From IMG/VR virus record IMGVR_UViG_3300025889_000252, positions 1-41,815 of that record: a DNA stretch of 41,815 nt; one strand, written 5' to 3'. Positions 1-41,815 of the stretch are shown one piece after another. Under the pieces are notes generated by a model that had not been told where the DNA came from, searched no databases, and was given only the letters and a program-made list of their open reading frames with translations. Source of the stretch: a virus. How positions within the stretch are numbered: the stretch's first letter is position 1; each line of letters starts with the position of its first letter. Made by a program: the position numbers and the translations under genes.

Positions 1-34
1 CAGCAGTAGTGGCATCGTCTTGTGGGTGGGTCAT
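1..34 (-). CDS. Start of a further gene, cut by the window edge
   Basis: An ATG at 34 opens a frame that runs off the left edge; only eleven residues are visible (MTHPQDDATTA). It begins two bases after the stop of the LamG-domain gene at 37-798, in the same orientation and with the tight spacing seen throughout this fibre cluster. Nothing can be said about its function. Confidence 0.5.
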   Translation of the reverse strand, partial: MTHPQDDATTA

Positions 35-36
35 GG

Positions 37-798
37 TTAGAAGTCCGGGAAAGGTGCGGTGGGTGGGGTGAAGTTACTGGTGTAGCGGGCTACGCCTTTG
101 GTAATGCGAAGTTCGTCGATGTAGCCGGTTAATGCATTAGTATTATTACCAAAAGATCCAATCGTATTTGGATATGTTGTTGCGCCAATATTTACTGTGC
201 TTGCACCAAGATTTGTGTTGGTGCCGACTACTGTTCCATTCAAAAAACTACGAAGTGTCCCGCCGCTCCTAGACAGCGCTATGTGCGCCCATGTATTGAT
301 GGACGGGTTTGGGGAGGCGACTGAGTAACGCGCACTGCCCGCGTAAATTTCAGAAGTTGCACTAGAGCTTACGTAAAAAACCCAGGCACTTCCGGCGATG
401 GTTAATAAATCTGATTGGCCTACGATGATAGCTGCCGTATCTGTATTAAGCCTATAAATCCAGCACTCTATAGTAAAATCGCCAGCGCCAAATTGAAGAC
501 TAGCAGTGTCAGTTGGAATAGTTAGCCTATCTCTTGGGGTTCCAAGTCCATCAAACGCCAGCACGCCCCTGGTGCTATTGCCAAACGGATCTGCAACTGC
601 TGTGCTGATCTGCGCGTCACCTACGGGGGTGACAATCGTCGGGCTGCCAGCAACACGACTGCTGTCCACAATGTTGGTGCTGCCGTTCGCACCATCACCA
701 TGCAGCAGCAATACCGTATTGGTGTAGAGATACGGATCATTTGGCACCGGCTGACCCTTCGCCAGCGTCAGCTTCGTCGGCTCAGTCAGCGGGCTCAT
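37..798 (-). CDS. LamG/concanavalin A-like tail-fibre or adhesin protein
   Basis: This 253-residue protein reads as one laminin-G/concanavalin A-like jelly roll. An early strand contains LLLHGDG, the core carries FGAGDFTIECWIY, and a late segment GYIDELRITKG is the usual final strand of phage LamG domains. Such domains bind glycans, so a receptor-binding or fibre-decorating role is the likely one. The ATG at 798 follows a strong GAGGAGG Shine-Dalgarno. It lies at the end of a run of fibre genes joined by ATGA-type overlaps. The domain call is firm; the role is inferred from context. Confidence 0.8.
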   Translation of the reverse strand: MSPLTEPTKLTLAKGQPVPNDPYLYTNTVLLLHGDGANGSTNIVDSSRVAGSPTIVTPVGDAQISTAVADPFGNSTRGVLAFDGLGTPRDRLTIPTDTASLQFGAGDFTIECWIYRLNTDTAAIIVGQSDLLTIAGSAWVFYVSSSATSEIYAGSARYSVASPNPSINTWAHIALSRSGGTLRSFLNGTVVGTNTNLGASTVNIGATTYPNTIGSFGNNTNALTGYIDELRITKGVARYTSNFTPPTAPFPDF

Positions 799-851
799 GA
801 TGTCACCTCCTCAGGCACAGAAACGCTGGAGACTTGTGTGGTTAGGTTCAT
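795..851 (-). CDS. 18-codon minigene between two fibre genes
   Basis: A very short frame fits exactly between two fibre genes. Its ATG overlaps the TGA of the 848-1636 gene (ATGA), and its own TGA overlaps the ATG of the 37-798 gene. The peptide ends SVSVPEEVTS, resembling the C-terminus of the protein at 1633-1935 (NDTSVPEEGV). The matching DNA (CTGTGCCTGAGGAGG) carries the Shine-Dalgarno of the next gene in both places. It may be a coupling peptide or a remnant of a duplicated gene end; translation is unproven. Confidence 0.4.
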   Translation of the reverse strand: MNLTTQVSSVSVPEEVTS

Positions 852-1636
852 GGTATGGCTGCTCCAAATGCGTTGATGAGGGCGGTGACGCGAGCGTCGA
901 GTTTGGCAAGGTCTAGGGATTCACCGATGGAGTAGAAGGCGATGCGACCATTGTTAAAGCCCACAGTACCGCTACCTGTGTTTTGCGCAAAGACAAAGTA
1001 AGTAGTTGCGTTTGTAGCCGTAGACGACAATGAAGCAGTCGTTGTGGAACCGTCAAAACGCCTAATAATCGTGCTTGCACCACTGCGTGAAGCCCCCTTA
1101 AAGCCTGTCGTCAAATGACTATTGACCGTTGGAATGGCGTTGTCTGGACCTCTTGTTTGTAAAATCAGACCAGCATTTAGGTTTCTGCTAATTGCTGAAA
1201 ATCCACCAGCCGATTGATTACATCCAATGTAAACATTGTTTGTTGTAATACTAGAAATGTAGCAAGATATATGAGCGTTGTCCTGCGGATCAGCGTTATT
1301 TGCCCTGTTGCTATTCAGATATTTCGTGCTCCCATTTCCCACTAACCCCGTCTTCCGGTCGTAGTCAGTGCCGATGCCAATAAAGCCATTGTTAGTTGGC
1401 GCCGTCCCGGCCAGCGGAGTCAGCGCTCCGCTCAGTGTTCTAGCCCCAGCAAGGATGCAACTGGCCTTGATGGCATTCCAGATGCCGTCAGCTTTGCAAC
1501 CAACCACAAAGTCGTTGATGGCTTTGCCAACGGCGAACTCTAGAAGCTGACCATCAGCGGCTTCAACAGCGGCGATGTACGCACCAGCGTCAGGATCGGT
1601 GACGCCATTGAAGTCGCTGTTGATGCGAAGGCTCAT
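848..1636 (-). CDS. Putative tail-fibre/structural protein
   Basis: The 262-residue protein is rich in Ser, Thr, Asn and Gly and predicted to be largely beta. The N-terminal 60 residues are more helical, and the C-terminus is a short helix (LDLAKLDARVTALINAF). This style is common in phage appendage proteins. The ATG at 1636 overlaps the stop of the preceding gene as ATGA and follows a CTGAGGAGG ribosome site. I recognise no specific family; the fibre assignment rests on composition and on fibre genes either side. Confidence 0.6.
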   Translation of the reverse strand: MSLRINSDFNGVTDPDAGAYIAAVEAADGQLLEFAVGKAINDFVVGCKADGIWNAIKASCILAGARTLSGALTPLAGTAPTNNGFIGIGTDYDRKTGLVGNGSTKYLNSNRANNADPQDNAHISCYISSITTNNVYIGCNQSAGGFSAISRNLNAGLILQTRGPDNAIPTVNSHLTTGFKGASRSGASTIIRRFDGSTTTASLSSTATNATTYFVFAQNTGSGTVGFNNGRIAFYSIGESLDLAKLDARVTALINAFGAAIP

Positions 1637-1935
1637 ACACCCTCCTCAGGCACAGAAGTGTCGTTGACTACGACTGCGGGCTCAGTGACAACTTCCTCCA
1701 CGGGTGCAGTTTCATCTGCCTGAACCGGTGCGGTGTAGGGAGTGCCGTCCTGGTTGAACTGGGGCGGGGTGGGACCGGTGTAGTACGGACCAACCTTCAG
1801 GTCTTGGCAGGCTTTACGGGAGACAGCCTCCGCGTATTCCTGCACCACGTCCTCAGGCTGTTTACCTTCGGCGTAGGCGGTGGCGACGATGCCAGGGATC
1901 AGCTCGTCAGCGATAGTGATGTTGTAGGTAGCCAT
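1633..1935 (-). CDS. Small unknown protein of the fibre cluster
   Basis: A 100-residue acidic protein. The frame is open further upstream, but the ATG at 1935 (MATYNITIADEL) is chosen because GGAG lies at a good distance and the longer form would overlap the upstream fibre gene. The first half is helical and the last 40 residues are a Pro/Val/Glu-rich tail. A small partner or assembly factor of the neighbouring fibres is possible but not demonstrated. Confidence 0.65.
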   Translation of the reverse strand: MATYNITIADELIPGIVATAYAEGKQPEDVVQEYAEAVSRKACQDLKVGPYYTGPTPPQFNQDGTPYTAPVQADETAPVEEVVTEPAVVVNDTSVPEEGV

Positions 1936-1939
1936 GAAA

Positions 1940-3193
1940 TCAAACTCCAATAACGGTCCAGTTGGTGCCGTTGTACCAAACGAGGGCAGCGGCAGCTCCA
2001 CCGCCGGCAACAGTGCTGCCGACAGCGGGGGCGGTTGCGTCAGTGACGCGAGTGAGCATCCCGACAGCAGGTGCAGTGGGAAGACCAACAACAGTGCTGG
2101 AGACGGCGACTTCAGCCACGCTGTTCACCTTGACGGTGCCAGTGCCAGCAGCAGTCAGGTTGATCGGAACGTTATCAGCGCCTGTGCCAGCAGTCTCGGC
2201 GGCAAGCGTTACAGCAGTGGAGTTAGAGCTGAGTGCAGCACGAACGTAATTGTTGGCGTCAGTGTAAGTGCCGTAGCAACGGAAAGTTTGGGCGTTGGTG
2301 GTGCGGCGTTGGGCGAGGGTGTCGGCGGCGTCGCGCCTTAATACAGTATCAGCCCAGTTAGCATATCCAGTAGCACTACTAGTAGATCCAAATCCAATAC
2401 CGGTAGCGGATCCAGCGGTAAATAAATCCCCAAACTCATATAGATATGTTCCAGCTACTCGCACACCTGGATACAAAGCAGCTCCAAAGTCTTCAATCCC
2501 AAAACCGTATGTGCTTTGCAATCCTATAGTTCCGTTTGAAAATACTGCTGCTTTCCTAGTCCCATTCACCTGCAGATCCAGCAGGTTCCCCGCAAACCCA
2601 CTCGCCGCATTAACACCAAGACCGGTGCCGCTATTGCTCCAGTTGTTGGAGGTAGCACCCGTGGTTTCGATCAGGACATGGGGTTTGGTGTTGGTCGTGC
2701 CGGCACCTGTTGCCCACGTACCAGTGAACGTCTTGGCGGGGGCCAGCGAACCACTGTTATAGCTATTGATGAACCGGCCGCTGGTCGTCAGGATGCTGCC
2801 GTCGTAGGTCAGCGTCGAAGCGCCAGCATTTGCACCGGCATTGTTCCACAGCAGCTGCCCACTAGACCCTCCGACTAATGCCACGGTGCCCGTTGCGTCA
2901 GGCAGCGAAATCGTGCGGTTTGCAGTCGGTGTGATTGTTTGGAGGGTTGTAGTAAACACCCCTCCGTCGTCTAAGTTAATGTCTCCCTTGACGATTGCTG
3001 TACCGGGATCGGCGCTACTTACGCCAACAGTGAGCGTGTTGGTTGTTTTGTTGTAAGTAAGGCCACTGTCGCCGCCAAAGACGCCGCCGTCATTGAATTG
3101 GACCTGGGTGGTGCTGCCACCAGGAGTACCTCCTCCTCCTCCAGTGCCGACGTTATCAAGGGTGCCTGTAAACGGATTGAATTTGTATCCCAT
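1940..3193 (-). CDS. Tail fibre protein with phage-type N-terminus
   Basis: The 417-residue protein starts MGYKFNPFTGTLDNVG, an N-terminal signature I associate with many phage fibre proteins. A Gly-rich linker and repetitive beta-strand sequence follow (for example TANRTISLPDATGTVAL), typical of trimeric fibre shafts. The C-terminal 40 residues end VWYNGTNWTVIGV, a common fibre-terminating motif. The N-terminus probably attaches to the virion or to another fibre. The start is two bases downstream of the stop of the 3196-3411 gene. Confidence 0.8.
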   Translation of the reverse strand: MGYKFNPFTGTLDNVGTGGGGGTPGGSTTQVQFNDGGVFGGDSGLTYNKTTNTLTVGVSSADPGTAIVKGDINLDDGGVFTTTLQTITPTANRTISLPDATGTVALVGGSSGQLLWNNAGANAGASTLTYDGSILTTSGRFINSYNSGSLAPAKTFTGTWATGAGTTNTKPHVLIETTGATSNNWSNSGTGLGVNAASGFAGNLLDLQVNGTRKAAVFSNGTIGLQSTYGFGIEDFGAALYPGVRVAGTYLYEFGDLFTAGSATGIGFGSTSSATGYANWADTVLRRDAADTLAQRRTTNAQTFRCYGTYTDANNYVRAALSSNSTAVTLAAETAGTGADNVPINLTAAGTGTVKVNSVAEVAVSSTVVGLPTAPAVGMLTRVTDATAPAVGSTVAGGGAAAALVWYNGTNWTVIGV

Positions 3194-3195
3194 GA

Positions 3196-3411
3196 TCAGG
3201 ACTTAGCAACGGAAGCTAGTTCGCCGCCGGAATAGGTGAGGACTAAAGTTGCCACGGTGTCACCACCTGAACCACCGACCTTAAAAGTAATCGTTTGGGT
3301 TCCGTTTGTAGGAGTCGCCACTGGAGAAAATGAAATATAATCGTGCAGGGGGACATTCAAACCTGCCATCGTAACGACAGGTTTTGTGCCGGTATTAACG
3401 TTGACAGGCAT
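3196..3411 (-). CDS. Small beta-rich structural-type protein
   Basis: A 71-residue Gly/Thr/Val-rich protein that looks like one small beta domain ending LVLTYSGGELASV, a pattern seen at the ends of phage fibre modules. It directly precedes the fibre gene at 1940-3193 and may be a fibre connector. A candidate promoter or operator inverted repeat lies just upstream (3424-3455). Confidence 0.6.
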   Translation of the reverse strand: MPVNVNTGTKPVVTMAGLNVPLHDYISFSPVATPTNGTQTITFKVGGSGGDTVATLVLTYSGGELASVAKS

Positions 3412-3423
3412 GCTCTTAACTTA

Positions 3424-3455
3424 ATCTGTTACGATTCTACTTTGAACAAACAGAT
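3424..3455 (-). promoter_or_regulatory. Inverted repeat enclosing a -10-like element
   Basis: On the minus strand ATCTGTT and AACAGAT form perfect 7-bp arms around an 18-nt spacer containing TAGAAT, one mismatch from the sigma-70 -10. The site lies between the Dps stop and the 3196-3411 start. The arms resemble those at 7172-7200 (ACCTGTTT/AAACAGGT), suggesting the same regulator or a shared hairpin. No good -35 is visible. Confidence 0.4.
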
Positions 3456-3910
3456 CAGCAGCCTAAATTGGATTTAAGCAGCCACTGATATTTTTTGTGT
3501 GCCCGCCCACGTTCAACGGCGAGGTCGAGCGTCAGCTGATCACCAATTGCTTCAGCTTGCGTAGCAATGCTAACAAACGTTTCTGCAAGCGTGTTGGTGT
3601 TCGCCGCCAGGGAGCTGATCAATCCCTCTTGATCGAAGCAATCTTCTGGCAACCTGGGGAGAGAAGAGTAGTTCAAATCTTCAACAGTCTTTGGCGCTGC
3701 AATGTCCAGAGAACGGAGGTGCTCAGCAATCGTATCAAGACCACCCTGCAGTTCTTCGTACATCGACTCAGTCAGTTTATGAATCGAGTAGAACTTACAG
3801 CCGATCAAGTTCCAGTGAACAATGTAGGTCTGATTGAGGAGGTAAGATGTGTCGCGCAATGCCTGCACCAGGGCGGCATAACAAGGGGTTTTCTTGTCGG
3901 GTTTAGCCAT
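3455..3910 (-). CDS. dps: Dps-family miniferritin (DNA-protecting ferritin-like protein)
   Basis: The 151-residue protein matches Dps in length, helical pattern and active site. It has VHWNLIG (H32), then SIHKL (H44), GGLD (D59) and AEH (E63). Those are the intersubunit ferroxidase ligands H, H, D and E with the family spacing (12, 15 and 4 residues apart). The C-terminal KKYQWLLKSNL matches the usual final helix. Dps proteins form 12-subunit shells that oxidise and store iron with peroxide and often bind DNA. A phage copy could limit oxidative DNA damage or handle iron during infection, which is inferred. It sits in the late operon beside the HNH and lysis genes. Confidence 0.88.
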   Translation of the reverse strand: MAKPDKKTPCYAALVQALRDTSYLLNQTYIVHWNLIGCKFYSIHKLTESMYEELQGGLDTIAEHLRSLDIAAPKTVEDLNYSSLPRLPEDCFDQEGLISSLAANTNTLAETFVSIATQAEAIGDQLTLDLAVERGRAHKKYQWLLKSNLGC

Positions 3911-3915
3911 TTAAA

Positions 3916-4203
3916 TCACCACTTTGTCTTGTTGCTCCAGTAGCGGGCCGACATGATGTCTGGATTTGGATCCTGGGCATTATGTCTAGCATAGTACGAC
4001 CTCTTACGGGCTTTATCTTCTTCTGTTTTTGGATGTTTTCCAGCCCCTTCTACGCCTTGCTGACCAAAACGAATGATCTTTTCTTCCCCATTTTTACAAG
4101 CCTTGACAACATGGGACTTTGTCGGATGGCCTGGAGTGCGCTGAGGCTTGTTGCACTTCATGTGCTCCTTGGCCAGCTGCTTGGCTTTTGCTCGTTTAGA
4201 CAT
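3916..4203 (-). CDS. Conserved small basic phage protein
   Basis: A 95-residue Lys/Arg-rich protein with MKCNKPQRTPGHPTKS, KIIRFGQQGVEGAG and a KRSYYARH segment, ending MSARYWSNKTKW. I recognise this pattern from small uncharacterised proteins in many phages, always short and strongly basic, with no known function. It starts at ATG 4203, three bases after the stop of the 58-codon gene, and ends six bases before the dps start. Nucleic-acid binding is possible from the charge. Confidence 0.75.
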   Translation of the reverse strand: MSKRAKAKQLAKEHMKCNKPQRTPGHPTKSHVVKACKNGEEKIIRFGQQGVEGAGKHPKTEEDKARKRSYYARHNAQDPNPDIMSARYWSNKTKW

Positions 4204-4205
4204 GC

Positions 4206-4382
4206 TTAGATCTGAGCAACACCGGTGTTGATTTTGGTTCGGAAGTCCTCAGGTACTTCACCTTTGGCCAGCTGATCAAAGCGAGAGGGAATACGCTTTT
4301 CTTGCAAGTCAGCAATGTCTAAGTACTCAGCAAGAAACTGCTTTGAGTCTTTAGCTGGCAACCCATCCGATGTAAAAGTCAC
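4206..4382 (-). CDS. Small unknown protein, possibly the remnant of a gene cut by the HNH insertion
   Basis: A 58-residue frame starting at GTG 4382 contains DSKQFLAEYLDIADL and RFDQLAKGEVPEDFR. It looks like true coding sequence and fills an otherwise empty gap directly before the 3916-4203 gene. The start is poor: no Shine-Dalgarno is seen, and the frame overlaps the end of the HNH gene by 32 nt, with a stop some 40 nt further upstream. The HNH gene may have inserted into or replaced the 5' part of an older gene. Confidence 0.55.
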   Translation of the reverse strand: MTFTSDGLPAKDSKQFLAEYLDIADLQEKRIPSRFDQLAKGEVPEDFRTKINTGVAQI

Positions 4383-4770
4383 TGGCGATATACGGAGTAG
4401 CCGTTTCAGTGGCTGGTAGTTTCATGGAGCAAGGCTTTTGCTCCATCCACTGTTTTAGTTTAACAAGTCTATCATCGGAGAAATTCCGATTACTCTCATC
4501 ATACCAGACCTGGAGAGGCGTGGATCCTTTGGATCTATTACAACCTGAACAACAGCAAGCCATGTTGCTCTTCACATTGTGTCCGCCTTTATGTTTCGGC
4601 ACGATGTGATCAATGGTAGCTGTATCTTCGTTTAACTGTTTATCACAGTAAGCACATTTCCATTCCCAAGCTTCAAAGATGTGCTGCCTAAACTTTCGAC
4701 GTGCATGTTTCGGAGTAAGAACAATGAGGTTGGCTAGAAGGTCTTGCTCGCATTGGAACATGGTCGTCAT
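4351..4770 (-). CDS. HNH homing endonuclease
   Basis: The HNH fold is clear: CAYCDKQL supplies the first Cys pair, TIDHIVPKHKGG gives the central His and strand, and SNMACCCSGCNRSKG gives the Asn/His part and second Cys pair. The protein is about 139 residues from ATG 4770. A longer frame from 4860 would run antisense through the Leu tRNA and is rejected. Free-standing HNH enzymes in phages nick or cut DNA and spread by homing. This one sits beside two tRNA genes and overlaps the remains of another small gene. Confidence 0.88.
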   Translation of the reverse strand: MTTMFQCEQDLLANLIVLTPKHARRKFRQHIFEAWEWKCAYCDKQLNEDTATIDHIVPKHKGGHNVKSNMACCCSGCNRSKGSTPLQVWYDESNRNFSDDRLVKLKQWMEQKPCSMKLPATETATPYIASDFYIGWVAS

Positions 4771-4831
4771 GAATCCATGACAAGACTCTATGGTGCATAC
4801 ACCTTCCCTTTGTGCTATCCTTTCGTTGTAA

Positions 4832-4917
4832 GCCCCGGTGGTGGAAGCTGGTAGACACAACGAGTTTAAGCCTCGTTGCCGAAAGGCGTGCAGGATCGTG
4901 GCCTGTCCGGGGTACCA
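4832..4917 (+). tRNA. trnL: tRNA-Leu (anticodon UAA), intronless, CCA encoded
   Basis: A 7-bp acceptor stem (GCCCCGG with CCGGGGT), an ACGAG/CTCGT anticodon stem with loop TTTAAGC (anticodon TAA), a long variable arm with stem GCC/GGC and a T stem are all present. Discriminator A is followed by an encoded CCA. The T loop is ATCGTGG, departing from the usual T54 and A58. Many cyanobacterial tRNA-Leu(UAA) genes carry a group I intron in the anticodon loop; this copy has none. It reads against the surrounding late genes and abuts tRNA-Pro. Confidence 0.9.
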
Positions 4918-4989
4918 CGGGGATTAGCTCAGAGGAAGAGCGCTGTCTTTGGGAGGCAGCTGCCGCAGGTTCGACCCCTGCATCCCCGA
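4918..4989 (+). tRNA. trnP: tRNA-Pro (anticodon UGG)
   Basis: The acceptor stem CGGGGAT/ATCCCCG starts with the C1-G72 pair typical of bacterial tRNA-Pro. The D stem is GCTC/GAGC, and the anticodon stem CTGTC/GGCAG closes loop TTTGGGA (anticodon TGG). The T arm is GCAGG-TTCGACC-CCTGC. CCA is not encoded. It follows the Leu tRNA with no spacer, so both are probably processed from one transcript. Confidence 0.95.
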
Positions 4990-4990
4990 C

Positions 4991-5209
4991 TTAATTGATA
5001 CAATCAGCTTCATCTTCTGCTGGATCATACTCAGCATCTTCGAGAAGCTTTAGCAGGAAGTAATGCAGTTTATCTATAACCCACCGAATATCTTCATCCG
5101 ATACATCACGGACGATCGCATTAAGCCGCAGTTCCCTGGAGGGTTCACGAATAAAGTCTGTGATCAGCTCCAGGGCACGGTAACGTCCTTTGGTAAAGTC
5201 TCCCAGCAT
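4991..5209 (-). CDS. Small unknown acidic phage protein
   Basis: A 72-residue protein starting MLGDFTKGRY at ATG 5209, whose A is shared with the TGA of the preceding gene (TGATG). That overlap decides the start over a longer frame from 5239. It is helical, with an acidic C-terminus (LLEDAEYDPAEDEADC). It ends one base from the convergent Pro tRNA. No family recognised. Confidence 0.65.
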   Translation of the reverse strand: MLGDFTKGRYRALELITDFIREPSRELRLNAIVRDVSDEDIRWVIDKLHYFLLKLLEDAEYDPAEDEADCIN

Positions 5210-5409
5210 CAGCTGGCTCCAGCAACATCGGCGTTGCAATCAGTCAACAGCACATCTTTCTTTAAGACATCAATGATTTCAAGCGCACCCTGAACTTTCA
5301 GGAAGCCTTCCTTTAAGGTCACGAGGTCCGCTTCCATCACTTTGATTTTTGTGTTGAGGTCAGACAGTTGCCCCTGCAGCCCTTGTTCAATTTGCTCGAT
5401 CTTGCGCAT
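5209..5409 (-). CDS. Small coiled-coil protein next to the endolysin
   Basis: A 66-residue protein that is almost wholly a predicted coiled coil (IEQIEQGLQGQLSDLNTKIK onward). It overlaps the 3' end of the endolysin gene by 23 nt and is coupled by TGATG to the next gene. Position suggests a lysis-accessory role, but there is no transmembrane helix or lipobox, so it is not a recognisable spanin or holin. Confidence 0.6.
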   Translation of the reverse strand: MRKIEQIEQGLQGQLSDLNTKIKVMEADLVTLKEGFLKVQGALEIIDVLKKDVLLTDCNADVAGAS

Positions 5410-6667
5410 GATCGCTTTGTTTCTTCTTGAAGTTTAACCAGCACCACCCATTACCGTCTCCGCCAACAAAGAGTCGTGGGTTCAAATTCTTGAAGCTGTA
5501 GTGAATGTTCTTGCCAGCAGTGGCGCTGGTGTTGGCCCAGGAACCACCAACCAAATCAAGTTCTCCGTATGGATCCTGCACTAGCCAATAGTCCTTGCCA
5601 TAACCAGTAATAACCACGAAGTGGCCAGTACCAGTAGGCTGATCGACAGTTCCATGATGAAGAATACCAGCAACGACAGGTCGGCCTTGATCGATCTCGT
5701 CTTTAACATCTTGTATATTCACCGCTAGAGAGAACCTAGCATACGCCCCGAGCTCTGCAAGGGCTTGTTTGTGCGGTTCCCGGTGAGTTGTATCACCATA
5801 TTTCTTTACGTACTTTAGGTAGTCGACGTCATCGTTAATTCCCGGTACATCCATGTACTTTAAGCACATGGCGACACAACTGGTTTGGCACTGGCGCCAT
5901 CCTTCTGGGCCATTGTCCTGCTGGTAGAAGTATGGAAAGTTGCGAAGGTAACGTAAATCTCCCTGAACAGCGTACGGCTTGATCTCTGTCTGCGTTGTAA
6001 GTCCTGTCCAGTGTTCGTCGTAAACCCACCAACGACCGAGGCCGAATCCTAGCTCCAGGTACGTGTGCTTATTTTTACGCTCTAGGACCGTGCAATTCCG
6101 GATAACACGGGATTGCATGACCTTGGCACGCTGATCGCTGCTCAGCTGCTCAGAAGGGATGGGCTCCTTCTTTAGTAGTGTGTGTTTTAGAGCGGTGATT
6201 GTAACAGTTCCGGTTAGAGGCTTGGGAGGTGGCGTACAGAAGAGTTCAACCTCCTGCATCCGGCGCCTGGTCAACCCTTCAAGAGTTTTATTTTTATCAC
6301 CTTTATTCCAGCGGGGCAGCTCTTCTTTTGCAACTACAGACGGATCCTGTCCTTCATTAAGTCGCTTCCGCAAGGTTGATGCTTCCAAAGCACCAGCGCC
6401 AACATTAAACGTGAAAGAAACCAGCGCATCAAACTGATACTGGTTTAACTTGACATTAATAAGGCGATTAACAGCTTCTTCAAACTTAGCAAGATCCTTT
6501 TTCAGTACAACTTCGGCTTGTTGCGTAGTGTACCAAGTGCCCTTAACAACGTCTGGCCCTGTATGACCGTAGCCTACAGTCCAGACGTTGACGGCATCGA
6601 GGTACGCTTCATTACGAATGCCCTCAAAAGCTTTAATGAGGTCTACACCAGCCTGTGAAGTCTTCAT
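5387..6667 (-). CDS. Two-domain endolysin: GH24 muramidase plus C39-like cysteine peptidase
   Basis: Residues 1-145 are a T4-type GH24 lysozyme: E15 (AFEGI), D24 and T30 (WTVGYGHT) have the same 9 and 6 residue spacing as the T4 lysozyme Glu-Asp-Thr triad. Residues 152-235 resemble a small SH3-like domain I associate with cyanobacterial proteins (HTLLKKEPI, LSSDQRAKV, WWVYDEHW). Residues 240-400 look like a C39-type peptidase, with Q261 and C264 in QCQTSC, H349 in TGTGHFVV and D365 in LVQDPYGE. It would cut both glycan and peptide parts of the wall at lysis. There is no signal peptide, so export needs a holin. Confidence 0.88.
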   Translation of the reverse strand: MKTSQAGVDLIKAFEGIRNEAYLDAVNVWTVGYGHTGPDVVKGTWYTTQQAEVVLKKDLAKFEEAVNRLINVKLNQYQFDALVSFTFNVGAGALEASTLRKRLNEGQDPSVVAKEELPRWNKGDKNKTLEGLTRRRMQEVELFCTPPPKPLTGTVTITALKHTLLKKEPIPSEQLSSDQRAKVMQSRVIRNCTVLERKNKHTYLELGFGLGRWWVYDEHWTGLTTQTEIKPYAVQGDLRYLRNFPYFYQQDNGPEGWRQCQTSCVAMCLKYMDVPGINDDVDYLKYVKKYGDTTHREPHKQALAELGAYARFSLAVNIQDVKDEIDQGRPVVAGILHHGTVDQPTGTGHFVVITGYGKDYWLVQDPYGELDLVGGSWANTSATAGKNIHYSFKNLNPRLFVGGDGNGWCWLNFKKKQSDHAQDRAN

Positions 6668-6691
6668 TTTTCTATATCCTATAAAGGAATA

Positions 6692-7165
6692 TTACTCTGC
6701 GTCACCACTGGGCTGCTGCGGCCAGGTGGAGTAATCAGGACTTGTAACGTAAATAGCAAGCTCTTCCGTTGTAGTCGTTGACTCAATGTCAGAAACTTTT
6801 TGATTCGCAGCCAATCTTATATCTTCTCGCCATGTCTTCATGTTCGCCGGACATGGATTGCCATTGTCAACCTCTCGGATGATCATCCAGTCAGTAGGAA
6901 ACAGTAAGGTATTGGCAGTGGTTCGAGTTTGGCTTGACCAAAGAGTCACAAGTTGACCGTGATCCTTAGGAATCAGATTTGCATCTTGATCGTACCCCCA
7001 GTAGAAACGCTGGTCGTAGTAGGGGGGCTCTGGTGCTTCGGTGATGCCTACGGCAAGTCGCTCTTCCGGCGTTGCACAGCGCAACCAGTTTGCAGGGTAT
7101 TGCGTTCCGTCAGGACCTGTAAATGGAACGTCAAGCACCAGAGGACGGCCGTCTAATACGAACAT
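6692..7165 (-). CDS. Probable tail-fibre assembly chaperone-type protein
   Basis: The C-terminal half of this 157-residue protein (TLLFPTDWMIIREVDNG, then an amphipathic helix to EELAIYV) resembles the DW-x-x-R domain of many fibre-assembly chaperones and DUF4376-type proteins. The N-terminal half is Trp/Tyr/Pro-rich. It lies downstream of the fibre gene at 7517-9844 and just upstream of the endolysin. Its own promoter is proposed at 7172-7200. The chaperone call is tentative. Confidence 0.6.
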   Translation of the reverse strand: MFVLDGRPLVLDVPFTGPDGTQYPANWLRCATPEERLAVGITEAPEPPYYDQRFYWGYDQDANLIPKDHGQLVTLWSSQTRTTANTLLFPTDWMIIREVDNGNPCPANMKTWREDIRLAANQKVSDIESTTTTEELAIYVTSPDYSTWPQQPSGDAE

Positions 7166-7171
7166 GTTTCT

Positions 7172-7200
7172 ACCTGTTTAGTTTCATTATACAAACAGGT
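7172..7200 (-). promoter_or_regulatory. Promoter-like TATAAT inside an 8-bp inverted repeat
   Basis: ACCTGTTT and AAACAGGT form perfect 8-bp arms with a 13-nt spacer. On the minus strand the spacer holds a consensus TATAAT (7191-7186), 21-26 bases from the 6692-7165 ATG. The site lies in the gap between divergent genes, so a repressor bound here could control one or both. A convincing -35 at 17 bp is not seen. Confidence 0.55.
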
Positions 7201-7254
7201 TTCGCGCCTGCGTCCAATAAAGTGTTAGTGTTGTCTCGTGCCACAACATTACTC

Positions 7255-7476
7255 ATGACTGACGAAGAAATCCGTTACCTGATGTATGAGTACGCAGATT
7301 GCTTCTCGACGTCAATTCATTTTACGGAGCAAGGAGTTATCGATTTTGCTAGAGCCGTGCTGAACCACACAGGAAACGCAATCGACTCAGTAAAAGAAAA
7401 GCCCCTTGAATACGAAGAGGCTTTAACTGCATTCAACAATGCGGTTGATAAGTACAAAATTTCCTGCCAATCATAG
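7255..7476 (+). CDS. Lone plus-strand small unknown protein
   Basis: A 73-residue protein from ATG 7255 (MTDEEIRYLMYEYADCF), acidic at the start and helical throughout. The frame is open upstream, but the extension runs antisense into the 6692-7165 gene and is rejected. It is an isolated plus-strand gene within the minus-strand late cluster and probably has its own promoter in the gap at 7166-7254. Function unknown. Confidence 0.65.
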   Translation: MTDEEIRYLMYEYADCFSTSIHFTEQGVIDFARAVLNHTGNAIDSVKEKPLEYEEALTAFNNAVDKYKISCQS

Positions 7477-7516
7477 AGGCTTTTTCTGACACAGGCGCAC
7501 TGCAACTTACGTGATC

Positions 7517-9844
7517 TTAGCGCGCCCTACTCGTCTGAAACGGCGACTCGGCGAAGGCGGCGTAGATGTAAGTATCCGAGCTGCCATTAGCGTTTGTATT
7601 GGTGACCCTCAACTTAAACCCATTGCTCAAGAAATCACAGTCACCTCCAGCGTTTTCGATGGCACTGGAATTAGCGCTCAGCGTACCAGCCGTGTAGTTG
7701 TACGGGATACGAGATGAGTCCCAGATCCACCAGTCGCCATTTGTTGCGGCCGTTGTTCTCTTAACGATTAAGTACCTCGGCCTGAACGCGGTGTAAACAA
7801 ACGGCCCGTCCGTATTGCCATTGCCGGTGTAGCTGCCGAACGCGCTGTACCCGGCTACTGGAGCGAAACAGTACGCGACGTATGTGAGCGCGCCGCCATT
7901 GACATGGCTATCACCTGCAACAGTAAAGACGCTGGCTGTAGGGTTTGTCGTGTTCCAGAGGTTTGGAGATGTCGCAGGGGCGTTTGTGGTGTTCAGGTAC
8001 AGGTATTGCCCAGCCGTCAGACTCGTATGCTTTACTGCCCAGTCGTCGGCGTTGGAGCGGCATTTAACGATGATCATGGACGGCGTCACGCCAAGCCCGT
8101 GTCCGACTGTTCGCGTTCCCCCAATTCCGGTGTACGTCACCACTGAGAACCCCGCACTAGGATTGGCCCTCACCGTAGAAGTGATGCTGCCTTGTGTGTC
8201 GACAACATTAGACGAACCAGCGTCCCAGCACCAGGCGACATAGGTTGCACTACTGGTGTTAACCTTGGCCAGTGTACCAACGTTAAAACCGTTGCTGTTA
8301 AATGCTGTTAAACCCTGCGTTTGAGTTGTTTCAGCGGCAGTACTGTTACCGACCAGATCAAGGGTCGCCCCACGCAAAGCATCGTACAGAGCGTGATCGG
8401 TGGCTCCAGATCTGCCTTTAATCCATACAAAATCTGGATTAAATCCTAGCGAACTTGTTGCTGTTAACGCAGAACCTGTGCCCGTGTACAAGGCAACATC
8501 CATCACGGTGGAAGGCTTGGCGATTACTGGAGCTGGCAGGTTGGTATCGCACAGTGCTTTAGCGCCAGATGGAGGTGTATATGCCCAAGGTCGTTGACCG
8601 AAGTTGACAAACATGTTGCCAGCGTTGGTTCCGTCGCCCCGGTAGCCAAAGAATAGCGGAGTAGAAACAACGTTTGTGTTCAACGACCATTGAAAGGCTC
8701 CGTTCCTGTAAAACGTCAACACTCTTGTGGTTTGATCATAAGCAACGCCGAGAACATTATTTGCCGATAGCGAAAAAGCCGAAGATCCACTGATCGTTGC
8801 CCCGGCCAAGCCGCCCCCGGTGTGCCCACCGGTGTCAAATCGCTTCAGAGCGTAACTTCCCTGGCCGGCAGATAGCGCCCAAGTAGTTATTCCAAAGGCG
8901 CATCCAGGTCCCGAAGTGCTTACGGTGCATTCGGCGTAACTAATTTGACCTACGGGAAGCGCGATCGTAGAGAGAGCCTGTCCGCTGGCTGTACTGGCTA
9001 GGCGCAGGCCGCCGTTCGTGATCGTAATTCCAGTACCGACGCTGGATGTGTTGAACGTCGCATAATTCCCCCTCACCTCCCCACCAGCGCCCGTATCAGT
9101 GCCGTAGCTGGTGGGGGTGTCTACGAGGGAATCGTTACCACTGCCTGCGGTGACGCTGAGGTTATTCGGCGTCCAATTATTCGCTGGGGAGTTGCCAGAA
9201 GTGTCCTTCCCTAGTGCAGCTGCGGTCGCTGCACTGTTATCTGCGAAGTTCAGCTCGAACCCGTTGGTGCCGTAGGTGCTGGTGTACGCAATCGGTTGCC
9301 ATTCACCGTTGGCATCCGTCTGACCAAAGCTGCTGGGGGTTAGGGCTTGGCCGTCGATGAAGTGGATGTCGGCGAGGTAGCCATTAAAGAAATTGGTCGT
9401 ATTCGCAGAACCAATCTGATGCGCAACCGCTGTATTAAAAACACTGCTGGTTGCTGTTACGGTGCCGACGGTAACATTGTTGACGTAGAGCGTGTGCGAC
9501 GTGCCGCTTTGACGCCAAACAATGTGATACCAGGCCCCAGGGTCACGAAATTTTGCCGTCGTTGTTAGGGCACTGACGCCTCCAAATGTAAGGTTTAGAG
9601 AATCGCCAGATGTAAAACCAAAACTATGATTCGTTGAGACACCAAAAAGCTGCTGAGTGCTGCTAAGAACGGAACGCTTTACCCATACTGAAAAAGTAAA
9701 CGTGCCTTGTGTTGTTGGTGTTCCAAAACTACGCGCACAGTAAGCACTGTCACTACTGTTGAAACGAAGTGATCTGCTGATTTGATATCCGCTGCCAGCT
9801 GCAGCAGCACCTGCAAGAAGAAGAGTATTATTAAGAACTGTCAT
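7517..9844 (-). CDS. Large tail-fibre/receptor-binding protein with LamG and SPRY-like domains
   Basis: The 775-residue protein starts with a concanavalin A/LamG domain (residues about 20-185; FTFSVWVKR, GYLADIHFIDG). A SPRY-like beta sandwich follows (about 265-430; VLGVAYDQTTRVLTFYRNG). The last 330 residues hold repeats that start with a Gly/Pro plus hydrophobic strand (NPDFVWIKGR, TPSMIIVKCR, RPRYLIVKRT) and end with an aromatic strand (YVAWCWDAG, YVAYCFAPV, IYAAFAESP). This architecture is typical of host-recognition fibres. The ATG at 9844 overlaps the preceding stop as ATGA. Confidence 0.82.
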   Translation of the reverse strand: MTVLNNTLLLAGAAAAGSGYQISRSLRFNSSDSAYCARSFGTPTTQGTFTFSVWVKRSVLSSTQQLFGVSTNHSFGFTSGDSLNLTFGGVSALTTTAKFRDPGAWYHIVWRQSGTSHTLYVNNVTVGTVTATSSVFNTAVAHQIGSANTTNFFNGYLADIHFIDGQALTPSSFGQTDANGEWQPIAYTSTYGTNGFELNFADNSAATAAALGKDTSGNSPANNWTPNNLSVTAGSGNDSLVDTPTSYGTDTGAGGEVRGNYATFNTSSVGTGITITNGGLRLASTASGQALSTIALPVGQISYAECTVSTSGPGCAFGITTWALSAGQGSYALKRFDTGGHTGGGLAGATISGSSAFSLSANNVLGVAYDQTTRVLTFYRNGAFQWSLNTNVVSTPLFFGYRGDGTNAGNMFVNFGQRPWAYTPPSGAKALCDTNLPAPVIAKPSTVMDVALYTGTGSALTATSSLGFNPDFVWIKGRSGATDHALYDALRGATLDLVGNSTAAETTQTQGLTAFNSNGFNVGTLAKVNTSSATYVAWCWDAGSSNVVDTQGSITSTVRANPSAGFSVVTYTGIGGTRTVGHGLGVTPSMIIVKCRSNADDWAVKHTSLTAGQYLYLNTTNAPATSPNLWNTTNPTASVFTVAGDSHVNGGALTYVAYCFAPVAGYSAFGSYTGNGNTDGPFVYTAFRPRYLIVKRTTAATNGDWWIWDSSRIPYNYTAGTLSANSSAIENAGGDCDFLSNGFKLRVTNTNANGSSDTYIYAAFAESPFQTSRAR

Positions 9845-10500
9845 TTCACGTCATTCAGAAGACGAGCAGTAATACGCGTACTTGATTCAACATACCAGCA
9901 GAGTACATCCACAGCATTCGCTGTGATCGTTAACGTTGGAGCGGTTCCACCAGGAAACTTCCAATAAGAACCATAAGCAAGAGTGCGAGATCCGCTTCCA
10001 TCCTGGGTAATTACAATGACGCCGCTTGAGCCAGAAACTAAATTAGTCGGGTTTGCAAGAGTTCTATTTCCACCTAGAGTAACAGAAAAATTGCTAAATG
10101 CAGAAAAATCAGGCGTAATCGTTGCTGCATCAGTCAAGGAACCAATTAAAGCAGCTGATCCAGCGCGAACATTTAAAAAGCCATAGGCAGTCGTGGTGCC
10201 AGAAGCATCAATAGTTATCCGAGATACGCCACCCGTGACAAGACCAAGTTGATCTGGACCAGGGCTGTAGAGTCCTGTATTTGGATCACCTGCGAACTTG
10301 ATTGCGCATGTTGAAAGAGATCCAGGAGTAAGCTCAATGTTGCTGCCATCTTCTAAAAGCAGAGGGTATCCACCAGCGGTCGATCCATCATGCACAACAC
10401 AAACGTGCTTTGTTAGGTCAACGGTAACTTCCCCAATCGCCCCAGCAAATACGCTGGTTTCAGCGGTAGTGCCACGTCTAAACTGTACTTGCGTTGCCAT
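9841..10500 (-). CDS. Tail-fibre protein with Mtd-like N-terminus
   Basis: The N-terminus (VQFRRGTTAET, GAIGEVTVDLTKH, VHDGSTAGGYPL) matches the small head domain found in many phage fibres and in the major tropism determinant family. A DPNTGLYSPGPDQLGL segment, also common in phage fibres, follows, then a beta-helical shaft-like part. The 219-residue protein is shorter than a full fibre and may be a trimeric adaptor for the 775-residue fibre encoded next. Its ATG at 10500 lies downstream of the TATAAT site at 10536-10551. Confidence 0.78.
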   Translation of the reverse strand: MATQVQFRRGTTAETSVFAGAIGEVTVDLTKHVCVVHDGSTAGGYPLLLEDGSNIELTPGSLSTCAIKFAGDPNTGLYSPGPDQLGLVTGGVSRITIDASGTTTAYGFLNVRAGSAALIGSLTDAATITPDFSAFSNFSVTLGGNRTLANPTNLVSGSSGVIVITQDGSGSRTLAYGSYWKFPGGTAPTLTITANAVDVLCWYVESSTRITARLLNDVK

Positions 10501-10535
10501 GAATAACCGCAGCTACAACTGCAGAAACATTTCTA

Positions 10536-10551
10536 AACCTTATTATAGGTT
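10536..10551 (-). promoter_or_regulatory. TATAAT box flanked by AACCT/AGGTT arms
   Basis: The minus strand has a perfect TATAAT (10547-10542) flanked by inverted AACCT and AGGTT. The ATG of the 9841-10500 gene is about 40 bases downstream. Like the site at 7172-7200, it lies in a gap between divergent genes and places the -10 inside dyad symmetry. No clear -35 is seen. Confidence 0.5.
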
Positions 10552-10590
10552 GTCACTTCGTCTAAAATAATAGAAAGCATTTCTTCTGCT

Positions 10591-10842
10591 GTGGAGCTTG
10601 AAACGTTAATCGCTATCCTGTCGGGTAGCGCCGGCGCTTTTGCTGGCCTGTCACGTGCGCTGTCAAACTTTAATAGGAAAATCGAAAAACGCTTTGAGTC
10701 AGTTGAGCTGAATTTAGACAACCTGCAGAACCGAGTGATCAGGGACTATGTTCTAAAAGAAGATTTCCTAAGAGAAATGCAGGCTGTACACAATAAGCTT
10801 GACAGAATTCTGGATCACATCTTGACGGCTAATCAACGCTGA
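10591..10842 (+). CDS. Lone plus-strand small membrane/coiled-coil protein
   Basis: An 83-residue protein from GTG 10591. Residues 5-22 (TLIAILSGSAGAFAGLSR) form a hydrophobic helix, and the rest is a charged coiled coil (RDYVLKEDFLREMQAV, KLDRILDHIL). One N-terminal membrane helix plus a coiled coil is compatible with a holin-like or superinfection-related inner-membrane protein, but no family is certain. It abuts the convergent 10843-11268 gene with no gap and stands alone on its strand. Confidence 0.65.
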   Translation: MELETLIAILSGSAGAFAGLSRALSNFNRKIEKRFESVELNLDNLQNRVIRDYVLKEDFLREMQAVHNKLDRILDHILTANQR

Positions 10843-11268
10843 CTAGACTGCAACCCAAGCCGCAGTAGCAGAGTTATAAATAAACAAACCTGGAACAAGC
10901 TTGTCATAGTGAAGTTGGCCATCGACTGGGTTAACAGGCTTTCCATTACTGTTCGATGCAACGGCTTTTACGGTTTGCCAGGACGTTCCATCAAAAATCT
11001 TATAGATGTAAGTACTGGCTGTATCAAGCCAAGACTCGCCTTTACTAAAAACGTTGTAGCCAGCCGCTGGCGTATTAGGAGCTGCAGAGCCAATAAATGT
11101 TGGCCCAACTTTAATTAGCTTTGTGGAGGGAGAAGCAGTACTGTCAGCAAAGTACAGACCAGGGTCACCTGGATTTAGGTTGATTGCAATCTCAGCGGCG
11201 CCAAGTCGCGTCGGATATGGCCGATCGTAAAGAAGAGTTGAACGCCGAGATAGGATTTGTACGGCCAT
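10843..11268 (-). CDS. Virion structural/fibre-type protein
   Basis: A 141-residue protein with an N-terminal RLGAAEIAINLNPGDPGLYF segment like the head domain of phage fibres, then a beta-rich part (YIYKIFDGTSWQTVKAV) resembling fibre repeats. It starts two bases after the stop of the 766-residue protein gene. It may be a short appendage or adaptor subunit. Confidence 0.7.
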   Translation of the reverse strand: MAVQILSRRSTLLYDRPYPTRLGAAEIAINLNPGDPGLYFADSTASPSTKLIKVGPTFIGSAAPNTPAAGYNVFSKGESWLDTASTYIYKIFDGTSWQTVKAVASNSNGKPVNPVDGQLHYDKLVPGLFIYNSATAAWVAV

Positions 11269-11270
11269 GG

Positions 11271-13571
11271 TTAAGAGTTAATATAAGGACCGGCATCGAC
11301 CAAGGTGTCTTGAGCCGTGACTGGACTATACGTACTGCATTCTATTGTACTCAGTGATCCAGCAGGCTCCACTGGTACACCATTTAAGTAACGGCCTCCA
11401 TCAACCAAACCGAAACGGAATCCAGAATCGTAGTTGATCAAAGGCTGATCCAACATGCCAATTTTGACATCCTGAATCTGAGTCGGTTGTAGATTGAGCA
11501 GCTTGGACATCATGAACAACATGAGGTCTGCAGTATTAAGAAGCTTACCAGTTCTACTGAGGGCACCAGATTCATCCCGCCGGATGTTATCTGTCATCAG
11601 CATCGTAACCAACTGCGGATCATAATCAGCTACCTGCTCCGGCTGATTATAGGAGCCCGTTACCGACTTGGCACCGACCCACTTCATTCCTTGCTGCATC
11701 ATGACAAGTCGCTCAGCGGCCAACTGTAGCTTCTCGTTTTCTTTTTCAAAATTACGATAGAACGTATCAAGATCGTCGCCGATCGGCTTGTCACTTGGCT
11801 CCAGAAGCCAGCTGCCAACGTACTCATGTTCTTTAACGTTGGACACGGTGCAGTATCCAGATGTCGTAGAGCTAAATGGATAAACGACAGTAAATGTGTT
11901 TTTGTTTACAACAGAGCTGACGGTGTACTGACCCGATATGGCATTACCACTAGTGAAATCTAATTGGATCTTTGTATTAGCTTGTAAGTTGTGATTCGGC
12001 GAAGTGATTGTGATTGTTGCACCTGTTTGCGAATATTGTGACGCAATCGAGATTGGCACATTACCCTCATCGTGCTGCAGCGCAAACATCGCGGCGTAGA
12101 TATGCTTACACCAGCGCAGTTGATAATACATCAAGTTTGGGTAAGAGCTATCTGCTTTATCAGAGTAACTGGGTAACTGATAGAAATTATTGATAGCCAC
12201 ATAACCAAGATCACTGTAAACGCCAGGGTTGTCCCTGGTGTCAGACAGACTATTGTCTGGGTTTTCTGATTGCCCTGGCTTTGTTGAATGAATTGTTGTT
12301 ACAGGGAACCGACGCTTCTGCGATTCCTTAAAGAAATTAAATTTCTCGCGCCGCAAATAATCATGACAACTGCACTGCCAACGTAGCTCTGTTGTTAGAA
12401 AACGTCCTACTGTAAAGCCGCGATGTGCGGGAACAACGGTTTGCGTAATGTTGTTCGTTGTCGTTGCACCATAGCTATCGTCTCTTTGGAATATGATTTC
12501 ATTGGTAGACGCATCTGTTCCTGTTACGGTATAGCCAACATAGTCATCATATGCATATCCTTGAATCAACCGGTTGACAATTAAATTACCAGATGTTGAT
12601 CCGCTATCAATTGTTGTAAACGTAAATTGAGTGCTACTGGTAACAGTAACGTTATACAAATCTGAACCGACAAGACCGCTTGTAACCGCCACAAAAACAC
12701 GGTTCCCTGTGGCAAGTCCATGCTGTGCCGTGCAGTTTACAGTAACCAGGGATCCAACCCTGGAGTAAGTGGAGAGGATGCCTGGATCCCTTTCAATGAC
12801 ACGATCAGCCAAACGCTCCCCACTGAAGAAGGTTACTGGAAGAGGGAGCGTTCTTAGCCGAACGCGTGTCGTTGTCCAGCGCGAGTCGGAGAATACGGTC
12901 GACAAATAGTAAAGAAGATTGCCTGACGTAGTGGCTGCAGCGGCCGCAGTTACAGTAAAGGTATTCTGCGTACGGCTTACAATCGGCAACGTAGCGTCCA
13001 CGCCAGCACCGGACAGCATGTCCAAATAGACACTTTCTCCGACCCGTAAACCGTGATCAGCTTTAGTTACAACGAGGGAAGTACCAATTTGTGAATAAGT
13101 TGCAGATACAGATTCCCCAAGGTAACGTACAGCAAGTATAGGTAAGCCAAAATTATAGAAATTAAACGAATTAGTATCTCGCATGCCAACCATCTGCTCA
13201 CCAATCTCTTGGTTTGTAGACGGAAATGTGAAAACACGTGCCGGGATAAAGACACCAGGGAACTGCTGGAAGGAACAGTACATCCTGTAGTCACCCCTGG
13301 TGGCCCGTTCAGCCGCAGACGATCCCAGGACGCTCTGGGTGATCGTGTAGAGCTCATAGCCACGACGCCAGCGAGCCCACATCGAGTCCTGATCGTAGAA
13401 GCGTACACCGCTCTTTAACGACCGATCCTGTGGGGTAAATTTAAACGGGTTTGTATCGAGATAGCTTTTAGGTACTTTGTTAAATTGTTTTGGATCTTGA
13501 AAATCGCCAAAAGATTTCTCGTTAAAATTTAACCTTGATAACGAATTAAACCCACCCGAATTGGAAGGCAT
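11271..13571 (-). CDS. Large virion structural protein with three repeated beta modules and a CxC...CxH cluster
   Basis: The 766-residue protein contains three copies of a roughly 65-residue beta module (residues about 157-222, 267-332 and 511-577). Each runs from YSQ or YSR through HGL or HNL to TFTV and SGN or SGY. Between copies two and three lie C400, C402, C488 and H490, a CxC...CxH arrangement like a SWIM zinc finger with a long insert. A related beta module occurs in the next protein upstream. Likely a tail or baseplate component, since both neighbours are structural, but I cannot name the family. Confidence 0.72.
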   Translation of the reverse strand: MPSNSGGFNSLSRLNFNEKSFGDFQDPKQFNKVPKSYLDTNPFKFTPQDRSLKSGVRFYDQDSMWARWRRGYELYTITQSVLGSSAAERATRGDYRMYCSFQQFPGVFIPARVFTFPSTNQEIGEQMVGMRDTNSFNFYNFGLPILAVRYLGESVSATYSQIGTSLVVTKADHGLRVGESVYLDMLSGAGVDATLPIVSRTQNTFTVTAAAAATTSGNLLYYLSTVFSDSRWTTTRVRLRTLPLPVTFFSGERLADRVIERDPGILSTYSRVGSLVTVNCTAQHGLATGNRVFVAVTSGLVGSDLYNVTVTSSTQFTFTTIDSGSTSGNLIVNRLIQGYAYDDYVGYTVTGTDASTNEIIFQRDDSYGATTTNNITQTVVPAHRGFTVGRFLTTELRWQCSCHDYLRREKFNFFKESQKRRFPVTTIHSTKPGQSENPDNSLSDTRDNPGVYSDLGYVAINNFYQLPSYSDKADSSYPNLMYYQLRWCKHIYAAMFALQHDEGNVPISIASQYSQTGATITITSPNHNLQANTKIQLDFTSGNAISGQYTVSSVVNKNTFTVVYPFSSTTSGYCTVSNVKEHEYVGSWLLEPSDKPIGDDLDTFYRNFEKENEKLQLAAERLVMMQQGMKWVGAKSVTGSYNQPEQVADYDPQLVTMLMTDNIRRDESGALSRTGKLLNTADLMLFMMSKLLNLQPTQIQDVKIGMLDQPLINYDSGFRFGLVDGGRYLNGVPVEPAGSLSTIECSTYSPVTAQDTLVDAGPYINS

Positions 13572-13577
13572 CTTACA

Positions 13578-14369
13578 TCAATAGTAACCAGCTTGCACGC
13601 CAAAGTAGAAGCCGTTGCTCAGTGAGGTAGCGCCACTAACGGAAACGTACAGTGCTTGACCACGTTGTAACATCAAGCCACGCATCTTGGGAGCCGTAGT
13701 GCTGTTTGCACTGGTAAAGTTTGAACCAGCCTGGACAACCGGGTGATTAATCAGAGGTAGCACATTGTTTTGCGTCAGGCTGTAATATTGATTATCGTAC
13801 GTTGCAGGTACGCTTGCAATGAACAGAGGGAAGAACTGGTTGGTATTTGTGACTGTACTGGTACTTACCAGGTAGAAGCAGAAGTCAATCGGGAGATATG
13901 CGCTGACGTTACCTGTGATTGGACCAGCGATCGAGGCAGCTGTTGTGCCAGTGAAGGTTGTACCAGTCACACTGGTTACGGTAATAATTTCGTCAGCAGG
14001 CAGCGTACCAGAGCTATAGCTGGTGTAATCCAGATAAACCTTTTGCCCAACCTGAACGTTGTGGCCAGCGGAAATCGTTACCGTAACCGTCGTTGAGTTT
14101 GCCGAATATGTTCCGGTCGTTGCAGATTGCGCGTCCGTATATAAGTTACTGCGCTTGGTATATTGCAGCCAAATTTCATCGATGTATGCACCACTAACTG
14201 ATGTATCCGTTAGCGCAGAGTCGACGTCAAGAATCTTGGTGGAGTTACCGACCGCAGTAGGAATCAAACTGGTTGAGAATGCCTGACCAGAGGCCACCGT
14301 CACCAGCGTGCTCGTCGTCGCTGGACGGTCAATAAGCATAGGCTGCTTATTTGAACTAGAACTGGACAA
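13578..14369 (-). CDS. Virion structural protein with one copy of the shared beta module
   Basis: A 263-residue Ser/Thr-rich beta protein. Residues about 86-157 (TVTISAGHNVQVGQKVYL through TGTTFTG) are related to the three modules in the 766-residue protein, so the two probably sit in the same substructure. The start is uncertain: TTG at 14369 follows AGGAAG at a fair distance, and an ATG lies ten codons in (14339). It begins about 60 bases after the 47-residue gene, in the same orientation. Confidence 0.68.
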   Translation of the reverse strand: MSSSSSNKQPMLIDRPATTSTLVTVASGQAFSTSLIPTAVGNSTKILDVDSALTDTSVSGAYIDEIWLQYTKRSNLYTDAQSATTGTYSANSTTVTVTISAGHNVQVGQKVYLDYTSYSSGTLPADEIITVTSVTGTTFTGTTAASIAGPITGNVSAYLPIDFCFYLVSTSTVTNTNQFFPLFIASVPATYDNQYYSLTQNNVLPLINHPVVQAGSNFTSANSTTAPKMRGLMLQRGQALYVSVSGATSLSNGFYFGVQAGYY

Positions 14370-14432
14370 ATGGTTGACTTCCTGTACCTTGTGTAGTACC
14401 TTGAGGGAGAGGGGCTCCTGCCTTTCACCATT

Positions 14433-14576
14433 TTACGCCAGTGAATCGCTCGCTTTCTCTTCTGTTTTCTTTTTCTTCCGAGCGGCAAGCCACAGCTTGA
14501 AATACTGAAGCTCAGCTGGAGAATGAAGTTCAGGATGCTTCAGCGCGTTCTTTACTAGCTTCTTTTTCTTGGTCAC
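14433..14576 (-). CDS. 47-residue Lys-rich protein overlapping its neighbour
   Basis: A GTG at 14576 is preceded by a perfect AGGAGG at seven bases and opens a 47-residue frame beginning MTKKKKLVKNALKHPEL. It continues with SPAELQYFKLWLAARKKKK and ends DSLA. The first 47 nt overlap the end of the 14530-14742 gene in another frame. The consensus ribosome site and natural composition of the peptide support it. Function unknown; very basic. Confidence 0.72.
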   Translation of the reverse strand: MTKKKKLVKNALKHPELHSPAELQYFKLWLAARKKKKTEEKASDSLA

Positions 14577-14742
14577 GTCCAGGCCTCCTATTCTTTTCTT
14601 CCAGTCTAACCCTGGCCTTCTTCACGGCTTCCTTGCGTCGTGTCTTGTCGCTTTCCTTAACCTTGTCGCCAGACTCCTCACCTTCCTTTTTCTTTTTGAA
14701 ATGAGCGAGGAGCTCAGGTGGCATTGATTTTTTGCTAGACAT
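14530..14742 (-). CDS. Small highly charged protein
   Basis: A 70-residue Lys/Glu/Arg-rich protein (AHFKKKKEGEESGDKVKESD, KKARVRLEEKNRRPG), with no hydrophobic core visible, so probably disordered or a single charged helix. It starts three bases after the stop of the 14746-15237 gene, and its end is overlapped by the AGGAGG-led 47-residue gene. No family recognised. Confidence 0.6.
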   Translation of the reverse strand: MSSKKSMPPELLAHFKKKKEGEESGDKVKESDKTRRKEAVKKARVRLEEKNRRPGRDQEKEASKERAEAS

Positions 14743-14745
14743 TGA

Positions 14746-15237
14746 TCACTGAGGAGGATTAGATTGTGTGGCGTTAACCGCTGAATCATACGCAGCTCGT
14801 GCACTGTTTCTTTCCTTACGTGCGCTGCGCAGCGTCTCACGTGCTTGCTGAAACTTATCGGATGCTGCACCGATGTTTCCGCGTTCCGCTGCAGCACGCA
14901 GACCTGAACGAGCTTCACGCACATCCTGTTTGGCGACACGGGCCGTCTCACGTGCGGCTTTAAGTTTGTTCAGCATATAAGCGGCTGATCCGCTGGGCTG
15001 CACAGGTCCTAACGATTCAAACTCTGAATCAGGTTTACCAAATACAGCTAAAATCTCTGATTGTGTAACAGGATCTAAGGCGGCTTGAGATGAACGACGT
15101 TTTCCTGTCATCTTGTCGCCAGCGAGACGGCGACTATAAAGATACTGTGGTGCACCAGATTGCATCTGCTTGCTGCTGGCAATCGAAATGGCGCCTTCCG
15201 GCGTGGCTCCCATACCGCCTTTTTTGGCTTGTCCCAC
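14746..15237 (-). CDS. Unknown helical protein of the structural cluster
   Basis: A 163-residue protein whose C-terminal half is an Ala/Arg-rich coiled coil (ARETARVAKQDVREARSGLR, FQQARETLRSARKERNSARA). The N-terminal part is Gly/Ser-rich. It lies between the wall-hydrolase pair and the tail genes, so it may be a minor virion protein. No motif identifies it. Confidence 0.6.
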   Translation of the reverse strand: MGQAKKGGMGATPEGAISIASSKQMQSGAPQYLYSRRLAGDKMTGKRRSSQAALDPVTQSEILAVFGKPDSEFESLGPVQPSGSAAYMLNKLKAARETARVAKQDVREARSGLRAAAERGNIGAASDKFQQARETLRSARKERNSARAAYDSAVNATQSNPPQ

Positions 15238-15277
15238 GTTAATTAGTTTTCCTTACTTTAATTTTAATGCAATGTAT

Positions 15278-15586
15278 TTAGGGCTGCAAAATATCAGGTA
15301 CGCGCATTTCTGCACCACCGATGGAAGGGGGAGGCAAATACTTTGGTACGCCAGGAGATTCAGTAATGTTCAGAATGTCCATTGCCATTCGTCTGCGCGG
15401 TTGCTGGCCAGGCCCAGTGCCACTGGATAATGGCGTTTCATAGGGCGACTCATTGCGATTGATGCCAAGGGTGTAGCCCAATGTAGCCGTCGGTTCGCTT
15501 GCAGGAGCCTGCTCATAAGGTCGTTGACGATCCTCTGGATGGGAAGGTGGATTTAACCTACGATTAAAAGTGCCGAGCCGTCCCAT
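15278..15586 (-). CDS. Small Pro/Arg-rich unknown protein
   Basis: A 102-residue protein starting MGRLGTFNRRLNPPSHPED, Pro/Arg-rich with little predicted fold. It starts one base after the stop of the M23-like gene, in the same orientation, so it is presumably co-translated. About 40 AT-rich bases separate it from the next gene. Confidence 0.6.
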   Translation of the reverse strand: MGRLGTFNRRLNPPSHPEDRQRPYEQAPASEPTATLGYTLGINRNESPYETPLSSGTGPGQQPRRRMAMDILNITESPGVPKYLPPPSIGGAEMRVPDILQP

Positions 15587-15587
15587 G

Positions 15588-16241
15588 TCAACCTAAGTAA
15601 TTCGGGGCTTGAAAGATAGCCTGCGTCAACAACGCTGTTGGATTAAACGTAGAGGCTTGAGCCTCTGGTTTACCTTCTAACTCTTGTTGAATAAAGTAGT
15701 TCAAAAAAGCAGATGCTGCATCACTCTTCTTTTTACCACGTGGTAGGTAGATGACGGTACCACCCTGTACTGTGGCTTCTGGCATCGCAGCGGATAGTGT
15801 TTCACCACTCGTTTCAGCTTGTTTACCACCTTTAGTATGCAGCAAGCGGATCTCATATGGATTGCCTTGTGCATCTGTAGTCTGAATGGTGCCGTAACCT
15901 TTACCTGGAGTAAAGCTGCCAGGACCTTCCCAGGCTAAGGGAGTCCCACCAGGAACACCATAATCATGCGCCTGGTGGAATGTTGAGGCTCCTTTTGTTG
16001 GGGCAGTGCGCTGTCCGTATCCAGATGTGATTGGGAACGTAGAGCGCCACTGATCCCCTTCTTGCTGCCAAAGTGACTTGCGTTCCTTACCGACTTTTAG
16101 GCGCGTGAGCAGAGAGCGGATCGTGCTGGGATCGATGTATTTGCCATCCTTAAGTACACGAACATCAAGATGAGGTCCTGTTGTAGGTAAAACATCTTGA
16201 CCTGCTGGCGCTACATAACCAACGTCGGTAAGGCTAGCCAT
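15588..16241 (-). CDS. Virion M23-like metallopeptidase, apparently circularly permuted, with shared C-terminal module
   Basis: The 217-residue protein has the opening part of an M23/LytM peptidase at residues 70-137: SGYGQR, then H89 and D93 (HxxxD zinc ligands), GVPGGTP and RLLH135. The motif that normally closes the domain, TGPHL(H) followed by a strand, is instead at the N-terminus (TTGPHLDVRV, H24), so the fold looks circularly permuted. D26 stands where HxH would be. The last 60 residues match those of the preceding hydrolase (TFNPTALLTQAIFQ). Start: TAATG overlap with that gene and GGAGG. It probably acts on peptide cross-bridges during entry. Confidence 0.75.
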   Translation of the reverse strand: MASLTDVGYVAPAGQDVLPTTGPHLDVRVLKDGKYIDPSTIRSLLTRLKVGKERKSLWQQEGDQWRSTFPITSGYGQRTAPTKGASTFHQAHDYGVPGGTPLAWEGPGSFTPGKGYGTIQTTDAQGNPYEIRLLHTKGGKQAETSGETLSAAMPEATVQGGTVIYLPRGKKKSDAASAFLNYFIQQELEGKPEAQASTFNPTALLTQAIFQAPNYLG

Positions 16242-16924
16242 TACATTTTACCTCCCAGGTAGTCAGGAGTCTGGAAGATTGCCTGCGTTAACAAGGCAGT
16301 TGGGTTGAAAGTAGGTGCTTGCTGCATCTTCTTACCCAGTAATTCCTTACCCAGATAAGCAGTTAAGAAGTCTGCTGCGGTTGACCCTTCATCGTCATCA
16401 CCTTCTGGCAATACAATGTATGTGGTGCCAGAAGGTGCTGCTTTTCGGATCGCGGTGTCGCTCGGCGTGCCGCCATCAATGGGGTCACCAAGTGTCGCTT
16501 GAGCCTGCTTGTACAGCGCACCGCCTTTAACAAAACGTGGCAGTGAACTTGCAACAGACGTGCCAAAAGAATCTTTAGCTGTTAAAGAAACGTTAGGATT
16601 ACCACCAAGGACAGTTGCATACGCCTTAGCAATACCCATGCCTGGCTTATATCCACGCTGCTGGAAATACTTCTCAACGTAAGGGAGCTGTTCTGAAATC
16701 GTCATCTCCTTACTTGGAAGACCAACTTCCTTTCTGGCGCCAGGGCCAAACTGAATCAATCCGCGATACTGGTTGCCTGCACCACCGATGACATTAGGAC
16801 GGAAGCCAGATTCCTGTTGGATCAGTGCACCAAACTCATATGGATCAAGACCAAGTTTTTTTGCAGTTTGGAAGACCGCCGATCTGTCTTCTGGCTTTAA
16901 TGTACCAATGCGTTGTGTTGCCAT
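16241..16924 (-). CDS. Virion lytic-transglycosylase-like protein
   Basis: From ATG 16924 the protein has 227 residues. Residues 15-110 form a lysozyme-like SLT domain: KKLGLDPYEFGALIQQESGF carries the ES(G)F motif with catalytic Glu38, and YRGLIQFGPGARKEVGL supplies the following glycan-binding stretch. The C-terminal 60 residues are shared with the M23-like neighbour. A longer frame from 17071 overlaps the 16935-17414 gene and is rejected. Its place among head and tail genes, far from the endolysin, suggests a virion-borne enzyme that opens the wall at entry. Confidence 0.78.
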   Translation of the reverse strand: MATQRIGTLKPEDRSAVFQTAKKLGLDPYEFGALIQQESGFRPNVIGGAGNQYRGLIQFGPGARKEVGLPSKEMTISEQLPYVEKYFQQRGYKPGMGIAKAYATVLGGNPNVSLTAKDSFGTSVASSLPRFVKGGALYKQAQATLGDPIDGGTPSDTAIRKAAPSGTTYIVLPEGDDDEGSTAADFLTAYLGKELLGKKMQQAPTFNPTALLTQAIFQTPDYLGGKM

Positions 16925-16934
16925 GGTGGTAGCT

Positions 16935-17414
16935 TCAGCGGAAATCGGTTTCAAGCATAAGGCGAGTACCGACAGCAACATCGGCAGGCCCAGGTAATGC
17001 TTGGATAAATTCAGCGCCTTCTCGATTAAAGCGGTACCTAGCCTGTTCTGGGTTTCGGTAATTCGGAACATAAAGATGGAGTGCTAATCGATCCGTCTCG
17101 TATAAATAGATTGCCGTCCATGTTTTCAGCGTGTCCTTAAAGTCAGAAGTCGAAATCGTACGATCAACGTCACCAGCGATACTCTCGATACGATTACGGG
17201 GGACAGTATTATTATTCACGCTGCCAGTCATGTCGGTGCGTTTTTCAGCCTCGTCGCACCGATTGATCTGTTCGACAATCTTTGAATACCAGAACGAATC
17301 CTGGATGTTGTTGACAGCTTCTTCTAGGCGAGCCTGATCACCAGCAGGGACCGACGTAAGGTTATATCCCAGGTGCCAGCGAACTTTGGACTGCAGAAAG
17401 CTATCGAGTTGCAT
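16935..17414 (-). CDS. Probable head-tail connector or head-completion protein
   Basis: A 159-residue mixed helical protein starting MQLDSFLQSKVRWHLGYN. It lies two genes after the capsid and decoration genes, where phages usually encode adaptor or head-completion proteins, and its size fits. No diagnostic motif is seen, so the role is positional inference only. A 10-bp hairpin lies in the spacer just upstream. Confidence 0.55.
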   Translation of the reverse strand: MQLDSFLQSKVRWHLGYNLTSVPAGDQARLEEAVNNIQDSFWYSKIVEQINRCDEAEKRTDMTGSVNNNTVPRNRIESIAGDVDRTISTSDFKDTLKTWTAIYLYETDRLALHLYVPNYRNPEQARYRFNREGAEFIQALPGPADVAVGTRLMLETDFR

Positions 17415-17436
17415 TACTAAAAAAGAATGCGTTATA

Positions 17437-17460
17437 GGCGCAGCTACCTATAGCTGCACC
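17437..17460 (-). other. 10-bp hairpin in the spacer before the connector gene
   Basis: On the minus strand GGTGCAGCTA and TAGCTGCGCC pair over ten base pairs (one G-U) around a TAGG loop. No U-run follows, so it is not a standard terminator. It lies in the 73-bp spacer between the helix-hairpin-helix gene and the 16935-17414 gene and may stabilise or process the mRNA. Confidence 0.5.
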
Positions 17461-17487
17461 CAATAACACACTAGCATGCGCAAATTA

Positions 17488-17928
17488 TCACTCAACGCGA
17501 ACCAAGTTTTCTTTGAAAATCTCTTCCCAATCAACGCGCTTAATAGCTTTCAGTTGATCCAGATTTTGGAATTTTTCACCTGCCATCGACGTTTGAAGGT
17601 CCTTGATATCGCGGGCTGTTTTAAGGCCGACGCCAGGTAAGGCATCTGCAATCTGCCTGGCGCTAGCAGTATTGATGTTAATACGAACGTCAACGGGGAA
17701 GGTTTCGCGTGTCGTTGGCTTAGCTGGACGCACACCTTCCGCCTCCAGCTCGGCGGTTAAACGTTCTTCTGTTCGGATCTTTTCATTAGTTGCCTCCAGG
17801 TGTGGCGTAAGATCTGATTCCTCAATGTAAAGAACTTCGTCTTGTGAATCAACGCACATCAAAACTCCATCTCCGTGCTTGGAGACAACCTCAACAAGAC
17901 CACCGGTAAGACGGTATTGATACAGCAT
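17488..17928 (-). CDS. Helix-hairpin-helix (ComEA-like) protein in the head region
   Basis: Residues 83-112 (ININTASARQIADALPGVG, then TARDI) are a clear ComEA-type helix-hairpin-helix pair, a non-sequence-specific DNA-binding fold. The first 40 residues are beta-rich and the middle is an acidic helix. Total length is 146. Its place directly after the decoration gene, behind a terminator, suggests a protein that contacts DNA at the portal or neck, but a transcription or recombination role is not excluded. The domain is sure; the role is not. Confidence 0.72.
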   Translation of the reverse strand: MLYQYRLTGGLVEVVSKHGDGVLMCVDSQDEVLYIEESDLTPHLEATNEKIRTEERLTAELEAEGVRPAKPTTRETFPVDVRININTASARQIADALPGVGLKTARDIKDLQTSMAGEKFQNLDQLKAIKRVDWEEIFKENLVRVE

Positions 17929-17987
17929 AATTGTTCAGCTATCTCCGCTTAGCTTACCAAGGTTAATCCTTGCTTTCAAGTAGGCAC

Positions 17988-18014
17988 AAAAAAAGCGGGC
18001 CAAAAGACCCGCTT
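17988..18014 (-). terminator. Rho-independent terminator after the capsid/decoration genes
   Basis: On the minus strand AAGCGGGTC and GGCCCGCTT form a 9-bp stem with a TTTT loop, running into seven U residues. It lies 19 bases past the stop of the 18033-18851 gene, so capsid and decoration mRNA should end here. A CAAGG/CCTTG dyad and a TTGAAA -35-like hexamer follow before the next gene, but no good -10 is seen. Confidence 0.85.
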
Positions 18015-18032
18015 AATTTTATGTTAAAACAA

Positions 18033-18851
18033 TCAGCTATCAGTGCCGCCAACTTGCGAAGCAAAGTCGACGAAGCCCTGGATATCGGTCCAGGACACGG
18101 CAGCTGCAGGACGCAGGTAGTTAACACGGCACAGGATGTAACCGGACTTACCAGCATCCTTATCAGCGGAGCTAATGAACACGCCATCACCGTCAACGGT
18201 GGTCGAGGTCACACCGTTCACGTTGAACACCTTGAAGGTGGTGTCCGCAGTGACGCGGTAGAACATCGAGTTAGCGAAGTCAGCTGCCACGATACCAGCA
18301 GTGGTCACACTGGCGGTAAAGGGAAGGTCAGCAACAGTGGTGTCGCTCAGACCTTGGGCGAACAGCGAGCTGGTGGCGCTCACGATGGAGCTAGCAGCAG
18401 CAAGGCCATTGGCTTGGGTAGCGGGAACACCAAAGGGCGAACCAGCGTTGTTGGGACCGAGGAGCAGGCCTTCGGTCGAGGTGCCACCGATGTCAGCGGT
18501 CACAGGCGAGGCAGGGAAGCCGGCCAGGCCACCGCTCGGATAGTCACGAGCAATCGCGATAGAAGCGCCGTAGATGTAGGCGGGACGATCGCTGCTTGCT
18601 TGCACCACCAGGGAGGTGCGGTTGTCACGCACACGGTCGTCAGGACGACGATCGGGAGACGGGACAGTGATGTCGAAGCTCTTGTAGCTAGCCTTATCGG
18701 CAGCCAGGTTATCGATTTTAACGTAACCAATCAGTTCGAAAGCTTCGACGCCGGGCCAACCATACACACCTTCGGTGTTGTAGGAGGACAGGCGGTTGAT
18801 CTGATTACCGGGCTGAAGGATAGCACCGGCTTCTTCTTTGTAAGTTGCCAT
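18033..18851 (-). CDS. Putative capsid decoration or minor head protein
   Basis: A 272-residue protein, rich in Ala, Gly, Ser, Thr and Val, starting MATYKEEAGAILQPGNQINR. It is read from a consensus ribosome site (TAGGAGGT at a good distance). It directly follows the major capsid gene and precedes a strong terminator, so the two form the highly expressed end of one transcript, as expected for an abundant virion protein. Head decoration fits best; a tail-tube type subunit is an alternative. Confidence 0.62.
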   Translation of the reverse strand: MATYKEEAGAILQPGNQINRLSSYNTEGVYGWPGVEAFELIGYVKIDNLAADKASYKSFDITVPSPDRRPDDRVRDNRTSLVVQASSDRPAYIYGASIAIARDYPSGGLAGFPASPVTADIGGTSTEGLLLGPNNAGSPFGVPATQANGLAAASSIVSATSSLFAQGLSDTTVADLPFTASVTTAGIVAADFANSMFYRVTADTTFKVFNVNGVTSTTVDGDGVFISSADKDAGKSGYILCRVNYLRPAAAVSWTDIQGFVDFASQVGGTDS

Positions 18852-18869
18852 TGTTAGTTACCTCCTATA

Positions 18870-19592
18870 TCAAACGATGGTGAAAGCACAGGTAACAAAG
18901 TCCTTGTTCAGGTTGGCAAAACCGGCGTACAGCTGCCAAATCAGGATGATAAAGCGGCTGAAATCGTCGTTATTGTTGATAAGAACCTGAGCATTTGGAC
19001 CACCGATGCCCACACCAACTGCCTGAGGACCGAAGAACAGTGCAGGAGGAGTAGTGTGAGAGACAGCACCAGCAACGTCACCAATGTCAACGGTGATGGA
19101 CTTGTCAGCGAAGTTGGTTGACTCGAAGAAACGAACGCCTTCGAACACAAACCCGCTCGGCATAATGGGCTCGCCAGCAACAAACTGGGCTTGGCCGTAT
19201 TGACCACCACCATAGATGGCAGCGTTAGGAGCCATTGCACCCATCATCGGGTTGGGCTGACCCATGCCAGGGTAACGAGCCACTTCGCGGAAGCCTTGAT
19301 CGGCACGCAGATCCTTCATGAAGGAGGGATCAGCGATACAACGATAGTAGCCGTCAGCGAAAACAGGAACGTTGCGCTTGCGAAGTTGCTTAACAACTTC
19401 AAGCAGGTCAGTCTTAACGTTGAACTTGTAGCGCTCAGAAGCGTACTCAGTAGCAGAGTAGCTGTTGAGAACAGTGGAGCTAGAACGGGTTTTACCGTTC
19501 GGATAGTAGTAACCGCCTTGGGTGTCGGAGGATGCGCCACGGGCTTCCGTTTTGGCGAACTCATCCAAGAACACGCGATCCAATATTGTTAT
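18870..19592 (-). CDS. Major capsid protein, exon 2
   Basis: This is the 3' exon of the capsid gene. Read from 19592 it continues in phase from exon 1 and encodes 240 residues beginning ITILDRVFLDEFAKTEARG, with a mixed alpha/beta make-up and a hydrophobic C-terminus (FIILIWQLYAGFANLNKDF). The joined protein (20725-21156 plus this exon) is 384 residues, a normal size for an HK97-fold capsid subunit. A TTG at 19583 could be mistaken for a start. The MCP call rests on position after portal and scaffold, size, and the decoration gene plus terminator downstream. Confidence 0.78.
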   Translation of the reverse strand: MTILDRVFLDEFAKTEARGASSDTQGGYYYPNGKTRSSSTVLNSYSATEYASERYKFNVKTDLLEVVKQLRKRNVPVFADGYYRCIADPSFMKDLRADQGFREVARYPGMGQPNPMMGAMAPNAAIYGGGQYGQAQFVAGEPIMPSGFVFEGVRFFESTNFADKSITVDIGDVAGAVSHTTPPALFFGPQAVGVGIGGPNAQVLINNNDDFSRFIILIWQLYAGFANLNKDFVTCAFTIV

Positions 19593-20724
19593 CCCAGTGA
19601 CAGTTTAATCACTGGCTCTTGCGGTTTTCCATCCCGCAAGTTCAGACTATATCATGATCTAGTCACGCCAACGAAAATCAAGTGCATTTACCTGACGGTC
19701 TACTGTTCTTCAGTAAAGAGGAAATAGAACATCTTACTGACAATTGGTCAGATCTAGAAATTGCCAAAAAGTTTGACATTTCTTACGCGACAGTCAGAAA
19801 AGCACGAATAACACACAATGTAAAAACTTTCACCCAAAAAACCGGACTTGTTCGAATTGCAGAGACAGGAGAACTGCGAAAAAAAGGCAGCGTCAGAGGC
19901 GTCATTAGACAAGACAACCTAGACGTAACCTATTTCTCTGCTATTGATACTCCGAAAAAAGCATACTGGTTGGGAATGCTTCTTGCAGACGGTTGGTCTA
20001 CTCTGCGAAATGGTGTGCCCAAAGAGGTGGGATTGGCTTGTTCACCAAAAGACATTCATATTCTTCAGGAATTTCAAAAAGAAATTAACCACAAAGGCAG
20101 AATTGTCATCAAGACAAACAAAAGTTCCCTCAAAAAAGACAACATTTCACAAATAGCTACAATCAGGATTACGTGCCAAGAATTTACACGACTGGCGATT
20201 GAGGCTGGAGTTACACCCAAAAAGTCAGGGAAACTTTACATTCCCCGCTCCGTTCACGATTTCCCAGCAGAATTTTGCCGTGGATTTTTTGACGGAGACG
20301 GCTCGATCAGTGAAAAGAATTTTACATTTATTTGCGGGTCGGCAGGATTTCAAAAAGAACTACAAACATTTATTCAAACATATACGGGTGTAAATTTGTA
20401 CCCAGCAGCTTTGATTAGCCCGACAACTGGAAAACCGGTTGAGAGACTAAGTGGATACAAAAAAGATCGTGGCGTTTTGGAATGGATGTATGTAGATCCT
20501 GATCCGTGTTTGGAACGCAAATACAAAAAATTCGTTGGTTCTTGGTGCTAGATCCCCGGCGCTCGTGGGAGTATTACTGTCCGTTCTGGACTCGACTCCT
20601 AGTCGTTGCACCTTCTAAAAAATTCCTTTTTTAGCTTGGCTCAGGATTCCCCGTAGATGGAGGGGTTCCCTGAATTCACCGGGTTATTGCCTGCTTATCA
20701 CTAAGCAGCGGCGCAATTGTGTTT
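19593..20724 (-). ncRNA. Group I intron in the major capsid gene
   Basis: The 1132-nt intron has all the expected landmarks on the minus strand. The 5' exon end UGGCGU pairs with the internal guide GCGCCG (P1, U-G at the cut after 20725). P4 is UUCAGG with CCUGAG, P5 is CCCC with GGGG, and P6 is CUAAAAAA with UUUUUUAG capped GGAA. R is GUGCAACGACUA (about 20600) and S is GAUAUAGUCUGAAC (about 19650), giving P7 GACUA/UAGUC. P9 (CUUGCGG/CCGCAAG) and a CCAGUGA/UCACUGG hairpin precede the terminal G at 19593. The endonuclease gene lies between R and S, on the other strand. Confidence 0.88.
19682..20551 (+). CDS. LAGLIDADG homing endonuclease, antisense within the intron
   Basis: The 289-residue protein has two dodecapeptide motifs, YWLGMLLADG (95-104) and FCRGFFDGDGS (198-208), the hallmarks of a monomeric LAGLIDADG endonuclease. 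An N-terminal helix-turn-helix (DLEIAKKFDISYATVRKARI) precedes them. It would cut intronless capsid alleles and drive intron homing. It is read from the plus strand, opposite to capsid gene and intron, so it cannot be translated from the capsid transcript and needs its own promoter. Its AT-richer sequence sets it apart from the flanking exons. Start taken as GTG 19682. Confidence 0.88.
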   Translation: MHLPDGLLFFSKEEIEHLTDNWSDLEIAKKFDISYATVRKARITHNVKTFTQKTGLVRIAETGELRKKGSVRGVIRQDNLDVTYFSAIDTPKKAYWLGMLLADGWSTLRNGVPKEVGLACSPKDIHILQEFQKEINHKGRIVIKTNKSSLKKDNISQIATIRITCQEFTRLAIEAGVTPKKSGKLYIPRSVHDFPAEFCRGFFDGDGSISEKNFTFICGSAGFQKELQTFIQTYTGVNLYPAALISPTTGKPVERLSGYKKDRGVLEWMYVDPDPCLERKYKKFVGSWC

Positions 20725-21156
20725 ACGCCAGCGTCTGTAATCATCCAGGAGGGTTAAGCTACCAATGCTCTGATGGAACATATTAAGATTGCCAGTGTCT
20801 AAAAGAAGACGCTGGGCAGTCATCAGAGTTTCGCGCGCGATCTTAAAAGTGCTCGGAAGATTAGCATTGTTAGGATCGGCAGGACCAGTGTATTCGCGAA
20901 GACTCACTAACACTTTGTCCTTGACAATCGAACGGCTGTTGGCCGTACCGATCGTCTGATCTTGGGTGCGCTCGCGTTGAGTCTTAGTTCCCGGATTACC
21001 CCAGAAACGATAACGGTCAAGCTGGACAGTTTGTCCAGGTTGTTTAGTAAAATCGTGGACAACTACAGGCTCTGCAGCCATCTCAACGATGTAGGCTGGA
21101 TGGGGCCGATATAATTCTGCACCCAGCAGCTTGGGGAAGTCATTATCAATGAACAT
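20725..21156 (-). CDS. Major capsid protein, exon 1
   Basis: Exon 1 encodes 144 residues, MFIDNDFPKLLGAELYRPHP to LLDDYRRWR. The unspliced frame runs only ten more residues into the intron before TAG at 20703. It contains an N-terminal-arm and E-loop-like stretch (PVVVHDFTKQPGQTVQLDRY), consistent with an HK97-type capsid subunit. The 175-nt leader upstream holds an extended -10 promoter and a structured element. No strong Shine-Dalgarno precedes ATG 21156. Confidence 0.78.
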
Positions 21157-21240
21157 GTTGGTATTACAGCGTAGGGTTTAGCTGATACCAGGATCTAGAA
21201 GATCCATGGTGTAATGGACCAAGAACTGGAAAATTTATTC

Positions 21241-21296
21241 AATTTTCAAGGTTCGCGCCATTACTGGCCTGGAACTTCCGTCCCATTGAAAAAATT
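21241..21296 (-). promoter_or_regulatory. Structured 5' leader of the capsid mRNA
   Basis: On the minus strand AAUUUUUUCAAUGG pairs with CCUUGAAAAUU as a bulged outer stem. It encloses a GGAAGUUCC mini-hairpin and a GCCA-GUAA-UGGC hairpin with a GNRA cap. It begins at or just after the predicted start site. Further down, CCATGGATC/GATCCTGG forms another hairpin at 21188-21209. The segment could regulate or stabilise capsid mRNA. A GACGGAAGU string recalls glutamine riboswitches, but the rest of that motif is absent. Confidence 0.45.
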
Positions 21297-21301
21297 ATAG
21301 C
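21293..21301 (-). promoter_or_regulatory. Extended -10 promoter for the capsid gene
   Basis: The minus strand reads TGCTATAAT, a perfect extended -10 (TGn-TATAAT), which can work without a good -35. The start site would be near 21286, giving a leader of about 130 nt before the capsid ATG. It is the only consensus box between the terminator at 22041 and the capsid gene. Confidence 0.55.
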
Positions 21302-21331
21302 AAGACTTTATCAACCTGGGTTATTGAAGTC

Positions 21332-21589
21332 TTAGCGGCCGATCATCTGCGGAGCCTGCAGGCCAGGAAGCATGTTGCCTGCTGTGTACTCGGTCGGCGC
21401 CATGGCACCTGTGTAGCGGTAAGGATTCACGTAGCCATCTGCCGGCTGAAGATCTGCGGCGGCAGCTTGCACTTCTGGATTGATGCCAGGGGCATTTAGC
21501 TGCATCGCAACCTGCTGCGCATCTGCTGGGGCGGAACTCTTGCGGGACTTGGCTTTTTTAACAGCTTTTTTTGCTTTGGAATTGTCCAT
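21332..21589 (-). CDS. Small unknown protein before the capsid gene
   Basis: An 85-residue protein with a Lys-rich N-terminus (NSKAKKAVKKAKSRKSS) and an Ala/Pro/Gly/Gln-rich remainder, probably flexible. Its ATG overlaps the stop of the 21589-22023 gene by one base. It lies between scaffold and capsid and could be a minor head protein or assembly factor. Confidence 0.6.
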   Translation of the reverse strand: MDNSKAKKAVKKAKSRKSSAPADAQQVAMQLNAPGINPEVQAAAADLQPADGYVNPYRYTGAMAPTEYTAGNMLPGLQAPQMIGR

Positions 21590-22023
21590 CAGCGGCTACC
21601 TTTTTTACGGGGAGTAGGTGGTTGAATGACGATGGGCAGCTGACCGGTGGGAGGCATGTACTGCGACATCACATACTGCTCATTAGCCACAATGTTATCT
21701 TGAGCGTACTGTGCGGCATCGATAAACTGAGGCGCCAGTAGACCGTTGCGTGGTAACGGAGAACCTGGCAAATTCAACTTAATGTATGCAGAATCAAGGT
21801 CCTGTGGCATGGCAGGCTGCGGTGCACCTGGTGTTCCAACCCCAACCTGCGCTGCACCACGCAGAGCTGCATACTCATCGGTTGTTCCAAATTGAAGCTG
21901 TTGTAACAGGTCTTGAGTGCCGAATCCAGCCAGACCAGGGGCTCCAACAGGGCCTCCAGCCGTACCAAAGCCGATCAGGAATTGTTTCGCCCTGTCCCCG
22001 GCACTGGCTTTTTTTGATGCCAT
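21589..22023 (-). CDS. Unknown protein between scaffold and capsid genes
   Basis: A 144-residue protein from ATG 22023 (MASKKASAGDRAKQFLIGFG), Gly/Pro/Gln-rich with a basic C-terminal tail (PPTPRKKGSR). A TTG two codons upstream is possible, but the ATG has AAAGGCG at a fair distance. It is the first gene after the terminator at 22041-22070, so a promoter or read-through is needed. Likely a minor head protein by position. Confidence 0.6.
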   Translation of the reverse strand: MASKKASAGDRAKQFLIGFGTAGGPVGAPGLAGFGTQDLLQQLQFGTTDEYAALRGAAQVGVGTPGAPQPAMPQDLDSAYIKLNLPGSPLPRNGLLAPQFIDAAQYAQDNIVANEQYVMSQYMPPTGQLPIVIQPPTPRKKGSR

Positions 22024-22040
22024 AATCAATCGCCTTTTGA

Positions 22041-22070
22041 ATAAAAAAGGGGCAGCCCTTGCTACCCCTT
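22041..22070 (-). terminator. Rho-independent terminator after the scaffold gene
   Basis: AAGGGGTAGC and GCTGCCCCTT pair over ten base pairs around an AAGG loop on the minus strand, followed by a U-run. Read from the other strand, the hairpin is also followed by several T residues. It separates packaging/portal/scaffold transcription from the next genes. The promoter for those is not obvious. Confidence 0.85.
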
Positions 22071-22123
22071 ATTTTACAGTTACTCAGTTTTGTGATAAAT
22101 GACGCTTATTCAATTTCCGAGTA

Positions 22124-23125
22124 TCACTCCATCACCAGCAGTTTCTGGCGGAACACCTCAGGGTTGGTCTGGGCAGCATTCAGATAGCGCCAGGCATTAG
22201 AGGGGTCACGTTCGGCCAGGGAGCCAAAGCTGTTCCAGAAGTCAGCAGGGTTGCCTTGTGCCTGGGGCTGAGGGGGAACAGGCATCTCAGGACGCTGCGG
22301 AGCGACAGGACGCTGGAACTGCTGGCCAACAGCTTGTGCACGGGGAGCACCGCCATAACCAATCTCCTCATCGGGAATCGGATAGGGACCATTCTCACCG
22401 AAGAACTCACAAGTATAATCTGCCAGGATGTCAGGATCGGTCAGGATCGTCTCGTAGGAACGATGCTCACCGGAGAGTTCCTGAAGCAGATTAACAGCTT
22501 CCATCAGCTGATTGTTCGTGGCAATCAGTGCATCTTCCAGTTGGCAGGAATACTCGTTGAGTAGGGAAGGAGCGTCAGGACCGAAGTAATCAATAACTTC
22601 AAGACTTGCTTCGCTTACTCCGTTTGCCAGGAGTTGTTCCTGGGTTATTTCCTGAGAAGTTTGGGAATAACCGCTGGAGTAATCCTGGCTGTTGTTGATC
22701 CCAGGCGTATAGGTCGGCATCCCCGCGTTGTTGTACTGGGGAACCGGCTGGGAATTGTAATTGACCGGTGCGTTTTGCGGGCTCGCGGTCGATTGTTGAC
22801 CCTGGAACGGGAATTGAACTGGAGAACTCAGGAGCCCCACCACTCGGTTGAACGCTTCCTTGTACGGATTCTCCGGTTGTGGGGACGCCTGGGGTGCCTG
22901 GGGATAGTACGGTGTAGGGCTGGATTGGTAGTTGCTGACCCCCATCTGGGCCTGCATTTGCGGGGCTGGGGCCACCGCTTGCTGGTAAGGCGCCACCCAT
23001 TGTGAATTCGTTGAAACCGCCGGGGCCTGAGCCGCCGTCTGAGCCACTGGAGCCGCGTAGCTGATCGGCTGGGTCTGGGATACTTGGGGTGCCGATTGGG
23101 TCGGCATTGCGGTATCGGCCTGCAT
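22124..23125 (-). CDS. Putative capsid scaffold protein, starting inside the portal gene
   Basis: The 333-residue protein has a Gln/Pro/Ala-rich disordered N-terminal 150 residues. An acidic helical middle follows (QLEDALIATNNQLMEAVNLL), then a compact C-terminus (ERDPSNAWRYLNAAQTNPEV). Scaffold proteins are typically helical, acidic and encoded between portal and capsid, as here. ATG 23125 has a strong AGAGGT ribosome site and lies 527 nt inside the portal gene in the +1 frame. The scaffold role is inferred; the reading frame itself is well supported. Confidence 0.72.
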   Translation of the reverse strand: MQADTAMPTQSAPQVSQTQPISYAAPVAQTAAQAPAVSTNSQWVAPYQQAVAPAPQMQAQMGVSNYQSSPTPYYPQAPQASPQPENPYKEAFNRVVGLLSSPVQFPFQGQQSTASPQNAPVNYNSQPVPQYNNAGMPTYTPGINNSQDYSSGYSQTSQEITQEQLLANGVSEASLEVIDYFGPDAPSLLNEYSCQLEDALIATNNQLMEAVNLLQELSGEHRSYETILTDPDILADYTCEFFGENGPYPIPDEEIGYGGAPRAQAVGQQFQRPVAPQRPEMPVPPQPQAQGNPADFWNSFGSLAERDPSNAWRYLNAAQTNPEVFRQKLLVME

Positions 23126-24860
23126 AGGTTACCTCTTTTTGTAGGCTTTCGAGAGTTCGGTAAAGGAAGGGAGTGAGATCAAGTCTCGGATCCGCAGCCA
23201 TCGGTAAGTTCGGTTGCTGCGGATGTGGAGTCCTCATTTCTTGATTGATTAGATCAATGAATGAAGAGTAGGCCCTCTGTACTTCCCCTACCATTCGGAA
23301 TGGGAAACCGGAGAGCATGCTCGCGATTTCGTCATCCGTTTTCGAAGGGAATAAATACTTCAGTGCTTCAATGCTATCAACACCTAATTCTTGTAGGTTG
23401 CGAGTGAAGATAGATTGGTTCAGTTTGTCCTGTGCAGTGTCTTCATAAACGGGTCCCATCCAACGCCAGTTGACCTGACGATCACCGTCTGGCGCTAATC
23501 CAAGAACGCCATCAGGAATTTCTTTTGTTTCCAGCGCGACATCAATTGCTTTCTGTAACTTCTTCTCGTACGTTGATTTTTGTTTTTCATACTTAGCTTG
23601 AGCAGCTTCATCTTCTGAGTCTTCCGGAGGAGTTGGGTACTTAATGCCAGAGGCATACGCCATCGACTTGCGGAAGATCTGCTCCTCCTGGAAGATCATC
23701 AACTCAAAACACTTGCAGATACCATAGGTATAGAGCTGCAAGCATTTTTTCTTTGCAGTTGCACTTACGCGTCCATAAGCTGATTTAATCTCCGTAGCTG
23801 TTACGTTAGTAATACTAAGGTCGTCGATACCGCCTAAGGCAAGACGGATCTCACTACGAAGTTGTTCGGAGTACCGAGCCTGGTCTGTGCTAACAGCGTT
23901 CGGAGTAATGAAGCCGACACGATCTGTTGGCTCCAGGTTTGCGATAACACGTGGTACACGCATACCGGAACCGGGTCGTCCAATGTAGCCAGCCGGTTGC
24001 CGCGTAACGTTGTCTTGCTTGTACGTTGAACTGGAGAGAAAGAATTCAGACTGGAACCCAGATTGACTGGAGATACTAGGACGCTGCGCCGTATCACCTT
24101 CTTGACTTTCAATGATATCTTGTTTGGGTCGAGAAGACAGAAGGGTCGGATTACCAAAGAACGAAAGATTTGCTCGGATGTTCTTAACCATTTCATCGTG
24201 AGCAATGATCTGATTTGCCAGCCACTGAAATTCGCCAGCACCATCCGTACCAAAAGCATCAGGATTATTGAAGACCTCAACACATGGAATAAATTCCATG
24301 GTGTTAATGACAGTCTTTTTATCAAAGACGCCAAACTCCATGGACGGCATGTCAAAAGTAATCTCCTGCTCGCTATGGAACTCTTCAATTTCAGTAGCGG
24401 TGATGCGCAGACGCATGTACCGTTTATCTGTACTCAGTCCAACACCCTGGAAGCCACGCGTGGATTTAACCTTGTAAGGGTAAATGATGACGACTTCTTC
24501 TAGTTCACCGTCTGGAGAATAGTAGGTTCGATACGCATCTTTATCAAACCAGTAAAGCCGATAGGTCTTTTTTGTTGGGCGGATATAGAACAACCCTTTG
24601 CCATAGCAAAGGAAGCGATCCCAGATGGAATCCAGCCTAGCGTCAAGTTTATTGAATTTAATAACCTGCTGGATGAAATCAAAACGCTGGGTACCGAAAT
24701 TATCTTGCTCCGGATAAAACTCAACGCCTTGTCTCACGCCAAACATCTTCATCTGAGACAAATGCGCGTTCACCAGCATGGTGTCAGCAGAACCTGTTCC
24801 GTCGCGGCTTACAACCGCCTTGAGGATAGAGTCAAGTACCGAGTTACTGCTATCGCTCAT
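22599..24860 (-). CDS. Portal protein with a long disordered C-terminal tail
   Basis: The 753-residue protein follows terminase, as portals do. The first 560 residues are typical of large podovirus-type portals, with FLCYGKGLFYIRP, a wing-like middle with FQWLANQIIAHDEMVKN, and the stem/crown helices near SSFIDLINQEM. From about residue 579 to the end the sequence is Gly/Pro/Ser-rich and probably disordered; that stretch is also the start of the scaffold gene in another frame. Twelve portal subunits form the DNA entry ring. No Shine-Dalgarno is visible at ATG 24860. The tail may have arisen by overprinting. Confidence 0.82.
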   Translation of the reverse strand: MSDSSNSVLDSILKAVVSRDGTGSADTMLVNAHLSQMKMFGVRQGVEFYPEQDNFGTQRFDFIQQVIKFNKLDARLDSIWDRFLCYGKGLFYIRPTKKTYRLYWFDKDAYRTYYSPDGELEEVVIIYPYKVKSTRGFQGVGLSTDKRYMRLRITATEIEEFHSEQEITFDMPSMEFGVFDKKTVINTMEFIPCVEVFNNPDAFGTDGAGEFQWLANQIIAHDEMVKNIRANLSFFGNPTLLSSRPKQDIIESQEGDTAQRPSISSQSGFQSEFFLSSSTYKQDNVTRQPAGYIGRPGSGMRVPRVIANLEPTDRVGFITPNAVSTDQARYSEQLRSEIRLALGGIDDLSITNVTATEIKSAYGRVSATAKKKCLQLYTYGICKCFELMIFQEEQIFRKSMAYASGIKYPTPPEDSEDEAAQAKYEKQKSTYEKKLQKAIDVALETKEIPDGVLGLAPDGDRQVNWRWMGPVYEDTAQDKLNQSIFTRNLQELGVDSIEALKYLFPSKTDDEIASMLSGFPFRMVGEVQRAYSSFIDLINQEMRTPHPQQPNLPMAADPRLDLTPFLYRTLESLQKEVTYAGRYRNADPIGTPSIPDPADQLRGSSGSDGGSGPGGFNEFTMGGALPASGGPSPANAGPDGGQQLPIQPYTVLSPGTPGVPTTGESVQGSVQPSGGAPEFSSSIPVPGSTIDREPAKRTGQLQFPAGSPVQQRGDADLYAWDQQQPGLLQRLFPNFSGNNPGTTPGKRSKRSKS

Positions 24861-24878
24861 TGGTGTTTAAAAATCAGA

Positions 24879-25061
24879 TTATTCTTCAATATCGTAGCCA
24901 GCGGCAATGCGTTTGAGTGTGATGATGTCATCTTCCACTTCCAGTTCAAACCGTTCGTTAGGTTGAAGCGCCATGTCGTGGCACAGCTCATCTGGAAGCG
25001 GGATGACTGCAGAACCGTAAGCGTCCTGCTCAAGCTCTACGTTGTAATAGCTGGTGGACAT
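24879..25061 (-). CDS. Small AbrB/MazE-like (SpoVT-AbrB fold) protein
   Basis: The 60-residue protein shows the swapped-hairpin pattern of AbrB-type domains: AVIPLPDELCHDMALQPNERF followed by ELEVEDDIITLKRI. These domains dimerise and usually bind DNA as transition-state regulators or antitoxins. It sits alone between terminase and portal with no toxin-like partner, so it may be a regulator of late transcription or an accessory packaging protein. The fold call is good; the function is open. Confidence 0.68.
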   Translation of the reverse strand: MSTSYYNVELEQDAYGSAVIPLPDELCHDMALQPNERFELEVEDDIITLKRIAAGYDIEE

Positions 25062-25090
25062 TGTAAGGTGATGTCTTCAGTTTAAGTCGT

Positions 25091-26614
25091 TCAATACTCT
25101 AACTGTAGTGCGCCTCTGGTCATCAGGCCATTACAGAGCCAAATGAGAGCGTCGACACAGTCGTCGTGAGAGCTAACGCCGAAGTTAATGATTTCATCGG
25201 TCAGCGCTGTAAACCGCCTGTACTTATTGAAGATAAGTTTACGCTGCTCAAACAGACCCATAATGCCGCGGAACCGTGCAACTTTATCACCACGGAAACC
25301 TTTAACGGCGTGCCAGTTCATGTTGTACAAACCGTGGTCACCAAGGCAAATGCGCTTGAAGTCTGCTTCCAGGGAAGCCTGGTAGGCAACAGCCTCGGAC
25401 CAAATGTCAATGTGGCTGCCGGTGGGGAAGTATTGGTTTTTGTCTTTATGAATGACACCCCATTCTTCCATCATCTCCATCAAGGCCTCCAGCTTTTCGA
25501 GGTTACCCATGATGCGGATGCGTTTGCAATCCACGATATGAATCTTGTCGCCAACACGTCCACCCATGACGAAGACCGTGTAGTCATTACGTTCCCTAAC
25601 ACCAGCGGATAGATCCACGCCCACTCCAAGGGTGTCGAACTGTGTCGCGATCGTCCCCTTAACAATCAGATCTGGAGAGAGGGACAACTCACTGGTTTGG
25701 GCAATCTGATTTTGGTACTGAAAGCTAAAAGCAATTGGTGCTTGTCGGCGGCGATCCTGCAAGTATTCCAGGGACCACATCTCAGGCCAGTATGATTCTT
25801 CATCGCCATTTTCATCGACGACGATTGCGGATTGCACCAGTTGGATCCAATCATTTGCTGGAATAAATGTTGTTCCATGCATGTCGTCGTGACGGAACCT
25901 GGTACCAAGGCAGATCGCTCTCCCACCCTCGAACATGGTCGGCACGATAACTGAATTCCAGTTATCCTCCATAGCCGATCGGATTTCGCGGTTTTTAATT
26001 TCGTCGGCTGACTTACAAATGTCGTCGATTAAACAGAGGTGACTTCTTTTAGAAGTAACGGCACCTTTAAGACCTGCACAACATACAGTAAATTCTTCTT
26101 CACCGGTAGATTTAATACCTGCAAACTTCCAATCAATACTCCAATATTCATTGGAATTGATCCCTTTGGCGATCTTAACCATTGGGAATACTTCGCCGTA
26201 GGTCTTACTCTCTTCAATGATCCGTTTAATTGCAGCACTCTTTGGACGGGCAACATCAATCGTGTACGAGATGTACAGGATCTTCAGTGGCATCTTGTGA
26301 AGAGCATGCACACCAATTGTCCAGGCAGTGAACAAACCCGCAACGCTCGACTTTGCGCTACCCCTGGGACCAAGAATATCAATGTTTGGACCAGCAATAC
26401 CCTTGAGGCAAGAGGAGTCCTCACCTGTGCAGAGGTATTTGTGCCACTCCATGTGGTGCTTAGCCGGAGGTTTATCGCCTACGACATCACAGAAATAAGC
26501 AAAATCAGTACGCGCCCTCTCAATGTCGATGTTGCTTGTTTGCTTGACGACGCGTTTCTGCGCAGCAGCACGAGCTGTTCTGCGGTAAACGGAATAGATG
26601 TTAGTCCCTGCCAT
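25091..26614 (-). CDS. terL: Terminase large subunit
   Basis: The 507-residue protein has the packaging ATPase motifs: Walker A GPRGSAKSS (82-90), Walker B LCLIDDI (193-199) and a coupling-type region near ICLGTRFRHDD. The C-terminal RNase H-like nuclease shows D334 in VGVDLS and the final HDDCVDALIWL cluster (D484, D485, D488). It powers DNA translocation through the portal and cuts the concatemer. It follows the putative small subunit by 24 nt. Confidence 0.95.
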   Translation of the reverse strand: MAGTNIYSVYRRTARAAAQKRVVKQTSNIDIERARTDFAYFCDVVGDKPPAKHHMEWHKYLCTGEDSSCLKGIAGPNIDILGPRGSAKSSVAGLFTAWTIGVHALHKMPLKILYISYTIDVARPKSAAIKRIIEESKTYGEVFPMVKIAKGINSNEYWSIDWKFAGIKSTGEEEFTVCCAGLKGAVTSKRSHLCLIDDICKSADEIKNREIRSAMEDNWNSVIVPTMFEGGRAICLGTRFRHDDMHGTTFIPANDWIQLVQSAIVVDENGDEESYWPEMWSLEYLQDRRRQAPIAFSFQYQNQIAQTSELSLSPDLIVKGTIATQFDTLGVGVDLSAGVRERNDYTVFVMGGRVGDKIHIVDCKRIRIMGNLEKLEALMEMMEEWGVIHKDKNQYFPTGSHIDIWSEAVAYQASLEADFKRICLGDHGLYNMNWHAVKGFRGDKVARFRGIMGLFEQRKLIFNKYRRFTALTDEIINFGVSSHDDCVDALIWLCNGLMTRGALQLEY

Positions 26615-26638
26615 GCCCGTAGCATAGCCTATAAATCC

Positions 26639-27124
26639 TTAGGATTCTTCTGACAAGATCTTTGTCCACACACCCATCGATGCTTCCTGGAGGGGGCCTT
26701 CGATGGGGTCGTCGCGGAAGATGGAAAGCATCTCACGCAAAGCTCTGTCTGCGCCAGCAAGGATCAAACCTTGTTTATCCATCAAGATCTTTTCATCGTT
26801 TAGTTGCTTAATTGAGCCACGGAGCTCTTTTTGCATCATCGCGATACGCGAGGTGCCCATGTCCTGTTTGACCATGCCCATGTCAATAGCATCTCGCAAC
26901 TTGGCGATATCAGCTTGCATGGAATCAATCTCATCTTCCAGGATGGCATTAAAGTTCCTTTTCTTGTATTCCTGTTTCGACCACTCATCACACTCCACGA
27001 TGGAACCTTTAAACCCGAGGAAACGGGCATAAAGATACATCTGAATTGGAGACGGGGTTCGCTTACAGAAGGCAAGAAAGGATTCGCGGTCTTTGTCGGT
27101 TAAACCTTGAATCCACTTGATCAT
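26639..27124 (-). CDS. Probable terminase small subunit
   Basis: A 161-residue helical protein directly upstream of terL. The N-terminus (WIQGLTDKDRESFLAFC) could form the DNA-binding helices, and the middle is a coiled coil (DEIDSMQADIAKLRDAI) as in small terminases that oligomerise into rings. ATG 27124 overlaps the preceding stop (ATGA). The assignment rests on size, helicity and position. Confidence 0.65.
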   Translation of the reverse strand: MIKWIQGLTDKDRESFLAFCKRTPSPIQMYLYARFLGFKGSIVECDEWSKQEYKKRNFNAILEDEIDSMQADIAKLRDAIDMGMVKQDMGTSRIAMMQKELRGSIKQLNDEKILMDKQGLILAGADRALREMLSIFRDDPIEGPLQEASMGVWTKILSEES

Positions 27125-27897
27125 ACTTGTCTGGCGGCCGTCTGGGCTTGCTCATAATCTCTGTTCTCTTTATAGCGCCGGAACATCTCCTGTTGCAAGT
27201 CGGTTAACCGTTGTTGCGTACCAGTTGTTTCAATTCCCTTGCGGCTCTCTTCTCCTGTTGTACGAATAAGTCCGGTTTCGCCAGCATACCGTTGTGCTTG
27301 AGTAAGACGTTGCTGTTCACCAGTCGTTGCAATAGACTTGCGCTCTTGTTCTCCACTGGCCACAATATTCGCTCTGCTTTGCACACCTTGCTCGGCAATA
27401 TTGAATCGTTCTTCTTTGCCGGTTGCTCTTGCTACGTCAAGAGTCCTAGAGAGATTCGAATCATTGAGGCGTTCTTCTAAGTCTGCAGCAAACGTCAGAT
27501 TGCGTTGATTCGTCTCAATTGCTAAATCATTAATCGCCATCATGGTTTGAAGAGTTTGCGTGGCTCGCCTCAGTACCCTTACTCCCGCTCCTCCCTTGCC
27601 TCTATTACTCGAACCGCCAGCCATCCGAGATGAAGCACCTCCAGAAGACCTGCTGCCTCCGGAAGACCTGCTGCCTCCGGAAGACCTGCTGCCTCCGGAA
27701 GACCTGCTGCCTCCGGAAGACCTGCTGCCTCCGGAAGACCTGCTGCCTCCGGAAGACCTGCTGCCTCCGGAAGACCTGCTGCCTCCAGAAGACCTGCTGC
27801 CTCCAGAAGACCTGCTGCCTCCAGAAGACCTGCTGCCTCCAGAAGACCTGCTGCCTCCGGAAGACCTGCTGCCTCCACTGCGTCTCCCTCTAGTCAT
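27121..27897 (-). CDS. Protein with a GGSRSS tandem-repeat arm and a repetitive helical domain
   Basis: The 258-residue protein begins with about thirteen copies of GGSRSS, a flexible, strongly basic arm. The rest is a helical, charged region with its own 10-12 residue periodicity (GEQERKSIATTGEQQR, GEESRKGIETTGTQQR). The arm could bind nucleic acid or act as a linker. It lies between the candidate ejection proteins and the small terminase. No family recognised. The repeat is likely to vary in length between relatives. Confidence 0.68.
   Translation of the reverse strand: MTRGRRSGGSRSSGGSRSSGGSRSSGGSRSSGGSRSSGGSRSSGGSRSSGGSRSSGGSRSSGGSRSSGGSRSSGGSRSSGGSRSSGGASSRMAGGSSNRGKGGAGVRVLRRATQTLQTMMAINDLAIETNQRNLTFAADLEERLNDSNLSRTLDVARATGKEERFNIAEQGVQSRANIVASGEQERKSIATTGEQQRLTQAQRYAGETGLIRTTGEESRKGIETTGTQQRLTDLQQEMFRRYKENRDYEQAQTAARQV
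27638..27871 (-). repeat. Thirteen perfect-length 18-bp tandem repeats inside a coding region
   Basis: The unit cctccRgaagacctgctg is repeated 13 times without a gap (234 bp). One position varies: it is A in copies 1 and 9-12 and G in copies 2-8 and 13. The block pattern implies recent expansion by slippage or unequal recombination. It encodes the GGSRSS arm, and the frame is kept because the unit is 18 bp. A partial copy follows at 27872. Confidence 0.95.
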
Positions 27898-27935
27898 GTT
27901 TAGATTCCCTTTGTGACTATTTTACTAAAATTACA

Positions 27936-28526
27936 TCAAGCACTAAAACTAAGCCGATTTCCACTGTAGGAGAACCCTTTTGCAGTTGCAAGTGCAGTCG
28001 AAAGCGCATTCAGCCTAGCTTGATCGGCCAATGCGCCGGTGTACATCTGCTGCTGCATAGCAGACGGCATGCTCTCTTTTGTTTTGAGGAATTCCGTACT
28101 GGCAGCAAGATTACGCTGTGTTGCTTCTTGTGCTGCTGCACTTAAAAATGGATAAGCAGCAAGCATTTGTTCCTGCGCTAGTTGTGCACTCATACGCGCA
28201 CTCTCCTCCTGCTGCTGCCGCTCGATCGGATAACTGGCTTGTTTAAACTTAAGAATCTGTTCAAAAATATTACCAGTGTCAGGAGTTGTCGGAGTTGTCT
28301 GGTTCAGATCAACATCGCGTTGACCGGTTCCAGTATCTGTTCCCACCACAGGGTATGGTAGCCGTGGCCATTCAGTCGGCGATTGCACAGCGGCTGTCTT
28401 CGGAAGCTTTGCTGGAGTAGCCCCACCATAACCTGGCATGGAGCCACGATAAGCGCCGCCAACAACGAAACCAGGCAACGGTTTAAATAGTGCGTCGCGA
28501 GGGTTGCCCCAGTAAGACTCAGCCAT
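27936..28526 (-). CDS. Putative internal virion (ejection) protein, Gln-rich
   Basis: A 196-residue protein with a Gly/Pro-rich N-terminus (MAESYWGNPRDALFKPLPGF) and a Gln/Ala-rich helical C-terminal half (EESARMSAQLAQEQMLAAYP). It starts one base after the stop of the 260-residue gene. Composition and position in a block of Ala/Gly/Gln-rich proteins before terminase recall ejection proteins of podoviruses; that is inference. Confidence 0.55.
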   Translation of the reverse strand: MAESYWGNPRDALFKPLPGFVVGGAYRGSMPGYGGATPAKLPKTAAVQSPTEWPRLPYPVVGTDTGTGQRDVDLNQTTPTTPDTGNIFEQILKFKQASYPIERQQQEESARMSAQLAQEQMLAAYPFLSAAAQEATQRNLAASTEFLKTKESMPSAMQQQMYTGALADQARLNALSTALATAKGFSYSGNRLSFSA

Positions 28527-28527
28527 G

Positions 28528-29310
28528 TCAGGAGTATTGGTATTGGGAGGTCAGGGCTGCACCCATCTGAGAGGCGGTATTGAGGCCCATCTGTTGAGCG
28601 GCTTGCTGGCTACGCTCCAGCATGTTGGCCGCAGTAGCGATGTTTTGCCGCACACCAGCTGCTGCCAGTTGACGTTGGAATTCAGTTTTGGAACGTGCCT
28701 CTGCAGCTTGGAACAGATAAGGCATCAGCTTCTTCATATTCTCAAGCTGAACATCGCCTTCCTTCAGTTCGGCCATACGACCAGCAGCAAAACGCCCAGA
28801 AGGATCCAGTACGTCAAAGACGTTAGCAGGTGCTGCGGTAACAGGCAGTTCACCAGGAACTGCACCCGTCATGTCGAAAGCGCCGCTGGGCTGCTGTTGA
28901 CCGACACCCATACCAGCAACGCCTCCACCAACACGTGCAGCACCTTTAGCAACACTGGGCGCTGCACCAGCAAGACCAGCAGCAACGGCTGGGACTGCGG
29001 AACCAGCAGCAAACATTGCACCGGCCCCTGCCAGTTTAGACAGTTGGGCTGGAGTTACGGCTTGAGCGGGACCAACCAAGCCAGCCATCTGGCGACCCTT
29101 GGTAGCAGCGGATGTCAGGCCTGCAGCAAGGGGGCTCAGGACACCCGTACCTTGCAAGGCGGTACCGGCAAAGCGTCCAACGCCAGGGACAAGGGCTCCG
29201 AGACCACCACCCAGCGTGGCGCCTGCCAAGGTTTTACCAATATCACCACCACTTTTTTGGTATGCTTGGAGGCCACCCAGTGCAGCACTACCTAAAACCC
29301 AGGGCCACAT
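28528..29310 (-). CDS. Putative ejection protein with Gly/Ala-rich membrane-active segments
   Basis: A 260-residue protein starting MWPWVLGSAALGGLQAY. The first half is extremely Gly/Ala-rich (TLGGGLGALVPGVG, AAGLAGAAPSVAKGAARVGG), suited to loose packing inside a capsid or to insertion in a membrane. The second half is a Gln/Ala-rich helix. Such features occur in proteins that leave the head and form a DNA conduit through the cell envelope. No sequence family is recognised. Confidence 0.55.
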   Translation of the reverse strand: MWPWVLGSAALGGLQAYQKSGGDIGKTLAGATLGGGLGALVPGVGRFAGTALQGTGVLSPLAAGLTSAATKGRQMAGLVGPAQAVTPAQLSKLAGAGAMFAAGSAVPAVAAGLAGAAPSVAKGAARVGGGVAGMGVGQQQPSGAFDMTGAVPGELPVTAAPANVFDVLDPSGRFAAGRMAELKEGDVQLENMKKLMPYLFQAAEARSKTEFQRQLAAAGVRQNIATAANMLERSQQAAQQMGLNTASQMGAALTSQYQYS

Positions 29311-29351
29311 AACTATAAATCTTATTGATTACATTTTAAAGGAGATAAGCT

Positions 29352-29783
29352 TTAACCTAAGCGAGAAGCTGCACCAAGTCCTGCAGAGATAAATGGACCT
29401 GCACCTGGAATGAGAGCTGCGAATGGGGCGGCTGCACCGGTGATTTTACTAAACATACTTTGCTGCGGCGGAGCGGAAGCTCCTTGGATCACTTGAGGAT
29501 AAAGAGCAGAGAAGCCGCCGCCAAGATCCTGAGCGCCAGGAATGGAACTAGAGGCCTTCCTCTTAGCATCTTCCAGCTTGTTACTCTTTGTGGAATTTAA
29601 GTAATCTGTTGCTTTTTTAAACGCTTCTTCCCAGCGCCCGCTTCGTGAAACGGTGGGAGTTTGGCTCCAGTCGATACCTCCGGAGAAGCTGCCCCAATCA
29701 TAGTCTCCACCAATTGAAGGTGTGCCCGGCTCAAATGGACTTTCGTAATCACGCGGAAAGTTACTGTAATCGGGGTAGTCCAT
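29352..29783 (-). CDS. Small virion-type protein with hydrophobic C-terminus
   Basis: A 143-residue protein with an aromatic, acidic N-terminus (MDYPDYSNFPRDYESPFEPG) and a hydrophobic Gly/Ala tail (KITGAAAPFAALIPGAGPFI). The tail resembles the first part of the 260-residue protein encoded next (GALVPGVG). It may be a partner of that protein. Two bases separate it from the upstream gene's stop. Confidence 0.55.
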   Translation of the reverse strand: MDYPDYSNFPRDYESPFEPGTPSIGGDYDWGSFSGGIDWSQTPTVSRSGRWEEAFKKATDYLNSTKSNKLEDAKRKASSSIPGAQDLGGGFSALYPQVIQGASAPPQQSMFSKITGAAAPFAALIPGAGPFISAGLGAASRLG

Positions 29784-29785
29784 TG

Positions 29786-30886
29786 TTATTTAACGTAGGG
29801 AACAAGTTGCTGCCAACTGGTGGCACCTGGCTGGTTTAAAGCTTGAGCGGCTCCTTGAAGGGAACCGTGTTTGTGTTTTAAATATTCTATTGGGTCTTCT
29901 TTTTTAACACGACGCTCTGCAGCTTTTTCGAAGAGTTTTTTAGTGCCGTAACCAGCAGCAAGAGCAGCGGTTGCACCAACACCCAGTAGGGCGGGGTCTG
30001 TTGCACGGCCAAGTTTTTGAGCAACTTGTTCGCCAAGAGTCGGTGCAATCTTACCGACCTCGGATAAGCTTACGCCACGAATATCAACGGGTGGCTCCAG
30101 GAATTTAGATGCGGCTTTCATGGCACCAAACCCTGCTCCAAGTCCTGCAACTGCGCTTGCTGTAATTGGTGTTCCCTTGATGCGCAGTTCTGGATCATTC
30201 AATCCTTTTGCACTGCCACGAATTAAACCACCGAGTGCCGTAAAGGATTGACCTTCTGGATCAACGGAAACAATTTTGCCGGCTTCTGGTTTTGCTGTTT
30301 GATAGCGACGGTATTGAGCTAACGTAGACGGTGCAACATCAGGACGTTCTTTTTTGAACTCCTGATAAGGAAGCAATTGACTGCGTTGGAACATACCATG
30401 ACGCATGGCGATTTCCAAGGCAGGGTTTAGCGGTGTTTTGCCTGTTGGGTCTTCTTCTTTTGAAACAGGAATAACAGCTTTGTACCCAGCTGGACGCATG
30501 CCTTGGGAGATTGGTCCTGTAATGCCCGACAGCCTGCTGTAAATAGCGGCTGCACCTGCGGCTGCTACGGTCTGAGCAAGCCTGCTTTCAAGTCCTGTTG
30601 TAGCGGCAAGGTCTTGTGTTACGCGTGCAACCTGGAGCGGTAGATTGGTAAAGCGTGACACTTTTTGCCGCGTCTCATTATTTAAAACATCTAGGGTTGC
30701 ACCAGCGGCAGCAACGCTTGGTGCTGCAGCAGTTGCGTAATCACGTACCCCACCGAGTTCACTTTTGTACTGACCCCAAGGAGCACGGGTTGCTGATTCT
30801 TTTAGCTTTGTTGTATAACGACCAACAAAAGCTTGTGCAGCCTTAAGGCTATTGGTAAGGTAATTATGATTTGTATCTTGGTTCAT
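29786..30886 (-). CDS. Putative internal virion protein, Ala-rich
   Basis: A 366-residue Ala/Gly/Lys-rich protein (MNQDTNHNYLTNSLKAAQAF) with several small-residue stretches (ITASAVAGLGAGFGAMKAA, LLGVGATAALAAGYG). The start overlaps the preceding stop as TGATG, so translation is probably coupled. Grouped with its neighbours as a candidate ejection protein from composition alone. Confidence 0.55.
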   Translation of the reverse strand: MNQDTNHNYLTNSLKAAQAFVGRYTTKLKESATRAPWGQYKSELGGVRDYATAAAPSVAAAGATLDVLNNETRQKVSRFTNLPLQVARVTQDLAATTGLESRLAQTVAAAGAAAIYSRLSGITGPISQGMRPAGYKAVIPVSKEEDPTGKTPLNPALEIAMRHGMFQRSQLLPYQEFKKERPDVAPSTLAQYRRYQTAKPEAGKIVSVDPEGQSFTALGGLIRGSAKGLNDPELRIKGTPITASAVAGLGAGFGAMKAASKFLEPPVDIRGVSLSEVGKIAPTLGEQVAQKLGRATDPALLGVGATAALAAGYGTKKLFEKAAERRVKKEDPIEYLKHKHGSLQGAAQALNQPGATSWQQLVPYVK

Positions 30887-31425
30887 CAGCCGTAACGCGG
30901 TACGCTTTTGTTAATAATTGATTGCATGGACTGAAACTCAGCGCTAGGATTGCGATGAATGATTTCAGTTGGCGTACTATAGTTTTTCGCCAGGGCAAGT
31001 GCAATCTGATTGTTGTAACTTTGCTGTTCCATCTGTGCATGCATTTGTTGCATGGCGTGGAAATCGGCGTATTCAGGATGCCCTGCCTCGGTTACTTCTG
31101 GTTCAATGCGATTAGCGAACTGACTAGCCGCTGCTGATCCAAGAATTTGACCAGTGGTTGCAGCTGCTAATTCCGGAAGTCCTGCCGCACGCAGAGCACC
31201 ACTAACAGGTACGTTAACAGCAGAGTGAGCGCCAGCATAAAGAAGGGATTGTGGAAGAGTAGCTGCAGGTTTCTGTCCAATCAAGCGTGGCACTACCTGC
31301 TGTGCAGCAGCACCAAATGCAGCTTCTTTGGCGACGGTCTTACCGACCTGCTTAAGATTGGTTGGGTCAGAAAAGAACTCAACCAGTGCAGTACCTGCTT
31401 TACGGATTGGTTGTGAAAGATTCAT
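30886..31425 (-). CDS. Putative internal virion protein
   Basis: A 179-residue protein with an amphipathic N-terminus, Ala-rich middle (GAHSAVNVPVSGALRAAG) and a Met/Gln/His-rich helix (DFHAMQQMHAQMEQQ). It is coupled by TGATG overlaps at both ends to the 157- and 366-residue genes. No known domain. Confidence 0.55.
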   Translation of the reverse strand: MNLSQPIRKAGTALVEFFSDPTNLKQVGKTVAKEAAFGAAAQQVVPRLIGQKPAATLPQSLLYAGAHSAVNVPVSGALRAAGLPELAAATTGQILGSAAASQFANRIEPEVTEAGHPEYADFHAMQQMHAQMEQQSYNNQIALALAKNYSTPTEIIHRNPSAEFQSMQSIINKSVPRYG

Positions 31426-31898
31426 CAGATTTTTGTTCCCGATGCGCCAGGGAAGCGATTTGCAGTATTGGGATCCCTTTCAGAGGAACCAAAATTAGCA
31501 GGCTGTGTAGCAAGTCTAGCTAAGCTACCACTATAAACAGCACGTTCAGGTTCAACAAGACCGCGCTCAACACCTACTGCATATTTAGATAAGAAATCAG
31601 CAGCCAGAGAATTATTTAAAGGCTCTTCAAATGTTGGGGCATTAGACGCAACTTTGTCGTCAATGATTTGTTGTTGCTGTTGAGCTACTTCATTTGTGAA
31701 TACGTTTGTATCCCAAAGATCTTTAGCCCCAGGGTTCTCGCGTAGTGGCAACCGCTTTGCAAACTCGGACGCAAAACGTGGTGATAAAAACGCTTGCCCT
31801 TCCCTAGGACCGAGTTGATTGTAGTCGCCAGGTTTTTGACCAGCTATAAGAGCTTCCTCAGCTGGTCCGGTAAAGCGTTTGTTAAAGATTGTTGCCAT
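31425..31898 (-). CDS. Unknown small protein of the late block
   Basis: A 157-residue protein, MATIFNKRFTGPAEEALIAG onward, with a Gln run (VAQQQQQIIDD) and a helical C-terminal part. A short stretch (SLAADFLSKY) faintly resembles the shared module of the two wall hydrolases (TAADFLTAY), too little to draw a conclusion. Overlaps the next gene by one base. Confidence 0.55.
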   Translation of the reverse strand: MATIFNKRFTGPAEEALIAGQKPGDYNQLGPREGQAFLSPRFASEFAKRLPLRENPGAKDLWDTNVFTNEVAQQQQQIIDDKVASNAPTFEEPLNNSLAADFLSKYAVGVERGLVEPERAVYSGSLARLATQPANFGSSERDPNTANRFPGASGTKI

Positions 31899-31906
31899 GG
31901 ACGTTT

Positions 31907-32107
31907 TTACTTAGCTTTTCTTTTGCGAAGCTTGGTCAATGTTTTAGCCAGGTTTGCTTGGCGTACGGTCCTGGTGTCGTATTCATCTGGATTTGCAGTC
32001 ACCTTAGCTGCATACTCCTTAGTCGACATTCCAGCTTTTTCGGCTTTTTCAGTGAATGCACCTGGGCGTTTAATTGCACCTTGAATCCACTTCTTGTCTT
32101 CTGCCAT
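31907..32107 (-). CDS. Small conserved-type basic phage protein
   Basis: A 66-residue protein from ATG 32107 (MAEDKKWIQGAIKRPGAFTE), ending in a Lys/Arg-rich tail (LTKLRKRKAK). The WIQGAIK-PGA pattern is one I associate with small uncharacterised proteins in cyanophages and other phages. A TTG four codons upstream is possible but less likely. Function unknown. Confidence 0.68.
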   Translation of the reverse strand: MAEDKKWIQGAIKRPGAFTEKAEKAGMSTKEYAAKVTANPDEYDTRTVRQANLAKTLTKLRKRKAK

Positions 32108-32115
32108 GATACTGA

Positions 32116-32511
32116 TCAATGAATAAGTGAGGAAACTTTCTTAGCGACATCTGCTGCCGCCAGGAGTTCTGGGGCAGGGGATGGTGCGGCTTCCAGGCGG
32201 CGGACTTTGTCTGCAGCAACTTGCGGTAGCCATGCTTTGGCCATGTGAAAAGCAAGCTGCTTCACTTCTTCATTGGTAAGTTTACCGTCAGCAACAGATT
32301 CAATGGCAAGTTCAAAAGCTTTATCAACTTGAGATCCTTTCCAGTTATGAAGGTTTTGGTCAAGGATGGGGTCAATAATGTCGTATGCTTTATTGACAAC
32401 CGGACCATACTTCAGGAAAAGCTGAGCGGTTTTATTTTTATTCAATAGTAACGTTAATGCAGTGATGCCTGCGCCAATAGCAGCTGCAATGATCGGCTCC
32501 AGGAATGTCAT
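32116..32511 (-). CDS. Small membrane protein, holin candidate
   Basis: A 131-residue protein with one strong N-terminal transmembrane helix (PIIAAAIGAGITALTLLL, residues 6-23) and a long soluble helical part with charged C-terminus. This topology fits LL-H-type holins and some virion membrane proteins. It is the only good single-helix membrane protein in the late operon, but it lies far from the endolysin. AAGG precedes the ATG at 32511. Confidence 0.5.
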   Translation of the reverse strand: MTFLEPIIAAAIGAGITALTLLLNKNKTAQLFLKYGPVVNKAYDIIDPILDQNLHNWKGSQVDKAFELAIESVADGKLTNEEVKQLAFHMAKAWLPQVAADKVRRLEAAPSPAPELLAAADVAKKVSSLIH

Positions 32512-32545
32512 GGTTCGCCTTGTGTAGTTATTTGTATTCTATTCT

Positions 32546-34951
32546 TTATAATCCAGCTTGACGCATTGCTTCTGCAACCTGAGCCGGCGAGGGACCTGGG
32601 ATGCCTACAGGGACTTGGGTTTCACCAGTGCGGATCAAGCCACGGGCGCGTGCACGGCCTGCGAGCTTGCTGAAGTGTTCTAAGGACAACTCGCCGCCAG
32701 TGGTGCGTCGTGCGACACCCATTAGCGTGTGCAGAGCTTGGGCACCCATCTCTGGATCGTTGGCAACGGCCATTTTGACACCACGTTGACGGAGGCCTTG
32801 ATCAAAGGCACGTGCCATCTGCGGGATTGCCTGTGCTGCAGTTTCTTTGTTTCCGTAGATAACAGCATTGGCGGCTTGAACATAGTCGCCATAGTTTTGC
32901 TCTTTGTTTGGCAGCTCAATACCTTGTTTGGTAGCGTAGTGAGAAGCAGCACGATCAAAGACGTCTTCTGCTACAGGTTTAATGTTCCTGTACAGTTCAC
33001 CGGAGGAGATTGGCTTAATCCCTTCTTCTGTCTTCAGATGCAGTGAGATTTTACTTGTTTCAGGTCCAAACAATGCATTCATCTGTTGGACGCGATTACT
33101 GGAAGACGCTGATTTAAAAGCAGCAGCTGCAGCAGTCGGATCACTACCAGTGGTTGTATAAGTAAATGGTGCATATTCTTCACGACCTTCTGCCAATGCT
33201 TCTTGATTCAGCGCGCTAATGTTACGCATGGCGCGACCGGTTGGTGTCGTTAGTACAGCACGTGGTTCTGCTTGCTCTTCGATGCCACGAAGCCGTTGTG
33301 CACCAGCGGACTGACGGCCTGTTGGAGTAAGGCCTGAGACGTTTTCACGTGCGTAGCGCTCCAGGAGTTCTTCTGCGCGTTGACCGCTTTCTTCTCCGGT
33401 GCGGATGCCACGCATCTGACCAGTGGTGCGAGCACCTGGTTCGAATGATTGCCCAGCAAGCGCGATAGGTTCTTGTTTCTCAAAAGCTTGTTGCTCACCA
33501 AAGCTCAGAGGCGTTTCAGGATTGGTAACAATTTCCAATGCGCGATCGAATGGAATCGATTGACCACGTTGTGCGCCAGCCGCAACAAGGGAGTAAGCCT
33601 TAAGATGTGATTCAGGTACCACACGTTGTTTGGGGCCTGCAACAGGGGAAGGCTGTTCCTGCTGCAAAGTTTCTTGAATTGGTGCTGCTGTTGGAGTTTC
33701 TTCTAGCATGGAAGAAACAAGACCACGTGGCATGTCAACGCCGCGACCGATCGAACGTTCCGGTAATTGAACCTTTTCTCCCCTAGGAAGGTCAAGAACA
33801 GTAATAAATTTTTCTACGCGTTCTCCAATGGTTGGTGTGAGGTCAGAGGTTTGTTGCGTTGTTGTTTCAATGGCTGGTGTATAAGTGCCAGTCCAAGGAT
33901 CCGGTGTTTCTTTTAACAGAGAATACTGCTGAGTGGTCGGACCAAATTTTGGTGCAGCAGGTGGTTGGTAGATGCCTGCTTCTTCCGGAGCAACACCAAC
34001 ATCTTTTGCCCGCAGGGACATCAAGGTTCCTTTAATGCCAGGTAGTTCAGGTTGGTAAGGTTCCCGACTGCGGATTGATTCAGCAGCACGCACCAGTTGC
34101 TGGGAAGCTGCTTGACGACGTGCTTCTTGTACAGCTTCTGGTGCTGGCATTGATTGTTCGTATTCAGCTAATGCTTGACTGCGAAACCCTGTTCCCCTTG
34201 GCGCAAAGGTTTGGGAAGTTGTGATAATTTCACTTTCCGTTACAGGTTTGACGCCAGTGGAGGCAGTGGTCGTTGGAACAGTTGCTTTTTCTGCCGTACC
34301 AACGTTTGCACCTTTAGCAGCTTGAATAGCTTGCACTGCAGAAGGTACTTGTTCTTGTTGATAGCGTTGTCCGGTGGTTGGCGGTGTTACATCACCAGAG
34401 TTATGAATAGTTTCACTATCAACAGATTTAGGAACCCCTATTCCCCCTAAGAAGGAGGAAATGCGGCTGCCGATATTAGAAGCTTGTTGTTGTGCGGATG
34501 TTACAGCGCTGCGTACAGATTGACGAGCTTCAGGGCTAGAGGCAAGGATTGCACCACCAGCAACGATACCTGTTGCAAGAGCGGCTCGCCCCAGGTTGCG
34601 GACGAGGTTACTGCTGCGTTCATTGTCCTCTTGAGTGTCGCGCAGCTGATTATCGTAGTGTTCCCCGGTCATGGTGTTGTCCAGGGTGCCGGCAACCTTA
34701 GGAATATTGTTATCCGGGGTTACTGGAGACTGCAAAAGAGAGTTGTCATCTGCATGTTGAGCAGAAACCGGTTGATGGAAGACAATATTGCCGCCAACAC
34801 GATTTCCTGGTGCATTTGCACCTGTTTTACCCAAATTACGTGCAAAATCATAGGCATGCGGTGCAGCAGCCATCTTTTCGGCTGGAGTTTGGGGATATTT
34901 ATTACCAGTAGCAGCTGCCCAGAGAGCAAAATCCCTTGGAGAGACGGGCAT
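32546..34951 (-). CDS. Large unknown protein, first gene of the late block
   Basis: An 801-residue protein, MPVSPRDFALWAAATGNKYP onward. It has one hydrophobic stretch (AALATGIVAGGAILASS, about 124-140), long Pro/Gln/Thr-rich regions and a more compact Arg/Ala-rich C-terminus (MGVARRTTGGELSLEHF). Size and position at the head of the Ala/Gly-rich block make it a candidate large internal virion protein. No lysozyme, polymerase or other motif is visible. A TATATAAAG box lies just upstream and a better promoter at 35296-35324. Confidence 0.6.
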   Translation of the reverse strand: MPVSPRDFALWAAATGNKYPQTPAEKMAAAPHAYDFARNLGKTGANAPGNRVGGNIVFHQPVSAQHADDNSLLQSPVTPDNNIPKVAGTLDNTMTGEHYDNQLRDTQEDNERSSNLVRNLGRAALATGIVAGGAILASSPEARQSVRSAVTSAQQQASNIGSRISSFLGGIGVPKSVDSETIHNSGDVTPPTTGQRYQQEQVPSAVQAIQAAKGANVGTAEKATVPTTTASTGVKPVTESEIITTSQTFAPRGTGFRSQALAEYEQSMPAPEAVQEARRQAASQQLVRAAESIRSREPYQPELPGIKGTLMSLRAKDVGVAPEEAGIYQPPAAPKFGPTTQQYSLLKETPDPWTGTYTPAIETTTQQTSDLTPTIGERVEKFITVLDLPRGEKVQLPERSIGRGVDMPRGLVSSMLEETPTAAPIQETLQQEQPSPVAGPKQRVVPESHLKAYSLVAAGAQRGQSIPFDRALEIVTNPETPLSFGEQQAFEKQEPIALAGQSFEPGARTTGQMRGIRTGEESGQRAEELLERYARENVSGLTPTGRQSAGAQRLRGIEEQAEPRAVLTTPTGRAMRNISALNQEALAEGREEYAPFTYTTTGSDPTAAAAAFKSASSSNRVQQMNALFGPETSKISLHLKTEEGIKPISSGELYRNIKPVAEDVFDRAASHYATKQGIELPNKEQNYGDYVQAANAVIYGNKETAAQAIPQMARAFDQGLRQRGVKMAVANDPEMGAQALHTLMGVARRTTGGELSLEHFSKLAGRARARGLIRTGETQVPVGIPGPSPAQVAEAMRQAGL

Positions 34952-35154
34952 TTGACCAAAATACTTTATATATGAATGATTTTAAGCGTTCTGAACACGT
35001 TAAAAGCAGCTGTAAAACCCTACCGCCGCCTTAAAACTGACAAAATGGGGTGAAAATTTTGGTAGCCATCTGGCGTAGCAAGCTGCCGGAAGGCGGCTGA
35101 AGGAAAAAAAGAAAGGTGAGGGACGAGGCGACACACTATATAAGGTATATGACA

Positions 35155-35198
35155 CTGTTCAGTGTTTGATCTGCACGTTTGTAGGTTGCACTGAACAG
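35155..35198. promoter_or_regulatory. Operator-like inverted repeat CTGTTCAGTG/CACTGAACAG
   Basis: Perfect 10-bp arms separated by 24 bp, with the left arm itself part of a CACTGTTCAGTG near-palindrome. CTGAACA recurs at 34991. The location in the divergent gap suggests a repressor site or an mRNA hairpin in the late leader. Confidence 0.45.
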
Positions 35199-35295
35199 GA
35201 TGAAGCAGTTTTTGTTTATGCTGCTTCGTTTAAATCTTGCTGCAACGGTACACAGCCGTGTAGTTATTAACTTTATATGGTTTAATTCTGTCTAT

Positions 35296-35324
35296 ATCAT
35301 ACCTAACACACAGCAATGTGTTAA
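35296..35324 (-). promoter_or_regulatory. Sigma-70-type promoter reading into the late genes
   Basis: On the minus strand TTAACA (35324-35319) and TATGAT (35301-35296) are separated by exactly 17 bp, each one mismatch from consensus. The start site would be near 35289, about 340 nt upstream of the 801-residue gene, so the leader carries the inverted repeats described for this gap. It is the best-scoring promoter by eye in the gap. Confidence 0.6.
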
Positions 35325-35351
35325 ATATTACCATTTTATATTCATTTAATA

Positions 35352-35370
35352 AGTACAAACCCCTTGTACT
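35352..35370. promoter_or_regulatory. AGTACAA/TTGTACT hairpin or operator
   Basis: Perfect 7-bp arms with an ACCCC loop, just outside the minus-strand promoter at 35296-35324. It could be a binding site overlapping the upstream part of that promoter or an element of the early leader. Confidence 0.4.
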
Positions 35371-35657
35371 CCCTTGAAATCCCTTCCAGCGCAACGACTC
35401 TCGGCGATTGGGCCAGATGGGAAGTTGGGGCTTTTGATTTTTTTGGCAGCTCGTGTGGAAAACTTTTTCTGCACTTTTGATTGATGACTGCGTGACACCT
35501 GAGAAATTTGGTTCACTCGGCTGAAATCAGTGTCTCTGACCAACGTTAATAATTAGGGAAGGCAGTTATGTAATTAACATACTGCGATTGAAGATTGCCT
35601 CCAGGGCTGACAGCCTTAGATGCAGTCCTCAAGACTGTACCCTTTATGGAGACATCC

Positions 35658-35891
35658 ATGCAAACCCTCTACCCCGATGACATCTTCTTCGCTACCGAGG
35701 CAGCTGCACAAGCAGCGGCTGAGAACACTGTGCAGGAGCTGTACCGAAGGGCAGGCGAACAGCGCAGCATAGCCGTAGGCATTGCAACAGCAGTGGTTAC
35801 CGGTGCTGGCATAGCTGCTATTGCAGCTTGGAAATCGCCTGTGGGCCGTAAGGTCCGCAACAAGATCGCTAACGCGATCAAAGCTGAGTAA
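35658..35891 (+). CDS. Small membrane protein, first early gene
   Basis: A 77-residue protein from ATG 35658 (MQTLYPDDIFFATEAAAQAA) with GGAG seven bases upstream; an in-frame ATG at 35646 is the alternative. Residues about 37-58 (SIAVGIATAVVTGAGIAAIAAW) form one transmembrane helix, followed by a basic tail (GRKVRNKIANAIKAE). Host-takeover membrane proteins of this kind are common in early regions. Its stop lies in the first three-way-junction RNA. Confidence 0.6.
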   Translation: MQTLYPDDIFFATEAAAQAAAENTVQELYRRAGEQRSIAVGIATAVVTGAGIAAIAAWKSPVGRKVRNKIANAIKAE

Positions 35892-35950
35892 GGCGTGATG
35901 CCGGGGGATCGAATCCCCCACTCAGTTATTGCCTCCAGCGGAGATAGGCA
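35884..35950 (+). ncRNA. Three-way-junction RNA element, copy 1
   Basis: CTGAGT (35884-35889) pairs with ACTCAG (35920-35925) as closing stem P1. Inside, GGC-GTGAT-GCC is P2, and GGGGG-ATCGAAT-CCCCC is P3 with a 7-nt T-loop-like cap. P1 contains the end of the upstream gene and the T of its TAA. A second hairpin, TGCCT/AGGCA (35930-35950), follows, then AGGAG and the next start. Same plan as copies 2-4 with different stem sequences. Confidence 0.75.
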
Positions 35951-35970
35951 CCGCACAACAGGAGAACGCT

Positions 35971-36225
35971 GTGAGCGTCTTCAACATCGCAATTGTTAGC
36001 GAAGATGGCCTTCAGCAAGAAGGTCTTCTGCTCCCCACCAGGGAAGAGCTAGCAGCGCAGGCCTACGCCAACATCCAGTTTTGGATGGAAGCAGGCAACT
36101 CACAACTGCTCAGCCGTGAGCAGGCCCTCCAGATCGCAGCATGGGGTCTGGAGATCTCAGGTCATTCCGACCTGAAACACGCAGTTCTTTCGGAGCTTGT
36201 AGAGCTTCCAGAGAACTACGGCTGA
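35971..36225 (+). CDS. Unknown early protein
   Basis: An 84-residue acidic protein from GTG 35971, which has AGGAG at a good distance (MSVFNIAIVSEDGLQQEG onward). Helical segments REELAAQAYANIQFWMEAG and EQALQIAAWGLEI are visible. The frame is open upstream, but the extension covers the RNA element. Stop lies in copy 2 of the three-way junction. No family recognised. Confidence 0.65.
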   Translation: MSVFNIAIVSEDGLQQEGLLLPTREELAAQAYANIQFWMEAGNSQLLSREQALQIAAWGLEISGHSDLKHAVLSELVELPENYG

Positions 36226-36288
36226 TCCGTTAAAGCGGGCGGCCAGGTGCAAACCCTGGCCCAGTTATTGCCTCTCACTGAGGGAGGC
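36220..36288 (+). ncRNA. Three-way-junction RNA element, copy 2
   Basis: P1 is GGCTG (36220-36224) with CAGTT (36262-36266), including two G-U pairs. P2 is CCG-TTAAAG-CGG. P3 is GGCCAGG-TGCAAAC-CCTGGCC, 7 bp with a 7-nt cap. The TGA stop of the upstream gene starts within P1. The trailing hairpin is GCCTC/GAGGC (36270-36288), 13 nt before the next ATG. Linkers are AT between P1 and P2, GC between P2 and P3, and none after P3. Confidence 0.8.
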
Positions 36289-36301
36289 TTACTTCAACAG
36301 C

Positions 36302-36478
36302 ATGCTCTACTACATCGTCTCTTTCTCTGCTGAAGATGGAAACTTCAAAGGTCTCCATTCAACAACTGAGGAAGACTACGCCTACGCAATCTATGAAGAG
36401 TACTGCGAAAAGTATCCTCACGGTTACTTTGATGTCTTCACAGAAGACGAATACGACCACGTCATCGCTAACAGCTGA
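36302..36478 (+). CDS. Small acidic early protein
   Basis: A 58-residue protein, MLYYIVSFSAEDGNFKGLHS onward, rich in Tyr, Glu and Asp (YAYAIYEEYCEKYPHGYFDV). It fills the space between two RNA elements and has natural composition. No ribosome site is clear. Very acidic small proteins can act as host-enzyme inhibitors or DNA mimics, but nothing here proves that. Confidence 0.65.
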   Translation: MLYYIVSFSAEDGNFKGLHSTTEEDYAYAIYEEYCEKYPHGYFDVFTEDEYDHVIANS

Positions 36479-36540
36479 TCCGTTCAAGCGGGCTCCAGGG
36501 TGCAAACCCCTGGACAGCTCTCGCCTGCAATCCAGCAGGC
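36473..36540 (+). ncRNA. Three-way-junction RNA element, copy 3
   Basis: P1 is AGCTG (36473-36477) with CAGCT (36515-36519). P2 is CCG-TTCAAG-CGG. P3 is TCCAGGG-TGCAAAC-CCCTGGA. Linkers AT and GC match copy 2, while P1 and P3 differ in sequence but keep their pairing. The TGA stop starts in P1. The trailing hairpin GCCTGC/GCAGGC (36523-36540) ends immediately before an ATG. Confidence 0.82.
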
Positions 36541-36564
36541 ATGCACACACCACCAAGCGTCACC

Positions 36565-36828
36565 ATGACCGAAGCTGCTGTGTATCACAAGCTCCAAGAT
36601 CTTCGTCTGCTCGCTAGGAGAGATTCCACTCTCCGTTCGCCCCAGGTAGATACTGAGCTGGAGCAATTCCGCCTCCAATTCTTTGCTGCTTTCGAGCAGT
36701 GGATGGATGGCATGAAGGAGATGAACCTGACGCCGTTCATTGTAACGGCTGACCGAATAATCTCTGGCAACAAAGAGCTACTCCGGTGGCTCAAGAATGA
36801 GATTGAGCAAGAAGCCAATCTCAGCTGA
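36565..36828 (+). CDS. Unknown helical early protein
   Basis: An 87-residue helical protein (MTEAAVYHKLQDLRLLARRD to NEIEQEANLS). ATG 36565 is preferred because it follows CACC as at many early starts; ATG 36541, eight codons upstream, directly abuts the RNA hairpin and cannot be excluded. No family recognised. Confidence 0.62.
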   Translation: MTEAAVYHKLQDLRLLARRDSTLRSPQVDTELEQFRLQFFAAFEQWMDGMKEMNLTPFIVTADRIISGNKELLRWLKNEIEQEANLS

Positions 36829-36893
36829 GCTGTAGACAGCCTGGGGAGGTGCAATTCCTCCCCTCAGCATTGCCCAACCGTAGGAGATGGGCA
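36824..36893 (+). ncRNA. Three-way-junction RNA element, copy 4
   Basis: P1 is GCTGA (36824-36828) with TCAGC (36864-36868). P2 is GCTG-TAGA-CAGC. P3 is GGGGAGG-TGCAATT-CCTCCCC, again 7 bp with a 7-nt cap. The whole TGA stop lies in P1. The trailing hairpin is TGCCC/GGGCA (36871-36893). Every stem differs from the other copies yet stays paired. Confidence 0.8.
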
Positions 36894-36912
36894 CCTGCAC
36901 TACAACAACGCA

Positions 36913-37095
36913 ATGACGAAAGAACAGTCCTCTGTTTATGTCATCGTATCGGCAATCGTTCTTTGCATCGCCAGTCATTTGGGCAGCTATGTCCTGGACC
37001 AAGCAACAGCAAAGCAATGCCGACAACACCAATGGCCAGCACACCTCGATGACACCCATCGGGATTGGTGCGTCGCCAACGGTTACACCATCTAA
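36913..37095 (+). CDS. Small membrane protein
   Basis: A 60-residue protein with one N-terminal transmembrane helix (VYVIVSAIVLCIASHLG, residues 8-24) and a short soluble tail with Cys and Trp residues (QCRQHQWPAHLDDTHRDWC). It could also act as an uncleaved signal anchor. Its ATG lies 19 bases after the trailing hairpin of RNA copy 4. A GCAGG/CCTGC hairpin follows the stop (about 37108-37123). Confidence 0.65.
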   Translation: MTKEQSSVYVIVSAIVLCIASHLGSYVLDQATAKQCRQHQWPAHLDDTHRDWCVANGYTI

Positions 37096-37218
37096 TACGA
37101 AAGAGATGCAGGTTTATGCCTGCTTCGCTTCATAGTTTCTTTATATTTCCACACTACTTTCTTCGCCCAATCGCAGCCTGGGCTTGGATGCTGCTCGTCC
37201 TTTCACACACGCATCACC

Positions 37219-37686
37219 ATGTCCGCAGCTAACAACGGAACCATCATCGGTACCATCGTGTCCGATATCAATCAGCGCACTCCTAACGATTCGCTGACCA
37301 TCACTGAGTTCCGCGTTGCTCCTGTCGACGCCAGGGAAGAAGACTCCCCCATCCCTTTCACCGCTTACAACGGTATCGGGGATAACATCAAGCAGCGTTA
37401 CAACAAAGGTGATACCATCGCCGTTGAGTACCGCCTCCGCTACAACACCTGGCAGACTCCAGAAGGCGAACCCCGTGGCCGCATGGAAGTCATCGCCACT
37501 TCCACCACCACCGTCCGTCTCGGACAGATCTCAACCGCTCAACGAGCTGCTGAGGCTGTCATGGAAGCCGCAGACTCCGCAGGCTCTTCCGTCCGACGAG
37601 AAGCAACTCCCGCTTCTGCCAAGACGCTGGTAGCAGCCGCAGCGACCAGGAAGGCTGAACCCACCCTGGACGAAGTTCCGTTCTGA
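37219..37686 (+). CDS. ssb: Single-stranded DNA-binding protein (OB fold)
   Basis: A 155-residue protein with an OB-fold-like N-terminal 100 residues (GTIVSDINQRT, ITEFRVAPVD, KGDTIAVEYRLRYNTWQTPEG, MEVIATS). After a disordered Ala/Ser-rich linker it ends LDEVPF, the acidic-hydrophobic tip through which bacterial SSBs recruit partners. It would coat single-stranded DNA during replication and recombination. The ATG follows CATCACC without a Shine-Dalgarno; a hairpin and a terminator-like stem follow. Confidence 0.82.
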   Translation: MSAANNGTIIGTIVSDINQRTPNDSLTITEFRVAPVDAREEDSPIPFTAYNGIGDNIKQRYNKGDTIAVEYRLRYNTWQTPEGEPRGRMEVIATSTTTVRLGQISTAQRAAEAVMEAADSAGSSVRREATPASAKTLVAAAATRKAEPTLDEVPF

Positions 37687-37689
37687 CAT

Positions 37690-37722
37690 CCGATCCGCTA
37701 TTCGCAAATAGCGAATGATCGG
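37690..37722 (+). other. 13-bp bulged hairpin after ssb
   Basis: CCGATC-CGCTATT pairs with AATAGCG and GATCGG around a CGCA loop, with an AAT bulge on one side. It starts four bases after the ssb stop. An outer AGTTC/GAACT pairing spans the stop codon. No U-run, so it may protect the 3' end or be processed. Confidence 0.6.
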
Positions 37723-37744
37723 CTGAACTGATTTCTGCATCAAG

Positions 37745-37770
37745 AGCTCTGCCCCCACAGAGCTTTTCTT
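37745..37770 (+). terminator. Candidate intrinsic terminator downstream of ssb
   Basis: AGCTCTG and CAGAGCT form a 7-bp stem with a CCCCCA loop, followed by TTTTCTT. The U-run is interrupted by one C, so efficiency may be partial. It lies about 40 bases before the next gene. Confidence 0.6.
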
Positions 37771-37807
37771 GCAGGACTCAACATCCTGTCCCACCAAGGA
37801 GCACCAC

Positions 37808-38065
37808 ATGCCTCTAACCATCGACCAGAACAGCATTAACGCCGCATTAAGGCTGTTCAGTATCACAGTGCAGGACTACTACCTGGAATTTACAGATACA
37901 GCCATTTACATGCACTGGATCGCTGATGCAGCCTTAATCACTTCCTACTTGCAGGGTAACTTTGTTGCTCTCGATATTCAAATCAAAGGCGTATGGCACC
38001 AGGCAACTGAAATGGATTCTGTCCCTGCAGGTCACTACAACTGCCGTTGCATCCTGGAGGCTTGA
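37808..38065 (+). CDS. Unknown early protein
   Basis: An 85-residue protein, MPLTIDQNSINAALRLFSIT onward, with aromatic residues (VQDYYLEFTDTAIYMHWIAD) and a Cys-containing end (YNCRCILEA). ATG 37808 follows ACCAC with no Shine-Dalgarno. It ends in GGAGG, which serves as ribosome site for the next gene. No family recognised. Confidence 0.62.
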   Translation: MPLTIDQNSINAALRLFSITVQDYYLEFTDTAIYMHWIADAALITSYLQGNFVALDIQIKGVWHQATEMDSVPAGHYNCRCILEA

Positions 38066-38067
38066 TC

Positions 38068-38277
38068 ATGTCTGCAATCAAGAATTGCACTCTCCTGCTC
38101 TGCAACAATCAGATCGATAGCTATCACATTGATAGCACCTCCGCCCATGAACGAGCTGATAAACTGCTCGATCTCTGGCAACATCACTCAGCCTGTGGGT
38201 CTGAATACCCCAGACCACTGCTACGAATCATGACAGCTGCCGAATTCATCGAAAGTCGAAAAGCTGTTGACTTCTGA
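38068..38277 (+). CDS. Unknown early protein
   Basis: A 69-residue protein (MSAIKNCTLLLCNNQIDSYH onward) whose ATG lies two bases after the previous stop, with GGAGG upstream, so translation is coupled. GAATTGCACTCTCC near its start recurs just after its stop (38279-38292). Mixed helical, no motif. Confidence 0.62.
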   Translation: MSAIKNCTLLLCNNQIDSYHIDSTSAHERADKLLDLWQHHSACGSEYPRPLLRIMTAAEFIESRKAVDF

Positions 38278-38289
38278 GAATTGCACTCT

Positions 38290-38310
38290 CCCATCACCTC
38301 TGATGGGTTT
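38290..38310 (+). terminator. Hairpin with short U-run between early genes
   Basis: CCCATCA and TGATGGG make a 7-bp stem with a CCTC loop followed by TTT. The short U-run suggests weak termination or mRNA stabilisation. Confidence 0.5.
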
Positions 38311-38346
38311 CTGCAGCTCTCACGCTGCCACAACCGCATCTCTTCT

Positions 38347-38583
38347 ATGCGCAAACTAGTCTCCGCTGCCGCCGTCGCTACCCTCGGGTTGATGGCTTGG
38401 CAACGACTACATCCAGATCAGCGCCAGAAGGTACAATCCGCTGTCAATGAAGGGCGCCGTAAATTGGCTAACTTCATCGCACCAGGAGAAGACCTCGGCG
38501 ATCTCACAAACTGTGTAGATCCTGACATCCTGGAGCTGATCACACTCGCAACAGAAGATGAAGCAGTAACTGAAACTGAATAG
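38347..38583 (+). CDS. Small membrane-anchored early protein
   Basis: A 78-residue protein from ATG 38347 (MRKLVSAAAVATLGLMAWQR). The N-terminus is a basic residue pair plus a hydrophobic helix, as in a signal anchor, followed by an acidic soluble part (LTNCVDPDILELITLATEDE). Its stop TAG is in the 7-nt loop of a GAAAC/GTTTC hairpin. No family recognised. Confidence 0.6.
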   Translation: MRKLVSAAAVATLGLMAWQRLHPDQRQKVQSAVNEGRRKLANFIAPGEDLGDLTNCVDPDILELITLATEDEAVTETE

Positions 38584-38620
38584 GTTTCATCTGCTCCGTT
38601 TCCATTCACCTGCACTCACC

Positions 38621-38851
38621 ATGCGTCAAGACACTTCCTTCCTCTACCAGAAGAACAACAGCGGTTACCTCGTCACAATCCGTGGCGACTTTGCAGAACT
38701 CACCAAGGTGAACTGCACAGACCACCGCTCCGAATACATCCGACTAGAAGCACCCGTTGAGGTGATCCGACAGTCGGTATCGAAACTCACCAAGCAAGGT
38801 TACAAACTCTGCGTTCACCTCGACCTCCAGTGGCGTAACCTAGCTGCATGA
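38621..38851 (+). CDS. Unknown early protein upstream of the hammerhead
   Basis: A 76-residue protein (MRQDTSFLYQKNNSGYLVTI onward), mixed alpha/beta with a basic C-terminal half (VSKLTKQGYKLCVHLDLQW). The ATG follows CTCACC with no Shine-Dalgarno. Its last codons and TGA stop lie within stem II of the hammerhead ribozyme, so self-cleavage would trim its mRNA close behind the stop. Confidence 0.65.
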   Translation: MRQDTSFLYQKNNSGYLVTIRGDFAELTKVNCTDHRSEYIRLEAPVEVIRQSVSKLTKQGYKLCVHLDLQWRNLAA

Positions 38852-38924
38852 AGACGAAACCAGGGATCGATCTCTTCGTTTCCCTGGTCGGCCACTACAC
38901 AGTGGCCCTGATGAGTCTTTTGCA
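38845..38924 (+). ncRNA. Type II hammerhead ribozyme
   Basis: The element has every conserved part. Stem II is TGCA plus GAAGAC (38845-38855, one bulged U) with GTCTTT plus TGCA (38915-38924). GAAA is at 38856-38859. Stem III is ACCAGGGA/TCCCTGGT (38859-38866, 38881-38888), followed by C17 at 38889. Stem I is GGCCACT/AGTGGCC with an ACAC loop. The CTGATGA core is at 38908-38914. The G10.1-C11.1 and A15.1-U16.1 pairs are present. Cleavage is expected after GUC, between 38889 and 38890. Stem II is open, hence type II. It separates two early cistrons. Confidence 0.92.
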
Positions 38925-38933
38925 CACCATCAA

Positions 38934-39191
38934 ATGTCTCTATCTAGAACGTTAGTACTCGTCATCAATGAGTACAGAGAGGTTTTGCTTGCTTACGCTG
39001 CAATCGTGGTTGGCGCCAGCACAGGCATCCTCACTTGCATCGCCATTAACTCTGTACTCAATGACAAAGTAATCAGGACTTGCAACAGTAGCCTCAACCA
39101 AATCGTTGTACTCAAGACAATCATTGGTCCGAGCTACGGCTGTGTGTCCAGAAAGCTTCTTCATGGTCCATCCGCTGCAATCGCACCATGA
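38934..39191 (+). CDS. Small membrane protein downstream of the hammerhead
   Basis: An 85-residue protein with one transmembrane helix (VLLAYAAIVVGASTGILTCI, about 17-36) and a short C-terminal region. Its ATG lies ten bases after the ribozyme, so cleavage would give a message beginning 44 nt upstream with stem I at its 5' end. No Shine-Dalgarno is obvious. Overlaps the next minigene by ATGA. Confidence 0.6.
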   Translation: MSLSRTLVLVINEYREVLLAYAAIVVGASTGILTCIAINSVLNDKVIRTCNSSLNQIVVLKTIIGPSYGCVSRKLLHGPSAAIAP

Positions 39192-39250
39192 TTAAGCTCA
39201 TCATCGCTTGCATCATCCTTGTTGCAATCTTCCTTTTTTGCTGTCTCTGA
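39188..39250 (+). CDS. 20-residue membrane micropeptide
   Basis: ATG 39188 overlaps the stop of the previous gene (ATGA) and opens a 20-residue frame that is nearly all hydrophobic (MIKLIIACIILVAIFLFCCL). The next gene starts five bases after its stop. Coupling and composition suggest a real single-helix membrane peptide; expression is untested. Confidence 0.5.
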   Translation: MIKLIIACIILVAIFLFCCL

Positions 39251-39255
39251 ATACC

Positions 39256-39486
39256 ATGATTAGCTACAACCCATCAATGTTCGATGAACAACTCGAACAG
39301 GAAAATACAATCTGGCCTTGGCTTGCTACTGAATCAATGTCCGACTCTTCCTTCTACGATGAACAACGTGCTGCTGACTACCTCGATGCCATGGCTGACA
39401 TCGCATCCGAACTAGAAGAAGCAATGCGTGAATCAGATGAATCTGACTGGTCCTCCCCACCGCAACAAACCAATGACTCAAACTAA
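39256..39486 (+). CDS. Small acidic early protein
   Basis: A 76-residue strongly acidic protein from ATG 39256 (MISYNPSMFDEQLEQENTIW onward), with helix DYLDAMADIASELEEAMRES. ATG follows ATACC. Its 3' end overlaps the start of the next frame by 14 nt. No family recognised. Confidence 0.62.
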   Translation: MISYNPSMFDEQLEQENTIWPWLATESMSDSSFYDEQRAADYLDAMADIASELEEAMRESDESDWSSPPQQTNDSN

Positions 39487-39928
39487 CAAACCTGTGTGGG
39501 AGGAGGATATCATCATCCTTCTTCTCACTTTCCTTTCTATTGCAATCACGCTCATCGGAGATTCCATCCAATGCCTACTTACGCTCCATACGCCAAAACT
39601 GAATCAGCCCGACGCTGGCTTAACCGCTACCGGCTCCACGAAGTCTTCGAAGGCAAAGAGCCGACAACAGTCTGCCTCCACGAATGCACAAGTTGTTACG
39701 GTGGACCCGAAGAAGGTGGTTGGAGTTTCGAAGCAGGCTACCCTCTCCGAACAGTCTGCGTCTTCTCCAAGAAGCAGGCAATCAAAGCCGCAATCGAACT
39801 CGAAGCCTTCGCAAAAGAAGAGTTCGGCTCGGACAAAGACAACCTCGGTTGGGCAACCTATCGGATTTGCTTCGACACGGACTACGCAAAACCGTATCCA
39901 GTCGAAAGGCCTCACTACGAGTGACTGA
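39473..39928 (+). CDS. Membrane protein frame overlapping the next gene
   Basis: From ATG 39473 (MTQTNKPVWEEDIIILLLTF) the first 33 residues look like a genuine small membrane protein with one helix (IIILLLTFLSIAITLIG). The frame then stays open for over 110 further codons inside the 39571-39924 gene, giving a Ser/Lys/Gln/Thr-rich disordered tail and ending four bases past that gene's stop. The N-terminal part is credible; the tail may be a by-product of the other frame or a true overlapping sequence. Confidence 0.45.
   Translation: MTQTNKPVWEEDIIILLLTFLSIAITLIGDSIQCLLTLHTPKLNQPDAGLTATGSTKSSKAKSRQQSASTNAQVVTVDPKKVVGVSKQATLSEQSASSPRSRQSKPQSNSKPSQKKSSARTKTTSVGQPIGFASTRTTQNRIQSKGLTTSD
39571..39924 (+). 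CDS. Unknown early protein with Cys/aromatic core
   Basis: A 117-residue protein from ATG 39571 (MPTYAPYAKTESARRWLNRY onward) with balanced, globular-type composition. It has a CLHECTSC Cys/His cluster, then GGWSFEAGYPLRTVCVF, a helix (AAIELEAFAKEEFG) and an aromatic C-terminus. The Cys/His cluster might bind metal. It is clearly the main coding frame of this stretch. The stop is within a TGACT/AGTCA hairpin. Confidence 0.72.
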   Translation: MPTYAPYAKTESARRWLNRYRLHEVFEGKEPTTVCLHECTSCYGGPEEGGWSFEAGYPLRTVCVFSKKQAIKAAIELEAFAKEEFGSDKDNLGWATYRICFDTDYAKPYPVERPHYE

Positions 39929-39997
39929 ATTTAGTCAATAGATAATTCCTGGACCTGAGCATGTCCTTAAACTGCTCAATCTATTTGCATCACCACA

Positions 39998-40315
39998 ATG
40001 GCAAAGAAACCTGAACTCAATCCACACTTTCCATCAGGAAAGAAATCCATCACACTTTCGGATCTTCCGGAGGATACGTGGTGGACATTGATATACACAC
40101 TCCGGGCCAGAGTCGACTTCCACAAACGGCTGAGATATGATTACCTGAAACTGAATAGCGAAGACCTTCAGAAACAGGTAGATTCGCACACCGCTTCAAT
40201 GACTGAGCTCCTCGATCTGTTGGACTCGATTGAAAGTCAGATCGCTCCAGGATATTGGACAGCTGCCAAACGAAAGGTTCGCAGAGAAGAGAAGTTGAAG
40301 CTGGAGTACGCATAA
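39998..40315 (+). CDS. Unknown helical early protein
   Basis: A 105-residue basic, helical protein (MAKKPELNPHFPSGKKSITL onward), with helical stretches DFHKRLRYDYLKLNSEDLQK and SMTELLDLLDSIESQIAPG. ATG follows CATCACCACA with no Shine-Dalgarno. A 54-nt rod-like inverted repeat follows its stop, before a convergent gene. No family recognised. Confidence 0.65.
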   Translation: MAKKPELNPHFPSGKKSITLSDLPEDTWWTLIYTLRARVDFHKRLRYDYLKLNSEDLQKQVDSHTASMTELLDLLDSIESQIAPGYWTAAKRKVRREEKLKLEYA

Positions 40316-40321
40316 ATGTAG

Positions 40322-40375
40322 GCCCCAGGTAGGACAGCCACTTACATCTGGAGTGGTTCCACCCTACTCTGGGGC
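40322..40375. other. Long rod-like inverted repeat between convergent genes
   Basis: GCCCCAG-GTAGG pairs with CCTAC-T-CTGGGGC (12 bp, one bulge). An inner CCACT/AGTGG stem lies within. It is in the gap between the 39998-40315 gene and the convergent minus-strand gene. No U-run on either strand, so it is not a standard terminator, though it could block or protect both transcripts. Confidence 0.6.
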
Positions 40376-40394
40376 GCCCATAAAATGATAGAGA

Positions 40395-40535
40395 TTAGTA
40401 GGTCTGTACTAGTCCCGCTTTGTTTTCTTGCACGGCATCAGCAACAGTCTGTTGAATCGCAACAATCTGCTGCTTCTGCTTCCTCTTCTCAGTACGCTTG
40501 GCTGTGACTAAGTACGTCACCAGTGCTGGAGTCAT
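40395..40535 (-). CDS. 46-residue minus-strand gene in the early region
   Basis: ATG 40535, with AAGGA six bases upstream, opens a 46-residue frame: MTPALVTYLVTAKRTEKRKQ then KQQIVAIQQTVADAVQENK, ending VQTY. It is the only apparent gene in a 320-bp gap and reads against its neighbours. A basic coiled coil is likely. A TTGTAG/CTACAA inverted repeat lies just upstream and may hold its operator. Confidence 0.62.
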   Translation of the reverse strand: MTPALVTYLVTAKRTEKRKQKQQIVAIQQTVADAVQENKAGLVQTY

Positions 40536-40551
40536 GGCCGATCCTTGGTTT

Positions 40552-40569
40552 TTGTAGCAATTACTACAA
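40552..40569. promoter_or_regulatory. TTGTAG/CTACAA dyad upstream of the minus-strand gene
   Basis: Perfect 6-bp arms with a CAATTA spacer, 17 bases upstream of ATG 40535 and 69 bases before the plus-strand gene at 40638. It fits an operator in a divergent gap. No clear -35/-10 pair was found. Confidence 0.4.
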
Positions 40570-40637
40570 TACTGGATCGTCCGACAAGCCGTAGTTCACG
40601 CTGTTACACCCACGAACCTTGCACACCATTCCTCACC

Positions 40638-40964
40638 ATGAAAAATTTCTACGACATCGTCTCCATAGAAAAGCTATATCTCAATGACGAAGGTGACATC
40701 GTAGTAGAGGCAATCATCGAGAACATGGGTCCGATGACACATCAACAGACCCTCTACGATCCACCTGAATACGCTCCCTGTCTCTGTGAAACTGTCATCT
40801 GGAAAGAATGCCTCCCTACAGGCATCGAACTCTACGATGACCCACAGTACATCGAGGAGCTCATCAATCGCCACAATCTCCTTATTCACCAGGAGTGGAA
40901 ACCTATTCCGTATGACAATAGCGACGACTCCTACGAAGAATCAGGTGCTCGCCTCTTCTTCTAG
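40638..40964 (+). CDS. Unknown acidic early protein
   Basis: A 108-residue acidic protein from ATG 40638 (MKNFYDIVSIEKLYLNDEGD onward); ATG follows CTCACC. It contains PPEYAPCLCETVIWKECLPTG with several Cys residues and an acidic tail (NSDDSYEESGARLFF). No family recognised; compact alpha/beta fold likely. Confidence 0.65.
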   Translation: MKNFYDIVSIEKLYLNDEGDIVVEAIIENMGPMTHQQTLYDPPEYAPCLCETVIWKECLPTGIELYDDPQYIEELINRHNLLIHQEWKPIPYDNSDDSYEESGARLFF

Positions 40965-41007
40965 GTAGCGCAATCCACTCTCTGTACACACGCACAAAAC
41001 AACCACC

Positions 41008-41292
41008 ATGCCAAGTTCCATCGAATTCAAATCGACCGCACCAGGGGAAGTCGGTGATCTCACTCGACTTGAACTTATCCGAGGTGAACTTCAGGTCATC
41101 TGTAACCGCATGATGAATCGCCATGAAATTGACTCCGATCCATACCTGGAATCAGCCGTTACAGATGCACTCTCCGCCCTAGACGAATACTTCGATTACG
41201 ACCCAACGGATGACATGAACGGTGAACCTCCGCTCAGTGCCAGTGAGAGGTGGACTTTGGCTCATCAGCAACACCGTGCACTTCATTCTTGA
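41008..41292 (+). CDS. Unknown early protein
   Basis: A 94-residue protein from ATG 41008 (MPSSIEFKSTAPGEVGDLTR onward). Mostly helical with a strongly acidic middle (LSALDEYFDYDPTDDMNGE). ATG follows CAACCACC with no Shine-Dalgarno. No family recognised. Confidence 0.65.
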   Translation: MPSSIEFKSTAPGEVGDLTRLELIRGELQVICNRMMNRHEIDSDPYLESAVTDALSALDEYFDYDPTDDMNGEPPLSASERWTLAHQQHRALHS

Positions 41293-41300
41293 TTTCATCA

Positions 41301-41690
41301 ATGACTGAACAACACCCGATCACCCCACCGCCGGAGCTGGTGGAGCAGTGGCGCAACTTGCCTGAATACGTCAGCCAGTTGCGCACGATGTCCATGGTGA
41401 CGATCACAACTGAGAAGTTGCAAGACATCGCCACCCAAGCCGCCCGCTGGGGAGCAGACCAGCAGTTGGATCAAGATGCAAAGTGGCTTGATACGAATGC
41501 TCTATTCAGCCACAACCTGACAATCACACCGTCTGGAGGTGCGTTGAGACAGGTGATGCGTCCCAAGCCGCCGAGCTTGAAAAAGCAGGCGCTGGAAGAA
41601 CTGAGCCTAATTTCTATTAGCCCCGAGTCAGGAGTGCGTGCTTCAGCACTCGACACCATCCGCCGCGCACTGGAGCAACTCGATGACTGA
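41301..41690 (+). CDS. Conserved-type phage protein (ITPPPELV family style)
   Basis: A 129-residue protein from ATG 41301 (MTEQHPITPPPELVEQWRNL). It has a helical AARWGADQQLDQDAKWLDTN segment and a C-terminal half (PPSLKKQALEELSLI, LDTIRRALEQLDD). I associate this pattern with repeated small proteins of unknown function in picocyanobacterial phages and their hosts. It overlaps the next gene start by eight bases. Confidence 0.65.
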   Translation: MTEQHPITPPPELVEQWRNLPEYVSQLRTMSMVTITTEKLQDIATQAARWGADQQLDQDAKWLDTNALFSHNLTITPSGGALRQVMRPKPPSLKKQALEELSLISISPESGVRASALDTIRRALEQLDD

Positions 41691-41815
41691 CACCCTGCGC
41701 AACATGCCCCGCTACATCCGCAACACCGACGCCTTTGGTTGGCAGGGCGCCGATGGCCCTAACGGCCCCTGGCGTTCTATCACGCCACCGCAGAGCGGGA
41801 CACCGTGGCAGCCCA
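41683..41815 (+). CDS. Unknown protein, cut by the window edge
   Basis: ATG 41683 overlaps the end of the previous gene and opens a frame (MTDTLRNMPRYIRNTDAFGW onward) that is still open at the right edge. Trp/Pro/Gly-rich; ITPPQSG echoes the ITPPPEL start of its neighbour, perhaps related genes. Function unknown. Confidence 0.55.
   Translation, partial: MTDTLRNMPRYIRNTDAFGWQGADGPNGPWRSITPPQSGTPWQP

Follow-up and report, generated by a model that had tools for sequence, protein, structure and literature searches.

The DNA analysed here, hereafter the window, is a 41.8-kb virus record in which the structural genes lie leftward and a rightward unit of small genes begins near 35.66 kb. By DNA, the nearest isolate relative in the element region is the Synechococcus phage S-EIV1. 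Five small genes on the plus strand (35661..37095, with stops at 35891, 36225, 36478, 36828 and 37095) form the start of the rightward transcription unit, and none of the five has a PHROG match. The first four spacers of the unit are filled by four structured RNA elements. On the 5' side of the first small gene, ATTGCCTCCAGGGCTGACAG (35594-35613) resembles the start of the hairpin found downstream of the elements, and no T-arm precedes it. Far to the left, a tRNA-Leu(UAA) and a tRNA-Pro(UGG) adjoin at 4832-4990 on the plus strand, with the surrounding genes on the opposite strand; in the tRNA-Pro, A73 is followed by CUU and CCA is not encoded. A predicted protein on the minus strand (27121-27897) opens with a long run of GGSRSS repeats.

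Four structured spacers in the window

The initial annotation had described a closing stem (P1), a short hairpin (P2) and a hairpin with a T-loop-like cap (P3) in four consecutive spacers. This structure is present in each of them (35882-36898). The MFE folds of all four copies include P1, P2 and P3 in their places, with z-scores from -2.1 to -3.0, and the cap sequences are as claimed. A T-loop hairpin scan of both strands of the window returned the four copies, the true tRNA-Pro and one weak minus-strand match. Helices of tRNA geometry number four in 1 kb of the window, as against 0.06 per 45 kb of random sequence.

Copy 1 (35882..35927, plus strand, as are all copies) is of subtype II. Its P1 is formed by AGCUGAGU (35882-35889) and ACUCAGUU (35920-35927), its P2 is the hairpin GGCGUGAUGCC (35892-35902), and its P3 pairs GGGGG (35903-35907) with CCCCC (35915-35919) around the T-loop AUCGAAU (35908-35914), which lies 13 nt from AUUGCC. 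The upstream stop is UAA (35889-35891). The closing stem therefore reaches up to 8 bp, longer than first annotated, with a P3 of 5 bp, and the copy differs in subtype from copies 2 and 3. It is followed by A-UU and a structure (35928..35954) in which S1, GCCU (35931-35934)/AGGC (35946-35949), is interleaved with S2, GCGG (35938-35941)/CCGC (35951-35954).

Copies 2 and 3 are both of type I. In copy 2 (36220..36266), P1 is GGCUG/CAGUU, P2 is CCGUUAAAGCGG and P3 is GGCCAGG/CCUGGCC, with the T-loop UGCAAAC at 36248-36254 and the upstream stop UGA at 36223-36225; A73-UU and the hairpin GCCUCUC/GGGAGGC follow (36267..36288, with 36270-36276 paired to 36282-36288). Copy 3 (36473..36519) has P1 AGCUG/CAGCU, P2 CCGUUCAAGCGG, P3 UCCAGGG/CCCUGGA, the T-loop UGCAAAC (36501-36507) and the stop UGA (36476-36478), followed by C73-UC and the hairpin GCCUGC/GCAGGC (36520..36540, with 36523-36528 paired to 36535-36540). 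The P2 of these two copies is CCGU/GCGG with a UNAA-type loop and the linker lengths vary, which amends the linkers and P2 given earlier. Copy 4 (36824..36868) combines P1 GCUGA/UCAGC, P2 GCUGUAGACAGC and P3 GGGGAGG/CCUCCCC with the T-loop UGCAAUU (36850-36856) and the stop UGA (36826-36828). After its A73-UU (36869..36898), S1 GCCC (36872-36875)/GGGC (36889-36892) is interleaved with S2 GUAGG (36880-36884)/CCUGC (36894-36898). With model R1, copies 2 and 3 score 77.7 and 70.3 bits, both belonging to the R1 training set, and copy 4, which is outside that set, scores 22.6 bits.

The hairpin before the next gene, annotated as a separate one, is present in all four spacers but at a fixed distance (A-UU) after P1, and it is part of the element; across the family its start usually lies one or two nucleotides after U74. 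The two interleaved downstream helices of copies 1 and 4 both covary in relatives. In the hairpin class GCCN-CCA-GCGG-AGAU-NGGC-A-CCGC, double changes occur in both interleaved helices among 48 relatives. This class is seen at 35928-35954, at 36869-36898 and at many other loci as GCCN/NGGC with GCGG/CCGC, with GUGG/CCAC, GCAG/CUGC and others as variants. The two helices may represent a pseudoknot, two alternative hairpins or a switch of conformation ahead of the next gene; with a third loop of 1 nt, a classical H-type stacked fold appears doubtful.

A covarying family with the acceptor/T-arm helix as its core

The four-spacer observation holds, and the copies belong to a real and widespread RNA family. 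Related copies occur in more than 100 IMG/VR stretches, in the isolates S-EIV1 and S-CBP2 and on two non-cyanobacterial phage contigs. Pattern 1, composed only of the P2 sequence and T-loop of copies 2 and 3 and hence blind to P1 and most of P3, matched at least 119 IMG/VR stretches. Among the 138 distinct pattern-1 matches listed, each P3 position pairs in 133-136 and each of the first four P1 positions in 132-135. In 108 distinct aligned rows from the matches listed, 97.2% of cells pair and 11 pairs show double changes, with the outermost P1 pair unpaired in 23 of the 108; pairing falls to about 50% when the partner is shifted by one column. The observed covariation of P1 and P3 in these 108 distinct sequences was reached by none of 500 shuffles. 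A covarying family, as the exchange of paired sequences between the four copies had suggested, is thus found beyond them by covariation and model searches. Beside the T-loop, 106 of 108 rows have a G-C pair, while most of the remaining P3 positions vary freely. At the positions following the helix, to which retrieval was blind, type I copies have A73 in 118/138, U74 in 134/138 and U75 in 132/138.

Pattern 2, which contains the downstream hairpin only, gave 81 distinct upstream regions. The 3' strand of a 7-nt T-loop arm ends 12 nt before A-UU-GCC in 62 of the 81 and 13 nt before it in 14, where best hairpins with a 5-nt loop one nucleotide further out are treated as T-loops with a closing 54-60 pair; in mononucleotide shuffles the 12-nt, 7-nt-loop case arose in 5 of 1620. 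All 46 loops scored as 7-nt carry A58, a pyrimidine at 60 and the closing G-C, and 45 of the 46 carry C56. A stricter sequence test left 15 of the 81 regions unmatched, most of them having related arms with minor changes, for example a purine at 60, and found no similar arm at two or more of the 81 (L131, L150). In the hairpin-anchored sample, where P2 is the variable part, 30 are of type I, 20 of type II and 5 of a third kind, and 24 are others. The type I P2, AUCCGU-NNAA-GCGGGU, is nearly identical across unrelated phages and is missing from other subtypes; in the IMG/VR scan no type I copy had a pyrimidine ahead of AUCCG.

The 3' strand of P3 continues into P1 without a gap, and P1 and P3 together make one 12-bp helix that is split 5+7, 6+6 or 7+5, the branch point moving along it. 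At S-EIV1-like loci the splits are 5+7 (171), 6+6 (50), 7+5 (41) and 4+8 (9), of which only the split is informative because the total is fixed at 12 in that descriptor; the total of 12-13 rests on both pattern samples. The same 12 is the sum of the acceptor stem (7) and T-stem (5) of tRNA, and the constant G-C beside the T-loop is the counterpart of G53-C61. With canonical tRNA the elements thus share a 12-bp acceptor plus T-stem, the T-loop residues C56/R57/A58/Y60 and G53-C61. A D-arm and a 7-nt anticodon loop are absent, and in their place stands one short hairpin, or a bulge of 8-16 nt without the conserved P2. Type I carries G55 rather than U55, and its T-loop is without a D-loop partner.

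The conserved core is therefore the 12-bp acceptor/T-arm minihelix with its T-loop, A73-UU and the following hairpin. The three-way junction put forward as the architecture is found in the window copies but is a feature of subtypes and not of the core, because P2 varies widely in sequence and Prochlorococcus podoviruses lack the conserved hairpin. We are confident that the element imitates the half of a tRNA that comprises acceptor stem and T-arm. It is reported as a tRNA by neither ARAGORN, which gave only the true tRNA-Leu and tRNA-Pro in the window, nor the Rfam tRNA model RF00005. At the gathering score of Rfam 15, no element of the window or of eight further loci matched and the only match was the tRNA gene at 4918-4989, in line with the earlier remark that the motif was not a known one. 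Searches of open-licence PMC papers returned no report of such elements in phages.

Distribution and placement of the stop codon

Many picocyanobacterial viruses place an acceptor/T-arm-shaped small RNA between neighbouring genes, often with the upstream stop inside. S-CBP2 (Autographiviridae) scores 61 bits with model R1, and NATL2A-133 was reached by BLAST from it. The two elements of NATL2A-133 show the 12-bp helix, the T-loops UUCGACU and UUCAACU, A73-UU and the hairpin, and have no type I P2. In the Prochlorococcus podoviruses generally the helix, A73-UU, hairpin and T-loops (UUCGACU, UUCAACU, UUCAAGU) are kept and the conserved P2 is lost. A descriptor built on tRNA geometry only was run with Markov-random sequence as control. 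In its strict form it finds elements in NATL2A-133, P-SSP10, 9515-10a and S-CBP2, against 0.06 expected per genome. The relaxed form adds P-SSP7, with none in random sequence. A still looser scan, run without the random control, adds a Syn5 copy upstream of the capsid gene. Over all forms, six cyanopodoviruses have 1-3 copies each. Model R1 gives 21 bits in P-SSP7 and only E = 2.1 in Syn5; no element was found in P60. The candidate elements of P-SSP7 (L196) lie at 20631-20679, upstream of the capsid gene, and at about 1014-1046, before the first gene; that of Syn5 (L197) lies at about 19841-19884. With these capsid-side copies the elements are not confined to early spacers, and the earlier placement between early cistrons was too narrow.

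Outside the cyanophages, model R1 found copies on two phage contigs, four on an archaeon-binned one (L178) and one on a Clostridia-binned one (L179). Both contigs come from gut metagenome bins, and their phage genes include a portal protein, a terminase and an anti-repressor. In the L178 copies, P1 (ACCCU/AGGGU or similar) precedes a U run, seen only in these horse-feces phage copies, so that some of them could act as terminators. An intrinsic terminator is a G+C-rich hairpin followed by a U run; the cyanophage copies instead show A-UU and then a hairpin. BLAST matches in Mycobacterium, Thermus, Brochothrix and Aeromonas phages look like chance or real tRNAs and were set aside.

An upstream ORF could be assigned for 247 copies. 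The stop begins at helix nucleotide 4 in 119 of these, at nucleotide 3 in 29, upstream of the helix in 43 and further downstream in 56. That the stop always falls in or at P1, as had been stated, is correct for all four window copies, but in the family it occupies helix nucleotides 3-6 in 60% (148/247). The first copy of S-EIV1 begins 47 nt after its stop. Both upstream stops of NATL2A-133 are at helix nucleotides 4-6; in P-SSP10 and in 9515-10a this holds for one of two stops, the other being in the bulge. The distant relatives outside cyanophages do not share the register. In type I, helix nucleotides 4-6 read UGA in 114 of 128 copies and UAA in 11, and across from them the other strand has CA in 107 of the 114 UGA cases and UA in 8 of the 11 UAA cases. 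Pairing and stop are therefore both kept.

Possible processing by host enzymes and relation to known systems

We propose that host tRNase Z cuts the elements after A73 and that they thereby serve as tRNA-like punctuation, a reading on which we are evenly divided. P1 and P3 would stack into a 12-bp helix with the T-loop as its cap and with a discriminator-like A, then UU, next to it. The host enzyme, tRNase Z (RNase Z), would bind this minihelix and cut after A73, so that the polycistronic phage mRNA would be divided between genes. On the upstream side, the mRNA would be left with a folded tRNA-like 3' domain that holds its own stop codon and could be CCA-tailed, and the downstream mRNA would begin with 5'-UU and, directly after it, a hairpin or interleaved structure that might shield this end. 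A terminating ribosome may hold the helix open, and cutting would follow the end of translation because the stop codon sits in P1.

In their sequence the elements combine an acceptor/T-arm minihelix, a discriminator and a U no more than 2 nt downstream, without CCA, as would suit an RNase Z substrate. A U lying no more than 2 nt past the discriminator stimulates the B. subtilis enzyme about 200-fold (PMC10100781), the cut site of RNase Z lies just after an A discriminator before U (PMC8549757), and RNase Z and RNase P both occur in cyanobacteria (PMC10989914). No phage-encoded RNase Z was found in the window, the record being a fragment. Several features weigh against this reading. The same minihelix is recognised by RNase P. 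The strong conservation of the type I P2, distant phages included, is left unexplained. Type I has G55 and no D-loop partner, and loss of the elbow weakens processing of degenerate tRNAs by the human enzyme ELAC2 unless helper proteins are present (PMC11996679). The outermost P1 pair is open in the 23 rows mentioned above, and about 18% of the hairpin-anchored arms are at 13 nt rather than 12. The fuller proposal, to which we give somewhat less than an even chance, is that in a stop-in-helix element host tRNase Z would free each cistron only after the last ribosome, leaving tRNA-like, possibly CCA-tailed 3' ends and hairpin-capped next 5' ends, a device that would be common to the unrelated S-EIV1-like phages, T7-like cyanopodoviruses and gut phages.

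If RNase P, by itself or jointly with RNase Z, cut at the 5' edge of P1, a tRNA-like RNA of about 47 nt would be excised from each spacer. RNase P recognises the acceptor/T-arm helix (PMC4975455), has some mRNAs and the phage RNAs C4 and M3 among its substrates (PMC11143913), and acts with RNase Z on plant t-elements (PMC11658184). We nevertheless consider this unlikely. A cut at +1 would remove the upstream stop in 204 of the 247 copies, and the loss of the stop in about 80% favours a cut on the 3' side, where the conserved sequence (A-UU) also lies. The base at N-1 is usually C or A, and the 1:72 pair is A-U, G-U or a mismatch, with G1-C72 in 7 of 128.

The position directly at stop codons, the conserved T-loop and the conserved P2 sequence of type I would also suit an uncut 3' domain, bound by a tRNA-handling or phage protein that shields upstream messages with no endonucleolytic cut. 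This seems improbable to us, since A73-UU and the fixed start of the downstream hairpin are left unexplained. The main idea of the initial annotation, that a structure melted by the terminating ribosome governs reinitiation at the next gene, draws on the fixed P1 register of the stop in 60% of copies and on UGA/UAA swaps that come mostly with compensating changes. The next gene, however, does not start until tens of nucleotides further on, beyond a second structure, about 40% of the stops are elsewhere, some of them upstream of the element, and the upkeep of tRNA geometry without P2 is not accounted for, which makes such coupling very doubtful. Of the roles that had been offered (reinitiation, decay or processing), processing between cistrons agrees with our data, and nothing favours reinitiation in particular.

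Phage attP sites are often partial tRNAs. A halovirus provides an example (PMC8707807), and some P3 sequences recur across many phages, but tRNA 3' fragments kept as attP or module-exchange repeats are scarcely credible here, as the 12-bp helix has both of its strands in cis and they covary, several copies occupy adjacent spacers, and P3 is identical within a genome in 2 of 33 pairs against 4.6 expected, which is neither a strong excess nor a strong deficit. The idea that genomes avoid identical P3 arms was likewise considered and dropped, the effect being weak and not significant.

Structured cyanophage RNAs known from comparative genomics (PMC2864571), namely manA, wcaG and PhotoRC-II (RF01745, RF01761, RF01717), did not match here; manA is found in potential 5' UTRs of metabolic genes and PhotoRC-II alongside psbA-like genes, and the elements, in contrast, overlap the stops of small early genes. 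The tRNA-like domain of tmRNA resembles the element in its acceptor stem, T-arm and reduced D-arm. The tmRNA model gave nothing beyond a match below threshold, on the opposite strand (16.4 bits against a gathering score of 70), and the element has neither an mRNA-like domain nor CCA. The phage C4 antisense RNA (RF01695) and M3 RNA are phage RNAs, not tRNA genes, that are cut by a tRNA-processing enzyme (PMC11143913); C4 yields an antisense RNA rather than separating cistrons, and the elements have no Rfam match to RF01695. In RNase P minihelix substrates of the pATSer type, as in RNase Z recognition, the acceptor-T-stem stack with its T-loop is the recognised unit (PMC4975455, PMC11996679). 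Those substrates are engineered or are tRNA precursors, whereas the phage spacers carry the unit naturally. The family would thus supply natural minimal substrates of tRNA enzymes, whose sequence diversity may define the needs of RNase Z or RNase P, and the apparent capsid-side copies of P-SSP7 and Syn5 make the proposal testable in existing infection systems, perhaps in existing RNA-seq data.

A close parallel is with plant mitochondrial t-elements and mitochondrial tRNA punctuation, where tRNA-like structures also stand at gene borders of polycistronic transcripts; cleavage of t-elements by RNase P and RNase Z sets mRNA ends (PMC11658184). The phage elements share this position, lying at stop codons within the spacers. 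Whole tRNA genes are the source of t-elements, whose folds resemble cloverleaves, whereas the phage element shows no homology to a whole tRNA gene (ARAGORN, Rfam) and consists of the acceptor/T-arm helix with at most one short hairpin, often a stop codon, and a dedicated hairpin after it. A tRNA-like processing signal is already known as a principle. As far as we have searched, the minimal form, the embedding of the stop, the repetition in consecutive phage spacers and the occurrence in several phage groups are new. If the proposed cleavage is correct, phages split their polycistronic mRNAs without a nuclease of their own by borrowing the host enzyme of tRNA 3' maturation, and the tRNA punctuation of mitochondria would extend to bacterial viruses.
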